DNA of 64,000 bases from Bacteroidota bacterium (GTDB lineage Bacteria > Bacteroidota > Rhodothermia > JANXDC01). Made by a program: the position numbers and the translations under genes. Below are positions 1 through 64,000 of the stretch, piece by piece (position 1 is the first letter of the stretch; each line of letters starts with the position of its first letter). The notes below the pieces were generated by a model. That model was given only the letters and a program-made list of their open reading frames with translations. It had not been told where the DNA came from and made no database searches. Where the stretch lies: the NCBI GenBank assembly GCA_025998875.1, contig AP024675.1, forward strand, positions 1,709,549-1,773,548, in the 5' to 3' direction.

Positions 1-1301
1 GGATGGCCCAGCGAGACGGCATTATGCGTGTAGCTGTTATACGGAATCCAGTGTGAGTACACGTAGGGCTCGATCCGGGTGTACTCCAGCTGCGCCGTCA
101 TGCCCGAACGCACCAGAAAGGAGAGCCCAAGTTGCCAGGCCAGCTTGACGGACATGTGATCGGTGCCCAGCTTAACTAGATTTAGATCGTCCACCAGGAC
201 GGCCGCGCTGAGCTCCAGATCCGATACCGGACGCCAGAGGGATTCGAGGCTGAAGAGCACGTTATCCCGATCCCAGAGGGCGTGTTCGGCGATCACAAAG
301 GGATAAAAGGGCAACCAGTAGGTGGGCTCTATACCCCGGTTGCCGTATACGACCAGATCGGTGAAGGCCACCTGCCATCGGGGATGGGCGATGAATTCAA
401 TGCGATGCAGCTGCAAAAAACGCGGTATGCTGGTGTATTCGAAGCGGCCTGTGTCCAGGGGAAAGGGGCGACGCCGCGGAGGATCCAGTAGCCACAACAG
501 GGCGCTCTGATAGCGCAGACGGGGAAAAAAGAGTCGGGTTCGAAGAGCCGTATAGGAGCCCGGTTGGGCACTGAGAATCAGGCCGGCATCCTGACCGGCC
601 CCATAGAGCAGGTGTCCGTGCAGGAGATCGAGCTGGATCCGAGCCCGATGCCAGCTCACCGAGGCCGTGGCCACGTCGCCGGAACGATCGGCTTCCTGGC
701 GGACTTTGTACAGGTTGCGCCAGAACGGGTCATAGCGAAGCACCCGGGCTTCTCCCAGCAGTACGTATCCGGCGCGCGCCTCGCTGTAGAAGCCGATCCC
801 TCCGGATAAAGCCCCCCGCAGGCGCAGGCCTCCGGTCCAGATCTGGCCCCATGAGGAGCCCTCCGGGGCCTGTACCCACCATAAATCCGGGCCCCCGAGG
901 AGGTTGACATACAGGGCGTAATCGGTCCCTCGATCCCGGTACAGGTAGCGTACAGAATCCCGATCGAACCCCTGCCAGGGCCAGCGCAGCGCGGCCGATT
1001 CGGGGAGGCCCGATTCGGGTGCGAATTCCCGAGCAAAGCGCAGCCACCAGGACCGCTCCGTACGAGAACGTGGACGCTCGGTCACCTGCTGGAGCAGTTG
1101 GCCTATTTCGGTCCGGCTCAGGGGTCGGCTCTCAAAGGGGAAGTCCCCGATCCAGCCCCGGATCCGGCCGTAGCGCAACCAGTCGTAGACGGGATGTGCG
1201 GCCGGAACCAGCCCCGGATCCCGTATCTGCTGCGCCTGCCCCGACCCATCCGGGAGCAAGAGCGCGTATATTCCGATACACAGCGCGATGGGGAGCCGCA
1301 T
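1..1301 (-). CDS. Wzi-like capsule assembly / outer-membrane beta-barrel protein, C-terminus cut by window edge
   Basis: No long ORF was listed here because the frame runs off the left edge; I translated it by hand. It begins MRLPIALCIGIYALLLP, a signal peptide ending near GQAQQ, and continues through at least 433 codons without a stop. Residues 30-60 (HPVYDWLRYGRIRG, then a short two-helix stretch) resemble the N-terminal region of Bacteroidota proteins annotated as capsule assembly Wzi. The rest is rich in alternating aromatic/charged strands (YVLLGEARVLRYDP, FEYTSIPRFLQLHR, RIEPYVYSHWIPYNSYTHN), typical of an outer-membrane beta-barrel. In the Wzi family such a barrel binds or anchors surface polysaccharide. 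It diverges from the STAS gene. The start is chosen because it opens the signal peptide. The family call is by pattern only; another barrel family is possible. Confidence 0.6.
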   Translation of the reverse strand, partial: MRLPIALCIGIYALLLPDGSGQAQQIRDPGLVPAAHPVYDWLRYGRIRGWIGDFPFESRPLSRTEIGQLLQQVTERPRSRTERSWWLRFAREFAPESGLPESAALRWPWQGFDRDSVRYLYRDRGTDYALYVNLLGGPDLWWVQAPEGSSWGQIWTGGLRLRGALSGGIGFYSEARAGYVLLGEARVLRYDPFWRNLYKVRQEADRSGDVATASVSWHRARIQLDLLHGHLLYGAGQDAGLILSAQPGSYTALRTRLFFPRLRYQSALLWLLDPPRRRPFPLDTGRFEYTSIPRFLQLHRIEFIAHPRWQVAFTDLVVYGNRGIEPTYWLPFYPFVIAEHALWDRDNVLFSLESLWRPVSDLELSAAVLVDDLNLVKLGTDHMSVKLAWQLGLSFLVRSGMTAQLEYTRIEPYVYSHWIPYNSYTHNAVSLGH

Positions 1302-1380
1302 CCGTCCATATTCCCAGGCTTGGGCTCATTTCGCAGGGAAGTTCTGCGGTTTGCTTCCGCGGCGCAAGCGGACTTGCCTC

Positions 1381-1410
1381 TTGCACCCCAGCGCCAGAAC
1401 GCTGTAAATA
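1381..1410 (+). promoter_or_regulatory. sigma70-type promoter for the STAS gene
   Basis: TTGCAC (1381-1386), an 18-bp spacer and TAAATA (1405-1410) lie 24 bp before the ATG at 1434. The form matches the other promoters seen in this window. Confidence 0.45.
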
Positions 1411-1433
1411 CGAACACGTGGCGGAGATCTTCG

Positions 1434-1835
1434 ATGCGTTTTGAGATCGATCACCGAGATCAGTTCTCCATCCTCACCCCGTTGGAGGAGCGGCTGGATG
1501 CCACCGTGGCCCCCACGCTCAAGGCCGAGCTCGTGGTGCTCTGGACCGAGGGGGTGGAGAACCTGATCATCGACCTCACCCATGTGCGCCAGATCGACAG
1601 TTCCGGATTGAGTGCCCTGCTCCTGGCCCGACGCCAGTTCGCCGGAAACGGTGGGTTTTTCGCGCTCGCCGGGCTTCAGGAACCCGTGCTTCGGCTCATT
1701 CGCATCTCCATGCTGGAGGAGGTGCTGCCCATCTATGCCACGCTCGAAGAAGCCGTGGAGGCCTGCTATCTGGCTCTGCTGGATCGTGGGGAGGCAGATG
1801 CGGCCGACGAGACGCGTGATCTGAGCGGGGAGTAA
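1434..1835 (+). CDS. STAS-domain anti-sigma factor antagonist (SpoIIAA/RsbV-like)
   Basis: A 133-aa single STAS domain. It carries the signature IDSSGLSALLLARR at about residues 56-70, whose serine is the residue phosphorylated by the partner anti-sigma kinase in SpoIIAA/RsbV proteins. In that family the unphosphorylated protein binds the anti-sigma factor and frees a sigma factor. No RsbW-type kinase or PP2C phosphatase is nearby, so the partner is unknown. I use ATG 1434, preceded by GGAG at 1422-1425, rather than the much longer upstream extension that overlaps the divergent promoter region. The next gene begins 15 bp downstream, so co-transcription with the symporter is likely. Confidence 0.85.
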   Translation: MRFEIDHRDQFSILTPLEERLDATVAPTLKAELVVLWTEGVENLIIDLTHVRQIDSSGLSALLLARRQFAGNGGFFALAGLQEPVLRLIRISMLEEVLPIYATLEEAVEACYLALLDRGEADAADETRDLSGE

Positions 1836-1850
1836 GCCCCCGAGGGGGAG

Positions 1851-3371
1851 ATGCTGACCGGCTGGGATGTGGCGGTAATCGGGCTCTACTTTCTGGCCTC
1901 AGCGGCGCTGGGCATACGTCTGGCGGGCCGACAGCGCTCGGTAGAAGAGTATTTTCTGGGCGGACGTTCCGTGCCCTGGTGGGCGGTGCTTTTTTCTATT
2001 GTGGCCACGGAGACGAGCGCGCTTACCGTGATCAGCGTGCCGGCGGTAGCCTTTGGAGGTGATCTGACCTTTCTTCAGCTCACCTTTGGGTATCTGCTCG
2101 GGCGTGTCCTGGTCAGCCTGCTGTTCCTTCCCGCCTATTACCAAGGACACCTGGAGACCGCCTATGCCTTTCTGGGCAGGCGATTTGGCGATCGCCTGCG
2201 GGGGGCGACGTCGCTGGTTTTCCTGGCCACGCGCCTGCTTGCCGACGGGGTTCGGCTTTTTGCGGCGGCCATTCCGATCAAGGTCATCTGTGATCAGCTC
2301 GGCGTATCGGTCTCCTATGCGCACGTGATCGCTGCCATCGGGGTGGTGACCGTCTTCTACACCTATCTCGGGGGATTGCGCGCGGTTATCTGGGTCGATG
2401 TGCTCCAGCTGGGCGTATATCTGCTGGGCGCCCTCTGGGCGCTTGTGGTCCTGCTCAAGGGGGTTCCGGTCGACTGGCTACAGCGGGCCGTCGAATCGGG
2501 TAAGCTGCGCCTGATCTATACGGGCCTGGAGCTCGCTCCTCTGGAGTGGATACGGCAGAATTACACCCTGCTTACCGGGTTGCTGGGTGGAGCTGTTTTC
2601 ACCATGGCCTCGCACGGCACCGATCAGCTGATTGTGCAGCGCCTCCTGGCCTGCCGCTCCCTGCGGGCCAGCCAGCGGGCGTTGGTCGGAAGCGGGGTAT
2701 TCGTGATCGGGCAGTTCGCCCTATTTCTGGGTATTGGCCTGTTGCTGTGGGCCTACTACGGGGCTCGCGTGGGCACCTACATGCCATCGGAGATTCTGGC
2801 CCGCATGAGTCTGCAGAGGGCCGATGAAATCTTCCCCCACTTCCTCATCGAGGGCCTTCCCCCGGGTCTGTCCGGTCTTATCCTGGCCGGAATCCTGGCC
2901 GCCGCCATGAGCACGCTGTCGAGCTCGCTCAACGCGCTCTCCTCCTCCACGATCCTGGACATCTACCAGTGCTGGTTTCCGAATCATTACGCCCGAAGGG
3001 ATATGCTCCGTCTGTCGCGGATCATGACGCTCTTCTGGGGCGGGGTGTTCATCGGTTTTGCCATGCTCTTTCGCAGTACGGAAAACCCCGTTGTGGAGCT
3101 GGGGCTAAGCATCGCCAGCTTCACCTACGGAGGTCTGCTGGGGGTTTTTCTGCTGGGCCTCTTCTTTCAGAAGGTCGGCGAGCGGGAGGCGCTGTGGGCC
3201 TTTCTGCTCGCGGTGGCCTGCATGATCGGTTTTATCACGCTGGTGCGCATCGGCTGGCCGTGGTACACGGCCACGGGCGCCCTGCTGACCATAGCGATCG
3301 GACGGTTGCTCTATGGCATACGTTGTTTTCGGGAAAAACCGCTTTCCACGCCTGCGCAGATGGACGGGTAG
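1851..3371 (+). CDS. sodium:solute symporter (SSS family)
   Basis: A 506-aa polytopic membrane protein with about 13 hydrophobic segments. It has the SSS look throughout: an N-terminal WDVAVIGLYFLAS helix, a GRQRSVEEYFLGGRSVPWW loop, SIVATETSALTVISVPA in the second helix region, and a conserved FTMASHGTDQLIVQRLLA stretch near residue 250. The family imports sugars, proline, pantothenate or other organic solutes with Na+; the substrate cannot be read from the sequence. GAGGGGGAG precedes the ATG. The last 59 bases overlap the start of the solute-binding protein gene in another frame, suggesting translational coupling. Confidence 0.88.
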   Translation: MLTGWDVAVIGLYFLASAALGIRLAGRQRSVEEYFLGGRSVPWWAVLFSIVATETSALTVISVPAVAFGGDLTFLQLTFGYLLGRVLVSLLFLPAYYQGHLETAYAFLGRRFGDRLRGATSLVFLATRLLADGVRLFAAAIPIKVICDQLGVSVSYAHVIAAIGVVTVFYTYLGGLRAVIWVDVLQLGVYLLGALWALVVLLKGVPVDWLQRAVESGKLRLIYTGLELAPLEWIRQNYTLLTGLLGGAVFTMASHGTDQLIVQRLLACRSLRASQRALVGSGVFVIGQFALFLGIGLLLWAYYGARVGTYMPSEILARMSLQRADEIFPHFLIEGLPPGLSGLILAGILAAAMSTLSSSLNALSSSTILDIYQCWFPNHYARRDMLRLSRIMTLFWGGVFIGFAMLFRSTENPVVELGLSIASFTYGGLLGVFLLGLFFQKVGEREALWAFLLAVACMIGFITLVRIGWPWYTATGALLTIAIGRLLYGIRCFREKPLSTPAQMDG

Positions 3372-5088
3372 GCTTGCGTTCCTGGGCCTGCTGATGCTCC
3401 TGCCCGGATTGCAGCGGCCTCAGATGGGGGGAGAGCTCATCAAGCACGAGCTCAACGACCCCGATGGGCTGCATCCGTATCTGACCACGGATGCCTCCAC
3501 GCGCTATATGCAACAGCTCATCTTCGATCGGCTCTGCAAGCTTAATCTGCGCACCCTTGAGCTTATGCCCGAGCTGGCCGAGCTACCCATCCCGGAAAAC
3601 GGGCACCGAAGCTATCGGTTTCGTATCCGTCCCGAGGCCCGATGGGCTGATGGCCGGCCCGTGACGGCGGACGATGTGGTCTTTTCCTGGAAGGCGCTCA
3701 TGAACCCATTCGTCGATAGCGCCCCCCTGCGGGCCGAATGTGTCGATATCCTCAAGCCCGAGGTGGTGGGGCCCCATGAGGTGCGCTTCTATGTGCGCCG
3801 GCCTCGGTTCGACAACGTCTACAAGCTCACCTACGCCCTCTATATCCTGCCCAAACACCACTACGATCCGGAGCGGCTCACCGATCGCTATACGGTAGAG
3901 GATCTGGCCCGCTACCACAGCAGCGGTCGGCTGGAGGAGCTGAGCCCGGAGGCGCGGGCCGCCATGGAGGCCTTCGCCCAGCGCTTTCAGGATCCGGCCT
4001 TTCGCTTTGATCCCTCCCGCGTGCTGGGCAGCGGTCCCTACAGACCGGTCGAATGGCGGCGTGGGCAGTGGCTTCTGCTGGTACGCAACCCGCGCTACTG
4101 GCAGGCCAACAGCCGAGAACCGTTTACTGAGGCCTATCCGGATACGATCCGATTCCGGGTGATCCGTGATGTGGAGGCCGCCCTCAACGCCCTGCGAGCC
4201 GGCCAGGTGCACGTGAGCGAGTCCTTTCGTCCCGCGCAGTTCATCTACCAGATGCAGGGGGCGGATTTCGAACGCCGCTTCGCCCGGCATGTGCAGCTAC
4301 AGCCCAGCTTCTACTACATCGCCTGGAATCTGGATCGTCCCTATTTTCGCGATCCCCGCGTGCGTGAGGCCCTTTCTCTGTTGGCCAACCGGGAGCAGAT
4401 GCTCCGCACCGTGTTTTTCGGCCAGGGGCAACCGGTCGTTTCCTTTTACTTCCCCGGACGCCCGGAACATCACCCCGGGCTCAGGCCAGATCCTTATGAT
4501 CCGTCCCGCGCCCGTCGCCTGCTGGCCGAGGCCGGGTGGCGCGATACCAACGGCGACGGGGTACTGGACAAGGACGGAGTCCCGTTTCGTTTTACGCTTT
4601 ATTTCAATCAGGGCAATGAAAACCGCCGACAGGTGGCCCTGATCTGGGCTCAGGCCCTGGCCCGGGTAGGCGTTCGGGCCGTGGTGCAGCCCATCGAATG
4701 GGGGGTATTGCTGGATCGGCTCCGCAGTCGGGACTATGATGCCGCCATCGTGGGGATAGTCTTCGACGCCAACGAGCAGGACTTCTATCCCTACTTCCAC
4801 AGCGCTCAGGCCCAGCTGCGGGGATTCAATTACTCGGGATATCGGGACCCGGAGACGGACCGGCTTCTGGAGCGCATTCCCGCGGAGTTTGACTTCCGGC
4901 GTCGGATCCTCCTGCACCGGGCGCTTCAGGAGCGCCTGGCGGCAAACCGGCCATATCTGTTTCTGTTTGCCGTCGCGCAGCGCTTTGTTTACGATCGCCG
5001 CTGGGCCGGGGTGGTCTTCTATCCTCAGCGGCCGGGGTACTATCTGGGGCAGTGGTATCTGGCGACGGGCATGCGATCGGACTCATAA
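3313..5088 (+). CDS. ABC transporter extracellular solute-binding protein, family 5 (peptide/opine type)
   Basis: A 591-aa exported protein with a basic N-terminus and hydrophobic stretch (RLAFLGLLMLLPG) at about residues 20-32. It then has the SBP_bac_5 fold: a YRFRIRPEARWADGRPVTADDVVFSWKA-type segment (given here from 3602) near residues 97-125, and a GSGPYRPVEWRRGQ motif near 240. Family 5 proteins capture oligopeptides, nickel or other solutes for an ABC importer. No cognate permease or ATPase gene is in the window. The start at 3313 lies inside the symporter gene and has GGACGG upstream. It ends directly before a hairpin whose poly-U lies on the opposite strand. Confidence 0.85.
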   Translation: MAYVVFGKNRFPRLRRWTGRLAFLGLLMLLPGLQRPQMGGELIKHELNDPDGLHPYLTTDASTRYMQQLIFDRLCKLNLRTLELMPELAELPIPENGHRSYRFRIRPEARWADGRPVTADDVVFSWKALMNPFVDSAPLRAECVDILKPEVVGPHEVRFYVRRPRFDNVYKLTYALYILPKHHYDPERLTDRYTVEDLARYHSSGRLEELSPEARAAMEAFAQRFQDPAFRFDPSRVLGSGPYRPVEWRRGQWLLLVRNPRYWQANSREPFTEAYPDTIRFRVIRDVEAALNALRAGQVHVSESFRPAQFIYQMQGADFERRFARHVQLQPSFYYIAWNLDRPYFRDPRVREALSLLANREQMLRTVFFGQGQPVVSFYFPGRPEHHPGLRPDPYDPSRARRLLAEAGWRDTNGDGVLDKDGVPFRFTLYFNQGNENRRQVALIWAQALARVGVRAVVQPIEWGVLLDRLRSRDYDAAIVGIVFDANEQDFYPYFHSAQAQLRGFNYSGYRDPETDRLLERIPAEFDFRRRILLHRALQERLAANRPYLFLFAVAQRFVYDRRWAGVVFYPQRPGYYLGQWYLATGMRSDS

Positions 5089-5120
5089 AAAACAAACAGG
5101 GAAGCGACCGCTTCCCTGTT
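5087..5120 (-). terminator. intrinsic terminator, minus-strand orientation
   Basis: A perfect 11-bp inverted repeat (5095-5105 with 5110-5120, arms AACAGGGAAGC/GCTTCCCTGTT, 4-nt loop). Read on the minus strand it is followed by TG and six T (5092-5087). The plus-strand side lacks a T tract. It may also act weakly for the upstream plus-strand gene, but its geometry is that of a terminator for leftward transcription. Confidence 0.7.
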
Positions 5121-5290
5121 CGGTGGAGGGTGATGACGGGATCCGAGGCTTCGCGCCGGTGGGCACGGTCCGGCGCGCAAGCAACCATGTTCGCCCGTTC
5201 AGCCATGCTGATGTCGAAAACCGTGCCAGTCCCCGCCAGCGGCCTTCCCCCGGTTTTGTGCCCGATGGTGGGGAGGTTTCCACCCAGGAT
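5121..5290 (-). ncRNA. candidate structured small RNA ending at the 5087-5120 terminator
   Basis: No gene is encoded between 5089 and 5319, yet there is a leftward terminator with no minus-strand CDS to serve it. The minus-strand sequence can pair in a nested way. GGTGGA near 5285 pairs with TCCACC next to the terminator. GGGCAC near 5260 pairs with GTGCCC near 5155. CAAAACCG (about 5258-5251) pairs with CGGTTTT (5223-5217). I could not match it to tmRNA, 6S, SRP, RNase P or a known riboswitch, and found no convincing promoter. It could instead be a leader element of nadK on the plus strand. Confidence 0.3.
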
Positions 5291-5319
5291 GAGTTACAAA
5301 AGGAAACAGGGCCCCGACT

Positions 5320-6192
5320 ATGCGGCTCGGTATCATCGGCAATCCCAGAAGCGAGGATCTTCCCGAGGCCCTGCGCCGGGTACGCATCTGGGCGGCCGAC
5401 CGGAGGGTAAGCCTACTTGTGCACCAGGAGCTGGAGCCCGTCTGCACGGGTGCGGGCTGGCACCTTGTCGATGCCGCCGTGCTGCGTCGGGAGGCGGATG
5501 TGGTGCTTTCGCTGGGGGGAGATGGCACCCTGCTGCGCGCCGCGCACCTGGTATCTCCGGAGGAGGTCCCCCTGCTTGGGGTCAACATCGGCAGGCTCGG
5601 GTTTCTGGCCGACACGCAACTGGCCGAGCTCGAGGCCGCGCTGGAGGACCTGCACGAGGGGCGCTATACGGTGGAGGCCCGGCTCACGCTGGCGCTCGCG
5701 GTGCGCCTCGATGGCGGAGGGCCGGAATCCGAGCACTGGGCGCTCAATGACGTGGTGGTGGGCAAAAGCGGGGCTTCCAGCATGATCGCCGTGGAGGCGG
5801 AGGTGAACGATCGGTACCTTAACACATACTGGGGGGATGGGGTGATCGTCGCCACCCCGACAGGCTCTACGGCCTATTCTCTGGCCGCCGGAGGCCCCAT
5901 CCTGGTGCCCGATACGGATACGATCCTGCTTACCCCGATCTGTCCGCACACGCTGACCACGCGTCCGGTGGTCCTGCCCGCTTCCGTGCGCATTCGCCTG
6001 CGCGTCTCCGCCTTAGAGCGTCCCGTGGTGGTCGCATGGGATTCCTGGAGCCGGGAGTATACCGGACAGCTGCTTGAGGTCGAGGTGATGCGGGCTTCTT
6101 ATCGCGTGCGTATGGTCAAACGCCAGGAACGCGATTTCTTTGCCACCCTGCGCCAGAAACTCGGCTGGGGCTGGGATGGGCGAAGAAACTAG
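5320..6192 (+). CDS. nadK: NAD kinase
   Basis: A 290-aa cytoplasmic enzyme that phosphorylates NAD to NADP. It has the GGDGT motif (LSLGGDGTLLRA, about residues 65-76), GVNIGRLGFLAD, the NDVVV segment near residue 145, and the second conserved region TPTGSTAYSLAAGGP near 184-198, followed by the usual LTPICPHTLTTRPVVLP. Length is normal for bacterial NadK. ATG 5320 is preceded by AGGAAACAGGG. The pncB/nadE genes of NAD synthesis lie 13 kb away in the same window. Its 3' end faces lptA, leaving a 163-bp convergent spacer in which I see no clear terminator. Confidence 0.95.
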   Translation: MRLGIIGNPRSEDLPEALRRVRIWAADRRVSLLVHQELEPVCTGAGWHLVDAAVLRREADVVLSLGGDGTLLRAAHLVSPEEVPLLGVNIGRLGFLADTQLAELEAALEDLHEGRYTVEARLTLALAVRLDGGGPESEHWALNDVVVGKSGASSMIAVEAEVNDRYLNTYWGDGVIVATPTGSTAYSLAAGGPILVPDTDTILLTPICPHTLTTRPVVLPASVRIRLRVSALERPVVVAWDSWSREYTGQLLEVEVMRASYRVRMVKRQERDFFATLRQKLGWGWDGRRN

Positions 6193-6355
6193 GGGGATCG
6201 GGCCTGTGCCTTCTCTGCCCGGACACCGGACCGGTGAAGAAAGAGGGGCGGCGTGGGCATGTGGGTTTGTTCACCGGTGCCGGGCTTTCGGCTGGGGTCG
6301 GGGTTCGCCACGTTCGCTGGTGGCCTTCCGGCACGGGGGGTGGCCTTTTGCCCTT

Positions 6356-7783
6356 TTATCTCTCCGGCAATGTGCCGGATACGCCCGGGATGCGATCCTT
6401 TAGCAGGATGCGCCCGCTCTCCAGACGCACGCGCCAGGCAGGTGGGTTTTCGGGCCTCTGGGGCATGCCCGGTAGCGACGGCGGTTCCCCTCTGAGGGCC
6501 TCTTCGGGGTAGTAGGTGCCCTCGCTCGAGCCCGGGATGTGGAGGGCGCTCAGGCGCCCTTCGGAAAAACGGAGCCCGATCTGTCGTGCGGCAATCTGCA
6601 CGGCCCCTTCGGCTATGCTGTCCCGGCGAAGAAAGTACAGCACCTCGGCCCCTTCGAGCAGGTCCAGAGCCGCCAGGGAGGTGTCCGCAAAAACGGCGCG
6701 CATGCGTTCGGCTCGGGCCTGATGCCAGCGGCGAAGCAAGGTGTCCTGTTCCAGCAACAGAACGCGGCCATGAAGCCAGGTGGAGTCGGGTCGGCCCTCT
6801 CGGGATGCGATCCAGATCGAATCTGCCACAAGCCAACTCTGTCGGAGCCAGATTCGGGGCCTGCCCAGCAGCCAGAGGGAATCACGCCAAACATCGCTAT
6901 CCCGGCGCCGCAAGCCCTGCAGCCGTTCGGCACGCGCCATGAGCTCCCGGGAGACGAGCTCCAGATTTCCGGCCGCTTCCAGTCGGGTGTGCACAGAATC
7001 CAGCTCCACCGCCTCCACCCATTCGGCTCGCAGCGCAAGCGTATCCGGGCGCTCTCCGTCTTCTATGCGGACCCAGGTGGGGAATCCCTCGGCGCGCAGG
7101 CGCCGATGGCGGCGTTCGACCCATATGCGCGGGCCTTCGACGTAGACGTTTTCTCGCGGTAGATGGCCAAATACCCTTCCGGAAGCGCGCGTGCGGTCCT
7201 CTTCGCGCCAGTATTCCAGCGTATCGGCCTGCACGTAGAGGGAGTCCCTGATTCCCCGCAGGATCACGGACCCGACGAGCAGGGCGCGTTTTGTTTCCGT
7301 CTCGTAGAAAGCGCCTCGACTTTCTACCACGAAGCTCGTATCCTCCAGCCGAAGGGGGGAGGGGATTTCCAGCCATTTGCGGCTGTAGTCGTAGCGGGCC
7401 TGCCGGCCTTCGATGCGCACGATGCCGTCGGAGTAGCGCAGGGGGCCAAAAGCCTCAGCGATGCGGCGCTTGTGATCGTAGCGGATTTGGCCGGCCCAGA
7501 GCGTATCCCGAGGCTGAACGATCTGGATGCGTCCGTAGAGTCGGATTTCCTCGCGCTCCACGATATGCACAGCGCTGTCGCAGCGCAGCAGAACGTCGCC
7601 CTGCCGTATGGCGACGCGACCGATAAGCTTGCGATACGTCAGCCCGTCGATGACCTGCCCCTGAAGTTCTTCGGCGTGCAGGATTTCGACCGTGCGTTGT
7701 CCCTCCGACTGCGCCCTTCCTGGACTCGGACAGGGCAATCCGGAGGCGCATAGCAACGCGCTAAGCGTCCATATCCGGGACAA
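6356..7783 (-). CDS. lptA: OstA/LptA-like LPS transport periplasmic protein
   Basis: About 475 aa if it starts at the TTG at 7783, which opens a signal peptide (SRIWTLSALLCASGL) ending near GRAQS. An upstream ATG at 7918 would keep the frame but would bury the signal peptide and overlap lptC by 158 bp. The mature part contains repeated OstA-type beta-jellyroll strands (DGLTYRKLIGRVAIRQGDV, RYDYSRKWLEIPSPL, ALLVGSVILRGIRDSLYVQADT). This is like the long LptA/OstA_2 proteins of Bacteroidota, which bridge inner and outer membrane for lipopolysaccharide export. It overlaps lptC by 23 bp, as expected for partners in the Lpt bridge. Confidence 0.8.
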   Translation of the reverse strand: MSRIWTLSALLCASGLPCPSPGRAQSEGQRTVEILHAEELQGQVIDGLTYRKLIGRVAIRQGDVLLRCDSAVHIVEREEIRLYGRIQIVQPRDTLWAGQIRYDHKRRIAEAFGPLRYSDGIVRIEGRQARYDYSRKWLEIPSPLRLEDTSFVVESRGAFYETETKRALLVGSVILRGIRDSLYVQADTLEYWREEDRTRASGRVFGHLPRENVYVEGPRIWVERRHRRLRAEGFPTWVRIEDGERPDTLALRAEWVEAVELDSVHTRLEAAGNLELVSRELMARAERLQGLRRRDSDVWRDSLWLLGRPRIWLRQSWLVADSIWIASREGRPDSTWLHGRVLLLEQDTLLRRWHQARAERMRAVFADTSLAALDLLEGAEVLYFLRRDSIAEGAVQIAARQIGLRFSEGRLSALHIPGSSEGTYYPEEALRGEPPSLPGMPQRPENPPAWRVRLESGRILLKDRIPGVSGTLPER

Positions 7784-8300
7784 CGACCCGACCCGTGATG
7801 CGGCGCAGGCGATACCAGGAAAGGTCAAAAGCCGCTTCAAGCCCGTATCCTTCGATCCATTCTTCCGGGGTCTGTATGCGTACAAATCCGGGGCTGAAGA
7901 GCCGTTCCGTCCGGGCATCCAGTTCCAGGCTCGTGCTCCACAGGTGCCGATCCCCGACCTTCAGTTCCACCCCGTCTTGGAAGAGGACTCGACGTTTTTC
8001 CGGCCAGTAGGTTCCCGCCCGGGCTACCAGTTCCCCGCGGAACGTCCCCTCCGGGTCGAAGAGTCGGGCTCGGACCCCCTGACGCAGTAAGGCCACGGTG
8101 GAATCCGGCCTCCGGTATAGTTGCAGCGCGCCGGTCCAGAGCTGCAGGCGTACGCGGCCCCGTTCGGAGAGCTCAAACCAGACTTCGCGGGCCTCCTGGC
8201 TGGGCGGCTCCTGGCGGGCTATGTCCATGCTTCCCGGGCTGGGATCGGAGCCGCAGCCGGCCGAAAGTCCCAGCAGCGCCAACATGAGGATCCGGATCAC
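7761..8300 (-). CDS. lptC: LptC-like LPS export lipoprotein
   Basis: About 179 aa starting at GTG 8300. This start gives a short lipoprotein signal with lipobox LSAGC at about residues 13-17, and its GTGA overlaps the trkH stop by 4 bp. The body has the LptC-type beta-jellyroll pattern (VWFELSERGRVRLQLWTG, GVRARLFDPEGTFRGELVARAGTYW, WSTSLELDARTERLFSPG). LptC anchors to the inner membrane and hands LPS from LptB2FG to LptA. Here the anchor appears to be a lipid rather than a TM helix, which is common in Bacteroidota. A longer frame upstream (to 8381) exists, but it would overlap trkH and has no signal. Confidence 0.8.
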   Translation of the reverse strand: MIRILMLALLGLSAGCGSDPSPGSMDIARQEPPSQEAREVWFELSERGRVRLQLWTGALQLYRRPDSTVALLRQGVRARLFDPEGTFRGELVARAGTYWPEKRRVLFQDGVELKVGDRHLWSTSLELDARTERLFSPGFVRIQTPEEWIEGYGLEAAFDLSWYRLRRITGRVVVPDMDA

Positions 8301-9778
8301 GGCCTCCAAAAAGTGCGGCTGAAGAGCACAAGCACGGTGAAGATCTCCAGACGTCCGATGAGCATGAGCGCGCTGAGCCATAACTTGGCCGCATTCGAGA
8401 GATGGGCGAAGCTTTCCGTCGGGCCCACCGTACCGAAGCCCGGCCCCACGTTGCCGATGCAGGTGATCGTGGCCCCGATGGCGGTGAGCAGATCCAGCCC
8501 CGTGGCCGCCAGTATGAGGATAGAAAGCGCACAGAGCCCCATGTAGAGGGTGAAGAAGCTCAGCACGTGCTCGAGCACCTCGTCTGCGACCGGGCGGCCT
8601 CCGAGCCGAACGGGCAGTATGGCGCGTGGGTGTACGAGCCGGCGGATCTCCCGATTGGCGTTCTGGATCAGGATGAGCAGGCGTACGACCTTTGGGCCGC
8701 CTCCGGTGGAGCCCGCCATGCCGCCGATAAGGAAGAGCGTAAACAAAACGGCCATGGCCAGAGGGGGCCAGAGCTCATAATCGGCTGTGCTGTATCCCGT
8801 AGTGGTCAGGATGCTTACGACCTGAAAGAGGGCCTCTCTCCAGGCCGCCTCGATCGAGGGAGCCCGATCAAGAAGCGTCCAGCAGATCAGCGCCGAGCTC
8901 CCCAGAATGATCCCCAGGTAGGCCCATAATTCCCGGTCCGATAGCGCGACCCGGAAGCGACCCAGAAACAGCCGGTAATGCAAGGCGAAGTTCATCCCGG
9001 CAAGGATCATGAACAACGTCGTTACATACTCGACGTAGGGGCTCTGGAAGGCGGCAATGGAGGCCGAACGGGTGGAAAAGCCGCCTGTGGCCATGGTGGT
9101 AAAGGCGTGATGCAGGGCCTCGAGCAGGCTTACGGCGGGATGCAGGGCCAGCAGGACGGTCTGGGCGAGCGTCAGCAGGATGTAAATCCCCCACAATCGG
9201 GCGGCCGTGTCCCGAACGCGGGGGGTGAGCTTGTCCGGTGTGGGGCCGGGCACTTCGGCCTTGTACAGCTGCATGCCCCCCACGCCGAGCAGGGGAAGAA
9301 TGGCCAGGCTCAATACGATAATCCCCATACCCCCGAGCCACTGGGTGAGGCTGCGCCAAAGAAGCAGGCTCTGGGGGAGATCCTCGATCCGGGGTCGGTC
9401 CGGACCTCCGAGTACGCTGGCCCCTGTGGTGGTGAACCCGGATACCGTCTCGAAGAGCGCGTCGACCACATTGAGGGTTCCGCTCAGGGAAAAGGGCAAT
9501 TGCCCCAGCACGCTGGCAAACGCCCAGGCAGTGGCTACGGTAAGAAAACCCTCTCGGATGCGAAGCGCCTGGGCGTGCTGGCGCAGAGAGAGGCTCATTC
9601 CCAGGCCTATAGGGAGGGCCAGCGCGACCGAGCAGGCGAAGGCCCGTGCGGCCTCTCCCTCTCGGAAGAGCAGGGAAAGGCCTAGCGGGATGAGCTGCAT
9701 AAGGCCCACGGCCGTCGAGACCACACCGAGGGCAAAGCCCACAGCGACAAGGTTGACCTGAGAGATATTCCGACGCAT
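8297..9778 (-). CDS. trkH: Trk/Ktr-type potassium uptake membrane subunit
   Basis: A 493-aa inner-membrane protein with about 10-12 hydrophobic segments and the four-fold MPM architecture of TrkH/KtrB. Selectivity-filter-like loops are visible: TVSGFTTTGASVL near residue 112, FTTMATGGFSTRSAS near 226, ILTTTGYSTADYELW near 325, and TCIGNVGPGFGTVGPT near 455. It imports K+ driven by ion gradients and is gated by the RCK protein encoded one base upstream (trkA ends at 9780, trkH starts at 9778). It shares a 4-bp overlap with lptC. Confidence 0.93.
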   Translation of the reverse strand: MRRNISQVNLVAVGFALGVVSTAVGLMQLIPLGLSLLFREGEAARAFACSVALALPIGLGMSLSLRQHAQALRIREGFLTVATAWAFASVLGQLPFSLSGTLNVVDALFETVSGFTTTGASVLGGPDRPRIEDLPQSLLLWRSLTQWLGGMGIIVLSLAILPLLGVGGMQLYKAEVPGPTPDKLTPRVRDTAARLWGIYILLTLAQTVLLALHPAVSLLEALHHAFTTMATGGFSTRSASIAAFQSPYVEYVTTLFMILAGMNFALHYRLFLGRFRVALSDRELWAYLGIILGSSALICWTLLDRAPSIEAAWREALFQVVSILTTTGYSTADYELWPPLAMAVLFTLFLIGGMAGSTGGGPKVVRLLILIQNANREIRRLVHPRAILPVRLGGRPVADEVLEHVLSFFTLYMGLCALSILILAATGLDLLTAIGATITCIGNVGPGFGTVGPTESFAHLSNAAKLWLSALMLIGRLEIFTVLVLFSRTFWRP

Positions 9779-9779
9779 C

Positions 9780-11126
9780 TCAGCGCACCAGGCGTTCCAG
9801 TTCTTGTAGCACGTCAGGCAGCGCGAAGACGATCAACCGATCCCCGGCTTCGATGCGGCTCTGACCGGTGGGGATAAAGGCCTTGCCCGCTCGTTCTATG
9901 CCCCCGATGAGGCTGTTTCGGGGGATCGGGGCATCTCGGAGCGTTTTACCCCGGAGACGGCTATGGGGGGATACTTCCAGCTCGAGGACCTCGGCGGCCA
10001 GTCCGGGAATGGTGGCCACGGACAGCACATGCGTACCGCGCACGTAACGGAGCACCTCGTTAGCCGCAGCGATCTTCTCGTTTACGGCCGCATCGAGGCC
10101 GATGGTCTGGCTGAGCGGTACGTAGTTGGGCTTGCTCACCAGGGCTACGGTTTTCGGTACACCCAGATGCTTGGCCATGAGGCAGGTGACCAGGTTGTTT
10201 TCCTCGTCCGGACTGACGGCCAGGAAGGCGTCCACTTCCCCGATGCCCTCGCTGACCAGCAGGTCGATGTCCGTTCCGTCGCCGTGGATGACGAGCACCT
10301 CGGGCAGTTCGGAGGCCAGCTCCACAGCCCGATCCCGATCCGGTTCGATGAGCTTGATGGAATATTCCCCCCGGTTTACAAGCCATTTGGCCGTTTTGAG
10401 CGCCACCGGACCCCCGCCCAGGATCATGATGTTGCGGAAGTGCACGTTTTCCTTGCCCAGGAGCCGAATTGCGGCGGGCATCTGCTCCGTGGGGGCGATG
10501 ACGAAAATCTGATCGTTGCGGCGCAGGATATCGTTGCCGCGGGGGATGATCGTGCGCAGACCCCGCACGATGGCCACAATCCGGAAGGAGAGCTCCGGAT
10601 GCTGTTCGGCCAGGGTTTTGAGCGGGAGGTTCAGCACAGGGCACTGGGCGTCGAGCCGAATGCCCACAACCTGGAGCTGATCATGGGCCAGGTTGAGCAC
10701 ATCCGTGGCCGCCGCGCGCTGTAGAAGCAGGCCGATTTCCTGTGCAGCGCTTTCCTCCGGATGGATGACGCGGTCTATACCCAGATCCTGGGGCTGGATT
10801 AGCGCGCCGGGGCGGGTGAGCTCATCGTTGCGCACGCGGGCAATGCGCGTCTGCGCCCCCAGCTTCCAGGCCAGCATACAGGCCACGATATTGACCTCAT
10901 CGATGCTGGTCACCGCGATCAGGATATCGGCCTGATGTGCTCCGGCTTCCCGAAGATCCCGGGCCGAGGTGGCATTGCCCTGCAGGGCCAGCACGTCGAG
11001 CTGGTCCCGGACGCGGCTCAGAACGTCCTCGTTTTTATCCATGACCGTGACTTCGTGCCCTTCCTGGGAGAGCATGCGGGCGATATCAAAGCCCACCGCG
11101 CCGGCACCCAGCACAACGATCTTCAT
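9780..11126 (-). CDS. trkA: TrkA potassium channel regulatory subunit (two RCK domains)
   Basis: A 448-aa cytoplasmic protein starting MKIVVLGAGAVGFDIA, so the Rossmann GxGxxG motif is at residues 7-12. A second half begins at about residue 230 (IMILGGGPVALKTAKWL) with its own TrkA-N fold. TrkA-C domains follow each half. It binds NAD(H)/nucleotide and gates TrkH. ATG 11126 is used because it opens the Rossmann motif and has AGAGGG upstream; the in-frame extension to 11261 would run into the divergent glycosyltransferase gene. It is first in trkA-trkH-lptC-lptA and has its own promoter. Confidence 0.93.
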   Translation of the reverse strand: MKIVVLGAGAVGFDIARMLSQEGHEVTVMDKNEDVLSRVRDQLDVLALQGNATSARDLREAGAHQADILIAVTSIDEVNIVACMLAWKLGAQTRIARVRNDELTRPGALIQPQDLGIDRVIHPEESAAQEIGLLLQRAAATDVLNLAHDQLQVVGIRLDAQCPVLNLPLKTLAEQHPELSFRIVAIVRGLRTIIPRGNDILRRNDQIFVIAPTEQMPAAIRLLGKENVHFRNIMILGGGPVALKTAKWLVNRGEYSIKLIEPDRDRAVELASELPEVLVIHGDGTDIDLLVSEGIGEVDAFLAVSPDEENNLVTCLMAKHLGVPKTVALVSKPNYVPLSQTIGLDAAVNEKIAAANEVLRYVRGTHVLSVATIPGLAAEVLELEVSPHSRLRGKTLRDAPIPRNSLIGGIERAGKAFIPTGQSRIEAGDRLIVFALPDVLQELERLVR

Positions 11127-11152
11127 GAGCAGAAGCCCTCTGTGACCGCGCA

Positions 11153-11181
11153 AGTTTACGATCTCTACTAGGAGCTTGCAA
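11153..11181 (-). promoter_or_regulatory. sigma70-type promoter for trkA operon
   Basis: On the minus strand, TTGCAA (11181-11176), a 17-bp spacer and TAAACT (11158-11153) lie 27 bp before the trkA ATG. No equally good promoter is seen for the divergent glycosyltransferase. Confidence 0.55.
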
Positions 11182-11226
11182 AAGGCCATGCGGAGCAGGG
11201 GCGCTGTTGCGTAATTTGCTGCTGTT

Positions 11227-12186
11227 ATGTCGGTGTCCGCCCCTACTCTGTCGATCGTCATTCCGATCTATAACGAGGCCGGCTTGCTCGAAGAGCTCTG
11301 GGATCGGCTGCGGGTCGCCCTGGATCCGCTGGGATTGCACTGGGAGGTGATCTTCATCGATGATGGCAGCCGGGATGAGACCTGGTCCGTACTGGAACGC
11401 CTGGCGCGGGCCGACAGCCGGATCAGGGCGCTGGGGTTGTCCCGCAATTTTGGCCACCAGATCGCCATCTCCGCCGGGCTGGAGTGGGCCAGGGGCGATG
11501 CGGTGGTGATCATGGACGGAGACCTGCAGGATCCGCCAGAGCTCATCCCGGAGTTCGTACGCCGATGGCAGGAAGGTTATGAGGTCGTCTACGCGGTACG
11601 CGCCCGCAGGGAAGCCTCCGCGCTCAAGCGGCTGGCCTACCGGGCTTTTTATCGGCTATTGGCGCGCATGGCGGAGGTCGATATCCCCCTGGATGCCGGG
11701 GATTTCGGCCTGATGGATCGGCGTGTGGTGGAGGTTCTGCGCCGCATGCCGGAGCGCAACCGTTTCGTGCGTGGGCTGCGTAGCTGGGCCGGATTTCGTC
11801 AGATCGGCCTTCCGTACGCGCGTCCGGCCCGGGCCAGAGGCCGATCGAAGTATTCCTGGCGCCGGCTCTTCCGGCTCGCCCTTGACGGGCTGGTCGCCTT
11901 CTCCACCGTGCCCCTGCGGCTGGCCACCTGGATGGGTTTTTTCGTCTCCGGGGTGAGCTTTGTGGGGATCGTGCTCTATCTGTATCGGTACTTCACCACC
12001 CCCCGCGTGCCGGGCTTTACGACCCTGATTATCGCCCTGCTTTTCCTGGGCGGGATTCAGCTCATCACCATCGGCATTATCGGGGAATACATCGGCCGCA
12101 TCTACGATGAGGTCAAACAACGGCCCCTGTATGTGGTTGCTCGCACGCTCAACCTTGATCGGCCTCGGCAGGGAGGGCTAACTTGA
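11227..12186 (+). CDS. family 2 glycosyltransferase, DPM1/ArnC-like
   Basis: A 319-aa protein. The N-terminal GT-A domain has LSIVIPIYNEAG (residues 8-19), FIDDGSRDET near 43-52, and VVIMDGDLQDPPE near 92-104 with the DxD-type metal site. Two C-terminal TM helices follow (MGFFVSGVSFVGIVLYLYRY and LIIALLFLGGIQLITIGIIG), then the usual GEYIGRIYDEVKQRPLYVV tail. Such proteins transfer a sugar from a nucleotide donor to polyprenyl phosphate at the inner membrane for cell-surface glycan building. The acceptor sugar is unknown. It diverges from trkA, and the arginine deiminase gene starts 14 bp after it. Confidence 0.9.
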   Translation: MSVSAPTLSIVIPIYNEAGLLEELWDRLRVALDPLGLHWEVIFIDDGSRDETWSVLERLARADSRIRALGLSRNFGHQIAISAGLEWARGDAVVIMDGDLQDPPELIPEFVRRWQEGYEVVYAVRARREASALKRLAYRAFYRLLARMAEVDIPLDAGDFGLMDRRVVEVLRRMPERNRFVRGLRSWAGFRQIGLPYARPARARGRSKYSWRRLFRLALDGLVAFSTVPLRLATWMGFFVSGVSFVGIVLYLYRYFTTPRVPGFTTLIIALLFLGGIQLITIGIIGEYIGRIYDEVKQRPLYVVARTLNLDRPRQGGLT

Positions 12187-12199
12187 ATCGAGAGGAAGT

Positions 12200-13435
12200 A
12201 TGCGGCTGGGAATTACCTCCGAAGTGGGACGTCTCCGGGCCGTCGTCGTACATACGCCGGGACGGGAAGTCTCGCTTGTGCATCCGGAACGGCGGCAGGA
12301 GTTGCTCTTCGAGGATATCATCTTCGAGCAGGGCGCTCGCGAGGAGCATCTGAACATGATCGCCCTGTTCCGCAAGGTGCTTCCCGATGGGGAGGGGGTA
12401 TATGATATCGCGGATCTGTTCCGGGAAGCGCTCGAACAGCAGGAGGCCCGCGATTTTTTCGTCGAACGCTTTATTGAGCTGCACCCCTTGCAGAACCTGC
12501 GCATTCTGGAACGGGAGCTGAGGCAGCTCGAACCGGATGCGCTTTATGAGCTGGCCATTACGGGCCGTTCCCCGTTGCCTGTGTCCGTGCCGCCCACGCC
12601 GAATCTGATGTTCACGCGCGATCTGGCCGCCGTTGTCGGGGAACACATTCTGCTGAGCCGGGCGGCCACCCCGGCCCGGGTGCGCGAGAGCCTGATTATG
12701 GAGACCGTGGCCCTCTATCACCCCTTTTTCTCCCACCACCCCGAACAGGTGATCCTGCTCGATGAGGGAGTGACGCTAGAAGGAGGGGATATCCTCGTTG
12801 TCGATGAGCGTATTGTTATGATCGGGCACAGCGAGCGCACCTCCCTGGGGGGGGCGCTGCGAGCGGCTCTGGAGCTGTTTCGGCACACTCGTGTAGCGCA
12901 TGTGTTGCTGGTGGATATCCCCAAACAGCGCGCCTCCATGCATCTGGATACGATCTTCACCTTCGCCAGCGTCCGGGAATGCGTCATCTTCCCCCCGCTG
13001 GTGGAGCATCCCCGCTATAACGTGGTGCACCTGTATCCCGATAGCGAGGGGGTGCGTATGGAGCTCAAACCGAGTATTCGGGTGGCCCTGGAGGAATTGC
13101 TCGGCTATGAACTCACTTTCATCCGGTGCGGGGGATCGGAGGAGATCGATCAGTATCGGGAACAGTGGACCGACGGCGCCAACATCTTTGCCCTGGCCCC
13201 GGGGGTGGTGATCGGCTACGAGCGCAACCAGAAGACCTTTCAGGAGCTTAAAGCCCATGGTTACCGGGTCGTCAAACAACGGGGGTTTCTGGATTCCTAC
13301 GAGGACGGGGGGTTCCCGGCCGACAGCAGGGAGAAGATCGCCATCGTCTTCGAGGGTTATGAGCTCTCCCGTGGCCGTGGAGGGGCACGATGCATGACGC
13401 TACCGCTGGCCCGGGATCCGATACCCGGCACATAG
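12200..13435 (+). CDS. arcA: arginine deiminase
   Basis: A 411-aa amidinotransferase-fold enzyme that hydrolyses arginine to citrulline and ammonia. Motifs follow the ArcA order: TPNLMFTRDLA near residue 133 (Asp), EGGDILVVDE near 193-202, HLDTIFTF near 247 (His), and GGARCMTLPL near 394-403 with the catalytic cysteine. Full length for the family. It is not accompanied by arcB, arcC or an arginine/ornithine antiporter, so a fermentative ADI pathway is not shown here; a role in nitrogen supply or pH balance is possible. A GAGAGGAAG ribosome-binding site precedes the ATG. Confidence 0.9.
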   Translation: MRLGITSEVGRLRAVVVHTPGREVSLVHPERRQELLFEDIIFEQGAREEHLNMIALFRKVLPDGEGVYDIADLFREALEQQEARDFFVERFIELHPLQNLRILERELRQLEPDALYELAITGRSPLPVSVPPTPNLMFTRDLAAVVGEHILLSRAATPARVRESLIMETVALYHPFFSHHPEQVILLDEGVTLEGGDILVVDERIVMIGHSERTSLGGALRAALELFRHTRVAHVLLVDIPKQRASMHLDTIFTFASVRECVIFPPLVEHPRYNVVHLYPDSEGVRMELKPSIRVALEELLGYELTFIRCGGSEEIDQYREQWTDGANIFALAPGVVIGYERNQKTFQELKAHGYRVVKQRGFLDSYEDGGFPADSREKIAIVFEGYELSRGRGGARCMTLPLARDPIPGT

Positions 13436-13448
13436 GGGAAGGTCGGCC

Positions 13449-14627
13449 GTGGAACCTCGCACATCGATAGATACGCCACAACCCGCAGCCGCCAAAATAT
13501 TGGTCCGCGCCGGACGTCCCTGGGTGCATGGGCTTCTGTTTGTGCTCACCTTTCTTTCCGTCACCTATGCGGGCATGAGCTGGGTGGGGCGCGATCTGGT
13601 GCACGGCCCTGATTGGTGGGGGTACATTCGCGATAGTCTGCATTTTTCCATCCCCTTTCTGGCTTTTCTGACGGCGCATGAATTCGGGCATTATTTCGCC
13701 GCGCGCTGGCATCGGGTCAGGACCACGCTGCCTTATTACATTCCCCTGCCTTTTCTGAGCCCCATCGGTACCCTCGGGGCGGTGATCCGCATCCGGGAAG
13801 CGGTGCCTGATAGCCGTAAGCTCTTCGATATCGGCATCGCCGGCCCATTGGCCGGATTTCTGGTCGCTCTGGGTACGCTGCTCTATGGCTTCTTTACCCT
13901 ACCCCCTCCTACGTACATGCTGCAGTTCGGCGGGCATGAGGAGCTGCACCGACACCTGTTGCGCTACGGCACCTTTGCGGGCTACGAACCCTCCGGCAAC
14001 CCGCTCACCCTGGGCCAGACCCCGCTGTACTGGTTGCTGAGCCGCCTCTTCGAACACGCCCCTCCGATGTATGAGATGTATCACTATCCCTACCTCTTTG
14101 CCGGCTGGCTCGGCCTTTTCTTCACCGCCCTCAACCTGCTGCCCGTTGGGCAGCTCGACGGAGGACACATCGCCTACGCGCTGCTGGGGGGAGCTCGCCA
14201 CGGACGGCTGGCTCGTCTGGTTGTGCTGGGCCTGCTGTACCTGGGCGGGGTGGGGCTCATCCGGGAACTGGGCCCGGCCCTGTATGCGGCCCATAGCTGG
14301 GGCGCGATCTGGGTGTGGGTGCTCTGGATACTTATAGCCGCTTACTTCGTCTACCGCCTCTATGGGCCGGACTGGGGAAACGTTCTGCCCGTACTCATCC
14401 TGTTGCTCGTGCTCACCCAGATGGCGGACTGGATCCCGCTTCTGGCCTCCTGGGGCTATTCGGGCTGGTTGCTCTGGATCGTGCTGCTAACCGCTCTGGT
14501 GCGCGTCGATCACCCGCCGGTGCTCTATTTCGTACCCCTGGATCCCGGGCGCCGTCTACTGGGCTGGGTGAGCCTGGTGATCTTTCTGCTCTGTTTCAGC
14601 CCCACGCCGTTCAACGTGGCCCTCTGA
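13449..14627 (+). CDS. site-2 protease family (M50) membrane metalloprotease
   Basis: A 392-aa polytopic membrane protein starting with GTG 13449 (GGGGAAGG upstream, 14 bp after arcA). The zinc motif HEFGHYFAARWH is at about residues 77-88, and the partner motif NLLPVGQLDGGH near 230-241 supplies the third ligand. At least six further hydrophobic segments are visible. S2P enzymes cut TM segments of anti-sigma factors or clear signal peptides. There is no PDZ domain, which places it with the short S2P-like proteins rather than RseP. Substrate unknown. Confidence 0.88.
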   Translation: MEPRTSIDTPQPAAAKILVRAGRPWVHGLLFVLTFLSVTYAGMSWVGRDLVHGPDWWGYIRDSLHFSIPFLAFLTAHEFGHYFAARWHRVRTTLPYYIPLPFLSPIGTLGAVIRIREAVPDSRKLFDIGIAGPLAGFLVALGTLLYGFFTLPPPTYMLQFGGHEELHRHLLRYGTFAGYEPSGNPLTLGQTPLYWLLSRLFEHAPPMYEMYHYPYLFAGWLGLFFTALNLLPVGQLDGGHIAYALLGGARHGRLARLVVLGLLYLGGVGLIRELGPALYAAHSWGAIWVWVLWILIAAYFVYRLYGPDWGNVLPVLILLLVLTQMADWIPLLASWGYSGWLLWIVLLTALVRVDHPPVLYFVPLDPGRRLLGWVSLVIFLLCFSPTPFNVAL

Positions 14628-14657
14628 GCACGCCGGGTGCGTGCGGAAAAGGGGACG

Positions 14658-14671
14658 CGAACAACCGTTCG
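14658..14671. promoter_or_regulatory. PaaR-type operator
   Basis: CGAACAACCGTTCG is a pseudo-palindrome that fits the published Thermus thermophilus PaaR consensus CNAACGNNCGTTNG at all but one fixed position. It ends directly against the -35 element of the promoter driving the TetR gene and paaABCD. Binding there would block RNA polymerase. In the Thermus system phenylacetyl-CoA releases the repressor. The consensus is from memory of the published work. Confidence 0.65.
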
Positions 14672-14701
14672 TTTGCTTTTCGATGGTCCGAGCATTATAT
14701 T
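14672..14701 (+). promoter_or_regulatory. promoter of the paaR-paaABCD operon
   Basis: TTTGCT (14672-14677), an 18-bp spacer and TATATT (14696-14701). Transcription would begin at about 14708, which is the GTG start codon itself, implying a leaderless first gene. Confidence 0.55.
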
Positions 14702-14707
14702 TTTCCT

Positions 14708-15283
14708 GTGGGTCGGTTAGAGGACATCTGCCAGGTAGCCGAACGGCTCTTCAGCGAGCGTGGCTATCATGCCACAAGCATCCGGGATATCGCCCGGAAG
14801 CTCCATTTGCAGGGGGGTAGCCTCTATGCCCACATCAGTACGAAAGAAGATCTGCTCTGGGAGATCGTTCGACGGGCGGCGGAGCAGTTTTTGCAGGCTA
14901 TCGAAGCGGTGCTTCGACAGGAGTCGGATCCGGTGGCCCGTTTCCGAGGCGCCTTTCGGGCCCATGTGGCCGTGATCGCCCGGAATCTGCCCGCGGCCAC
15001 GGTGTACTTCCATGAGTGGAGGCAGCTTTCCCCGCAGCGTAGAGAGGCCGTGCTCCAGCAGCGCGATCTGTATGAAGCCATGTGGCGGGAGATTGTGCAC
15101 GGGGGAATAGAGCAGGGGGTCTTCCGGCCTGTTGATGTGGCCATGGCCACGCGCGCCGTGCTTTCGGTGGCCAACTGGTTCTATCAATGGTACCGACCAG
15201 AAGGACCGCGCTCGGCGGAATCCATTGCCGATGAATTGAGCGAGCTCTTGCTTGCCGGACTTGTAAAGGAGGGGCAATCATGA
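14708..15283 (+). CDS. paaR: TetR-family repressor of phenylacetate degradation (PaaR-like)
   Basis: A 191-aa protein. The N-terminal TetR HTH is [20 protein letters not shown] followed by [17 protein letters not shown] (from 14726), and an all-helical ligand domain with [14 protein letters not shown] follows. It is the first gene of the paa operon (ATGA overlap with paaA), and a PaaR-like operator sits in front of it, so autoregulated repression relieved by phenylacetyl-CoA is the likely logic. GTG 14708 is preferred because the HTH starts six residues later. No ribosome-binding site is visible, and the predicted transcript would start at the codon. A longer in-frame reading upstream covers the operator and is not credible. 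Confidence 0.85.
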
Positions 15284-16227
15284 CGCAGGCCCAGCTGGAG
15301 GCCCGACGCCTGGAGCGTTTCGAGGCCCGCGTAGCCCGGGGAGAGAAGGTCGAACCGGGCGATTGGATGCCGGAAGAGTACCGTTTCGAGCTGGCGCGGC
15401 TTATTCATAATCACGCCAATTCGGAGATCATGGGCGCCCTGCCCGAGGGTTCTTGGATCCCCTATGCGCCCACGCTGAAACGGAAAATGGCGCTCACGGC
15501 CAAAGTGCAGGATGAGGTGGGGCACGGGCATTTGCTGTACCGGGTGGCCGAGACCCTGGGCAAGTCGCGCGAGCAGATGCTGGAGGAGCTTTTCAGCGGC
15601 AAGGCGAAGTTTTCCAACGTTTTCCACTATCCGGCCGAAACCTGGGCCGATGTGGGCATTATCGGCTGGCTCATTGACGGGGCGGCGATTGTCAATCAAA
15701 CCATGATGGCCCAGGGCTCTTATGGCCCCTACAGCCGGGCCCTGAAGCGCATCTGCGCCGAGGAATCCTTCCACATCAAGCACGGCTACGATATCGTGGT
15801 CTCGCTGGCCACAGGCACCCCGGAACAGCGCGCTATGCTGCAGGATGCGCTCAACCGGTGGTGGGAACCCATTATGATGTTCTTCGGGCCCTCCGATAAG
15901 CGCTCGGTACACACGGAAAAGCTCGTGCGCTGGCGGGTGAAGCTGAAAACCAATGACGAACAACGGCAGGAGTTCCTGCGCAAATTCGTGCCCAAGATCT
16001 GGGAGCTGGGCCTTAGCATTCCGGATCCCAACCTGTACATCGACGAGCAGGGCACGGTGCACTATACCGAGCCGGACTGGGATCAATTCCTGACCGTGGT
16101 GCGCGGGGGAGGACCCATGAGCCAGGCCCGACTGGCCACGCGTCGTCTGGCCTGGGAGGAAAACGCTTGGGTACGAGAAGCCCTCGCGCTGGCCGAAAAG
16201 CGGTACGCGGACTTCCCGATCGCCTAG
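15280..16227 (+). CDS. paaA: 1,2-phenylacetyl-CoA epoxidase catalytic subunit A
   Basis: A 315-aa ferritin-like di-iron oxygenase subunit. The metal-ligand helices carry [15 protein letters not shown] (about residues 76-90) and [13 protein letters not shown] (about 160-172), the ExxH motifs of PaaA. With PaaC it forms the complex that epoxidises the ring of phenylacetyl-CoA using O2. Length matches the family. It overlaps the regulator gene by 4 bp and has AAGGAGGGG upstream. An aerobic aromatic-degradation lifestyle follows from this operon. Confidence 0.95.
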
Positions 16228-16233
16228 GGAGCC

Positions 16234-16626
16234 ATGGCACGAGCGGGTTGGAAGTTCAATCCCTATCACCACCGTATCCCGGAGGCCCTGGAGCGGGCCC
16301 GCCATCCCGTTCCCCCGGCCGATACGGAATGGCCGGTCTGGGAGGTCTTTCGGCAGCCGGAGCGGGGCGAGCCCCATGTACACGTGGGCAGCGTGCATGC
16401 GCCTGACGCCCAGATGGCGCTCGTGCTGGCAAAGGAACAGTTCAGCCGCCGGGAGCCCTGCGTACAGCTCTGGGTGGTGCGTGCGGAGGCGATCTTCGCC
16501 ACCCCTTATGAAGATGCCGATATCTTCGAACCCGCCCTGGATCGGACCTACCGGCTGGCGGCAGGCTATAAGGTGCGCCCCCGCATCAACCAAGCAGCCT
16601 CTTCCTCGGAGGAACCATCCTCATGA
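16234..16626 (+). CDS. paaB: 1,2-phenylacetyl-CoA epoxidase subunit B
   Basis: A 130-aa small subunit with the PaaB pattern WPVWEVFRQPERGEPHVHVG, then SVHAPDAQMALVLAKEQFSRR (from 16393) and VQLWVVRAEAI. PaaB is thought to stabilise or couple the PaaAC oxygenase to the reductase. Canonical PaaB is about 95 aa; here about 30 extra residues lie mainly at the N-terminus (RAGWKFNPYHHRIPEALERA). The 3' end overlaps paaC by 4 bp (ATGA). Confidence 0.92.
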   Translation: MARAGWKFNPYHHRIPEALERARHPVPPADTEWPVWEVFRQPERGEPHVHVGSVHAPDAQMALVLAKEQFSRREPCVQLWVVRAEAIFATPYEDADIFEPALDRTYRLAAGYKVRPRINQAASSSEEPSS

Positions 16627-17381
16627 TGCCGGAATCGCTTCGGCAGGCCCTCTGTAGCGCCCTCATCTCTTGGGCCGACGACGAGCTCCTGCTGGGGCAT
16701 CGGGACTCGGAGTGGACGGGCCTGGGGCCCATCATCGAGGCGGATATTGCGCTCTCCAGCATGGCCCAGGATGAGATGGGGCACGCCCTGGCCTGGTATG
16801 AGCTGGCTCACTCCCTGGGGGCACCGGATCCCGATCGGTTGGTCTTTGAGCGGGGACCGGAAGCGTATCGTAATGCCACGCTCTTGGAGTTGCCCCGCGG
16901 GGACTGGGCCTTCTGCCTACTACGCCACTACCTGTTCGATATGGCCGAGTGGGTGCGCCTGGAGGCCTGGCGTCAGATCCCGTGGGAGCCCTGGTCGGAT
17001 CTGGCCGAGCGCATCACGCGCGAGGAGAAATACCACCTGCTGCACGATCGCACCTGGCTTGAGCGGCTGGCCTTCGGCACCGAGGAGAGCCGTCATCGCC
17101 TACAGGGGGCCCTGATCGATCTCTGGCCCCATGCCCTGGGCCTGTGGGAAGCCCCTGAAGGGGAAGATCTGCTGGTGCAGGCCGGCTGGATTACCGGCTC
17201 CGATCAGCTCCAGGCGCGCTGGGAGGCCGAGGTGCGCGCTTATCTGGGCGGGCTGGGACTCCAGATTCCCGATGTTCCTCCCCGTGCAGGGGGGCGATAC
17301 GGGCGTCACACCGAGCACCTGGCCCCGCTGCTGGAGGCCATGCAGCTGGTATATCGCAGTATCCCGGGGGCGAAATGGTAA
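16623..17381 (+). CDS. paaC: 1,2-phenylacetyl-CoA epoxidase structural subunit C
   Basis: A 252-aa ferritin-like helical protein. It has DDELLLGHRDSEWTG near residues 19-33, the conserved QDEMGHALAWYEL near 49-61, and REEKYHLLHDRTWLERL near 136-152. PaaC pairs with PaaA in the epoxidase and has a degenerate metal site in studied homologues. It overlaps paaB and paaD (the latter by 7 bp), so the four subunits are translationally coupled. Confidence 0.93.
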   Translation: MMPESLRQALCSALISWADDELLLGHRDSEWTGLGPIIEADIALSSMAQDEMGHALAWYELAHSLGAPDPDRLVFERGPEAYRNATLLELPRGDWAFCLLRHYLFDMAEWVRLEAWRQIPWEPWSDLAERITREEKYHLLHDRTWLERLAFGTEESRHRLQGALIDLWPHALGLWEAPEGEDLLVQAGWITGSDQLQARWEAEVRAYLGGLGLQIPDVPPRAGGRYGRHTEHLAPLLEAMQLVYRSIPGAKW

Positions 17382-17851
17382 CCGAACAGGATATCTGGCG
17401 CGCCCTCGAAGAAGTCCCCGACCCCGAGATCCCTCTGGTGAACGTGGTCGAGCTGGGCATCGTGCATGCCGTGCGTTGTCAGGGAAGGCGGGCTGAGGTG
17501 GTGCTCATCCCCACCTTCTCTGGATGTCCGGCCATGGACGTGATCCGGCGTGCGGTGGAGGAGCGGCTCCGGGAGCTGGGGCTTGAGGAGGTCACAGTCC
17601 GCCTCTCCCTGTCTCCGCCCTGGAGCACGGACCGCATCGCCCCCTCGGCCCGGGAGAAGATGAAACAGCTCGGACTAGCACCCCCTTCCTTGTTTGAGCC
17701 CGAGCGGGATCTATTTGAGCCCGTGGCCTGCCCGTACTGCGGCTCTACCGATACCCGACTGGATTCGCCTTTCGGCCCCACGCTGTGTCGGGCCATGTAC
17801 TACTGCGACCACTGCCAGCAACCCTTCGAGAAGTTCAAAGCGCTCAGGTAA
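17375..17851 (+). CDS. paaD: phenylacetate-CoA oxygenase maturation protein PaaD (MIP18/DUF59 plus zinc tail)
   Basis: A 158-aa protein. The N-terminal MIP18-like domain includes VPDPEIPLVNVVELGIVH (residues 14-31) and TFSGCPAMD near 49-57, whose cysteine is typical of SufT/PaaD Fe-S handling. The C-terminal zinc ribbon has CPYCG (about 118) and CDHCQQPFEKFKAL (about 143-156). It probably matures the Fe-S cluster of the reductase or assists oxygenase assembly. The reductase gene paaE does not follow: the operon ends at hairpins, so electrons must come from a reductase encoded elsewhere. Confidence 0.92.
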   Translation: MVTEQDIWRALEEVPDPEIPLVNVVELGIVHAVRCQGRRAEVVLIPTFSGCPAMDVIRRAVEERLRELGLEEVTVRLSLSPPWSTDRIAPSAREKMKQLGLAPPSLFEPERDLFEPVACPYCGSTDTRLDSPFGPTLCRAMYYCDHCQQPFEKFKALR

Positions 17852-17871
17852 CTGTTCTTTTTTTGAACAGT
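17851..17871 (+). terminator. short hairpin with seven-T loop after paaD
   Basis: ACTGTTC (17851-17857) and GAACAGT (17865-17871) form a perfect 7-bp stem around a loop of seven T, overlapping the last base of the paaD stop codon and followed by AGTTTTC. It may be a weak terminator, an mRNA 3'-end stabiliser or a protein-binding palindrome. Confidence 0.4.
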
Positions 17872-18036
17872 AGTTTTCAGGCCTGCTCCGTTTGGGTGCG
17901 CTCCGCGAAGGGGTGGGGAGCCGAAACCGCCGTTTGTGCCGCTTTCGGGCCGATCCGTGCTACGGCACGCAAGTTGTTTTGCTCTTTGATGCGAGCGGAC
18001 CGCGCCGCGTACGATGCGTGTGCGATGATGGATGGT
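17872..18036. other. gene-free spacer between paaD hairpin and strong terminator
   Basis: I find no credible CDS here; the small ORFs overlapping it lack ribosome-binding sites and family features. A local hairpin CGTGC-TACG-GCACG lies around 17967-17980. Because a strong plus-strand terminator follows, the stretch is transcribed either as the paa 3'-UTR or as a separate small RNA. I see no clear promoter for the latter. Confidence 0.35.
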
Positions 18037-18070
18037 CGAAAGCCGGCTGGATAAGCCGGCTTTCGTTTTT
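18037..18070 (+). terminator. strong intrinsic terminator (end of paa transcription unit)
   Basis: A 12-bp perfect stem (18037-18048 with 18054-18065, CGAAAGCCGGCT/AGCCGGCTTTCG), a 5-nt loop and five T. It separates the paa operon from the converging small gene that ends at 18073. Confidence 0.9.
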
Positions 18071-18072
18071 CT

Positions 18073-18312
18073 CTAGAGGGCTTGTTGCTCGAGCTCTAGA
18101 TTGGCTTCCAGCCAGATCATGTAGGCGAATTGCCGGAGCCGGGGGGATACGGCGGGGCCTTGCCAGAGCTCATAGAGCACGGGAAGGGCAGAGAGGCGGA
18201 ATTCCATCCACTCTGCGGGATCTGCCGAGAGCCGGCGCAGACGGGCGTAGGTCTCCAGAAGCGTCTCCAGTTCTTCGTAGAGCCCCATCAGATACTGTTT
18301 GCTCCAAGACAT
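18073..18312 (-). CDS. small uncharacterised helical protein divergent from pncB
   Basis: A 79-aa acidic, leucine/tyrosine-rich protein beginning MSWSKQYLMGLYEELETLLE, almost certainly all-helical (possible coiled coil in residues 8-30). It has no signal peptide, TM segment or motif I recognise. Its reality is supported by a consensus promoter (18343-18371) that mirrors the pncB promoter around a shared 28-bp palindrome. This suggests co-regulation with the NAD-salvage operon. It could be a regulator or partner of that pathway, but nothing in the sequence proves it. It ends next to the paa terminator. Confidence 0.65.
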   Translation of the reverse strand: MSWSKQYLMGLYEELETLLETYARLRRLSADPAEWMEFRLSALPVLYELWQGPAVSPRLRQFAYMIWLEANLELEQQAL

Positions 18313-18342
18313 ATTACAACGAGCGTAGCCGGACCATCCGCA

Positions 18343-18371
18343 AAGATAGGATCTTTCCCCTCGAGGGGCAA
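18343..18371 (-). promoter_or_regulatory. promoter of the 79-aa gene
   Basis: On the minus strand, TTGCCC (18371-18366), exactly 17 bp, and TATCTT (18348-18343). The -35 lies inside the shared palindrome. Confidence 0.6.
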
Positions 18372-18388
18372 TCTAGATTGCTCCTCGA
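18361..18388. promoter_or_regulatory. 28-bp palindromic operator shared by two divergent promoters
   Basis: TCGAGGGGCAATCT is followed by AGATTGCTCCTCGA. The two 14-bp halves are inverted copies with a single mismatch, centred on CTAG. It covers the -35 elements of both the leftward promoter (79-aa gene) and the rightward promoter (pncB), so one bound dimer or tetramer could silence both. It does not match a regulator motif I know. An NAD- or nicotinate-responsive repressor is a guess from the genes controlled. Confidence 0.7.
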
Positions 18389-18406
18389 AAGAGGAGGCCG
18401 TATCTT
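18378..18406 (+). promoter_or_regulatory. promoter of the pncB-nadE operon
   Basis: TTGCTC (18378-18383), exactly 17 bp, TATCTT (18401-18406). The pncB ATG follows 30 bp later. The -35 overlaps the right half of the palindrome. Confidence 0.65.
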
Positions 18407-18436
18407 AAGCACAAGCATTCATCCGCCCAATACAAA

Positions 18437-19789
18437 ATGCGAGCTCCTGCACATACGCCGGCGCTGGTGACGGATCTCTACGAGCTCACCATGGCGGCCG
18501 GATATATCGAAAACGGCCTGCATCGCGTAGAGGCCACTTTCGAACTCTTTGTGCGCCATCTGCCTCCGCGGCGCGGCTATCTGGTTGTGGCCGGGCTGGA
18601 GCGCGTGGTGCGTTATCTGGAGGAGTTGCGCTTCACCGAAGAGCAAATCGCCTATCTGCGCAGCCTGCCGGTTTTCCGCTACGTGGGCTCGGCTTTCTGG
18701 GAATATCTGGAGCGATTCCGGTTTTCCGGGGATCTGTGGGCGATTCCCGAAGGGCGGGTCGTTTTTCCCGGTGAGCCGATTCTGCGGGTGCGCGCCCCCA
18801 TTGTGGAGGCGCAGATTCTGGAGACCTATCTCCTGGCCGCGCTCAATCTGGAGATCATGGTGGCCACCAAGGCCAGCCGGGTGGTGGAGGCGGCCTGTGG
18901 CCGCATGGTGATCGATTTCGGCTCCCGGCGCGCTCATGGGCCGGAGGCGGCCGTATATGCGGCCCGAGCCGCCTATATCGGAGGTTGTGCGGGCACCTCG
19001 AACGTGGAGGCGGGCTACCGGTGGGGGATCCCCGTCTTCGGCACCATGGCCCATTCATGGGTCATGGCTTTCGGGAGCGAACTGGAGGCCTTTCGTGCCT
19101 TTCATCGCGTCTTTCCCGAACACACGACCCTGCTGGTCGATACCTACGACACGCAGGAAGGGATCCGGAACGCGATCAGGCTTGATGGATCTGTGCGGGG
19201 GATTCGCATCGACAGCGGGGATCTTGTGTCCCTCAGCCTGCAGGCCCGTCGCATGCTCGATGAGGCCGGGCTACCGCAGGTGCGCATCGGCATCAGCGGA
19301 GATCTGGACGAGTATCGCATACGGGATTTCCTGCGCGCCGGTGGGGTGGCCGACTGGTTCGGGGTGGGGACGAAGATGACCACTTCGGAAGACGCCCCCT
19401 CGGTGGGGGGGGTCTACAAGCTCGTCGAACTGCATCACAACGGGGTGGAGCGTTTTGTGCTCAAGCTCAGCCAGGCCAAACGCACCTATCCCGGGGCGAA
19501 GCAGGTCTATCGGTTCCGGGATGCCGGGGGCCGATGGGAGCGAGATCTGATCGCCTGGGAAGAAGAGCCCGCCCCCGCAGGGGCAGAGCCTCTCCTGGAG
19601 CCGATCCTCCTCCGGGGAGAGCGCCTGGGTGCCCTGCCGGATCTGGAGACCATCCGGACGCGCGCCCGAGAAGAGCTCCAGGCCTTGCCGGAGGCGGTGC
19701 GTGATCTGGACAATCCCGACCCGTATCCGGTGGAGATCAGCCCCGGTCTAGAGCGTTTATTTGCCGAAACCAGCCATCAGGTGGGCTAA
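18437..19789 (+). CDS. pncB: nicotinate phosphoribosyltransferase
   Basis: A 450-aa enzyme joining nicotinate and PRPP to give nicotinate mononucleotide, the entry step of NAD salvage. It begins TPALVTDLYELTMAAGYIEN, the family's N-terminal signature, followed by FELFVRHLPPRRGYLVVAGL. It also has DFGSRRAHGPEAA near residue 158, a GGCAGTSNVEA segment, FGTMAHSWV near 205, and the phosphate-binding IRIDSGDLVSLS near 257. It belongs to the group of short PncB proteins common in Bacteroidota. It is the first gene of a long operon; nadE starts one base after its stop. Confidence 0.95.
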   Translation: MRAPAHTPALVTDLYELTMAAGYIENGLHRVEATFELFVRHLPPRRGYLVVAGLERVVRYLEELRFTEEQIAYLRSLPVFRYVGSAFWEYLERFRFSGDLWAIPEGRVVFPGEPILRVRAPIVEAQILETYLLAALNLEIMVATKASRVVEAACGRMVIDFGSRRAHGPEAAVYAARAAYIGGCAGTSNVEAGYRWGIPVFGTMAHSWVMAFGSELEAFRAFHRVFPEHTTLLVDTYDTQEGIRNAIRLDGSVRGIRIDSGDLVSLSLQARRMLDEAGLPQVRIGISGDLDEYRIRDFLRAGGVADWFGVGTKMTTSEDAPSVGGVYKLVELHHNGVERFVLKLSQAKRTYPGAKQVYRFRDAGGRWERDLIAWEEEPAPAGAEPLLEPILLRGERLGALPDLETIRTRAREELQALPEAVRDLDNPDPYPVEISPGLERLFAETSHQVG

Positions 19790-19790
19790 T

Positions 19791-21488
19791 ATGCGTATCG
19801 CCATTGTGCAGATGAATCCCACTGTGGGCGATCTGCTCGAAAACGCCCGCCGGATCCGAGAAGGGCTCCAGCAGGCCCGGGCTCGGGGGGCGAAGCTGGT
19901 CCTGTTTCCGGAGATGGCCCTGGTGGGCTATCCCCCGCTCGATCTGCTCGAGCAGCCGGATTTTCTTTCCGCTGTCCGGCGTACGCTTCAGAGCCTGGCC
20001 CCGGATACCGAGGGGCTGGTGGTCGTGCTCGGGGCTCCGATACCCAATCCCTCCTCGGTGGGCAAGCGTCTTTTCAACGCCGCGGTGATCTTCGACAACG
20101 GGCGCATCCGGACCTTCGTGACCAAACAGCTGCTGCCCACCTATGATGTTTTCGATGAGTATCGGTATTTCGAGCCCGGTTCGCCTTCGGATCCCCTGCA
20201 GATAGGCTCCTGGCGCGTGGGCGTTACCATCTGCGAGGACATCTGGAATGACGATCCGCAGAGTGGCTGGTGGATGTATGAGCGCAACCCGGTGGCCGAG
20301 CTCATGGCCCGTGGGGCGAACCTGCTGCTGAACCTCTCAGCTTCCCCGTTTTCCCGGGGCAAAATCGCCCAGCGCGACGCCCTGCTGCAGGGTATCGCCA
20401 CGCGGCATGAGGTACCTGTGGTGATGGTCAACCAGGTGGGCGCCAATACGGAGCTCATCTTCGACGGATCCAGCCGGGTCTTCTCCCCCGATGGTCGCTG
20501 TATTCTGGCCTTACCCGCCTTCAAAGAGGCGGTGGGTATCTGGGATCTGGAGACGGGCTACGTAGAGGGACACGAGCCGCCCCCGGCCGAGGAGACCGAG
20601 CAGGTGCGCCAGGCCCTTCGGCTGGGGCTGCGTGATTACGACCGCAAAACCGGCGCCTTCCGGCGCGTCTGTGTGGGCATGAGCGGAGGGATCGACTCTT
20701 CCCTGGTGACCGCGCTCGCCGTAGAGGCCTTCGGCCCCGAACGGGTAGTGGGTCTGAGCCTGCCGAGCCGATATTCTTCCGAATCCTCCCGCACGGATGC
20801 CGAGCAGCTGGCGCGCACGCTCGGGATCGCCTTTTATGTGCTCTCCATTGAGCCCGCCTTTGAGGCCTTCGAACGTATACTCGAGCCCCTCTTCTCCGGC
20901 ACCGAGTCCGGGGTGGCGGAGGAAAACATCCAGGCTCGATCCCGCGCCGTGATCCTGATGGCGCTGGCCAACAAGTTCGGGGACATGGTCCTGGCCTGTG
21001 GCAACAAAAGCGAGATCGCCACAGGGTACGCCACGCTTTATGGAGACATGGTCGGGGGGCTGGCGCCCATCGGGGACCTGTACAAGACCGAGGTATACGA
21101 GCTGGCTCACCACCTGAACCGGGATGCGGGCTTCCCCCTCATCCCGGAGTCCGTGTTCCTGAAGGCCCCTTCGGCCGAGCTCCGGCCCGGGCAGAAGGAC
21201 ACCGACACGCTTCCGCCCTATGAGATCCTCGACGATATTCTGCGGCGCTACCTGGAGGCCCATGCCTCCGTGGAGGAGATCCTGGCCGCCGGGCACGAGC
21301 CGGAGGTGGTGGAGTACGTACTGCGGCTCGTCGATCGCAACGAGTACAAGCGACGCCAGGGACCGCCCGTTCTGCGTATCTCTCCGAAGGCGTTCGGTTA
21401 CGGGCGACGGTTCCCGATCGTACAGCGCTGGACGGCGCAGCGTATGCGCTTTGTGCAGGGGACCCGAGCGTGCATCACAAGCAAGTGA
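19791..21488 (+). CDS. nadE: glutamine-dependent NAD+ synthetase
   Basis: A 565-aa two-domain enzyme. The N-terminal nitrilase-like glutaminase domain (residues 1-270) has the Glu-Lys-Cys triad visible in FPEMALVGYPP (E), FVTKQLLPTYDVF (K) and GVTICEDIWN (C). The C-terminal synthetase domain (290-565) carries the P-loop GMSGGIDSSLV and the NKSEIATGYATLYGD segment. It amidates deamido-NAD to NAD, so glutamine-derived ammonia is channelled. The start is ATG 19791 (MRIAIVQMNPTVGD), immediately after pncB; the in-frame upstream extension lies inside pncB. With pncB it leaves only the adenylyltransferase step to be supplied elsewhere. Confidence 0.95.
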   Translation: MRIAIVQMNPTVGDLLENARRIREGLQQARARGAKLVLFPEMALVGYPPLDLLEQPDFLSAVRRTLQSLAPDTEGLVVVLGAPIPNPSSVGKRLFNAAVIFDNGRIRTFVTKQLLPTYDVFDEYRYFEPGSPSDPLQIGSWRVGVTICEDIWNDDPQSGWWMYERNPVAELMARGANLLLNLSASPFSRGKIAQRDALLQGIATRHEVPVVMVNQVGANTELIFDGSSRVFSPDGRCILALPAFKEAVGIWDLETGYVEGHEPPPAEETEQVRQALRLGLRDYDRKTGAFRRVCVGMSGGIDSSLVTALAVEAFGPERVVGLSLPSRYSSESSRTDAEQLARTLGIAFYVLSIEPAFEAFERILEPLFSGTESGVAEENIQARSRAVILMALANKFGDMVLACGNKSEIATGYATLYGDMVGGLAPIGDLYKTEVYELAHHLNRDAGFPLIPESVFLKAPSAELRPGQKDTDTLPPYEILDDILRRYLEAHASVEEILAAGHEPEVVEYVLRLVDRNEYKRRQGPPVLRISPKAFGYGRRFPIVQRWTAQRMRFVQGTRACITSK

Positions 21489-21506
21489 GATCTACAGGAG
21501 GGGAAG

Positions 21507-22049
21507 GTGGGGCGCACCGCGGTGCGGATCCTTCAGGGGGATATCACAGAGCTGGAGGTCGATGCGATCACCAATGCGGCCAACGAACAGCTCAAGCTCG
21601 GAGGGGGGGTGGCCGGGGCCATCGCCCGAAAAGGGGGACCGGAGATTCAGGAGGCCTGCGATCGCATCGGTTATACCCCGGTCGGCACGGCCGTGCTGAC
21701 CCCGGCAGGCCGGCTCAAAGCGCGGTATGTGATTCATGCCGTGGGGCCGCGCTACGGGGTGGACCCCGACCCGGAGCGGTTGCTGGCTTCGGCTGTGCGC
21801 GCCACACTGGAGTTGGCCGAGCAACACGCATTGCGTCGCATCGCCCTGCCGGCGATCAGCACCGGGATCTTCGGTTTCCCCCGAGAACCCGCGCTGCGTA
21901 TTATCTTGCAGACCATCCGGGATTACCTCGCCAGTCGACCGGATACCGTGCTGGAAGAGGTGATCCTGTGCCTCTATGAGGCCGATAGCTATGCTCTGGC
22001 CCGTCAGATCTGGGCGGAGATGACTACGTCTGACTCGGAGGAGGGGTAA
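21507..22049 (+). CDS. macrodomain protein (ADP-ribose binding/processing)
   Basis: A 180-aa stand-alone macrodomain. It has the full set of ligand-binding loops: LQGDITELEVDAITNAANEQ (residues 9-28), LGGGVAGAIARKGGP, and ALPAISTGIFGFPREPA near 113-129. Macrodomains of this class bind ADP-ribose and can hydrolyse ADP-ribose-1''-phosphate, O-acetyl-ADP-ribose or ADP-ribosylated residues; the sequence alone does not separate these. The GTG start at 21507 is 5 bp after AGGAGG. It sits 18 bp after nadE and 6 bp before the KptA-like/NUDIX gene, suggesting a shared NAD/ADP-ribose role. Confidence 0.9.
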   Translation: MGRTAVRILQGDITELEVDAITNAANEQLKLGGGVAGAIARKGGPEIQEACDRIGYTPVGTAVLTPAGRLKARYVIHAVGPRYGVDPDPERLLASAVRATLELAEQHALRRIALPAISTGIFGFPREPALRIILQTIRDYLASRPDTVLEEVILCLYEADSYALARQIWAEMTTSDSEEG

Positions 22050-22055
22050 GCGGAT

Positions 22056-23156
22056 ATGGCAACTACGGGGGTGGACTACGTCCAGCTAGGCCGCTATATC
22101 AGCTCGATCCTGCGAGGGCTCAAACCCCGATACGGATTGACCATTGAGCTCGGGGGCTGGGCGCGCATCTCGGAGCTCATCCCCGTGGCCCTGCGCAACT
22201 GGCAGGGGGAATCGACCCCCACCGCAGCGGATATCCTCGCTGTACTGGAGAACGGGCAGGGCAACTGGTATGAGCTCGATGGAGAGTGGGTGCGTTCACG
22301 CCTGCATGCCCAGTTCGGGGCTCTGGAGGCGTTCCGACCCGCGCCTCCGCCGTTGTACCTGGCTACGGCCATCAGCCGCAACGAGTGGCGACAGATCCGC
22401 CGTCATGGCCTGCGCCCTGCAGAAGGCCCCGCCGTATTGCTGACCAGTCAGCCGGAGCGGGCCATGCATTTTGCCCGCCGCCGGTGGGGAGCTCAGGGCT
22501 TTGTTCTGCTTATCGATGCCCTGGCTATGCACGAGGATGGTTTCGTCTTCTTGCACCAGCGGGCCGATGACCTGTGGGCTGTGGAGTTCGTGCCCACAGC
22601 CTATGTGCTCAATCGGGAGCGTCCCCTTCGGCTCGTTCTGGCCGGTGGAGGCATTCTGCACCGCTGGCGGGCGGGGCGACTGGAGGTGCTCCTCCTCAAG
22701 CGCAAGGGTATCTGGGATCTGCCCAAGGGCAAAATGGATCCCACCGATCCTACGATCGAGTACTGCACGCTGCGCGAGGTGAAAGAAGAAGTGGGGGATT
22801 TTCCCTTCCTGCTGGGCCGTTACCTGACCTCCTCTCAGCACGTCTATTCCCACGGGGAGCACCTGATCCTGAAAACCACGTACTGGTATGCGATGACCTC
22901 GCCTGTGGAGGAATTCCCCGTCGGACACAACCCCAAGGTGACGGAGTATCGCTGGGCGCCTCTGGAGGAGGCCATCGAGATGGTGGGGTTCGACACGCTC
23001 CGGGAAGTGCTCCGACGTGCGGCAGCGGCCTTATCCTTGCAGGATGGCCTGGAGCAGACCAATGGCCGGATACTATGGGTACAGGCCAGCGAGCCCGAGG
23101 CCCTGGATCGCACCCTGGCCAGCTGGGCTATGAGCAGTCAGGGGGTTTCCTCATGA
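22056..23156 (+). CDS. fusion of a degenerate KptA/Tpt1-like domain with a NUDIX hydrolase
   Basis: A 366-aa protein. Residues 5-190 follow RNA 2'-phosphotransferase KptA in order: LGRYISSILRGLKPRYGLTI, GGWARISELI, EWVRS, PPPLYLATAISRNEWRQIRR then HGLRP, and WAVEFVPTAYVLNRE. Key KptA residues differ: LRH reads LRG, YHGT reads YLAT, the HVHLS stretch reads VLLTS, and the GHS histidine is unclear. Residues 195-330 are NUDIX: GGGILHRWRAGRLEVLLLKR, then PKGKMD and REVKEEVG, so the catalytic REx2EE is intact although the upstream half of the box has one extra residue. NUDIX enzymes of this type cleave ADP-ribose or dinucleotides. A two-domain enzyme of ADP-ribose metabolism is likely; 2'-phosphotransferase activity is doubtful. 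Confidence 0.75.
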   Translation: MATTGVDYVQLGRYISSILRGLKPRYGLTIELGGWARISELIPVALRNWQGESTPTAADILAVLENGQGNWYELDGEWVRSRLHAQFGALEAFRPAPPPLYLATAISRNEWRQIRRHGLRPAEGPAVLLTSQPERAMHFARRRWGAQGFVLLIDALAMHEDGFVFLHQRADDLWAVEFVPTAYVLNRERPLRLVLAGGGILHRWRAGRLEVLLLKRKGIWDLPKGKMDPTDPTIEYCTLREVKEEVGDFPFLLGRYLTSSQHVYSHGEHLILKTTYWYAMTSPVEEFPVGHNPKVTEYRWAPLEEAIEMVGFDTLREVLRRAAAALSLQDGLEQTNGRILWVQASEPEALDRTLASWAMSSQGVSS

Positions 23157-23842
23157 GGACCGCTTTACTGGCCATCTGGGGCCTCTGCTGTGCCTCCGCG
23201 GCGTGGGCGCAGGTCTGGGGAGGGCAGTGGCAGGATCTCGATACGGCCCCCGGTAGCACGCTGTGGCTCGGCCTGCAGCGAGCCGATTTCCGCCATCGGC
23301 CCGGATCCGGCTCCTTGGACTGGTCCGACTGGGCCGGAAGCGTGATGTTTTCCCAGCCCAATCTGGATCTCTTCCTCTGCTGGCAGCCCCGGGCTGGGGA
23401 TCGGGGTCTGGAATACTGGGAGGCCGGAGGGCATTTCTGGAACGCCTTGCCCCTTCGGTTTCGGGCCGCTCTAGAGCTCCCCTTCGGGCTCTTTGCGGGG
23501 TATCGTTCCGTGGGGCCTTCTGGGGCGATGCACGATGGGGTGAGCGTGAGCGTGCTCGCCCTGGGCGCCGGGCTTGCCTGGAGGCTTCCGGTGGGATCTC
23601 GATTGCCGTCAATACTGCGCCTGGTGCCTTTCGGGGGGCTGGCCTTTGAGTCCTTTGGCCTGCAAAACGGATGGGCAGGGGGGCTGGTGGCCGAAGCGCG
23701 CCTGCATACACCCCGGCTTATGCGGTCCCGATACGCGCTGGGGTTGGGTATCGGATACCGGTACTGGCGGTGGTATTTTGATGTGGATCGGCTCAACTAC
23801 ACCTGGTCCGATGTGCGCTTCTCGGTGGGCCTGAGTTTTTAG
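23153..23842 (+). CDS. outer-membrane beta-barrel protein of unknown function
   Basis: A 229-aa protein starting at ATG 23153 (4-bp overlap with the previous gene) with signal peptide LLAIWGLCCASAAWAQ. The mature part shows amphipathic beta strands: GLFAGYRSVG, VSVLALGAGLAWRLP, LGLGIGYRYWRWYFDVDRLN and a C-terminal VRFSVGLSF ending in Phe, the usual Omp insertion signal. A longer upstream frame overlaps the NUDIX gene and is a shadow. No functional motif; it resembles the short Omp/PorT-like barrels common in this phylum. Confidence 0.75.
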   Translation: MRTALLAIWGLCCASAAWAQVWGGQWQDLDTAPGSTLWLGLQRADFRHRPGSGSLDWSDWAGSVMFSQPNLDLFLCWQPRAGDRGLEYWEAGGHFWNALPLRFRAALELPFGLFAGYRSVGPSGAMHDGVSVSVLALGAGLAWRLPVGSRLPSILRLVPFGGLAFESFGLQNGWAGGLVAEARLHTPRLMRSRYALGLGIGYRYWRWYFDVDRLNYTWSDVRFSVGLSF

Positions 23843-23863
23843 GGGGGCGGGAAGGAGAAAAAG

Positions 23864-24067
23864 ATGAAGCGTGCGCACAAGGATCTGCTGGCGCACCTGG
23901 AAGGCCAGGTGCGCGCTCGTGGCTGGGAGATTCGGCGCGAAGTGGGCTCTTTCATCGGAGGCCTCTGTCGGGTGCGGGATCGCTGGGTGGTGGTGCTCAA
24001 CCGCCGCACCCCTCCGGAGGTGCAGCTGGCTATCCTGGAGCAAACCCTCAAACGCTTGCCCGCATGA
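23864..24067 (+). CDS. small conserved hypothetical protein
   Basis: A 67-aa basic protein (MKRAHKDLLAHLEGQVRARG, then VGSFIGGLCRVRDRWVVVLN). It resembles a small family I have seen next to housekeeping genes in Bacteroidota, with a beta-hairpin GG-CRV core, but no function is known to me. A good GGGAAGGAG site lies upstream. It shares ATGA with the PhnP-like gene, so it is translated as part of the operon. Confidence 0.75.
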   Translation: MKRAHKDLLAHLEGQVRARGWEIRREVGSFIGGLCRVRDRWVVVLNRRTPPEVQLAILEQTLKRLPA

Positions 24068-24882
24068 GCACAGCCCCTGTTGCGGAAGGTCTGCATGTTA
24101 CCCTGTTGGGCACGGGCACGTCCATGGGGGTGCCCGTGATCGGCTGTCGTTGTCGGGTCTGCAGCTCCCCGGATCCCCGGGACAGTCGGTTGCGCTGTTC
24201 GGTCTGGATCCGAACGGCTCGCACAAGCCTCGTCATTGATACGGGGCCGGATTTTCGTCTGCAGGCGTTGCGTTACCGTATTCCGCGCCTCGATGGGGTG
24301 CTCTACACGCATCACCATTTTGATCACGTCATGGGTCTGGACGATCTGCGCCCGTTCAACTACCTGCAGGAAGGTCCCATTCCCCTGTACGCTTCCCCCG
24401 CCTCGGCCGCGGCGCTGCGCCAGATGTTTCGCTACATCTTTCTCGATCCCCCGGTGCCGGGGATACCGAACGTATATCTGGGGGAGATCACCGGGCCCTT
24501 CGAGGTTGGCGATCTCCAGATCCTGCCCGTGCCCGTATGGCATGGGCCCGTACCGGTGCTCGGATTTCGGATCGGGCGTTTTGCCTATGTGACGGACGTG
24601 AGTCGCATCCCGGAGGAGAGCTGGCCGCTTCTGGAGGGGCTGGAAGTGCTCATACTGGGGGCTTTGCGCTATCGGCCCCATCCCATGCACTTCAGCATCG
24701 CCGAAGCGGTGGAGACAGCCCGCAGGCTCGGGGTCCCGAGAACGTACCTGGTACACCTGACGCACGATGTGCTGCATGCCGAAGCGGAGGCCCGGTTGCC
24801 CCCGGAGGTACAACCGGCCTACGATGGGCTGGAACTCCATATGCCCTGGCCAGATCCCATATCCCTGGAGGTGGGTCGGTGA
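24064..24882 (+). CDS. metallo-beta-lactamase-fold phosphodiesterase, PhnP-like
   Basis: A 272-aa MBL-fold enzyme. It begins LLGTGTSMGVPVIGCRCRVC (from 24103), the GTG...GVP..GC.C..C pattern of PhnP-type phosphodiesterases with their extra zinc-binding cysteines. The metal motif THHHFDHVMGLDDL is at about residues 82-95, and the C-terminal YDGLELHMP matches the PhnP DGMEI region. PhnP opens phosphoribosyl 1,2-cyclic phosphate. No phosphonate (phn) genes are nearby, so the natural substrate is open; a ribose cyclic phosphate such as the KptA product ADP-ribose 1'',2''-cyclic phosphate would suit this operon (inference). Its stop overlaps the aroQ GTG by 4 bp. Confidence 0.85.
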   Translation: MSTAPVAEGLHVTLLGTGTSMGVPVIGCRCRVCSSPDPRDSRLRCSVWIRTARTSLVIDTGPDFRLQALRYRIPRLDGVLYTHHHFDHVMGLDDLRPFNYLQEGPIPLYASPASAAALRQMFRYIFLDPPVPGIPNVYLGEITGPFEVGDLQILPVPVWHGPVPVLGFRIGRFAYVTDVSRIPEESWPLLEGLEVLILGALRYRPHPMHFSIAEAVETARRLGVPRTYLVHLTHDVLHAEAEARLPPEVQPAYDGLELHMPWPDPISLEVGR

Positions 24883-25337
24883 AGATTCTCGTGCTGAACG
24901 GCCCGAATTTGAACCTACTGGGCCGGCGTGAACCCCACTGGTATGGCACGCGCTCGCTTGCCGAGCTGGAGGGCTGGCTACGAGCAGCTTTCCCGGAGCA
25001 TGAGCTGGACTGGTTTCAGAGCAATCACGAGGGCGCGCTCATCGACCGCCTGCACCGGGCGGAGACAGAGGGGGTGGAGGGGGCGGTGCTCAATGCCGGG
25101 GCGCTGACGCATACCAGTTATGCCCTGCGGGATGCGATCGCGGCCGTTTCCTTTCCGGTTGTCGAAGTGCATTTGTCGAATGTCTACGCCCGCGAGCCGT
25201 TTCGTCACCGATCCGTGCTCGCCCCGGTCTGCGCGGGCCTGATCGCTGGGCTGGGCCCGTGGAGCTATTATCTGGCCGTACTCTATCTGGTTCGCTCCCG
25301 CCATGAGCGCTTCCCCGATCCGACAGCTCGCCTCTGA
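24879..25337 (+). CDS. aroQ: type II 3-dehydroquinate dehydratase
   Basis: A 152-aa enzyme of the shikimate pathway converting 3-dehydroquinate to 3-dehydroshikimate. It opens KILVLNGPNLNLLGRREPHW with the lid tyrosine in WYGTRSL. FQSNHEGALIDRLH, LNAGALTHTSYALRDAI, VEVHLSNVYAREPFRHRSV and APVCAGLIAGLG carry the active-site Asn, His and Arg of the family. GTG 24879 is the start (GTGA overlap with the previous stop). The 3' end overlaps the flippase gene by 35 bp. Confidence 0.95.
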   Translation: MKILVLNGPNLNLLGRREPHWYGTRSLAELEGWLRAAFPEHELDWFQSNHEGALIDRLHRAETEGVEGAVLNAGALTHTSYALRDAIAAVSFPVVEVHLSNVYAREPFRHRSVLAPVCAGLIAGLGPWSYYLAVLYLVRSRHERFPDPTARL

Positions 25338-27084
25338 TACGGCCATATACGGGCTGAGCACGCTTCTGGCCCGGTTCATCAATTACCTGCTTGTGCCCTT
25401 CTACACGAACGTGTTTGATCCCGCCGAGTACGGGGTTATCAGCCTCATCTACGCGGCCTTTGTGTTCCTGAACATCCTCTACACCTATGGCATGGAGTCG
25501 AGCTATTTGCGCTATGCGGCTGGGGAAGAGGGAGAAGGGGAGAGGCGGGTTTTCAGCACGGCCTTCTGGAGCCTGCTTCTGACGGCTTTCGCGTTTTCTC
25601 TGGGGCTGCTCGTCGCGGCCGATCCCGTGGCCCAATACCTGGGGCTGGGCGGCGAATACGGGGGGTTGGTCTACTGGATGGCCCTCATCCTGCTACTTGA
25701 CACAACCGCTGTGGTCCCCATGGCCGCGCTGCGCCTAAAGAGGCGGTCGTGGACGTACGCGGGGCTGCGTACCGGAAACGTGCTTTTGCATGTTGCCCTC
25801 AACCTTGTGCTCATCCTCGGCCTGGGCTACGGCATCGAGGCCGTGCTGGTGAGCAACGCGATCGCCAGTCTGGCGTTGACCCTGGCCGCGGTGGGGGTAA
25901 CGCGCCGGTGGCTGCGTCTGAGTTTCGACCCCTTGCTCTGGAAACACATGCTCCGCTTCGGCCTGCCCTTTGTGCCCACCGGGCTGGGGTATGCCATCTC
26001 GGAAAGCATCGATCGGCTGTTTCTGGCTCACATGCCCCCGGAGGCCGCCGCGCGCCTCTATGGACCCCATGTAACCCCGACCGATGTGGTGGGCATCTAC
26101 ACGGCTTGTTACAAGCTGGGGGTCTTCATGCTCCTGTATGTGCAGATGTTTCGTTTCGCCTGGCAGCCGTTTTTTCTCGAACACGGCCGCCGGCCCGAGG
26201 CACCGGACCTGTTCGCGCGCACCTTTACCCTGTTTACCGCCGTCGGGGCTCTGCTTTTTCTGGCCGTCTCCTTCTTCGCCCACGATCTGGTCCGGATCGG
26301 CATTTCCATAGGGGGGCGGAAGCGGTACCTGATCGACCCGGCCTACTGGGACGGGCTCTTCATCGTGCCCCTGATCCTGCTGGCCTACCTGGCCCAGGGC
26401 TGGTATGTGCATGCTTCTGCGGGGGTGTTTCTGCACAACCGCACAGGGGATCTTCCGTGGATCACTCTGCTCGGGGCCGGCATCACGCTGCTGGGCAATG
26501 CCTGGGGAGTACCTCGATACGGGATGGCGGCCTCTGCCTGGACCACGTTGATCAGCTATGCGGCTATGGCCATGGCCTTGATCTGGCGGGCCCAGCGCTA
26601 CTACCCGATTCCCTACGCCTGGCGCGATCTGCTCGGCATCGCGCTGGTGAGCGCAGGCCTCTATGGGCTGGTCCTCTGGCTGCAGCCCTCCGGGCCCGTA
26701 CGCCTGGTGTTGCTTCTGTTCGGAGGGGTCGTTTTTATTGCACGCAGGTGGTTGCCAGGAAAAAGGAAGCTATCCATGCGGTTACCGGGCGTGCTTGTAT
26801 GCTTCGCCCTCATCCTTTCCGGCTGTATGGGGTCCCGGCAGGTGTGGGTGGGCGCGCTGGAGGTGACAGGACATGAACCCTTTACGGAACTGACCCTCGT
26901 CACCGATGATGGAGCCCGATATCTGCTTCGGCTCTCTGAGGCGGATCGTCGGCTTCTGCAGGCCCGTATTCCCATTCGGGTGCAGATTCGCGGCCGCCTC
27001 CAAGAGGGCGACTGGTACGGGCAGAAGCGGGACTGGATACAGGTGCGCTCTTGGAAAATCATAACCTCCCAGGAGGAGGGCTAG
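25303..27084 (+). CDS. polysaccharide flippase (Wzx/MVF-like) with an in-frame C-terminal lipoprotein-like extension
   Basis: A 593-aa frame. Residues 1-480 are a polysaccharide biosynthesis/oligosaccharide flippase with about 12-14 TM helices; the start LLARFINYLLVPFYTNVFDP and the GMESSYLRYAAGEEGE segment are typical. It would move lipid-linked glycans across the inner membrane. From residue 492 the frame becomes MRLPGVLVCFALILSGCMGS, which looks like an independent lipoprotein signal peptide, followed by about 80 residues of a small beta-rich (OB-like) domain. There is no stop between the two parts. Either the product is a fusion, or an internal start gives a second protein (listed separately). 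Confidence 0.8.
   Translation: MSASPIRQLASDTAIYGLSTLLARFINYLLVPFYTNVFDPAEYGVISLIYAAFVFLNILYTYGMESSYLRYAAGEEGEGERRVFSTAFWSLLLTAFAFSLGLLVAADPVAQYLGLGGEYGGLVYWMALILLLDTTAVVPMAALRLKRRSWTYAGLRTGNVLLHVALNLVLILGLGYGIEAVLVSNAIASLALTLAAVGVTRRWLRLSFDPLLWKHMLRFGLPFVPTGLGYAISESIDRLFLAHMPPEAAARLYGPHVTPTDVVGIYTACYKLGVFMLLYVQMFRFAWQPFFLEHGRRPEAPDLFARTFTLFTAVGALLFLAVSFFAHDLVRIGISIGGRKRYLIDPAYWDGLFIVPLILLAYLAQGWYVHASAGVFLHNRTGDLPWITLLGAGITLLGNAWGVPRYGMAASAWTTLISYAAMAMALIWRAQRYYPIPYAWRDLLGIALVSAGLYGLVLWLQPSGPVRLVLLLFGGVVFIARRWLPGKRKLSMRLPGVLVCFALILSGCMGSRQVWVGALEVTGHEPFTELTLVTDDGARYLLRLSEADRRLLQARIPIRVQIRGRLQEGDWYGQKRDWIQVRSWKIITSQEEG
26776..27084 (+). CDS. possible internal-start lipoprotein within the flippase frame
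   Basis: ATG 26776 is in frame with the flippase and preceded by AGGAAG (26764-26769). The 102-aa product would have a 16-residue signal with lipobox LSGC. The mature domain (VGALEVTGHEPFTELTLVTD, RLSEADRRLLQARIPIRVQI, GDWYGQKRDWIQVRSWKI) alternates beta strands in the manner of an OB-fold stress or envelope lipoprotein. Whether it is made separately or only as the tail of the flippase cannot be told from sequence. Confidence 0.45.
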   Translation: MRLPGVLVCFALILSGCMGSRQVWVGALEVTGHEPFTELTLVTDDGARYLLRLSEADRRLLQARIPIRVQIRGRLQEGDWYGQKRDWIQVRSWKIITSQEEG

Positions 27085-27090
27085 GGACTT

Positions 27091-29517
27091 ATGCGTTTAC
27101 GTATTGGCTTGACAGGGCTCTGGATGGTGATCCTGCTGGGCCTGGCCCGGGGACAGTTCCAGCCTCGGGCGCTGGAATCGGTCGGGCATTCCCCGGTGCT
27201 GTGCGCCACGATGTGGCTTTACACCCAGCCCGAGGTGCGCGCCGCGCTGGAGGAATTCCGCCTGCTTGCCTCCCAGAGGGAGGGCCTTGAACGGGCGCTG
27301 GAGGCGCAGGTTGCGTATCTGCGTTCGCTCGATGCCGGCCGCGCTGCAGAGCTGGAGGAGGTGCTCCGCAGAGGCCTTCCCCTGCCCGGGGCGCAGGGCC
27401 TGCCTGTCCAGGTAGGCGAAAGCCGCCTGTTTCGGGTCTACAACTTCCAGAACCGCAGCTACGATCAGCTCTCCTTCACCCTGCGCCTGAGCGGTACGCT
27501 CGTGGAGATCTGGGTGGCCGATGATCAGTGGGGGGAGGGCAAGATTACCCAGAACGTCGTAGAGGCCCTCCTGAGCGCCCTCGAGCAACAGACCCCCTCG
27601 GGCTCCTACAACCCGAACCGGGGCATTGTCGCCATCGAACAGGAGGTTTTCGGACAACCCCCGAACGTGGACGGATCGGGCAAGCTCAAGGTATTGCTCC
27701 TGGACATCCAGGATGGCTGGACGGAGGGGTCCAACTCGGGCTACGTGGCCGGTTTCTTCAACGGAGTGGACCTGAGCCTGAGCAACCCGAACAGCAATCG
27801 GGCCGATATCCTGTATGTGGACACCTACCCGGGCATATACCGGCAGAACCGTCCGGCCGATCCCAACCGCCCGCTCGGCACGGTGGCCCACGAATATCAG
27901 CACCTTATCCATGCCCGCTACGGCAGGCTGAACACCTTCCAGAACGAGGGCCAGTCTGAATGGGCCGAAATCCTGTGCGGCTTTACCGGACGTGGCATCA
28001 CCTATCTGGCCAAGCCGAACGAGGTGAACCTGTACTTGTATACATGGCGTTCCGGGGATCTGGTCAACGTGCTCAACGACTACGAGCGCGCCTCCCTATT
28101 TCATACCTACCTCGCCGACCGAATCGGTCCCCTGCTTACCGGACAGATCACCCGCGGGCCAACGGGACGGGACGGATACCAGGCCGCGCTCATGGGGGCC
28201 GGGCTGGATTTCGAGGCCGTGTTGGCCGATTTTCATGTGGCCAACTGGGTAAACGACGTCTCGCTGAGCCCTCGCTGGGGATATCAGACCGCGCAGCGCC
28301 GTGGGGTGCGCGCCTCCAATCCGAGCCTCGAATATAGCCAGGGGACTTCGGCCTCGGAGGAGCGCCGACTTGCCTATGGCGGGGCGGAATATGTGCGCTT
28401 CTTCGGGGTCGTCGATCTCTCGCTCGAGCTGAACATTGACGCGGGCACGCGTGCTTTTGCCGTGCTCCGCGCCCCCGGGGGGACGCCTCAGGTGCAGGAG
28501 CTTAGCGCGGGTACGCGCCTCTTTTCGGGCTCCTATGAGTCCATTGTGCTCGTGGTGGTCAACGTCCGGCCTCTGGGGACGAACGAGGCCTCGCCGGGGG
28601 AGCGCACCTATCGGTTTGCCGCAACCTGGCGGCCTCTTGCCGTGCGCAGCGAGGAGCTCTCCTATGCGGGCTCAGCGCAGTACTATGCCGAGCTTCCGGG
28701 TGATCCCCGGGACCCGAGCCGGGCCGGGATCCAGGCCTATGCCTATCGCTTCACTCCGAGCCTGACAGGATACGTGCAGGAGGTGCGTTTCCCGCTCAAC
28801 GGCCGGGATTCAAGCCTTATGGGTTCCGGTAAACTGCGCCTGGTGCTAACCACCTCCCGTCTGTCGGCGGGATCGGGCCCCACCGAGGTCTGGGTGCCGG
28901 ATCAGGGGATCGACTCCGTGGAAGTGCCCTTCTCCAGCCTGCAGCGGGGCTCGAATACGATCTCCCTTTCCGCAAGGCCCTGGAACGTACAGGCCGGCCG
29001 CCACTACCACGTGGTGCTTCGGGTGGTAGAGGGCTCGGCGAACGCGCGTCTGGAGTTTCTGCTCGATGCGGGCTCCAGCAACCAGAGCGATCCAAACTAC
29101 TGGCCGGCGCGCACGCGGCTCTACGTTCTTCCTCCTTCGGTCTCCAGTCCGGGATGGTACCGGTACACCAACAACAACAACCTGCTCATGACCGTGCGCG
29201 TGGTCGAACGCTTGCCTACCGCTGCCGCCGAGGAGGTTCCGCAGCCGGATAAGCTAGCCATCACGCTCGTCTACCCCCATCCCGTGGGGGGGCGGCAGGC
29301 CGTGGTGCGCTATCGGGTGCCGGATTCCGGACCGGTGCGCATGGAGCTCTATGACCTGCTGGGCCGGCGGGTGGGGCTGCTCGCAGAGGGCCTGCTTCCA
29401 GCCGGAGAGCATGTCTTACTCTGGGAGCCTGCAGGCCTGAGCCCGGGTCTGTACTGGCTGGTGCTGAGGCAGGGCCAAGGGCGTGCTGCGCGTCCTGTCG
29501 TGGTGCGGCCGCAGTGA
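27091..29517 (+). CDS. secreted zinc metalloprotease (M30/hyicolysin-like) with T9SS sorting domain
   Basis: An 808-aa secreted protein. Signal peptide LTGLWMVILLGLARGQ; a leucine-rich helical pro-region to about residue 100; then the catalytic part with AHEYQHLIHARYG (HExxH, about residues 267-279) and downstream NEGQSEWAEI supplying the third ligand, as in HEFQH-type M30/M6 peptidases. Beta-rich modules follow. The final 80 residues (VYPHPVGGRQAVVRYRVPDS, MELYDLLGRRV, GEHVLLWEPAGLSPGLYWLV) form a type A T9SS C-terminal domain. This directs export through the PorSS and surface or extracellular release. Substrate unknown. It is coupled to hprK 8 bp downstream. Confidence 0.83.
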   Translation: MRLRIGLTGLWMVILLGLARGQFQPRALESVGHSPVLCATMWLYTQPEVRAALEEFRLLASQREGLERALEAQVAYLRSLDAGRAAELEEVLRRGLPLPGAQGLPVQVGESRLFRVYNFQNRSYDQLSFTLRLSGTLVEIWVADDQWGEGKITQNVVEALLSALEQQTPSGSYNPNRGIVAIEQEVFGQPPNVDGSGKLKVLLLDIQDGWTEGSNSGYVAGFFNGVDLSLSNPNSNRADILYVDTYPGIYRQNRPADPNRPLGTVAHEYQHLIHARYGRLNTFQNEGQSEWAEILCGFTGRGITYLAKPNEVNLYLYTWRSGDLVNVLNDYERASLFHTYLADRIGPLLTGQITRGPTGRDGYQAALMGAGLDFEAVLADFHVANWVNDVSLSPRWGYQTAQRRGVRASNPSLEYSQGTSASEERRLAYGGAEYVRFFGVVDLSLELNIDAGTRAFAVLRAPGGTPQVQELSAGTRLFSGSYESIVLVVVNVRPLGTNEASPGERTYRFAATWRPLAVRSEELSYAGSAQYYAELPGDPRDPSRAGIQAYAYRFTPSLTGYVQEVRFPLNGRDSSLMGSGKLRLVLTTSRLSAGSGPTEVWVPDQGIDSVEVPFSSLQRGSNTISLSARPWNVQAGRHYHVVLRVVEGSANARLEFLLDAGSSNQSDPNYWPARTRLYVLPPSVSSPGWYRYTNNNNLLMTVRVVERLPTAAAEEVPQPDKLAITLVYPHPVGGRQAVVRYRVPDSGPVRMELYDLLGRRVGLLAEGLLPAGEHVLLWEPAGLSPGLYWLVLRQGQGRAARPVVVRPQ

Positions 29518-29524
29518 GGGTGCC

Positions 29525-30547
29525 GTGAAGAACCGTCCCACGTTTCAGAAATCGGCTATCCCGGTCTCCTTTATGATTGAGCAGCTCCGGGAGCGGATCC
29601 GGGTGCCCATCGAGCCCCTGAACACGGTAGACGCCTCCCGGCGCCTGGTCACAGAGGCCGATCTGCACCGGCCCGGACTGGCTCTGGCCGGTTTTACCCA
29701 GCTTTTTACCTGGCAACGCGTGCAGATCCTGGGCAACACGGAAATCGAGTACCTGCATTATCTCGATCCGGAAGCGCGCCGGAAGGCCTTCTGGAACGTT
29801 ATCCAGTTCGATGTGCCCTGTCTGATCCTCACACACGGCAACGAGCTGGAGCCCGAGCTGTTGGCCATGGCCACCGAGCGGGGTATTCCGGTCTACCGGA
29901 CGCTCGTGCCTTCGACCCGGTTCATGTACTTGCTGCGCGATTTTCTCGATGACCAGTTCGCCCCCCAGCAGACGGTGCACGGCACCCTGGTGGATGTCTA
30001 CGGCGTGGGGCTGCTGCTCATCGGACAAAGCGGGATTGGTAAAAGCGAGGTGGCGCTGGATCTTGTCGAGCGCGGGCACCGGCTCGTGGCCGATGATGTG
30101 GTCGTGGTCACCCGCAAATCCGAGACCGTGCTCATCGGCTCCGGCACAGAACTGGTGCAGCATTTCATGGAGATCCGGGGGCTGGGCATTCTGGACATCC
30201 GGTCCATGTTCGGGATCCGGGCCATTCGGTTCCAGAAGCGCATCGAGGTCGTCGTCGAGCTGGAGCTCTTCGATCCCAACGCGGACTATACGCGTACAGG
30301 ACTGGACGGAAACACGATCTCCATTCTCGACGTGCCCATTCCGCACGTCAAGCTACCCATCGTGCCGGGCAAGAACGTGACCGTGATCTGCGAGGTGATC
30401 GCGCTCAACTACCTGCTTGAACACTATGGCTACAAGCCGGCCGAGGAGTTTCGCCGGCGTCTGGAGAAGCGTATCGCTGAGCGCGCCCGGGAGGGGCGAG
30501 AGGGGATCGAACGCTCGGTGGAGTACTTCGAGCACGATTTTGAGTAA
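29525..30547 (+). CDS. hprK: HPr kinase/phosphorylase
   Basis: A 340-aa bifunctional enzyme that phosphorylates and dephosphorylates HPr on serine. The Walker A GQSGIGKSE is at about residues 167-175, the HprK signature EIRGLGILDIRSMFG near 215-229, and the C-terminal VPGKNVTVICEVIALNYLL near 280-298. GTG 29525 with GAGGG upstream is chosen; an upstream start would overlap the protease gene. No PTS enzyme I/HPr genes are in the window, as often in this phylum where HprK may act on a lone HPr. It abuts the convergent rnhB stop with no spacer. Confidence 0.93.
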   Translation: MKNRPTFQKSAIPVSFMIEQLRERIRVPIEPLNTVDASRRLVTEADLHRPGLALAGFTQLFTWQRVQILGNTEIEYLHYLDPEARRKAFWNVIQFDVPCLILTHGNELEPELLAMATERGIPVYRTLVPSTRFMYLLRDFLDDQFAPQQTVHGTLVDVYGVGLLLIGQSGIGKSEVALDLVERGHRLVADDVVVVTRKSETVLIGSGTELVQHFMEIRGLGILDIRSMFGIRAIRFQKRIEVVVELELFDPNADYTRTGLDGNTISILDVPIPHVKLPIVPGKNVTVICEVIALNYLLEHYGYKPAEEFRRRLEKRIAERAREGREGIERSVEYFEHDFE

Positions 30548-31171
30548 TTACCCCCGGCTGAGGCGAAATCCCCGGCGGTGCCAGGGGCTGGGACCGTAGC
30601 AGGCCAGAGCGGTGTAGTGTTCTGCGGTGGGATATCCCTTGTTGCGCGCCCAGCCGTAGTGGGGAAAGAGCCGATCCAGCTCCTCCATCAGCCGATCTCG
30701 CGTGACCTTGGCCACGATGGAGGCGGCCATAATGGAGGGACAGAGGCTATCTCCCCTGACCACGGTCTGATGCGGGATCCAGCAGGGGCGGAAGTGGGGG
30801 CCGTCTACAAGCAGGAGTTCCGGGCGTACTTGGAGAGCCTCGATAGCCCGGTGCATGGCCAGAAAAGTGGCCTGCAGGATATTGAGGCGGTCGATTTCTT
30901 CTGGGTCGGCTCGCCCGATGCCGATGGCCACCGCTTGCTGTTCGATATGGGCCAGAAGGCGTTCGCGCTCCGCCGGCGAACAGGTTTTAGAATCCCTCAG
31001 CCCCGGAACCCCTTCCGGATCGGCCAGGATCACAGCCGCGGCCACCACGGGACCGGCCAACGCCCCCCGTCCCGCCTCATCGACGCCGGCTATGGAGATC
31101 AGGCCGCGGGAACGCCAGTACAGCTCCGGGTTGGAGAGCTGGGTTCGCATAGGGAACAAAAAAATACGCAT
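30548..31171 (-). CDS. rnhB: ribonuclease HII
   Basis: A 207-aa endonuclease removing ribonucleotides from DNA and RNA-DNA hybrids. GVDEAGRGALAGPVVAAAVI carries the first Asp-Glu pair, LLLVDGPHF the third carboxylate, and AASIVAKVTRDRLM and RNKGYPTAEHY are family signatures. Start choice: ATG 31171 has AAGGGG upstream; ATG 31150 (MRTQLSNPEL) has none. The long extension upstream to 31354 overlaps the divergent ftsX leader. It is tail-to-tail with hprK. Confidence 0.93.
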   Translation of the reverse strand: MRIFLFPMRTQLSNPELYWRSRGLISIAGVDEAGRGALAGPVVAAAVILADPEGVPGLRDSKTCSPAERERLLAHIEQQAVAIGIGRADPEEIDRLNILQATFLAMHRAIEALQVRPELLLVDGPHFRPCWIPHQTVVRGDSLCPSIMAASIVAKVTRDRLMEELDRLFPHYGWARNKGYPTAEHYTALACYGPSPWHRRGFRLSRG

Positions 31172-31271
31172 CGCCCCTTTGGCGGGACCATCCCGGGCTG
31201 TGTGCTGAGGGTGCTCAAAGGGGGCTTTTCCCGTTGACTTGGCCGGCTGCAGGCAGATATTTTGGGCCGCC

Positions 31272-32156
31272 ATGGTGATCGGATACTTGTTGCGGGAGAG
31301 CGTGTCGGGGTTTCGCCGGGCTCCGCTTGCGGTCTGGGCCACGCTCACCACCATGAGCCTGGCCCTGCTGTTGGTCGGGCTTGTTGTACTGATCGCCTAC
31401 GATGCCCGGCAGGTTGTCGAGGGATTGAAGGAGAAGGTAGAGCTGGAGGTGTTTCTTCTTGATCCTCCAGCCCGGCCCATAGAGGCTTGGTTGGCCGAGC
31501 TTCGAAGCGATCCCGCCATCGAATCCGTGGCCTACATCTCCAAAGACAGCGCCGCGGCCATTTTTCGGCGTGAATTCGGCACCGAAGCAGAGCTTTTCGT
31601 CGCCTATGATTTTCTGCCCGCCTCGTTCCGAATCCACCTTCGGCCCGCCTGGAGGAACCCGGATTCGGCTGCCGCGGTGGCCCGTCGCCTGCAGGCCATG
31701 GAGGGGGTCGATGAGGTGGTCTACAATCAGGCTCTGTTGCTGCGCCTGGAGGAGAATGTGCGTCTGGTGAGCTGGATGGGAGCGGGGGTGGGGTTTGTGG
31801 TGCTCCTGGCGGCGATCGTGCTCGTGGTCAACACGATCCGCCTTACCGTGTACGCCAAACGGCTTTTGATCCGAACTATGAAACTTGTGGGGGCCACCGA
31901 ATGGTTCATCCGCCTTCCCTTCGTGCTGGAAGGTTTTCTGCTCGGCATGCTGGGGGGCGCCCTTGCAGGAGGGATGCTGTTTGTGCTGCGGGAGCTGGTG
32001 CTGGCCTCCTATCTGCCCGCATTTCAGGTGCTCCGCTGGCCCGGGGAGCATCCCCTCATGCTCTGGGGCGCGCTTGTGCTTTTCGGCGCTCTGGTGGGTA
32101 TGCTGAGCGCTTCCTTTTCGGCCAAAAGGTTCATCCGTCGCACCCCTCTTTCCTGA
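31272..32156 (+). CDS. ftsX: FtsX-like cell-division ABC permease
   Basis: A 294-aa inner-membrane protein with one N-terminal TM helix (LTTMSLALLLVGLVVLIAYD), a periplasmic domain of about 120 aa (VELEVFLLDPPARPIEAWLA, YISKDSAAAIFRREFG) and three C-terminal TM helices beginning GVGFVVLLAAIVLVVNTIRL. This is the FtsX order. FtsEX couples divisome state to peptidoglycan hydrolases. No ftsE is adjacent. A TTG at 31239 would add 11 residues and has AAAGGGGG upstream; ATG 31272 is the conservative choice. The glycosidase gene starts 1 bp after the stop. Confidence 0.85.
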   Translation: MVIGYLLRESVSGFRRAPLAVWATLTTMSLALLLVGLVVLIAYDARQVVEGLKEKVELEVFLLDPPARPIEAWLAELRSDPAIESVAYISKDSAAAIFRREFGTEAELFVAYDFLPASFRIHLRPAWRNPDSAAAVARRLQAMEGVDEVVYNQALLLRLEENVRLVSWMGAGVGFVVLLAAIVLVVNTIRLTVYAKRLLIRTMKLVGATEWFIRLPFVLEGFLLGMLGGALAGGMLFVLRELVLASYLPAFQVLRWPGEHPLMLWGALVLFGALVGMLSASFSAKRFIRRTPLS

Positions 32157-32157
32157 C

Positions 32158-33966
32158 ATGCACCGGGCTATCGTCTTCGCGTTGCTCCTGAGCGGAGGAG
32201 TATGGGCACAGCCGGTTCCCAAACACGAGCGCCGCGCGGTCTGGATTGCGACCGTGGGCGCGCTGGACTGGCCCTGGACGACGGACCCCGCGCGACAGCA
32301 GGAGCAATTGCGCGCCATGCTCGATCGGTTCAGGGCCATAGGGATCAACACGATCTTCTTCCAGGTGCGCGCCGAATGCGACGCCTTCTACGCCTCCCCC
32401 TACGAACCCTGGTCGTACTGGCTGACCGGCCGGCAGGGCGCCGCCCCCTCTCCGTACTATGATCCCCTGGCTTTCCTCATCGCAGAGGCCCATCGGCGGG
32501 GTATACAACTGCATGCCTGGGTGAACCCGTTTCGGGCCGAGCGCCGGGTGGGCGCCTACGTACTCGATAGCGCCCATGTGGTAAAACGCCGACCCGAGTG
32601 GGTGCTCACGATCGGCTCGACCCGTATGCTCGATCCCGGCATTCCACAGGTGCGCACCTATGTGGTGCGTGTAATCGCTGATATCGTCCGCAGATACGAC
32701 GTCGACGGTGTGCATCTGGATGATTACTTCTATCCGTATCCGCCCAACAGCATCCGCAACGAAGACGAGGCCAGTTTTGCCCGGTACAACCGGGGACATG
32801 CGGATCGGGCCACCTGGAGACGGGAGAATATCTCGCTCTTTTTTGTCGAGCTACGCGATAGCCTGCGTGCAATCAAGCCCTGGCTTCCGATCGGGGTAAG
32901 CCCGTTTGGCATCTGGAAGAACGGGATCCCGCAGGGGGTTTCCGGACTGGATAGCTATCAGACGCTGTACGCCGATCCCCTGGACTGGCTCAGTCGGGGG
33001 CTGGTGGATTACCTTGTCCCGCAACTGTACTGGCCGGTAGGCGGAAACCCCGACTTTGCCCTCCTGGCGCGCTGGTGGGCGGAGATGGTCGGCCGCTTCG
33101 GCCGGCATCTGTACCTGGGGCATGGGCTTTACCGGCTCGATTCCGGCGCGAACGGCAACGGATTCCCCTGGGGGCCCTCGGAGTTCGTCGGGCAACTCGC
33201 CCTGGGCCGCTCGCTTGCCGGAGTGCAGGGCAGCGCCTGGTTTCGAGCCGGCAACCTGATCTATGGCCGTGGCCGGGATGTGGCCGATTGGCTGGGCTCG
33301 GATCCATACAGCCGACCGGCCCTCGTACCCGCCATGCCCTGGCTAGATGGTACCCCGCCCCGGGCGCCGCGAAACCTCAGGGTGGATTTCCCGAGCGGAA
33401 GAGCGCTTTTGCTCCGCTGGGAGGAGCCCGAGCCGGCTTCCGATGGAGAGCGCGCCCGCTTCTATGCCGTATACCGTTTTCGCGGGCGTCCTCCGGGGAA
33501 GTCGGATGGGCTTCCGGCCGATGGACTGCTCGGTCTGACGGGCGAGCGATGCTGGTCCGATACCCTGCCCCCGGATGGGGAGCCGTATTACTATGTGGTG
33601 ACCGCCCTGGATCGGGTGGGCAATGAGGGGCCTATGAGCGCGCCGGTTTCGGTCCGGACACGAACCTCCCTGCTCGCGCTCGATGATGCCTCTGTTCCGC
33701 AGGGTGCAGAGGGGAACGATCAATTGGCCCGCTTCATCCGGATCGCCTTCCTGCTCCCGGAGCCCGAACGGGTACAGCTGCGGGTCTATGATCGCTGGGG
33801 GCGTCCTCTGCGAACCCTGGTCGAGGGCTTCTATGAAGCCGGATTGCACGAGGTGCGCTGGGACGGGCGGGATGAGAGCGGCCATCCGGTGCCGGCCGGC
33901 CTGTATTTCTATCGGCTCCAGGCCGGTTCCCTGCAGCAGAACCGTCCCGTGCTGTTTCTCCGATAG
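32158..33966 (+). CDS. secreted glycosyl hydrolase-like protein (GHL10/UPF0748, YngK-like) with FN3 and FlgD/T9SS-type tail
   Basis: A 602-aa exported protein. Signal peptide AIVFALLLSGGVWAQ. The GHL10 TIM-barrel (residues 22-390) has RAVWIATVGALDWP, FFQVRAECDAFYAS, HAWVNPFRAERR, the hallmark MLDPGIPQVRTYV and YDVDGVHLDDYFYPYPPN. A fibronectin III-like module lies at about 400-500. A C-terminal Ig-like domain (LRVYDRWGRPLRTLVEGFYE, GLYFYRLQAGSL) resembles FlgD or T9SS sorting domains. The family is thought to act on peptidoglycan or glycans; activity is not established. Its pairing with ftsX fits a cell-wall role. Confidence 0.85.
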   Translation: MHRAIVFALLLSGGVWAQPVPKHERRAVWIATVGALDWPWTTDPARQQEQLRAMLDRFRAIGINTIFFQVRAECDAFYASPYEPWSYWLTGRQGAAPSPYYDPLAFLIAEAHRRGIQLHAWVNPFRAERRVGAYVLDSAHVVKRRPEWVLTIGSTRMLDPGIPQVRTYVVRVIADIVRRYDVDGVHLDDYFYPYPPNSIRNEDEASFARYNRGHADRATWRRENISLFFVELRDSLRAIKPWLPIGVSPFGIWKNGIPQGVSGLDSYQTLYADPLDWLSRGLVDYLVPQLYWPVGGNPDFALLARWWAEMVGRFGRHLYLGHGLYRLDSGANGNGFPWGPSEFVGQLALGRSLAGVQGSAWFRAGNLIYGRGRDVADWLGSDPYSRPALVPAMPWLDGTPPRAPRNLRVDFPSGRALLLRWEEPEPASDGERARFYAVYRFRGRPPGKSDGLPADGLLGLTGERCWSDTLPPDGEPYYYVVTALDRVGNEGPMSAPVSVRTRTSLLALDDASVPQGAEGNDQLARFIRIAFLLPEPERVQLRVYDRWGRPLRTLVEGFYEAGLHEVRWDGRDESGHPVPAGLYFYRLQAGSLQQNRPVLFLR

Positions 33967-33993
33967 ATCCTGCTATGGTCCGGGTTCGGGAAG

Positions 33994-34902
33994 ATGGAGC
34001 ACACCTGGTTGGGGGCGCTGAGCGCCTTTCTGTCCTCCGTGACATGGGCTGTAGGCACGACGGCCTACGGGCATCTTGTCCGGCGCTATTCCGGATACGC
34101 CATCAACACGAGCCGTGCGCTGGTGGCCCTGCCGCTTTTCCTGCTGACGGTCTGGCTTTTGGGCGATTGGGGCGATTTCCATCGGCTCGATGGGCCGCGC
34201 CTGGCCTGGTTGCTGGGCAGTGTGATCGCCTCCTATGGGCTGGGGGATGTGTGCTTTTTCTGGAGCACCCGCTCGCTGGGTGTGCCCGGGGCGTTGGCCA
34301 TCGCCTCCAGCTATCCGCTCTGGACCGCTCTGGGGGGATACTGGCTTGGCGAGGAGCCCCTGACGCTGGTGCAATGGCTGGGGGTCGGGACGGTAGTCGC
34401 AGGGATCGCGCTCGTGCTCGTGAGCGGATCCTCCGGGGTGGGAAAAAGCGCTGATTCGGGCTGGGGTCTGCTGGAGAAGCCGCTGGTCGGGTTCGCCCTG
34501 GCTATCGCCGCCTCTCTGCTATGGGCGGCCAACAACGTGGCCATCGATCAGGGGGGGACGGGCCTGTCGACCGCGGTGGTCAACGTGGTGCGTATGGGGA
34601 TGGCCCTTCTGCTCTGCCCCCTGTTGGCCCGTTGGATACTGCCCGGCACCTCCGTGGCGTTGCCGGGCTCCGTGCTGCGCCGCTACTTCTGGGTGATGGC
34701 GCTTGAGGCCTACGGAGGGGCCACCTTCTTCGTATACGGGCTGGTGCACGCGCCGCTGGCCATCGCAGCCACGCTGTCCTCGCTCAGCCCGGTGCTGGCC
34801 GTGCCGATCGCCTGGGCAACGGGCGCAGAAGCCCCTTCGCCGGGACGAACCACGGGCGTTATAGCCGTGGTGGCGGGGCTAATCCTGTTGCTGGCTTTCT
34901 AA
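33994..34902 (+). CDS. DMT-superfamily EamA transporter
   Basis: A 302-aa protein with about ten hydrophobic segments in two EamA repeats. Each repeat ends with the typical closing motif (AIASSYPLWTALGGYWLGEE in the first, AATLSSLSPVLAVPIAWATG in the second). Such transporters export or exchange metabolites or amino acids; the substrate cannot be predicted. It lies 27 bp after the glycosidase and overlaps the convergent DinB gene by 24 bp at its 3' end. Confidence 0.88.
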   Translation: MEHTWLGALSAFLSSVTWAVGTTAYGHLVRRYSGYAINTSRALVALPLFLLTVWLLGDWGDFHRLDGPRLAWLLGSVIASYGLGDVCFFWSTRSLGVPGALAIASSYPLWTALGGYWLGEEPLTLVQWLGVGTVVAGIALVLVSGSSGVGKSADSGWGLLEKPLVGFALAIAASLLWAANNVAIDQGGTGLSTAVVNVVRMGMALLLCPLLARWILPGTSVALPGSVLRRYFWVMALEAYGGATFFVYGLVHAPLAIAATLSSLSPVLAVPIAWATGAEAPSPGRTTGVIAVVAGLILLLAF

Positions 34903-35403
34903 GCGGGCGTTCCAGAGCTTGCGCAGGAGGATGAGCTGGCCTGCATGATGCTGGGCGTGCTCCACCAGATGATGCAGTACGAAGACGGCCTGAACCGGCA
35001 ACCGGCGACGGCCCACGTAGACCGTGCGCAGAAGATCCTCCTCGCTCAGACGCTCATAGGCCGAGCGCACTTCCTGCCAGGCCTGCTCGAACTCCGCGCG
35101 CACCTCCTGAGCACTTTGACCCATGGGCTGGAATTCCTCGGCCCCCAGTGGGGCCGTCTCCAGGTCGGCCGGCAAGGGGCAGTCCAACGCATAGGCGAGC
35201 AACCGGCGCGAGGAGCGTGCTATGTGCCGCACTACCCCACCTATTGGGTTCAACCCCGGGCTGGCTGTCCACCAGAACGCCTCCGAGTCCAGATCTGCCG
35301 TCCAGCGGCGCACACACTCTTCGACCTCCTCCAGCCCCCGAAGCCATGCGGAGACGATCGGCGGGAGGTCACCCACGGGGCCTCGCAGAAAGGGGGGAAG
35401 CAT
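34879..35403 (-). CDS. DinB-family four-helix metal-binding protein
   Basis: A 174-aa protein of the DinB/YfiT fold. GGVVRHIARSSRRLLAYALD holds the first His, and FVLHHLVEHAQHHAGQLILL the C-terminal HxxxH pair that completes the metal site. Bacterial members include thiol-dependent transferases (bacillithiol or mycothiol S-transferases) and uncharacterised stress proteins. ATG 35403 has AAGGAG 6 bp upstream, which decides it over the TTG at 35430. Function beyond the family is open. Confidence 0.82.
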   Translation of the reverse strand: MLPPFLRGPVGDLPPIVSAWLRGLEEVEECVRRWTADLDSEAFWWTASPGLNPIGGVVRHIARSSRRLLAYALDCPLPADLETAPLGAEEFQPMGQSAQEVRAEFEQAWQEVRSAYERLSEEDLLRTVYVGRRRLPVQAVFVLHHLVEHAQHHAGQLILLRKLWNARLESQQQD

Positions 35404-35457
35404 CTCCCTGCTCCTTTGGTACGGACTCAAGGAAGGTCAGGCTTTTTTTGATCCCGA

Positions 35458-37500
35458 TCAAGCCAGATTCAGTTGCCTGCGCAGGATATCGGGATCCGTG
35501 GTGGGGGCCTCACAGACCATGCGGCGGCACAAGTATGCGGTGGCTTTCCCCTCTCGGGCGGTTCTATTTCGCAGCAGGGGTATATCGCAAGAGTCGCCTC
35601 CTGCTCCGTAGACCCGCACCACGTCGGGCAGATAGTGCTCCTCCAGGAGGCCTCGGAACGGCTCGAGTTCTTCCCAGAGGCCCACGAGCACCAGCTCCCG
35701 AAGTCCGTAGCAAAGCTCGTCGGCTACCCCGAGCAGATGACCGAAGGCCCCGGGGTAGCGGGCCATGAGCCCGGCTATGGAGCTGACCGTTTGCTCGGCG
35801 CGCCGCAGCCAGTCCGATCGGTCCCAGATGGCCGCTGCGCGAAGCAGCAGCTCGGCCGCCACGGAGGATCCGGCCGGGATGGCGTTGTCCATGCGTTCGC
35901 GGGGCCGAAGCTGAAGCACGGGATCATGCTGGAGAGGGGTGTCAAAGAAAGCCCCGCTGGACTCATCCCAGAACTCGCCGCAGAGCGCCTCGACCAGCTC
36001 GTGGACCCGCTCCAGCCAGGGGCGATCCCCCGTGGCCTCATAGAGCGCCAGCGCCGCCAGGCCCGACCAGGCATAATCCTCCAGGAACCCGACCTCCAGC
36101 CGCTCCCCGTGGGTCCAGCACCGGAACACGCGCCTGTTTGCGATCAGGTGCCTGTAGAGGAATTCGCCCGCCCGGAGCGCGGCCTCCAGCCAGTCCCTTC
36201 GCCTCAGAGTTTGGGCCGCCCGGCAGAGGGCCACGATAAGCATGCCGTTCTGAGAGGCGAGGATCTTCTCGTCCCGTTCCGGGGCTGGACGCCGCAGACG
36301 GGCCTCAAAAAGGGCCTCGCGCAGGCGAAGGCGCTCCTGCTCCCAGGCTTCCGGGCGCATCCCCTGCAGAACGGAGAATTCGTGATCCGTGAAGGGGCGG
36401 AACAAGACATTGCGGCCCTCGAAGTTGCCCTCCCTGGAGAGACCGTAATACGCCGCCGCAATCCCGGCCTTTGAGCTCAGCACAGCCCAGAACTCCTCCC
36501 ACGACCAGGTGTAATACCGTCCTTCCTCTCCCTCCGAATCTGCATCCTGGGAGGTATAAAATCCCCCTTCCGGGTGGCGAAGCTCCCGGATCAGGTACTG
36601 GATCGTCTCCTCCACCACGGTGCGGAATTCGGCATTTCGGCTTAACTGCCAGGCCTCCAGATAGGCCAGCACAAGCAGGGCGTTGTCATAGAGCATTTTC
36701 TCAAAATGTGGCACCCGCCATCGCCTGTCTACGGCGTAGCGATGGAAGCCCCCGCCGAGTTGATCGTAAATGCCGCCGCGCGCCATCTGCTCCAGCGTGT
36801 GGCAGGCCATGCCGATGGCCTCCTTGCGGCCGGTTCGCCATCCGTAGCGGAGCAGAAAACGGAGCGTCATAGGCTGAGGGAACTTGGGCGCTCCCCCGAA
36901 ACCCCCGTACCGGGTATCGAACTGGAGGGCCAGCATGGAAAAGGCCTGATCGAATAGCTCTGCTCTGACAGGAGCCGGTGCTTCGGTGCGGGTGGCCGCT
37001 TCCAGCTGACTCCAGATCTGTCGGGCGACCGTTTCGATGTCCTCTCGACGCCTCTGCCAGGCCTCTACCACGGCCTCGAGCACTTGCCGGAAGGAAGGAA
37101 GTCCGGATCGGGGTTCCGGGGGAAAGTAGGTGCCCCCATAAAAGGGGATACCCTCCGGGGTGAGGAAGACGGTAAGGGGCCAGCCTCCGTGGCCGGTCAT
37201 GGCCTGTACGGCCTGCATGTAGATGGCATCTACGTCGGGGCGTTCCTCCCGATCGACCTTGACGCAGACGAAGTGCGCGTTCATATAGGCGGCCGTTTCC
37301 TCGTCCTGGAAGGATTCCCGCTCCATGACATGACACCAGTGACAGGCCGCATAGCCGATGGAGAGCAGAATCGGACGGTCTTCGGCCTTTGCCCGCTCAA
37401 AGGCCTCCTGGCCCCATGGATACCACGCTACGGGGTTGTAGGCATGCTGCCGAAGGTAGGGGCTGGAACAATGGATGAGCCGATTCGGGGTATGTGCCAC
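35458..37500 (-). CDS. DUF255 thioredoxin-domain / six-hairpin protein (YyaL/SSP411-like)
   Basis: A 680-aa protein. The N-terminal thioredoxin-like DUF255 domain contains [20 protein letters not shown], the redox motif [15 protein letters not shown] (CHWC, about residues 43-57), [15 protein letters not shown] and [13 protein letters not shown]. From about residue 200 it is an (alpha/alpha)6 barrel like N-acylglucosamine epimerases ([20 protein letters not shown]). Widespread in bacteria and eukaryotes (SPATA20), no settled function. GTG 37500 follows AAAGGAGG, which fixes the start; the longer frame to 37698 enters the divergent oxidase operon. Confidence 0.9.
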
Positions 37501-37612
37501 AGCGGCAAGCCTCCTTTGGCGTATGCGGACCGACGTAGGGCAAACGAACAGCGGGCCCGGAAAGATCCGAAGATTAAAGTTTGTGAAAATCGCATAAAAA
37601 GATCTTGAATAC

Positions 37613-37641
37613 TTGATACAACGCCTCCTTCCTCCTATCTT
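37613..37641 (+). promoter_or_regulatory. promoter of the ba3 oxidase operon
   Basis: TTGATA (37613-37618), exactly 17 bp, TATCTT (37636-37641), 33 bp before the first ATG. The AT-rich block 37570-37615 upstream, unusual in this GC-rich window, probably holds the divergent promoter for the DUF255 gene. Confidence 0.6.
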
Positions 37642-37674
37642 CGGCCTCGAAGCCTGAAGAGAGGAGGCCTGGCT

Positions 37675-37791
37675 ATGAGTTCGGAAGTTCGTTTCCATCC
37701 GCGGGGGGCGATGGCGTTTCTGGGCGTGCTGTTGCTGTTCTTCGCCCTGTTATGGTTTACGCTGTACTTCGAGATGCTGGCCAGAGGATGA
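37675..37791 (+). CDS. cbaD: ba3-type cytochrome c oxidase subunit IIa (single-helix subunit)
   Basis: A 38-aa protein, too short for ordinary ORF calling. It reads [20 protein letters not shown] and then a continuous hydrophobic helix ending FEMLARG. GAGGAGG stands 9 bp upstream. Thermus-type ba3 oxidases have a 34-aa single-helix subunit IIa encoded just before subunits II and I; size, topology and position all agree. It starts the oxidase operon, 10 bp before subunit II. Confidence 0.85.
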
Positions 37792-37801
37792 GGAGGGGGA
37801 T

Positions 37802-38308
37802 ATGGATCGCGCCGAACGAAGCACTTTTGTCTTCAGCGTGGGCCTACTCGGGGTCTTTTTCATCGCCGTAGTCTATGCCTCGATGGGCAGAGGCATAGAG
37901 GTGCCCACCTGTATTGTGGACCGGGAGCCCTTTGCGCGCGATACGCTCTTTGAGCGCCAGCCCGGTTTGTATGAACTGCACATGATCGCCCGCATGTGGG
38001 AGTTCCGGCCCGGGGAGATCCGCATCCCGGCCGGTTCGGAGGTGGACATCTACCTCACCTCGCTGGATGTAATCCACGGGTTTATGATCGAAAACGAGAC
38101 AGAAAGCAAGGCCCACATGGCCCGGCCCCTCGGGGTGGCCTTGGCTGTGCCCCGATACACGGGGCATAACGTCAACCTCATGGCCGTTCCGGGGGCGATT
38201 ACGTACGCGCGGGCGCGCTTCGAGCAACCCGGCACGTACAAGATCGTCTGCCATGAGTACTGTGGGGACAACCATCATTTCATGAACGCCACCATTATTG
38301 TGGAATAA
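37802..38308 (+). CDS. cbaB: ba3-type cytochrome c oxidase subunit II (CuA)
   Basis: A 168-aa protein. One N-terminal TM anchor (FVFSVGLLGVFFIAVVYASM) precedes a cupredoxin domain. The CuA ligands are visible: the His in TSLDVIHGFMIEN and the cluster CHEYCGDNHHFM near the C-terminus (two Cys, His, Met). It takes electrons from cytochrome c into subunit I. Short form with only one TM helix, as in Thermus ba3. GGAGGGG precedes ATG. Confidence 0.95.
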   Translation: MDRAERSTFVFSVGLLGVFFIAVVYASMGRGIEVPTCIVDREPFARDTLFERQPGLYELHMIARMWEFRPGEIRIPAGSEVDIYLTSLDVIHGFMIENETESKAHMARPLGVALAVPRYTGHNVNLMAVPGAITYARARFEQPGTYKIVCHEYCGDNHHFMNATIIVE

Positions 38309-38328
38309 GCGCAAGGAGGGGGACGGCG

Positions 38329-40014
38329 ATGCGCATGGTTCTGGAACGCGGCGAACGTCGTCTGTTGCTCATAGAGCTCGTCTATCCGCTTCTGCTGCTG
38401 GCCATGGGCGTCTACGGGGGCCTGATGCAGACGCTCATGCGAGCCGGGATTGTACAGCGGGATCCGTTTCTGGGGCCGAATTATTATCAAGGCCTCACCC
38501 TGCACGGGGTGTTCAATGCGATCGTGTTTACGACCTTCTTTGCTGTGGCCTTTGGCAACGCGCTCGTTCCCTATGCGTTGGGCAAGCGCTTACCTATGCG
38601 GTGGGCCTGGGTCTCGGCTCTGCTCATGGTGGTGGGCTCGCTGATGGCGGCGATTACGATCTTCGCCGGCGGGGCATCGGTGCTTTACACGTTCTATCCT
38701 CCCCTTAAAGCCCATCCCGCCTTTTATCTGGGGCTCGTGTTGCTTGTGGTCGGCTCCTGGGTGGCGTTTTTCAACTGGATCCCTTTGTATCGGCATTGGA
38801 GGCGGGAAAACCCGGCTAGCAAGACCCCGCTGGCCGTCGTGGGTATTTTTGCCACCTTTATCGTCTGGCTCATCGCCACGGCGGCCGTGGCCGTCGAGAT
38901 CCTGTTCCTGCTCCTGCCCTGGTCGCTGGGCTGGACGCAGGAGGTGAACGTGATGCTGGCGCGGACGCTATTCTGGTTTTTCGGCCACCCGCTGGTGTAC
39001 TTCTGGTTGCTTCCGGCCTACGTGATGTACTACACCATGCTGCCCCGTCTGGCCGGGGGTAAGCTCTATTCCGATGCGGCGGGCAGGCTCGTGTTCATGC
39101 TCTTCATCATCTTCTCCATCCCCGTGGGCACGCACCATCAGTACATGGATCCGGCCATCGGCTCGAACTGGAAGCTTCTGCACGCCTTTTTCACCTTTGC
39201 CGTGGCCCTGCCCAGCCTGATTACCGCCTTCACCGTGGCGGCTTCCCTTGAGTATGCAGGCCGACTGCGTGGTGCGCGTGGGCTTTTCGACTGGTTGTGG
39301 AAGCAGCCTTACTTCAGCCGGGAGCAGTGGCTCTTCAGCTACCTGATGGCCGGGTTGATCATCTTCATCTTCGGGGGCATTTCCGGGATCATCAACGCCT
39401 CCTACAGTATGAACGTGGCCGTGCACAATACGTCCTGGATCCCGGGGCACTTTCATATGACCGTGGCCGGCCCCGTGCTGCTGGCCTTTTTGGGCATGAG
39501 CCTTTATCTGATCGCTCAGGTCGCGGGAAAAGAGGTGCGCTTCCGAGGGCTTGCTGTGGCCGCCCCGTGGACGTGGCTTGTGGGGTTGCTCCTCTTCTCC
39601 TTTGCCATGAGCCGGGGAGGGTTGCTGGGTATGCCGCGGCGCACGAACCTGGGGGTAACGTATCTGAACCCTTCGAGCCCCTTCTTTCGCGAGGAATGGG
39701 TGCTCTGGGCGGATTTGGCCGTAGTGGGCGGGGTGATCATGACGCTGGCCATCGTGCTCTATTTGCTCACCTTCCTGGGTACGCTCCTGAGCCGCCAGGC
39801 CACCGAGCCCGCGCTCGCCTTTCCCCTGGCCGAGGCCTATCACGATGAGCCCGTGCGGGCGCTGGCCAATTTCCGGCCCTGGATCGTGGCCGCGCTGATC
39901 CTGATCGCTATCGCTTACACGCCGGTGATCTGGGATGTACTGCGGAGCACCTATGAGAACGCCCCTCCGTATCTTCCCAGTAGCCCGTTGCCGGTTCAAC
40001 CGGCCGGACAATGA
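38329..40014 (+). CDS. cbaA: ba3-type cytochrome c oxidase subunit I
   Basis: A 561-aa integral membrane heme-copper oxidase subunit with about 13 helices. WFFGHPLVYFWLLPAYVMYY contains the CuB His of helix VI, GTHHQYMDP the CuB His pair of helix VII, and NTSWIPGHFHMTVAGPVLLA the heme ligands of helix X. It lacks the family-A helix VI PEV/I motif, fitting family B (ba3). It reduces O2 to water and pumps protons with high O2 affinity, suited to hot, O2-poor water. A strong terminator follows 8 bp after the stop. Confidence 0.95.
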   Translation: MRMVLERGERRLLLIELVYPLLLLAMGVYGGLMQTLMRAGIVQRDPFLGPNYYQGLTLHGVFNAIVFTTFFAVAFGNALVPYALGKRLPMRWAWVSALLMVVGSLMAAITIFAGGASVLYTFYPPLKAHPAFYLGLVLLVVGSWVAFFNWIPLYRHWRRENPASKTPLAVVGIFATFIVWLIATAAVAVEILFLLLPWSLGWTQEVNVMLARTLFWFFGHPLVYFWLLPAYVMYYTMLPRLAGGKLYSDAAGRLVFMLFIIFSIPVGTHHQYMDPAIGSNWKLLHAFFTFAVALPSLITAFTVAASLEYAGRLRGARGLFDWLWKQPYFSREQWLFSYLMAGLIIFIFGGISGIINASYSMNVAVHNTSWIPGHFHMTVAGPVLLAFLGMSLYLIAQVAGKEVRFRGLAVAAPWTWLVGLLLFSFAMSRGGLLGMPRRTNLGVTYLNPSSPFFREEWVLWADLAVVGGVIMTLAIVLYLLTFLGTLLSRQATEPALAFPLAEAYHDEPVRALANFRPWIVAALILIAIAYTPVIWDVLRSTYENAPPYLPSSPLPVQPAGQ

Positions 40015-40021
40015 GCATACA

Positions 40022-40057
40022 GGGGCTGGCTCCGTATCCCGGGACCAGCCCCTTTTT
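40022..40057 (+). terminator. strong intrinsic terminator after the oxidase subunit I gene
   Basis: GGGGCTGG (40022-40029) pairs with CCAGCCCC (40045-40052), followed by TTTTT. It lies before the SCO1 gene, so the copper-chaperone genes are expressed by read-through or from a separate start. Confidence 0.85.
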
Positions 40058-40081
40058 GCCGCGCGCAACAAGCAGGGCATC

Positions 40082-40678
40082 TTGCTTCGGGTGGGCCTAC
40101 CGGTGATCGGTTTTCTTCTGGCCGCCTGCGGACGAGGTCCGGCGGTAGAGGCCGATCTTACGCGCCGGCCCGTAGAGTTGCTCGATCAGGACAGCACCGT
40201 CGTGGTGGTTCCGGATGCCTTCCGAGGGCAGATCGTGCTCGTGGGCTACATCTACACGCACTGCCCGGATATATGCCCTATGATCACGGCGCGCATGCTG
40301 GAGATCGCCCGCCACATACCGGATTCGCTTCTCGTACGCTATGTACTGGTGAGCTTCGATCCCGAGCGGGATCGTCCGCATGTGCTTCGGCACTATGCCC
40401 GCGTATACGAACTTCCGGAGTCCTGGCGCCTGCTTACAGGGCCCGAATCCGAACTGCAGGCCTTGCTCGATCTGATGGGCGTGCGTACCCGGCGGAGCTG
40501 GACAAGTTTTGCCGAGAACGGGGAACCGGTCTACTTCATCGACCACACCGATCGGATCAGCCTGCTGGATGGGCGCGGCCGGGTGCGCCGCCATTATGAG
40601 GGTACAACGGCGGATCCGGAACGCGTGCGTCGCGATGTGCTCACGCTCTGGAGAGAGGCTACAGGGGTAGAGCTATGA
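40082..40678 (+). CDS. SCO1/SenC copper chaperone lipoprotein
   Basis: About 198 aa. A short lipoprotein signal with lipobox LAAC near residue 15, then the thioredoxin-like SCO domain. Copper ligands are in THCPDICPMIT (CxxxC, about residues 58-68) and the distal His in YFIDHTDRIS. It inserts copper into CuA of the oxidase encoded just upstream. The start is uncertain: TTG 40082 (GCAGGG upstream) or GTG 40091 both open the signal peptide; a longer frame beginning inside the oxidase gene crosses the terminator and is unlikely. It shares ATGA with the next gene. Confidence 0.88.
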   Translation: MLRVGLPVIGFLLAACGRGPAVEADLTRRPVELLDQDSTVVVVPDAFRGQIVLVGYIYTHCPDICPMITARMLEIARHIPDSLLVRYVLVSFDPERDRPHVLRHYARVYELPESWRLLTGPESELQALLDLMGVRTRRSWTSFAENGEPVYFIDHTDRISLLDGRGRVRRHYEGTTADPERVRRDVLTLWREATGVEL

Positions 40679-41121
40679 AACCCGTTTTGTCTGAATTGCT
40701 CGTCGCGGCCTCGGTTTTCTTTGGGGCCCTGCCGCAAGAGCGCAGTATTCATCTCCTGGACCCCTGGATCCGGCCGGGCGCCGCGGGGGGCAATAGCGCT
40801 CTATACGTGCGTCTGCACAATGCGGGATCCGTTCCGGATACCCTGCTTGAGGCGACTGCGGAGGTGGCCGCACGTGTGGAATTGCACCAGACGGTGAGCG
40901 GCCCGGGGAATATGCGCCGCATGGAGCCCGTCTCGTATGTGGTTCTGCCCGCCCGGGGAGAGTTCCGGCTCGAGCCCGGGGGATGGCATGTGATGCTGTT
41001 GGGCCTGAAGCGCGATCTGCGCGCGGGAGATACGGTAAAGGTCGAGCTCCGTTTTGCCCGCGCCGGCCGCGTTCAGCTACAGGCTCCGGTTCGTCCGCTG
41101 AGCAGGGGCGGCCGACGCTGA
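40675..41121 (+). CDS. PCu(A)C-family periplasmic copper chaperone
   Basis: A 148-aa exported protein with N-terminal hydrophobic signal (LSELLVAASVFFGALPQ). The full copper-binding pattern of the family is visible: His in ARVELHQTV, Met in GPGNMRRMEPV, and the distal HVM in GGWHVMLLGLKRDL. In Thermus, PCu(A)C delivers Cu(I) to the CuA site of ba3 oxidase, with SCO as thiol reductase, so this pair belongs functionally to the oxidase operon. Confidence 0.92.
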   Translation: MKPVLSELLVAASVFFGALPQERSIHLLDPWIRPGAAGGNSALYVRLHNAGSVPDTLLEATAEVAARVELHQTVSGPGNMRRMEPVSYVVLPARGEFRLEPGGWHVMLLGLKRDLRAGDTVKVELRFARAGRVQLQAPVRPLSRGGRR

Positions 41122-41144
41122 GGCCTTCACTCCGGAGCCCCGCG

Positions 41145-42824
41145 CTACAGGTGCTCAGGGGCGCGCCGGTGGCTCGGAGAGGGGGGCAGGAGCACGCCTG
41201 GAGCCAGACGCCCGGGTGGGTCCAGCGCGCCCTTTACGGCCCACATCTGGGCCAGCGCCTCAGGCCCCCAGAATCGGCGCAGCAGTTCCTGTTTGACGGG
41301 GTTCCGGCCCACACCGTGCTCCGAAAGGGGGCAACCGCCGCGCGTTCGCACCCAGTCGCCCAGCTCCAGGAGGGCCTCCTGCCCGGCACGGGTTTCCCGG
41401 CTCGTTCGGGGTAGGCCATTGGGGTGCAGATTGCCATCGGATACGTGCCCCCAGATGGCCACATCCACCCCTCTGCGGAGGAATGCCTCCCGAGAGGCTG
41501 CATAGCAGGCCTCCAGCTCTTCGACCGGCACGATAATATCTCCACCCGTTTTGCGGACGCCGGGATCGCGGGCGCGGAAGCGGCTCAAGAGCTCGTTTAC
41601 CATCCGGGGAGCGGCTTCGCGAAAGGCCATTAGTTCCGTCTGACGGCGGGGGTCATCCGGTAGCGCCCAGTCGGCCGCTTCCAGGGGAAGGCCAAAGGAG
41701 GCGATCGCGCCCCACAGCGCACCCAGAGGATCCCCATCGGGGAGCTGGCCTTCTGTCCACAGCGCGTAGCGTTCGGCCAGAGCCTCCAGACGGAGCGCTT
41801 CGGGCAGCTCGGCTTCCAGCAGCAGAACGGCCCGGGCCCATGGAGGCACCTCGATGCGCAGCTCCCGGGCGCGGGGGAGGATGAGCTGCAGGGCGGCTTC
41901 GTCCAGGAACTCGATGGCACGCACGTCTGCGCCCGGAGCGCCGGAGCGGCTTCTGTGGGCCAGATCCCGCAGAGCTCCGGCCAGCCGGAGCGCCTCGGAA
42001 ACGGAGCGCGTAAAGATCAGGCCCGTCAGCACGGCGGGGGGTAGGGGGATGAGCCGCAGCACAAGGCGCGTGATCACCCCCAGCGTCCCTTCGGATCCGA
42101 TGAACAGGTCCACCAGATCCAGCGGTTCGGCGGCATAGTAACCGGCCGAGATCTTTTTAAGCGGCGGGGTACGGTAGCTCGGAATGGGCAGGCGAAGAGA
42201 GGAGCCATCCGAGAGGGCGATCTCCACCTCGGTGTGTCTGTCCACTACGGCCTGGCCGCGCCAGAGTTCCAGTACGTCTCCGTTGTACAGCACCACGCGC
42301 AGGGCTTCGATCCAGTCGCGTGTGGAGCCGTATTTAAACGTGGCCGCCCCTCCGGCATTCGTGGCGGCCGTACCCCCGATGCAGGCCTCTGCGTAGGTGG
42401 GCACGGGGGGATAATACCAGCCCCGCTCGGCCAGGTGGGCCAGGAGCGGACGCAGGCGTACACCCGGGTCCACCGAAAGGCGCGCCTCTCGGGGGCCGAT
42501 CCGCTCCAACCGGCCGATGGCATTCATGCGCTCCAGCGAAAGCACCACTTCGCCCTGTGGGACGGCTCCGCCGGTAAGGGAGGTGCGTCCGGCCTGGGGT
42601 AATACGGGCACGGGGATGACCTCGGAGCCGGGCACCGGAAAGCGAAGGGTATGCGCAAGAAAGGCGGAAATTTCCTCTTCTTCCTGAGGCCGCAGGAGCC
42701 CCGGCGTCCAGGCCGGCCCGAACCCAGAGGCGTCTTCCAGATAAGGGGCCAGCTGGTCTCTGTCCTGCAGGATCGGGGGCGGGGTGGTGCGGGGTGGAGC
42801 CTGGGTGCGCAGGCGGATTCTCAT
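41145..42824 (-). CDS. FAD-linked D-2-hydroxyacid dehydrogenase (GlcD/D-lactate dehydrogenase type)
   Basis: A 559-aa flavoprotein. The FAD_binding_4 domain includes PQAGRTSLTGGAVPQGEVVL near residue 75 and GGTAATNAGGAATFKYGSTR near 135. The C-terminal FAD-oxidase domain carries GGDIIVPVEELE, IWGHVSDGNLHPNG (substrate/metal His pair) and SEHGVGRNP. It oxidises D-lactate, glycolate or a similar acid and passes electrons to the quinone pool or a partner; no GlcE/GlcF or C-terminal Fe-S domain is present. ATG 42824 with GAGGA upstream overlaps the preceding stop by 4 bp. The upstream in-frame extension lies in the cyclophilin gene. Confidence 0.88.
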   Translation of the reverse strand: MRIRLRTQAPPRTTPPPILQDRDQLAPYLEDASGFGPAWTPGLLRPQEEEEISAFLAHTLRFPVPGSEVIPVPVLPQAGRTSLTGGAVPQGEVVLSLERMNAIGRLERIGPREARLSVDPGVRLRPLLAHLAERGWYYPPVPTYAEACIGGTAATNAGGAATFKYGSTRDWIEALRVVLYNGDVLELWRGQAVVDRHTEVEIALSDGSSLRLPIPSYRTPPLKKISAGYYAAEPLDLVDLFIGSEGTLGVITRLVLRLIPLPPAVLTGLIFTRSVSEALRLAGALRDLAHRSRSGAPGADVRAIEFLDEAALQLILPRARELRIEVPPWARAVLLLEAELPEALRLEALAERYALWTEGQLPDGDPLGALWGAIASFGLPLEAADWALPDDPRRQTELMAFREAAPRMVNELLSRFRARDPGVRKTGGDIIVPVEELEACYAASREAFLRRGVDVAIWGHVSDGNLHPNGLPRTSRETRAGQEALLELGDWVRTRGGCPLSEHGVGRNPVKQELLRRFWGPEALAQMWAVKGALDPPGRLAPGVLLPPSPSHRRAPEHL

Positions 42825-44821
42825 TCCTCGAGCACCTGTACTTGCAACGCCGGATCGCCGGGCAGGAGGCGATCGAGCACCTCCCATCCCTCCAGAAGCC
42901 GGCCAAAGGCCGTGTATCGGCCATCCAGGTGGGGTTGCGCACTATGGCAGATGAAATACTGGCTACCCTCGGTGTCTTTACCCGCGCTGGCCATGCCGAG
43001 CGTGCCGCGTTCGAAGCGCAGGTGGGTGAATTCGCTGCGAATCGCGTATTCCGGCCCACCCCAGCCATCCCCGCGGGCGAAATCTCCGCCCTGCACGACG
43101 AAGTTAGCCACCACCCGATGGAAGGGTACCCCGTCGAGACGTCCGGATCTGGCCAGGGTGAGAAAGTTCCATACCGTGAAGGGCGCCTCTTCCGGATACA
43201 ATTCCAGGAGCATCGATCCGTAGGGAGTATAGATGCGCACCTTTGGCCGCTGTCCCCGAAGCGCGATCACGTCCTCGGCTCGGTATACCGGGGCCGGGGG
43301 CGGAGGGGTGGGGTCGGGCAGAGGCCGACCGGTGAGCGTTCGGATCCCCTGCGCTGCCGCCCGGGCCACGACGGCGGTGGAGTCCACAAGCAGGCTCTCC
43401 AGTAGGGGCACTGCTTCCGGGAGGCGCAGCCGGACGATGGTTGCTATAAGGGCTTCTCTTGCCTCCACCTCTGCGGGGCTGCGCAGGGTCTGCAGGGTCT
43501 GTATCAGCTCCGGTGCAAGAAGGCGGCCCGGAAGGGTATCGGTGCTTGCCGCTTGCGCGGCCAGGGTCATCAGGGCCAGATCGCGCGAGGCGAGGGCTTG
43601 TCTGTACAGGTGCAGGGCCTCTTGGTCAGCGAGCTGTCCGTTTGCCCGCTTTCGGCGCAGGGCCTCGAAGATCGCATTCCGCACCACGGCGGGGCTGTCC
43701 GGGCTCAGGTATCGGGACCAGAGCTCAAGGAGCCGGTTGCGGGCCTCCGGTCCGGGCAGGCGTCCAAGGGCTTCGACGAGACGGATTCGGGCGAAGGGAG
43801 GGGCTAGATCCAGCGTATCTAGGAGCTGTGCGGCCGTTTCTGGCTCGTGTGCGGCCAGCGCTACAAGCAGGAGGCCGCGCTCTCGGGGGTCCAGGTTGGC
43901 GATCCGGATACGTTGGCGCAGTCGGGCGCGAAGTGCTTCCGGTGCTCGCTCCGGCGCTGTGCCCACGACTTCGGCACAGGTCCACCGCACCTGTACATGG
44001 GGATCTTCCAGATGCGGCGCCAGCTCGTCCCAGGGCATGGGGCGCAGGCGGGCCAGCGCGCGCACGGCCTCCACGCGCACGCGCCAGTCCGGATGGTTTC
44101 CCGCGGTGCGGATTGGCTCTCGATCCTCGGCCCGTCCCAGACGTCCCAGGGCGCGCAGGACGTGTGCGAGGGCTTCCGGGGATCCGAAATCCGGCTGGGT
44201 TGCCGCGCGGGCCAGTAGTTCCACCTGATCGGCCCAGCTCGATAGCGGGGCCCGGCTACAGTAATAGGCGGCCACATAGCGGGCCTCTGGGCGGGGGTCT
44301 GCCAATGCGCGCAGGATGATGCGGTCCGTGGCCGGATGGGTTACTCCACGGAGCGCGGCTCGGGCGATCGCCCAGAGTCGGCCGATCTCCTCCGAGGGGG
44401 ATAGCTCCTGCCAGCCGGCCAGGCGCCTCAGGGCGGTTGAGTCGGCGCATTTACCCAGCGCCTCCCACAGGCGAGCACGCACCTCGGGGTCCGCCTCTTC
44501 CCTCAGACGCTCCTCCAGAACGGGCGCAAGCCGGGGGGAGAAGAGCTGGCCCAAGGCGAAGGCGGCCTCCCGTCGTACGGGCGCGCTGTCTGTTTTCAGG
44601 GCCCGTTCCAGAGCAGGCCGGGCCAGGCTGTCCTGCACGCTGGCCAGGGCAAAGGCCGCCCGGGCGCGCACACGCTCATCCGTATGCGCCAGCGCCTCTA
44701 CCAGGGGAGCCACAAGCCGTTTGTCCTGCGCTTCCAAGATGAGGCGTAACGCTTCCCCGGGCTGGCCCCGGGCGATTTCCGTCAGGGTAAACAGGACAGC
44801 AAGCAGAACGATGGCGATCAT
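42821..44821 (-). CDS. HEAT-repeat protein fused to a cyclophilin-type peptidyl-prolyl isomerase
   Basis: A 666-aa exported protein: signal peptide (AIVLLAVLFTLTEIARGQ), about 480 residues of HEAT repeats (ALAHTDERVRARAAFALASV, ALKTDSAPVRREAAFALGQL, GNHPDWRVRVEAVRALARLR), a proline linker (PDPTPPPPAPVYR), and a C-terminal cyclophilin domain (PFHRVVANFVVQGGDF, EFTHLRFERGTLGMAS, GSQYFICHS, LDGRYTAFGRLLEGWEVLDR). The catalytic Arg of FHRV and the Phe/Gln of the active site are present. It is probably a periplasmic folding factor with a protein-binding scaffold. Confidence 0.88.
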   Translation of the reverse strand: MIAIVLLAVLFTLTEIARGQPGEALRLILEAQDKRLVAPLVEALAHTDERVRARAAFALASVQDSLARPALERALKTDSAPVRREAAFALGQLFSPRLAPVLEERLREEADPEVRARLWEALGKCADSTALRRLAGWQELSPSEEIGRLWAIARAALRGVTHPATDRIILRALADPRPEARYVAAYYCSRAPLSSWADQVELLARAATQPDFGSPEALAHVLRALGRLGRAEDREPIRTAGNHPDWRVRVEAVRALARLRPMPWDELAPHLEDPHVQVRWTCAEVVGTAPERAPEALRARLRQRIRIANLDPRERGLLLVALAAHEPETAAQLLDTLDLAPPFARIRLVEALGRLPGPEARNRLLELWSRYLSPDSPAVVRNAIFEALRRKRANGQLADQEALHLYRQALASRDLALMTLAAQAASTDTLPGRLLAPELIQTLQTLRSPAEVEAREALIATIVRLRLPEAVPLLESLLVDSTAVVARAAAQGIRTLTGRPLPDPTPPPPAPVYRAEDVIALRGQRPKVRIYTPYGSMLLELYPEEAPFTVWNFLTLARSGRLDGVPFHRVVANFVVQGGDFARGDGWGGPEYAIRSEFTHLRFERGTLGMASAGKDTEGSQYFICHSAQPHLDGRYTAFGRLLEGWEVLDRLLPGDPALQVQVLEE

Positions 44822-44871
44822 AGGCGCGTGTTAAGCAAGTTGCACCAGCGCGCACGGAGAGGGCAAGTTCG

Positions 44872-44886
44872 GGGGAAACTTTCCCC
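44872..44886. promoter_or_regulatory. inverted repeat in the divergent spacer 44822-44943
   Basis: GGGGAAA and TTTCCCC arms separated by a single base, midway between the divergent cyclophilin and 79-aa genes. It could be an operator. I see no consensus promoter in the 122-bp spacer. Confidence 0.35.
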
Positions 44887-44943
44887 TGTGGCTCGGGTTG
44901 AAGAAGTCGCCGGAATAGTGCCGGCCTGGAGGAGCAAAAGCGC

Positions 44944-45183
44944 ATGATTCTGCTTAACGTCTACGAGTCCAGAAGCCGACATCTGGCCGTCGTTGTCTCT
45001 CGTCCCCCTCATCCCGTAGGGGCCGGAGATCGGCTACTGCTTCCCTCAGGGCGCGCCGTAGAGATTATGGAGGTGCGCACCTATCCAGGTCGGCTGGTGA
45101 CGCTTCTGCTCCGAGATGCTCCCCGCGAGGAGTTGCGCGTGGGCATGCGGGTGCACCTGGCCGTGCGTCGGCCCGCGGGTTAG
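44944..45183 (+). CDS. small beta-rich protein of unknown function
   Basis: A 79-aa soluble protein (ILLNVYESRSRHLAVVVSRP, VGAGDRLLLPSGRAVEIMEV, GRLVTLLLRDAPREELRVGM). The pattern of short beta strands around a G-D-x-L turn looks like a small barrel of the translation-factor domain II kind, but I do not recognise a family. GGAGGAG lies 9 bp upstream of ATG 44944, a strong ribosome-binding site that supports expression. Its stop overlaps the convergent helicase stop by 4 bp. Confidence 0.6.
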   Translation: MILLNVYESRSRHLAVVVSRPPHPVGAGDRLLLPSGRAVEIMEVRTYPGRLVTLLLRDAPREELRVGMRVHLAVRRPAG

Positions 45184-47207
45184 GGAAGCTCGGTCTCGGA
45201 TCTTCCGGGTGGAAGCCCTCTTCTGTGCTCTTCCGCATCCGGAGCCCGCTCCAGAATCATGGGCTCCAGCAGCGTCTCCGGGATATCCTGCAGGAATCGG
45301 CTTGGATTGGCCAGTACGAGCGTATCGCCCCGGCGACGGTGTACGATGGGGTAGGAGATGTAGAGCTCCTCTCGAGCCCGGGTGAGGGCCACGTAGAAGA
45401 GCCGTCTTTCTTCGTCCAGCTCTTCTGGGTCGTCGACCGCATGCGCGCTGGGCAGAACGCCGTCCAGGCACTGGATGAGGAACACCGTATGCCACTCCAG
45501 GCCTTTGGCGGAGTGGATGGTCGAGAGCACCAGCGGGGGTTCTTCGGAGTCAGCCGGAAGCGTTCCGATCTCGGAGGCAGAAAGGGGTTCCAAGGTGAGC
45601 TCCTCCAGGAAGGCCTCCAGCGAGGGGGCGCTTTCAGCCAGCCGCAGAAAGTGATCCAGATCGCGCTCTCGGTGGGGGAAGTCCTCATAGTAGCGGCGCC
45701 TCATCAGGGGGCGATAATAGGAGAGCACGGCTTCGACGTATTCGGCTGTTCGGTGGTCGGGTTCGCGCAGGAACGCCAGCAATCTGAGCAGATCCCGGAG
45801 CCGTTCCCGGTAGCGTGGCGTGGTGAAGAAGCGTTCGAGCGCATACGGGTTTTCGGCCGTCTCCAGCCAGGCCAGCACGTCCCGGATCGTCCGCGGGCCG
45901 ATACCGTCTATGAGGCTCAGGACGCGGTTCCAGGAGATCACATCCCGTCCGTTCTGGGCCAGGCGCAGGTGGGCCAGCACGTCTTTGATGTGGGCCGCTT
46001 CGAGCAGCTTTCGGCCCCCGAATTTGCGGTACGGAATGCGCCGGCGGGCCAGTTCCAGCTCCAGCTCGTAGCTGTCGCGGCCGGAGCGAAAGAGCACGGC
46101 CATCTCATCGAGGCGCAGGCCCCGCTCCCGTTGTTGGAGCACCATTTGCGCTACGAATTCCGCTTCCCAGCGGCTATCTGGCGCGGCCACAAGCGCAGGT
46201 GGCAGCCCTTCCCGACGACGGCTGTAGAGCCGTTTGTCAAACCGTCGACCGATGCCCTGTAGCACGTAGTTGGCCAGGTTTAAAATAGGCTGTGTGGAGC
46301 GGTAGTTTTCCTCCAGCCGCAGGATACGTGTTCCCGGAAAGCGCTCCGGAAAGCGAAGCATGTTTTCCACGGTGGCCCCGCGGAATCCGTAGATGGCCTG
46401 GGCATCATCCCCGACGGCCATCACGTTCCCGTGCGGGCTTCCGAGCAGTTCGACCAGCTCGGCCTGCAGGGGGTTGGTGTCCTGATACTCATCGACCATG
46501 ATGTAGCGGCAGGAGGCGGAGATCTGACGGCCGATGGCCGCATGTTCCCGCAGCAGGTCGCGGAAGCGCACCAGCAGATCGTCGTAATCGAGCAGGTGGT
46601 GGATGCGCTTGTGGGTCTCGTAGTCCTTGAAGAGGGCGCTCAGTTCCGATTCCAGGTCGGCGAACTGGGGATAGAGCTCGGCCAGCAGATCCGACAGGGG
46701 CCGGTTCCGGTTGCGAACCGCGCTCCAGAGGACCCGCAGGGTTTCCTTGCCGGGCATGCGCCGCTGAGCCTCGGTCCAGAGGCGTTGCCGGCGAAGGAGG
46801 TCGAAGAGCGCTTCGGCGTCCGCCTCATCCAGCACAGAAAAGCCCGCTCCATAACCCAGCGCGGCCGCATAGCGGCGCAGCCAGGAGTAGGCGAAGCTGT
46901 GAAAGGTGCCTCCCTGTACGGATCGACACCGGCTGTCGAGCAGGGAGGCGGCCCGGTCGAGCATCTGACGTGCGGCCCGACGGGTGAAGGTGAGCAGGAC
47001 GATGGTTTCCGGGGGCACCCCCCGCTCGACCAGGTAGGCGACCCGATAGGCGAGCGTGCGTGTTTTGCCCGTTCCCGCGCCGGCGACGACGAGCACCGGA
47101 CCCTCTAGGATACGCACCACCTCCCACTGGGCTTCGTTGAGGTCTTGCGCGTACGCGGGCGCTCCGGTGGGTGGTCCTGAATCGCTGAGTACGAAGCGGC
47201 GGGTCAT
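45180..47207 (-). CDS. UvrD/Rep-family ATP-dependent DNA helicase
   Basis: A 675-aa superfamily 1A helicase. Walker [21 protein letters not shown] (residues 40-59), motif Ia [13 protein letters not shown], motif [22 protein letters not shown], motif [18 protein letters not shown], motif [15 protein letters not shown], and motif [16 protein letters not shown]. This is the UvrD/PcrA order, acting in nucleotide-excision repair, mismatch repair or replication restart. Slightly shorter than UvrD (about 720 aa). ATG 47207 overlaps the pyrB stop (ATGA), an unusual operon partner for a helicase. Confidence 0.93.
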
Positions 47208-48175
47208 TGCGCGGGCCCTGTTTCCCCTTCCGGGCGCGGCATGCCGGCCAGCAGGTAGAGCACGGCCATGCGCACGGCCACCCCGTTGGTGACCTGGTCC
47301 AGAATCACAGACTGTGGGGAATCGGCCACCTCGTCGGCCAGTTCTACGCCCCGGTTGATCGGTCCGGGATGCAGGATCACCAGATCGGGATAGCGCTCCA
47401 GGTGCTCGGGCCGGATGCCGTAGGTGAAGTGGTATTCCCGCAGGCTGGGCAGAAGGCCGGCCTGCTGGCGCTCCAGCTGCAAGCGGAGCGCGATGACGGC
47501 CTGCGCTCCCTCGAGGGCCTCCTCCAGGCGGGTGGTCACCTCCACGCCGAGCGTTTCGATCCCGGCCGGGAGCAGTGTGGCCGGGCCGCAGACGATAACG
47601 GAGGCGCCGAGCTTACGCAGGCCGTGGATATTGGATCGCGCCACCCGGCTGTGGGCGATGTCTCCTACAATGGCTACGCGCAGGCCCTGGATGCGGCCGA
47701 AGCGCTCCCGGAGCGTATACATGTCCAGCAGCGCCTGCGTGGGGTGTTCATGGGCCCCGTCTCCGGCGTTGATGATCTGGGCCGCTGTCCATCGGGCCAG
47801 CTGGTGGGGGGCACCGGAGGCGGAGTGCCGGATGACGACCATGTCGATCTTCATCGCCTCCAGATTCCGTGCCGTATCCCGGAGCGTCTCGCCCTTGCTC
47901 AGGCTGGAGCCCGCGGCCTGAAAGGAGACCACGTCGGCCGACAGCCGCCGTTCGGCCAGCTCGAAGGAGATGCGGGTGCGCGTAGAGGGCTCGAAGAACA
48001 GGTTGACGATCGTGCGATCCCGCAGCGCGGGCACTTTCTTGACCGGGCGTTCCAGAACCTGGCGGAAGTGTCGGGCCGTATCGAGGATGAGCTCGATCTC
48101 GGCGGCGGAGTATTCCTCCAGCCCCAGCAGGTGGCGGTGATGCAGATGGGTGAGCACGGTGCGCTGGGTGGGCAT
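47204..48175 (-). CDS. pyrB: aspartate carbamoyltransferase catalytic subunit
   Basis: A 323-aa enzyme condensing carbamoyl phosphate and aspartate in pyrimidine synthesis. [20 protein letters not shown] carries the STRT carbamoyl-phosphate motif (about residues 57-76). [19 protein letters not shown] is the 80s loop, [16 protein letters not shown] and [17 protein letters not shown] are further signatures. No regulatory pyrI is present, so control probably comes through PyrR. It begins 4 bp after pyrR and overlaps the helicase gene at its end. Confidence 0.96.
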
Positions 48176-48179
48176 GGGC

Positions 48180-48725
48180 TTAAGTGGCGATTTCGAGCAA
48201 GTAGACGGCGTCTTCGGCGTCGATTTCCTGAAGCGCTACCCGTACGCGTTCCCGGGCCGTGGTGGGCACCTGCCTGCCCACGTAGTCCGGACATATGGGC
48301 AACTCCCGCCCCCCACGATCGATGAGCACGGCCAGCCGGATCTGGGCGGGTCGGCCGTAATCAAGCAGCGCGTCCATGGCCGCGCGCGCCGTGCGGCCCG
48401 TATAGAGCACGTCGTCTACGAGCACAACCGAGCGCCCTTCCACGGAAAAGGGCAATTCCGTGGGCCGGATCGGAGAGCTGGGGCGCAGGCGGAGATCGTC
48501 CCGGTACAGGGTCGCATCCAGAGCGCCCACCGGGATCGCGAGCCCTTCATCTTTTGCGATCCAGTCGGCCAGGCGGCGGGCCAGGAACACCCCGCGCCTT
48601 TGCAGACCGATCAGGGCCAGCGCTTCCGGTTCCCGTACGGGCTCGATGATCTCCTGCGCCATGCGGCGGAGCGCACGTTCCAGCTCCCGGGCATCGAGGA
48701 GGCGGGCTTTGATCGTTTCCCCCAT
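48180..48725 (-). CDS. pyrR: PyrR bifunctional regulator/uracil phosphoribosyltransferase
   Basis: A 181-aa type I phosphoribosyltransferase. The PRPP loop [20 protein letters not shown] is at about residues 100-119, preceded by [10 protein letters not shown], and [18 protein letters not shown] lies near residue 40. In many bacteria PyrR senses UMP and binds pyr mRNA to attenuate transcription; I do not see a clear anti-terminator/terminator pair in the 109-bp leader. ATG 48725 is used since the extended frame runs antisense through radA. It leads pyrR-pyrB-uvrD. Confidence 0.93.
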
Positions 48726-48751
48726 GGTCGGAGTTAAACTTACACAGCAGA

Positions 48752-48763
48752 CGGACTTGTCCG
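48752..48763. promoter_or_regulatory. palindrome between divergent pyrR and radA
   Basis: CGGACTTGTCCG is a perfect 5-bp inverted repeat with a 2-bp centre, lying in the 109-bp spacer shared by pyrR (-) and radA (+). A weak promoter-like TTACAC-N19-TATACG runs across it for radA. It may be an operator. Confidence 0.35.
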
Positions 48764-48834
48764 CTATACGGCAGTCCGCTGGCAGAAGCTCACCCCCAGG
48801 CCGTACTTTTCTGTGGCACAGAGGACGAAGCCGC

Positions 48835-50190
48835 GTGCCGAAGACGATCAGCCGCTTTACCTGCCAATCCTGCGGATATGAAAGCCCGCGCTGGCTGGGG
48901 CAATGTCCGGCCTGTGGGGCCTGGAATACGCTCGTAGAGGAGACGGTAGCCGTTTCGGCGGCGCGGCCGCGGCGTGCCAGCAACGTCCCCGCTCCGGAAG
49001 CTGTTCCCTTGAAGGCCGTGCTTCCCATGCCGGAGGCGCGCTGGCGGACGGGGATCGGGGAGCTGGATCGTGTCCTCGGGGGAGGGATTATGCGCGCCTC
49101 CGTGGTGCTCCTGGGGGGCGATCCGGGCATCGGCAAGTCCACCCTGCTTCTGCAGCTGGCCGAGCGTCTGGGGGAGAGGCAGTTGCTGTACGTGACCGGC
49201 GAGGAGTCCCTGGAACAGGTCCGGCACCGGGCCGAACGGCTGGGCATCCACGCCCCGGGGTTGCGGTTGCTGGCGGAGACGGACCTGGAGCGGATTATGG
49301 CGGCGGCCGATGCCCTAGAGCCGGAGCTCCTCATCGTCGATTCCATCCAGACCGTCTATACACCCGAGCTGCAGAGCGCGCCGGGGACGGTGGCGCAGGT
49401 GCGTGAGTGCGCCGCCCGCCTGGTGCGCATGGCCAAAACCAAGGGATGTGCGGTGTTCCTGGTGGGGCACGTGACCAAGGAGGGATGGGTGGCCGGACCC
49501 CGGACGCTGGAACACGTGGTCGACGCCGTTTTGCAGTTTGAGGGAGATCGGCATTACGCCTACCGGGTGCTGCGGGCGATCAAAAACCGGTTCGGCCCGA
49601 CCAACGAGCTGGGGCTTTTTGAGATGACGGACCATGGCCTGCGTGAGGTATCCAATCCCTCGGAGCTTTTCCTGGCCCAGCGGCGTCCGGATGTGAGCGG
49701 ATCGGCCGTGGTGGCCGCGATGGAAGGAACCCGACCCCTGCTGGTGGAGGTACAGGCGCTCGTTGCGCCGACTGCTTTCGGTACACCGGCGCGCACGAGT
49801 ACGGGCTTCGATGGACGCCGATTGGCCGTGCTCCTGGCTGTGCTGGACCGGCGTGTGGGGTTGTCGCTGGCCTATCAGGACGTATACGTAAACGTGGTCG
49901 GGGGCATTCGCCTTGACGAGCCGGCTGCCGATCTGGCCGTGGCAGCGGCCGTGGCCTCCAGCTTCCGGGATCGGCCGATTCCCTCAGACCTGGTTCTCAT
50001 CGGCGAGGTGGGACTGGCCGGTGAGCTGCGCCTCACTGGCGCCATGGAAAGGCGGCTCGAAGAGGCAGCCCGCCTGGGCTTCGGGCGAGCCCTCGTGCCC
50101 AAAGGGGTGGGCTCGTTGCGTGTTGCGGGAATCAACCTGCTGCGCGCCGAGACGCTTGTGCATGCCCTGGAACTTATAGGATGTCTGTAA
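48835..50190 (+). CDS. radA: DNA repair protein RadA (Sms)
   Basis: A 451-aa RecA-like branch-migration helicase. The N-terminal zinc finger CQSCGYESPRWLGQCPACGAWN is at about residues 9-30 (C4: CxxC...CxxC). Walker A is GGDPGIGKSTLLLQLAE near 99-115. The RadA-specific KNRFG motif appears as AIKNRFGPTNELGLFEM near 243-259. A Lon-like C-terminal domain follows (RTSTGFDGRRLAVLLAVLDR, IRLDEPAADLAVAAAVASS). It processes recombination intermediates. GTG 48835 after GAGGA places the zinc finger at the N-terminus, as in the family. The M28 gene follows after 27 bp. Confidence 0.96.
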   Translation: MPKTISRFTCQSCGYESPRWLGQCPACGAWNTLVEETVAVSAARPRRASNVPAPEAVPLKAVLPMPEARWRTGIGELDRVLGGGIMRASVVLLGGDPGIGKSTLLLQLAERLGERQLLYVTGEESLEQVRHRAERLGIHAPGLRLLAETDLERIMAAADALEPELLIVDSIQTVYTPELQSAPGTVAQVRECAARLVRMAKTKGCAVFLVGHVTKEGWVAGPRTLEHVVDAVLQFEGDRHYAYRVLRAIKNRFGPTNELGLFEMTDHGLREVSNPSELFLAQRRPDVSGSAVVAAMEGTRPLLVEVQALVAPTAFGTPARTSTGFDGRRLAVLLAVLDRRVGLSLAYQDVYVNVVGGIRLDEPAADLAVAAAVASSFRDRPIPSDLVLIGEVGLAGELRLTGAMERRLEEAARLGFGRALVPKGVGSLRVAGINLLRAETLVHALELIGCL

Positions 50191-50217
50191 AAGCCAACCG
50201 AAAGGAGGAAGCCACTC

Positions 50218-51864
50218 ATGATGCACCGCGCGCTCTGTCTGTTGCTCTTTCTTGCCCTCCACGGCCTGGCCGGAGCCCAGCCGGCCCGGTACCGTCCGGA
50301 TCTGAAACTGCTCGGCCGATACCAGCAGACCATCACCCCTCAGGACCTGCGGGCTCATCTGGAGTTTCTGGCCTCTGATGAGCTCGAGGGCCGAGAGACC
50401 GCAACAAGGGGTCAGTATGTGGCCGCACGTTATATTGCTTCCTGGTTTCAACGTCTGGGCCTGAAGCCCATCGGGGATAAGGGAACCTATTATCAGCACT
50501 TCGAGCTTCTGGAGCGGCGTCTACAGGAGGTACGCCTCCAGTGGGAGGGTCCTTCCGGCGCGGGAGAGATCCTGTATCGAAGCCCGGAGGTGGCAGGGCT
50601 CATTCCGCGTTCTGTGGGGCCTGACAGCACAGGAGGGCTCGTGCTGGCCGGATATGGGATCGTAGATCCCCAGAACGGCCGGGATGATTACGCGGGGCTC
50701 GATCCACGGGGCAAGTGGGCCGTTGTGCTCGACGGGGAGCCCCTCGTCGACGGCCGCAGCGCGCTTACCCCGGATGGCCAGCCTTCCATATGGACCCGAC
50801 AGTGGTGGCAGAAGGCCGTGGCCGCCGCGCAGAAGGGAGCTATCGGTCTGCTCGTGGTGACCACGGAGGAGCGGTTCCAGGAGCTGGCCGCCGAATTCCA
50901 GCAGCAGGCCCAGCGCATCGGGCCCCTCACCCTGGCCTATCAGAATCAGCGTCCCCGCGCCAGTCGGTTTCCCACACTCCTATACCTGCATCCTCGGATG
51001 GCTCAGGAACTGCTGGGCGCCCTCGGTCTGGACTGGTCGAGCTACCGGTCTGCCCCCCGTCCGATCTCCCTGCCCGAGGCGGCTCGCCTGAGCCTGCGTT
51101 CTCGCTTCGAGGTCGTCCGGCATGTGAGCCAGAATGTGGTGGGCCTGCTTGAAGGCAGCGATCCCGTGCTCCGAAATGAGTACATCATCATCACCGCCCA
51201 CTATGATCATGTCGGGATCGGAGCTCCGGATTCGACCGGGGATCGAATCTACAACGGGGCCGATGACGATGGATCGGGAACCGTGACCGTGCTCGAGCTC
51301 GCCGAGGCCTTCGCACAAGCCCGAGAGGAGGGACATGGGCCAAAGCGCAGCATCTTGTTTATGACCGTATCGGGAGAAGAGCGTGGTCTGCTCGGATCCC
51401 GCTACTACGTCGATCACCCGCTGGTGCCGCTCCAGCAAACGGTGGCCAACCTGAATATCGATATGGTCGGACGCGTCGACCCTCGCTACGAAAAGCTCGG
51501 CAATCCGTACTACGTCTACATCATCGGCTCCAATATCCTGAGCTCCGATCTGCACGCGATCAACGAGCAGATGAACGAGCTCACCACCCGACTGGTGCTC
51601 GACTACACGTACAACCGGCAGGACGATCCGAACCGCTTCTGGGCCCGAAGCGATCACGCCAACTTCGGGGAAAAGGGCATCCCCTTCATCTTTTATTTCA
51701 ACGGCACGCACGCCGATTATCACCGGCCGGGGGATGAGCCCCACAAGATCCACTACGACAAGATGGCCCGCATCGGCCAGCTCATCTTCGCCACGGCATG
51801 GAATCTGGCCAACCGGCCGGATCGGCCCCGGGTCGACGGCAAATGGTTCAGCACGCAACCCTGA
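50218..51864 (+). CDS. secreted M28-family aminopeptidase with PA-domain insertion
   Basis: A 548-aa exported zinc peptidase. Signal peptide CLLLFLALHGLAGAQP. A helical N-terminal region carries FLASDELEGRETATRGQYVA, typical of this bacterial M28 subgroup. A protease-associated (PA) domain occupies about residues 120-270 (VLAGYGIVDPQNGRDDYAGL). Zinc ligands follow in order: TAHYDHVGIG (His), NGADDDGSGT (Asp), SGEERGLLGSRYY (Glu), NLNIDMVGRVD (Asp), and SDHANFGEKGIP (His). It should trim N-terminal residues from peptides outside the cytoplasm. AAAGGAGG gives a strong start. A hairpin follows the stop. Confidence 0.92.
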   Translation: MMHRALCLLLFLALHGLAGAQPARYRPDLKLLGRYQQTITPQDLRAHLEFLASDELEGRETATRGQYVAARYIASWFQRLGLKPIGDKGTYYQHFELLERRLQEVRLQWEGPSGAGEILYRSPEVAGLIPRSVGPDSTGGLVLAGYGIVDPQNGRDDYAGLDPRGKWAVVLDGEPLVDGRSALTPDGQPSIWTRQWWQKAVAAAQKGAIGLLVVTTEERFQELAAEFQQQAQRIGPLTLAYQNQRPRASRFPTLLYLHPRMAQELLGALGLDWSSYRSAPRPISLPEAARLSLRSRFEVVRHVSQNVVGLLEGSDPVLRNEYIIITAHYDHVGIGAPDSTGDRIYNGADDDGSGTVTVLELAEAFAQAREEGHGPKRSILFMTVSGEERGLLGSRYYVDHPLVPLQQTVANLNIDMVGRVDPRYEKLGNPYYVYIIGSNILSSDLHAINEQMNELTTRLVLDYTYNRQDDPNRFWARSDHANFGEKGIPFIFYFNGTHADYHRPGDEPHKIHYDKMARIGQLIFATAWNLANRPDRPRVDGKWFSTQP

Positions 51865-51874
51865 GCTTTGAAAC

Positions 51875-51900
51875 AGGGGCACCCTCTTCGGGGTGCCCCT
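51875..51900. terminator. hairpin between M28 and metK, probably bidirectional terminator
   Basis: A 10-bp perfect stem (AGGGGCACCC/GGGTGCCCCT) with a 6-nt loop between converging genes. T tracts on either side are poor, so efficiency is uncertain. A second weaker inverted repeat (GCAGAGG/CCTCTGC) lies near 51951-51980, nearer the metK stop. Confidence 0.6.
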
Positions 51901-52020
51901 TCTGCCTGCGATAGGGGATCGCGTATTTGCCCGCACCGGGCTTGCGCGTGCAGAGGGGTACCTGGATGCTCCTCTGCCTGATTTGAAGCGGCCAGAAAAC
52001 CTCGGGGTATCCGGGACGGA

Positions 52021-53178
52021 TCAAGAACTGATCGGCGTGGTGCGGCCCACCGCGTTTCGAAGCGCTTCTACCGCATCGAGGGCTTCCCACGGAAATTCCG
52101 GACGCCCGAAGTGTCCGTAGGCCGCCGTCTGTCGGTATATGGGCCGGAGTAACTGGAAGCGCTCGATGATGCCCCGCGGGGTGAGGTCCCATAGTTGGCC
52201 GATCAGGGCGATGAGTTGATCCTCTGAGATCCTGCCCGTGCCGTAGGTATCCACATAAATGGAGACGGGCTCTGAGACCCCGATGGCGTAGGCGATCTGC
52301 ACCAGGCACTCGTCGGCCAGCTCGGCGGCCACGATGTTCTTGGCGATATGGCGAGCGGCGTAGGCGCCGGAGCGATCGACTTTGGTGGGATCTTTGCCGC
52401 TGAATGCTCCTCCACCATGGGCTCCGCGACCGCCATAGGTGTCGACGATGATCTTTCGCCCCGTAAGGCCGGTATCCCCATGCGGACCGCCGATTTCGAA
52501 GCGGCCCGTGGGGTTGACGTAGAGCTTCACCCGATCGTCGAGCAGGTGCCCGGGGAAGACCCGGGGCAGGAGGATGGTGCGGATGTCCTCCTCGATTCGT
52601 GCACGATCCACCTCGGGATCGTGCTGGGTGGAGATCACGATCGTATGCACGCGCACCGGACGGCCCTGCTCGTCGTATTCGATGGTGACTTGGCTTTTGG
52701 CGTCCGGTCGCAGGTAGGGCATCTCCCCGGTGTGTTTGCGGATCCGGGCCAGCTCGCGGAGCAGGTTGTGGGCGTAGTAGATCGGCGCGGGCATATAGAC
52801 CGGGGTTTCCCGGCAGGCGTAGCCGAACATCATGCCCTGATCTCCCGCGCCCCCGCGATCGACTCCGAGGGCGATATCCGGAGATTGCTGCTTGAGCGCG
52901 GTGAGCACCGCACAGGATCGGGCATCGAATCCGTATTCGCTTCGCGTATATCCGATATCTTCGATCACCTCCCGGACGAGCCGATCGATGTCGATGCGGG
53001 CGCGGGTGGTGACCTCTCCGGCTATGAAGACCAGGCCAGTAGTGACCAGCGTCTCCACCGCCACACGTGAACTCGGGTCTTCCCGTAGCATGGCATCCAG
53101 GATCGCATCCGAGATCTGATCGGCGATCTTGTCCGGATGGCCCTCGGAGACAGATTCGGAGGTAAACAGATACGGCAT
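52021..53178 (-). CDS. metK: S-adenosylmethionine synthetase
   Basis: A 385-aa enzyme making SAM from methionine and ATP. It begins [20 protein letters not shown], with [19 protein letters not shown] (the MAT GAGDQG signature) near residues 110-128, [20 protein letters not shown] and [20 protein letters not shown]. Two ATGs are possible; 53178 has GGGGG at a proper distance, whereas 53184 has it too close. The much longer frame to 53649 crosses the promoter and is not coding. A consensus promoter gives a leader of about 30 nt, too short for a SAM riboswitch. Confidence 0.96.
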
Positions 53179-53216
53179 AGACATCCCCCGTGCAGAGCCC
53201 CACAGCAAACTGTGCA

Positions 53217-53245
53217 ATGATACAATCTCTCTCCCTCGGGTGCAA
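53217..53245 (-). promoter_or_regulatory. metK promoter
   Basis: On the minus strand, TTGCAC (53245-53240), exactly 17 bp, TATCAT (53222-53217). The transcript would start near 53210, 32 nt before the ATG. Confidence 0.65.
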
Positions 53246-53593
53246 GCGCCCTGGCTGGCGAGGCATCTTGCTCCGTAGGAGCGCGTGGACTCGCCAAAGG
53301 GATCGGCGCCAGCAGTGAAGGGAGAGGCGTTACGGGGCCTCAAATGGAGAGGATTGAGAATCCCTACCAAGCGGTGCCAACTCGAGTTTACACCGCTGAG
53401 CAAGGGGGTTTTTCTCCGATCACATAATGTAGATCCGGACCGCGGGTTCTTGAGCCCGCTACGGGGTTGGTCTACCTTGGGCACGAGCGTTGACGATCGC
53501 TCTTTGACAGTGTGGCCAAAACCCGCCGGGCGCCCACCTCCGCAGGCGTCAACCGGGCCGCGCATGGGCCCATATAGAAAGGAGGGTGCCGAG
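53246..53593. other. gene-free 348-bp region upstream of metK and of the repeat lipoprotein
   Basis: No credible CDS; ORFs covering it are extensions of metK or of the lipoprotein frame. It contains two stem-loops: AGCGGTG/CACCGCT around 53370-53397, followed 12 bp later by five T, and GCGGG/CCCGC around 53443-53459. A promoter for the lipoprotein lies at 53450-53478. I looked for SAM, TPP, FMN and cobalamin riboswitch motifs and found none convincing. Confidence 0.4.
53450..53478 (+). promoter_or_regulatory. candidate promoter of the repeat-lipoprotein gene
   Basis: TTGAGC (53450-53455), 17 bp, TACCTT (53473-53478). This gives a 5' leader of about 110 nt before the ATG at 53594; the leader holds two TTGAC words (53490 and 53503). 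Confidence 0.4.
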
Positions 53594-53815
53594 ATGAAAA
53601 AGCTCGCCATGTTCTGCCTCATGCTGTTTCTGGCCGCTGGTACGGGCACGGTGCTGAGCGGCTGCTCGATGGATCTCTTCAGCGTCCGCGGTGGGGAGAT
53701 GTCTTCTGACCAGGGTGGGGAGATGTCCTCCGATCAAGGTGGGGAGATGTCTTCCGATCAAGGCGGAGAGATGTCTTCCGACCAGGGTGGGGAGATGTCT
53801 TCCGATCAGCGTTGA
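53594..53815 (+). CDS. 73-aa lipoprotein precursor made of five octapeptide repeats
   Basis: Residues 1-24 are a lipoprotein signal peptide ([16 protein letters not shown], lipobox LSGC). The mature chain is Cys, SMDLFSVR, five tandem copies of GGEMSSDQ, and a final Arg. The repeat part is acidic, Gly/Ser-rich and surely unstructured. AAAGGAGGG stands 9 bp before ATG 53594, so it should be well translated. I recognise no family. Tandem identical short units behind a secretion signal recall pheromone or bacteriocin precursors cut into several copies, or a flexible surface spacer. The neighbouring TPR-HTH regulator makes the first reading attractive. The DNA copies differ at synonymous positions, so the peptide is under selection. 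Confidence 0.75.
53690..53809 (+). repeat. five 24-bp tandem repeats inside the mini-lipoprotein gene
   Basis: Five adjacent 24-bp units each encode GGEMSSDQ. Differences between units are third-position changes (TCT/TCC, GAC/GAT, CAG/CAA, GGT/GGC, GGG/GGA). This gives direct repetition in frame, prone to copy-number change by slippage or recombination. Confidence 0.95.
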
Positions 53816-53832
53816 TCAACGCGGGGGTGCGT

Positions 53833-53871
53833 CGGGGAGTCTGGATTTTCCCCGTTTCCGTATTGTATACT
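53833..53871 (+). promoter_or_regulatory. hairpin and promoter between lipoprotein and TPR-HTH gene
   Basis: CGGGGA (53833-53838) can pair with TCCCCG (53849-53854) followed by TTT, a weak terminator. It overlaps a promoter with a good -10 TATACT (53866-53871) and a poor -35 TGGATT 18 bp upstream. A promoter with a weak -35 is the kind that often needs an activator. Confidence 0.4.
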
Positions 53872-53917
53872 TGACAGGCACACACATTAGTAGCGAGAAA
53901 GGAGGTGGGCGCCTCTC

Positions 53918-54967
53918 ATGGGTGCGGGTTCCCCAACGGCCACACTGGACAGCCTGTATCTGGATCAGCTCGCCACACGCGCCGAATCCCTTCCGGAGAC
54001 CCTTCGTCAGCGTCTGCAGGAGGCCAATCGCTGTTATCAGGAAAGCCTTTACGGCAGAGCCGTCGAGCTCTATGAGTCCCTGTTGCAGGAGGACTTGCCC
54101 CCCGAGCTGCGGGCGGATGTGGGGCTACAGCTGGTGGCGGCGCTGAACTGGATCAAAGATGAGCGTGTCTTTGAGCAGCTCGATCGGATAGAGCCTGTCA
54201 CCGAGTTTCAGAAGGCCCTGCTCAGCCTGCGCACGGGCGTGGCGCTTATGGACATCGCCCGGGACTACAAAAGCGCCCTGAGCTGGATCGATCAGGCGGC
54301 CGACCAGTTCGCCGCCCTGGGAGAGAAGGACTGGGAACTGCGGGCGATGAATAACCGGGCCAAGTGCTACCACCAGATGGGCATGTTCGAGGAGGCGCGC
54401 AGGGAACTGCGTACGGTTTATTACATCGCCCGTCGACACGGGCTTCGGGAGCGCATGCTCATCGTCACGCTTAATCTGGGCGTGCTGGCCGAGGACGAGG
54501 GCAACTGGGAGGAGGCTGAGCGCTACTACCGGAAGGCCTACGAATCGGCCCTCGATATGGGCAATCGGCGCCTGCAGGCCCTGTGCCTCTATAACCTGGC
54601 CACCCTGCATCACGATCAGGGCTTCTACGGGCTGGCTCTGGAATATTATGAGCTGGCTTTGGCGCTGTATCGGGAAATGGGGGCTGAGCGGGATATAGAG
54701 GAAAAGACGGCGCGCATGCAGGAGGCCATGCGGGGCCGGGAGCAGGTGCTGGAAAATCTGGCCCGCATGGTCGGTATGATGACCATTCGGGAGCTGCGGC
54801 AGCGGTATATCGCCGGTCTGGTCAAGAGCTTCCTGCGGGTGCCCGGGATCCCGACCCGAGAGAAGCTGGCCGAGCGTATCGGGGTCACCCGGCAGACCAT
54901 CTACAAGAACATTCGGGATGCGATTGAGGAAGGGCTCCTGCCTCGCGAGGAGGCCGGGGACGCCTAA
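53918..54967 (+). CDS. TPR-repeat regulator with C-terminal helix-turn-helix
   Basis: A 349-aa cytoplasmic protein. Residues 25-270 are TPR helices: RCYQESLYGRAVELYESLLQ, RAKCYHQMGMFEEARRELRT, VLAEDEGNWEEAERYYRKAY and TLHHDQGFYGLALEYYELAL. Residues 290-345 form a DNA-binding domain, with the HTH in TREKLAERIGVTRQTIYKNI followed by RDAIEEGLL. TPR domains in RRNPP regulators (Rap, PlcR, NprR) bind short signalling peptides; there the HTH is N-terminal, here C-terminal. AAAGGAGGTG precedes the ATG. Just upstream is the repeat lipoprotein, and panC starts 35 bp downstream, so targets may include its own cluster. Ligand and targets are unknown. Confidence 0.8.
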   Translation: MGAGSPTATLDSLYLDQLATRAESLPETLRQRLQEANRCYQESLYGRAVELYESLLQEDLPPELRADVGLQLVAALNWIKDERVFEQLDRIEPVTEFQKALLSLRTGVALMDIARDYKSALSWIDQAADQFAALGEKDWELRAMNNRAKCYHQMGMFEEARRELRTVYYIARRHGLRERMLIVTLNLGVLAEDEGNWEEAERYYRKAYESALDMGNRRLQALCLYNLATLHHDQGFYGLALEYYELALALYREMGAERDIEEKTARMQEAMRGREQVLENLARMVGMMTIRELRQRYIAGLVKSFLRVPGIPTREKLAERIGVTRQTIYKNIRDAIEEGLLPREEAGDA

Positions 54968-55002
54968 GAGCGCTGGGTGATCGTGAGCAGGGAGGCGCGT
55001 GC

Positions 55003-55863
55003 TTGGAAATCATCCAGGACATCCGAGAGATGCAGCGCCGTGCCTCGGAACTGCGGCTGCAGGGCCGGCGTATCGCCGTGGTGCCCACGATGGGCGCCTT
55101 CCACGAGGGCCATCTGGCCCTTATGCGCATGGCCCGACAGCGGGCCGACGTGGTCATCGCCACCCTCTTTGTCAATCCGCTCCAGTTCGGACCCAACGAG
55201 GATTATGAGCGATACCCTCGAGACTGGGAGGGGGATCTGCACAAGGCCGATTCGGTAGGCGTCAATATCCTCTTTGCCCCCGCTGTAGAGGCCATGTATC
55301 CGAACGGATACCAGACCTATGTGGTCGTGACCGAGCTGAGCCGTCCTCTGGAGGGGGCCATACGACCGGGGCACTTCCGCGGGGTGACCACTGTGGTGAC
55401 GAAGCTCTTTCATCTGACCTGTCCCCATGTGGCCGTCTTCGGGCAGAAAGACGCCCAACAGGCGCTCATTATCCGGCGCATGGTGCGCGATCTGAACTTC
55501 GATATCGAGGTGCTCATCCATCCGATCGTGCGGGAGCCCGATGGGCTGGCCATGAGCTCCCGGAACGTCTACCTGTCGGCCGAGGAGCGCGCGCAGGCCC
55601 CGGCCCTGTATCGGTCCCTTCGGTGGGCCGAGGAGGCCATCCGTGCCGGGGAACGAAATCCGGAGAAGGTCATTGAAGGGATGCGCCGTATCCTGAGGCG
55701 CGAGGCCCCGCTGGGGCATATCGACTATGTCGCCGTCTGCGATACGGAGACGCTCGATGAGCTCGTGGAGCTCCGACCCGGCCGGGAGGTGCTGGTGGCC
55801 CTGGCCGTGCGTTTTGGCTCGACCCGGCTGCTGGATAATGTGCTTCTGACCGTGCCGGAGTGA
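55003..55863 (+). CDS. panC: pantothenate synthetase
   Basis: A 286-aa enzyme ligating pantoate and beta-alanine. VVPTMGAFHEGHLALMRMAR contains the HxGH nucleotide motif (about residues 27-46), followed by LFVNPLQFGPNEDYERYPRD, HLTCPHVAVFGQKDAQQALI and the KMSKS-like AMSSRNVYLSAEER. TTG 55003 is the start: GGGAGG lies 8 bp upstream and it places the family motif correctly. It is followed 10 bp later by panD, which makes its beta-alanine. Confidence 0.95.
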   Translation: MEIIQDIREMQRRASELRLQGRRIAVVPTMGAFHEGHLALMRMARQRADVVIATLFVNPLQFGPNEDYERYPRDWEGDLHKADSVGVNILFAPAVEAMYPNGYQTYVVVTELSRPLEGAIRPGHFRGVTTVVTKLFHLTCPHVAVFGQKDAQQALIIRRMVRDLNFDIEVLIHPIVREPDGLAMSSRNVYLSAEERAQAPALYRSLRWAEEAIRAGERNPEKVIEGMRRILRREAPLGHIDYVAVCDTETLDELVELRPGREVLVALAVRFGSTRLLDNVLLTVPE

Positions 55864-55873
55864 GGGTCGGTTT

Positions 55874-56257
55874 ATGTGGGTGTGCATGTTCCGTTCCAAG
55901 TTGCACCGGCTCGTGGTGACGGAGGCCAACCTCTACTACGAGGGCAGCATCACCATTGATGAGGAGCTGCTGGAGTTGGCCGAAATCCTGCCCTATGAGC
56001 AGGTGCAGGTGGTCAACCTCAACACGGGTGCCCGCCTGGAGACCTACACCATCCCCGGCCCCCGGGGCAGTCGCGTGGTGTGCCTCAACGGCCCGGCTGC
56101 CCGCACCGGAGCTCCCGGCGATGAGGTGATCGTCATCGCCTACGCGCAGATGTCGCTGGAGGAGGCCCGACGCCACCGGCCGCGCGCGGTGTTCGTCGAT
56201 GGGCACAACAACCCGCGCGAAGTGCGTCTGCTCGGCCCGGAAACGATCCCCGTCTGA
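55874..56257 (+). CDS. panD: aspartate 1-decarboxylase proenzyme
   Basis: A 127-aa pyruvoyl enzyme making beta-alanine for pantothenate. It begins FRSKLHRLVVTEANLYYEGS with the self-cleavage site Gly-Ser in YEGSITID (about residues 26-33). VNLNTGARLETYTI, CLNGPAARTGAPGDEVIVIA and YAQM complete the family pattern. Cleavage before Ser gives the pyruvoyl group. Length is normal. It is co-transcribed with panC; secA has its own promoter downstream. Confidence 0.96.
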   Translation: MWVCMFRSKLHRLVVTEANLYYEGSITIDEELLELAEILPYEQVQVVNLNTGARLETYTIPGPRGSRVVCLNGPAARTGAPGDEVIVIAYAQMSLEEARRHRPRAVFVDGHNNPREVRLLGPETIPV

Positions 56258-56303
56258 GCGCCGTTCAACGGTCTGAGCATGTGCTTCCGGGCCGGATCGG
56301 TGC

Positions 56304-56333
56304 TTGGCCGGCTCGGGAAAGGTGGCGTATCTT
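56304..56333 (+). promoter_or_regulatory. secA promoter
   Basis: TTGGCC (56304-56309), 18 bp, TATCTT (56328-56333), 32 bp before the secA ATG. The -10 is the same word as in the pncB and oxidase promoters. Confidence 0.5.
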
Positions 56334-56365
56334 GGTCTGTTCCGAGGCAGGAGTACGGATACACC

Positions 56366-59728
<3,363 letters not shown>

Positions 59729-59746
59729 ACATCCTCCCGTGCCGGG

Positions 59747-61453
59747 ATGCTGCGCACGCTCTACATCCGCAACTACGCTCTTATCGAAGAGCTGGAGGTC
59801 TCCTTCGGCCCGGGCCTCAACGTGCTGACCGGAGAGACCGGGGCGGGTAAGTCCATCCTGGTTGGGGCCCTCAAGCTCTTGCTCGGGGATCGGGCCAGTC
59901 CGGACTGGATCCGAAAAGGCGCCTCCAAGGCGGTCCTGGAGGCCACGCTGGACCTGTTCCCGGACGATCGCCGCGTGCGTGCCTATCTGGAGGCACAGGG
60001 TATCGAAGCTGAATCGACCATCTGCCTGCGTCGGGAGTTGAGCAGCACGCAGAGTCGGGCTTTTGTCAACGACACTCCGGTCACCCTGACGGTGCTGCGT
60101 GAAGTGGGCAGCTATCTCATGGATCTGCACGGGCAGCATGAACACCAGTCCCTGCTCCGCGTCGAGCAACATGGCTATCTGCTCGACAGCGTGGCCGGTC
60201 TGAACCAACAGGTCGAGGCCTATGAGGCCCGATATCGGCGCTATCAGGCCCTGTTGCGGAGACGCCGGGAGCTGGAGCAGGAGGCCGAACGCCAGCGGCA
60301 GTGGCGCGAGCTGTACGCCTTTCAGGCCCAGGAGATCGACGCCGTCGGCCCCTCTCCGGATGAGGAGGCGGAATTGGAGGCCGAACGCCGTCGGCTGGAA
60401 AACGTCGAGCGCCTTTTTGAGAGCACGGCTCGTCTGCACGCCCTGCTGGCTGAAGGAGAAAAGGCGCTCATCGGATATCTGGCCACGGTGGTCGAGGAGC
60501 TGGAGGATCTGGCCCGGATCGACGAGGCCTTCCGGGACTGGACCGAAGAGGCCCGTTCGGCGCAGGTGGCCATGGAAGAGCTGGCCCGCTTTCTGCTCGA
60601 CTATCAGGGTCGTCTTGTCTTCGATCCGGATCGGTTGCAGGTCATCCGGGATCGACTGGGCGCCTTCGAACGCCTCAAGCGCAAATACGGAGGTTCCACA
60701 GAGGCTGTGCTCGCCTACCGGGAACAGATCGGCCGCCACCTGCATGCCGCCGATCGATCCGAGGCCGAGTTACAGGAGCTGCGGTCCGCGCTCCGGGAAG
60801 CCGAATCCCTGCTTTCCGAGGCGGCCTGGGCCCTTTCGCAGGCCCGTCGGCGCGCTGCGGAGACGATCGCGCCGGCCGTGGTGGAAGAGCTGGCCCAGCT
60901 CGGCATCGAGGGGGCGCGTTTCCTTGTGCGCCTGAGTCAGGAGCCCGATCCGGAGGGCTGGGTTGTGGGGCCCGAGGGGCGACGGTATGCGGCGGGGCCG
61001 CGCGGTATCGACCGGGTGGAATTTCTCATCAGCACCAATCCGGGAGAGGACCTCAAGGAGCTGGCGCGCACGGCCTCAGGGGGGGAGATCTCCCGCATTA
61101 TGCTGGCGCTCAAGCGCATCCTGGCTCGCATGGAGCGCTTGCCCATCATGGTCTTCGATGAGATCGATACGGGTATCTCGGGGGCGGTGGCGGCCAAGGT
61201 GGGGCGCAGCCTCAAGGAGCTGGCCCGTTTTCATCAGGTCATCGTCATCACCCACCTGCCCCAGATCGCCTGTCAGGCCGATCAGCACTATCGGGTCGAA
61301 AAGGTGCTCCGAAGCGGAAGGGCGGTGACCCAACTGCGCGCGCTGGACGAGGAGGAACGCTCCTATGAGATCGCCCGCCTGCTCAGCGGGGATGCCGTCA
61401 CGGAAAAAGCCCTCGAGAGCGCCCGCGAATTGCTGGCCGCCGCTCGCTGTTGA
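59747..61453 (+). CDS. recN: DNA repair protein RecN
   Basis: A 568-aa SMC-like ATPase for double-strand-break repair. The N-terminal half-ATPase has LRTLYIRNYALIEELEVSFG and Walker A TGETGAGKSILVGALKLLLG. The LMDLHGQHEHQSLL motif is typical of RecN. Two coiled-coil arms lie at about residues 160-240 and 300-380. The C-terminal part has the signature ARTASGGEISRIMLALKRIL and Walker B MVFDEIDTGISGAVAAKVG. Length is normal. It begins 18 bp after secA. Confidence 0.96.
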   Translation: MLRTLYIRNYALIEELEVSFGPGLNVLTGETGAGKSILVGALKLLLGDRASPDWIRKGASKAVLEATLDLFPDDRRVRAYLEAQGIEAESTICLRRELSSTQSRAFVNDTPVTLTVLREVGSYLMDLHGQHEHQSLLRVEQHGYLLDSVAGLNQQVEAYEARYRRYQALLRRRRELEQEAERQRQWRELYAFQAQEIDAVGPSPDEEAELEAERRRLENVERLFESTARLHALLAEGEKALIGYLATVVEELEDLARIDEAFRDWTEEARSAQVAMEELARFLLDYQGRLVFDPDRLQVIRDRLGAFERLKRKYGGSTEAVLAYREQIGRHLHAADRSEAELQELRSALREAESLLSEAAWALSQARRRAAETIAPAVVEELAQLGIEGARFLVRLSQEPDPEGWVVGPEGRRYAAGPRGIDRVEFLISTNPGEDLKELARTASGGEISRIMLALKRILARMERLPIMVFDEIDTGISGAVAAKVGRSLKELARFHQVIVITHLPQIACQADQHYRVEKVLRSGRAVTQLRALDEEERSYEIARLLSGDAVTEKALESARELLAAARC

Positions 61454-61494
61454 CCTTTCCCTGTCATCGGATGCCAATTCGATAGGATACAGCC

Positions 61495-62958
61495 ATGCGC
61501 ACGCTGCATTTCTACAATACCCTCACGCGCCAGAAAGAGCCCTTTGCGCCGATGGATCCGGCCCTGGTGCGCATGTACGTCTGTGGCCCGACTGTGTACG
61601 ATCACGCCCATCTGGGGCATGCGAAAAGCTACGTCAGCTTTGATGTGATCCGCCGTTATCTGCGCTACCTGGGCTATCGGGTTCGATATGTGCAGAACAT
61701 CACCGATGTGGGGCACCTTATGGGCGACACCGACGAGGGGGAAGACAAACTCATCCTGGCCGCCCGGCGTGAGCGGCTGGAGCCCATGGAGGTGGCCGAA
61801 AAGTACTTCCGGAGCTTCACCGAGGACATGGATCGGCTCGGCGTGCTGCCCCCGGATATCCAGCCCCGCGCCTCCGGACATATCCCGGAGCAGATCGAGC
61901 TCATCGAGTTGCTCCTCGAAAGAGGCTATGCCTACGTGGTCAACGGCTCGGTGTACTTCGATGTGAGCAGGGATCCGGATTACGGTAAGCTGTCGGGCCG
62001 CCGGATCGAAGAGTTGCTGGCCGGATCCCGGGAGGGGCTTGAGGGGCTGGAGGAGAAGCGCCACCCCGCGGATTTCGCCCTCTGGAAGCGGGCCGAGCCC
62101 GGACACCTGCTGCGCTGGCGCAGTCCATGGGGGATCGGTTACCCCGGCTGGCATATAGAATGCTCCGCGATGAGCATGCGCTACCTGGGTCCCCAGTTCG
62201 ACATCCACGGGGGTGGGTTGGAAAATCAGTTCCCCCACCATGAATGCGAGATCGCCCAGAGCGAATCGGCCACGGGACAGGAGCCTTTTGTGCGCTACTG
62301 GCTACACAACAACATGGTCACGGTGGGCGGGCAGAAAATGGGCAAGTCGCTGGGCAACGCGATCTCGCTCAAGCAGCTCTTCAGCGGGGACCACCCGCTC
62401 CTGGAGCGTGGATATGCCCCCCAGGTGGTGCGCTTCTTCATTTTGCAGAGCCATTACCGCAGTCCGCTGGATTTTTCCAACGAAGCGCTCAAGGCCGCCG
62501 AGCGGGGATGGGACACCCTCTCCGATGCGGTGCGTCTGCTCCAGGAGGCCCCTGCTGGGGAGGGGGCTTCCGTGGATACGGAGGCCTACCGGCAACGCCT
62601 GGAAGCGGCCATGAACGACGACTGCAATACGGCACAGGCCCTGGCCGTGCTCTTTGAATTGCTCCGCGATGTGCGCTCCCGTATCCTCGCCGGCGAGGCG
62701 CCCGGAAATCTGGATCAGGTCCGATTCCTGGTGCGCACCTGGCTTGGAGAGGTGCTCGGGCTGTGGCCGGAGCCGGTCTCCGGCCGGGAGGCCCACTCCC
62801 GACTGCGCGCCCTGGTGGAGCTCGTGCTCGAGCTGCGCCAGCACGCCCGCCGGGAACGGCAGTGGGCGCTGGCCGATGCTATTCGGGATCGACTGACGGC
62901 CATTGGCATTGAGGTGCAGGATACGCCCCAGGGCCCGGTGTGGCGTTTTCGTCCCTGA
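61495..62958 (+). CDS. cysS: cysteine-tRNA ligase
   Basis: A 487-aa class I aminoacyl-tRNA synthetase. The HIGH motif appears in [20 protein letters not shown] (about residues 24-43), with the zinc Cys at its start. [20 protein letters not shown] and [15 protein letters not shown] hold further zinc ligands. The KMSKS motif is [11 protein letters not shown] near 281. A C-terminal helical tRNA-binding domain follows. It starts 41 bp after recN. A small hairpin AGCCGC-AGA-GCGGCT (62980-62994) follows the stop without a T tract. Confidence 0.97.
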
Positions 62959-63004
62959 ATGCCGGCATGAAGCTTGTCTAGCCGCAGAGCGGCTGTGCCC
63001 GAAG

Positions 63005-63033
63005 TTGCGCAAGACGGGGTGGACGAATACTTT
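63005..63033 (+). promoter_or_regulatory. promoter of the UPF0104 gene
   Basis: TTGCGC (63005-63010), exactly 17 bp, TACTTT (63028-63033), 36 bp before GTG 63070. Confidence 0.5.
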
Positions 63034-63069
63034 TAGTGGCCATCGCCTGCTGCAGAAGGGGTCACAGGG

Positions 63070-64000
63070 GTGCTGGGATCTGACCATGAGCCTGCCCGAC
63101 GCCTCTCCAGCCGCCATCTCATTGTGCCGCTTGTACTGAGTCTCACAATGATGATCGTGCTGGCGGTCTGGTTCTATGAGCCGGGCACGTGGCGTCTGGT
63201 ATGGGGAGCTTTTGATATCCGATGGCTGGGGTTGGCCCTGCTGTTGCTTGGGGTCTCCGTGCTGTTGCGCGTGATGCGGCTGCGCTGGCTGCTGGGAGGG
63301 CGTCTTACGTCTCGGGCCGCCTGGCGTGTGCAGCTGTGGTGGGAGTTCGCCAGCACGGTCACGCCCTCTAGTATCGGAGGGGCGCCGGTGGCAATTTATT
63401 TTCTCGCCCGGGAGCGGGTAAGCGTGGGGGTGGCCTCTTCGGCGGCGCTTTCCGTGATGCTCTTTGAGCAGCTCTGGCTGAGCACGCTCCTGTTTGTCCT
63501 GTTTCTGGGCGCCTGGCATCTTTCGGTTGTGCCCTTCGGGGGGGCCGCAGGAGGAGCTTTCTCCCTGGCGCTGATGGTGCTCTGGGGATGGACGCTGTTG
63601 TTGGGGTATCTGCTCTTTGTGCGGCCGGACTGGCTTTCCTCCATCGGGCAGCGTATCTGTCGGATTGCGTTTCTGCGGCGCCATCAAGCCCTTGTGCGTC
63701 GGGAGCTGGAGGAACTGGTCAGACGCGCCCGCCAGCTGCGTCAGCGACCTGTGGGGTTTCTACTCAAGGGCTATGGCATTACGCTGGCCGCCTGGGTCGC
63801 CCGTCTGGGCGTGCTTCTGGCCGTGGTGGCCAGTTTGGTGCCCTCGGCGGACTGGAAACTGCTCTGTTTCCGGCAGGCCTTGCTGGTACTGGGCGGGCTC
63901 TTTGTGCCCACTCCCGGCGGCAGTGGGGGGGTGGAGGGATTGTTTATGCTCTTGGTGGCCCCGCTTCTGCCCCGCGTTTTCCGGGTGCCCGTGCTCGTGC
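63070..64000 (+). CDS. UPF0104 / lysylphosphatidylglycerol synthase-type membrane protein, cut by window edge
   Basis: Translated by hand because the frame is open to the right edge (310 codons so far). GTG 63070 is preceded by AGAAGGGG. The protein begins with a short polar tail and then TM helices (VPLVLSLTMMIVLAVWFYEP, WLGLALLLLGVSVLLRVMRL). WWEFASTVTPSSIGGAPVAI resembles the conserved loop of the TIGR00374/LPG synthase TM family (with G-G/P-S near helix 3), and GGLFVPTPGGSGGVEGLFML the second conserved GG loop. Members act as lipid flippases or modify glycerophospholipids. Its own promoter follows cysS. Confidence 0.82.
   Translation, partial: MLGSDHEPARRLSSRHLIVPLVLSLTMMIVLAVWFYEPGTWRLVWGAFDIRWLGLALLLLGVSVLLRVMRLRWLLGGRLTSRAAWRVQLWWEFASTVTPSSIGGAPVAIYFLARERVSVGVASSAALSVMLFEQLWLSTLLFVLFLGAWHLSVVPFGGAAGGAFSLALMVLWGWTLLLGYLLFVRPDWLSSIGQRICRIAFLRRHQALVRRELEELVRRARQLRQRPVGFLLKGYGITLAAWVARLGVLLAVVASLVPSADWKLLCFRQALLVLGGLFVPTPGGSGGVEGLFMLLVAPLLPRVFRVPVLV

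Follow-up and report, generated by a model that had tools for sequence, protein, structure and literature searches.

Intracellular peptide receptors in which a TPR protein senses a short peptide are known from Firmicutes and from mobile elements of these bacteria. Searches for RRNPP systems have been based on a TPR-type receptor of approximately 250–500 aa adjacent to a Sec-exported precursor of 10–100 aa (PMC10075063). In the RRNPPA receptors an N-terminal HTH (or a three-helix bundle) is located before the TPR domain, and multi-copy and SPII precursors occur (6.7% of large propeptides; 211/2,734; PMC9765709). The key peptide-anchoring Asn is N227 in RapF and N225 in RapJ (PMC3601992). The Phr precursor of phage phi3T contains two pseudo-repeats, RRGHTAS and SRGHTS. 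In the enterococcal sex pheromone systems with PrgX/TraA, the pheromone is the end of a signal peptide, and the lipoprotein gene is chromosomal and not linked to the gene of the receptor.

Here we describe a locus in a closed 2.35-Mb genome (G000), which was placed by its relatives in the class containing Rhodothermales and Rubricoccaceae. In the window, i.e., the whole 64,000-nucleotide stretch that was analyzed, a mini-lipoprotein gene (lipA) was found upstream of a gene for a TPR-HTH protein (regulator A). The genus was otherwise represented by one genome, that of a sister species (G001). In line with the genomic definition of RRNPP systems, receptors of 349 and 328 aa with precursors of 73 and 43 aa encoded 102–110 bp upstream were found at two loci in both species. 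As in the RRNPP/RRNPPA systems (Rap, Rgg, NprR, PlcR, PrgX, AimR), the gene of a short precursor, predicted here to be Sec-exported, adjoins that of a TPR protein, the mature peptide would be located at the C-terminus of the precursor, and the TPR groove contains a key Asn (N226 of A aligned with phi3T Rap). The locus differs in that the only HTH-like segment of A is C-terminal (residues 290–337) instead of N-terminal, a peculiarity already pointed out in an earlier sequence-only reading of this DNA and confirmed here. Besides, the precursor gene is located upstream, whereas it is downstream in Bacillales, the host belongs to Rhodothermia and not to Firmicutes, and the pair shows neither a family profile match nor a clear Opp permease. 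Since HTH position, family profile and taxon disagree, the most likely reading is that the pair would work like an RRNPP system without being a member. A lipoprotein precursor as peptide source and a receptor with TPR-like repeats and an HTH are also found in the enterococcal pheromone systems, but here the precursor adjoins the receptor and its tail is the more constrained part. No description of such a pair in Rhodothermota was found in the literature searched, an absence that is weak evidence.

Organization of the lipA locus

The 73-aa lipoprotein precursor with five exact copies of GGEMSSDQ reported in the sequence-only reading was recovered with ORF, lipobox and coordinates unchanged, and the ribosome-binding site reported for lipA was also present, strong and conserved in G001 (Table 1). 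The array was the best repeat detected by Tandem Repeats Finder in the window (period 24, 5.0 copies, score 184). The gap of 102 bp to the regulator gene and the TPR repeats were exactly as previously read; the C-terminal HTH of this protein is likely but weakly scored. Downstream of panC, panD and secA follow on the same strand, and the gene order in G001 is the same as in the window (metK<, lipA>, A>, panC>, panD>, secA>, recN>, cysS>). The panC neighborhood is probably functionally unrelated to the pair. Core repeats of a ribosomal peptide (graspetide-like) were rejected, as neither an ATP-grasp nor another modifying enzyme is encoded by the immediate neighbors.

Table 1. Features of the lipA/regulator A locus (window positions).
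Feature	Position	Strand	Evidence
lipA leader segments complementary to the RBS and first codons of the regulator	53508..53541	+	duplex of 32 pairs, z -4.4, 0/300 shuffles
lipA Shine-Dalgarno (AAAGGAGGG)	53578..53586	+	conserved in G001
lipA, 73-aa mini-lipoprotein precursor	53594..53815	+	ORF, Shine-Dalgarno, lipobox; G001 orthologue 79% identical
lipA lipoprotein signal peptide, 23 codons, Cys next	53594..53662	+	final 8 residues GTGTVLSG identical in G001
Five tandem GGEMSSDQ codon blocks, 24 bp each	53690..53809	+	within-array differences synonymous only
TATACT, candidate -10 (internal promoter of regulator A)	53866..53871	+	block GTATACTT conserved in G001; sigma-70 scan silent
Start codon of regulator A with Shine-Dalgarno and initial codons; complementary to the lipA leader	53901..53947	+	same duplex as lipA leader
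TPR-HTH regulator A, 349 aa	53918..54967	+	TPR_12 E 1e-18; orthologue (G001) 84%, paralogue 40% identical
Six helical-repeat units, residues 27-254	53996..54679	+	AlphaFold model helices; groove Asn N146, N186, N226
C-terminal helix-turn-helix, residues 290-337	54785..54928	+	HTH_11 E 5e-4, below gathering score; family profile A1 built here
panC	55003..55863	+	35 bp after TPR-HTH gene; PF02569 E 5e-104; same order in G001

A second pair in both species

A paralogue of regulator A, regulator B (40%/39% identical), was found at G000:C1:939.8-940.8 kb, and a 43-aa mini-lipoprotein (lipB) is encoded 110 bp upstream of it. The lipB sequence is MRKAFFLALLLVLAAGYVG^CATEAFGPNQEVHQLQGGEDVDDT in G000 and MRKALLLSLLLALAAGYVG^CAVELLGPEQQTHQVRGGDDVDDT in G001; its C-terminus reads QLQGGEDVDDT in the former and QVRGGDDVDDT in the latter and thus contains a single octapeptide with one conservative change between the species. 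GG[ED]DVDDT aligns with GGEM[SA]SDQ at G, G, E/D and D. Both the lipA/A and the lipB/B pair are present in both species of the genus. Locus B is divergent from a gene for a PpiD/SurA-like periplasmic chaperone, and PGI comes after B.

A regex filter for mini-lipoproteins (Shine-Dalgarno, K/R, uncharged h-region, lipobox, 25–120 aa) was run over 183 kb, approximately 167 kb of which came from G000, including 16 loci at which it encodes other TPR_12 proteins. lipA and lipB of both species were the only matches, and no mini-lipoprotein was found near the other TPR_12 genes of G000 at these 16 loci. Directly upstream of lipB, both species contain a further A/B-related TPR protein, from which the HTH has been lost (T; L032:7128-8174, minus strand; G000:C1 approximately 941.1-942.2 kb), which is possibly a Rap-like non-DNA-binding receptor or a decoy.

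Conservation of the octapeptides

The lipA repeat of G001 is GGEMASDQ, also in five copies, with S replaced by A in every one of them. Within the array, the five copies are identical at the protein level and vary at six third positions, and pairwise comparison of the copies gave 28 synonymous and 0 nonsynonymous differences in each of the two species. Between G000 and G001, pN/pS of lipA was 0.07 in the repeats, 0.26 in the linker and 0.42 in the n/h region of the signal peptide; for lipB it was 0.10 in the octapeptide and 0.49 in the linker. In both lipoproteins, constraint on the mature chain falls on the octapeptide. The c-regions of the signal peptides (GTGTVLSG in lipA, LAAGYVG in lipB) showed 0 nonsynonymous changes between the species, with just 3 and 1 synonymous ones, while the h-regions diverge. 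The silent-only variation in the array indicates that the octapeptide is translated and maintained, and the lipA octapeptides are, as judged from codon comparisons, under strong protein-level constraint (purifying selection).

A chance repeat at DNA level is excluded by the silent-only within-array variation and by the recurrence of the five-copy array in G001 with every copy changed. A widespread repeat lipoprotein was likewise rejected, the repeat pattern being missing from 243 other genomes of the class.

Domains and groove of the regulators

The AlphaFold model of regulator A has a mean pLDDT of 79, mostly above 90 to approximately residue 210, 65–87 beyond, and approximately 41–56 in the HTH. 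Despite its Pfam score below cut-off, the HTH region is the most conserved part of the TPR-HTH family, and a C-terminal HTH in regulator A is likely. The inner helices of TPR4–6 showed orthologue identities of 100, 94, and 100% for A and of 100, 94, and 94% for B, compared to 35–41% between the paralogues; the predicted groove is conserved within, and different between, the paralogous receptors. In both species, A and B carry N146, N186, and N226 at intervals of 40 residues; six aligned relatives without lipoprotein have other residues there, except for one Asn in G044. In the alignment with phi3T Rap, which was the reference instead of RapF, N226 of A is matched to the LYNL Asn and falls in the region of the RapF N227/RapJ N225 peptide anchor. 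Asn is frequent at this place in TPR_12 repeats, and the asparagine ladder is therefore suggestive only.

By fold, the model matched LGN/Pins, kinesin light chain and pheromone-bound phi3T Rap. The first two gave the best natural PDB matches in both sequence and fold, and their TPR repeats bind extended peptides; these are, however, eukaryotic scaffolds without an HTH, and the similarity is one of repeat type. No match to an RRNPP family model was seen, the Pfam and NCBIfam matches shown being generic TPR. RapF was matched at E 0.034 only (phmmer), and defence-system models gave only a generic TPR match to the regulator.

Promoter and leader RNA

The promoter placed before the TPR gene in the sequence-only reading stood in part: TATACT is located in a block conserved in G001, but a sigma-70 scan detected no promoter above threshold. 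In addition, the lipA leader is complementary to the start region of the regulator gene, in helices of 10, 7, and 14 pairs in G000 and 9, 10, and 14 pairs in G001 (z -4.4 and -5.6), and 0/300 shuffles reached either value. For this test, short segments, dinucleotide shuffles and a null of 240 random pairs at the same distance were used; the 1% point of the null was -2.9, and one of the 240 pairs was at -4.49. In an earlier test with long segments, the duplex was not special in G000 compared to a sliding null (278/1400). One compensatory change (U-A to C-G) separates the two species; several other pairs differ by one-sided changes with pairing kept, and the middle helix differs in sequence yet pairs. 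The region as a whole folds with far greater stability than its shuffles (z -5.5 and -6.4 in the two species). No leader/start pairing was found for pair B.

As RNA, the leader pairing is predicted to mask the start of the TPR-HTH gene. Because its arms are also DNA inverted repeats flanking lipA, operator sites or gene conversion are candidate readings as well, and as DNA the inverted repeat could represent paired operator sites. SecM-type monitors are similar in that the gene of a small exported protein precedes secA on the same strand and an RNA structure is located at a downstream start codon; in contrast, secA is here four genes downstream, and the predicted RNA structure involves the 5′ leader instead of the ORF end and would cover the start of the TPR-HTH gene. 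A SecM-like arrest was rejected, as no arrest motif was seen.

Distribution of the TPR-HTH family

A profile of the C-terminal part of the TPR-HTH proteins detected the family in 11/245 genomes of the class: the two species of the genus contain two receptors each, plus T as a weak match, and nine further genomes from two other families contain one each. Among 395 genomes sampled across the phylum, no additional genus gave a match. No relatives were present on plasmids and viral contigs, and a mobile origin of the pair was rejected. The search in related genomes proposed in the sequence-only reading gave a divided result: the pair and its paralogue are present in both species of the genus, but no mini-lipoprotein was adjacent in the stretches examined of the nine distant Rhodothermia loci. 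Of the counterevidence named there, a TPR gene rarely next to a repeat peptide was thus observed in part, in these nine relatives; the six of them that were aligned lack the asparagine ladder, though, and therefore probably sense something else.

In G044, the next genes after the TPR-HTH orthologue are the type IX secretion genes porU (peptidase C25) and porV (L034:8014-14628), with PAS and HisKA proteins also among its neighbors. Before the TPR-HTH genes without lipoprotein (L065, L066, L068-L072), a conserved TTAAG...CCGATA element was observed, which resembles a sigma-28-type promoter.

Discussion

We consider the chances about even that lipA and the adjacent TPR-HTH gene form a dedicated ligand/receptor pair, in which the octapeptide is most likely the ligand of the regulator. 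The proposal made from the sequence alone, that peptides from the repeats are sensed by the TPR protein, gained from the paralogous pair, the second species, the purifying selection, the groove conservation, the Rap-type Asn and the RNA link, but not in its re-import step. The precursor would enter the Sec/lipoprotein pathway, and the chain carrying the octapeptide, with five units for A and one for B, would bind extended across the asparagine ladder of TPR 4–6. Binding may alter the contact of the C-terminal HTH with DNA, the probable targets being the promoters of the pair itself. Pairing of leader and start would block receptor translation from the long lipA transcript, and we propose that the receptor level is then set by the internal promoter. 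To reach a cytoplasmic receptor, the peptide would either be released and re-imported, as in quorum sensing, or be sensed on the precursor before export.

Re-import through an oligopeptide permease gained no clear support: with the OppC_N profile, no OppC-type permease above cut-off was detected, and G000 and G001 contain one SBP_bac_5 protein each. Sensing of the unexported precursor is therefore a real alternative, over which re-import gets no clear preference, and this is the weak point of the proposed pair. The only family-5 solute-binding protein gene of G000 is found at 3313-5088 of the window, between a sodium symporter and NAD kinase and without adjacent permease genes.

If the precursor itself is sensed, the regulator might serve as a secretion monitor that binds the octapeptide tail of pre-lipoprotein delayed in the cytoplasm by slow Sec export or lipid modification and adjusts envelope genes. 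Re-import would be unnecessary, which agrees with the lack of an OppC-type permease above cut-off, five copies would raise avidity, and C-terminal octapeptides leave the cytoplasm last. The same-strand run of A with panC, panD and secA, the chaperone next to B and the position of the G044 gene before porU/porV point in this direction, but these neighborhoods may be coincidence, with panC and panD sitting before secA and PGI after B, and no known monitor is built this way; we regard this explanation as unlikely. Still less probable is a signal-peptide pheromone of the enterococcal type, with the c-region, released through signal peptidase II and site-2 protease cleavage, as the ligand and the tail as a spacer. 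The c-regions are kept while the h-regions diverge, and the genome encodes two M50 site-2 proteases; SEC/SPII precursors and Eep processing are also known in RRNPPA (PMC9765709). The few synonymous changes in the c-regions give little power, however, their constraint is partly explained by the lipobox alone, and the stronger, silent-site-tested constraint on the tail is left unexplained.

The two genes may also be unrelated neighbors, the lipoprotein being a surface spacer or a metal-binding or antigenic tail and the TPR-HTH protein regulating something else. Repeat lipoproteins of mycoplasmas have surface roles, TPR-HTH genes without a lipoprotein occur in other families, and synteny is generally conserved; with two species only, co-occurrence of both pairs may reflect one ancestral event, as the order of panC, panD and secA is also kept. 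This reading has difficulty with the same adjacency at a paralogous locus, the rarity of mini-lipoproteins elsewhere in the filtered sequence, the single octapeptide of lipB, which is too short for a spacer, and the complementarity between the lipA leader and the regulator start, and it seems to us rather improbable.

Returning to the ligand/receptor pair, tiny lipoproteins with short acidic octapeptide ends next to a groove regulator look, from their sequences, like an intracellular peptide-sensing switch of the sort so far known from Gram-positives. More tentatively, they may represent a family of peptide-sensing regulators that arose independently in Gram-negative Rhodothermia, with lipoprotein precursors (one with five tandem octapeptides), C-terminal-HTH TPR receptors, two specific duplicated pairs and leader-masked receptor translation. 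A cognate pair in a Gram-negative lineage, if true, raises the question of how the peptide crosses two membranes, or whether export is needed at all; if the ligand is the precursor before export, this would be a new type of secretion monitor. The concerted S to A change in all five repeats is a natural co-variation experiment, and with two paralogous pairs per genome, both species offer a ready test of ligand specificity, GGEMSSDQ vs. GGEDVDDT.
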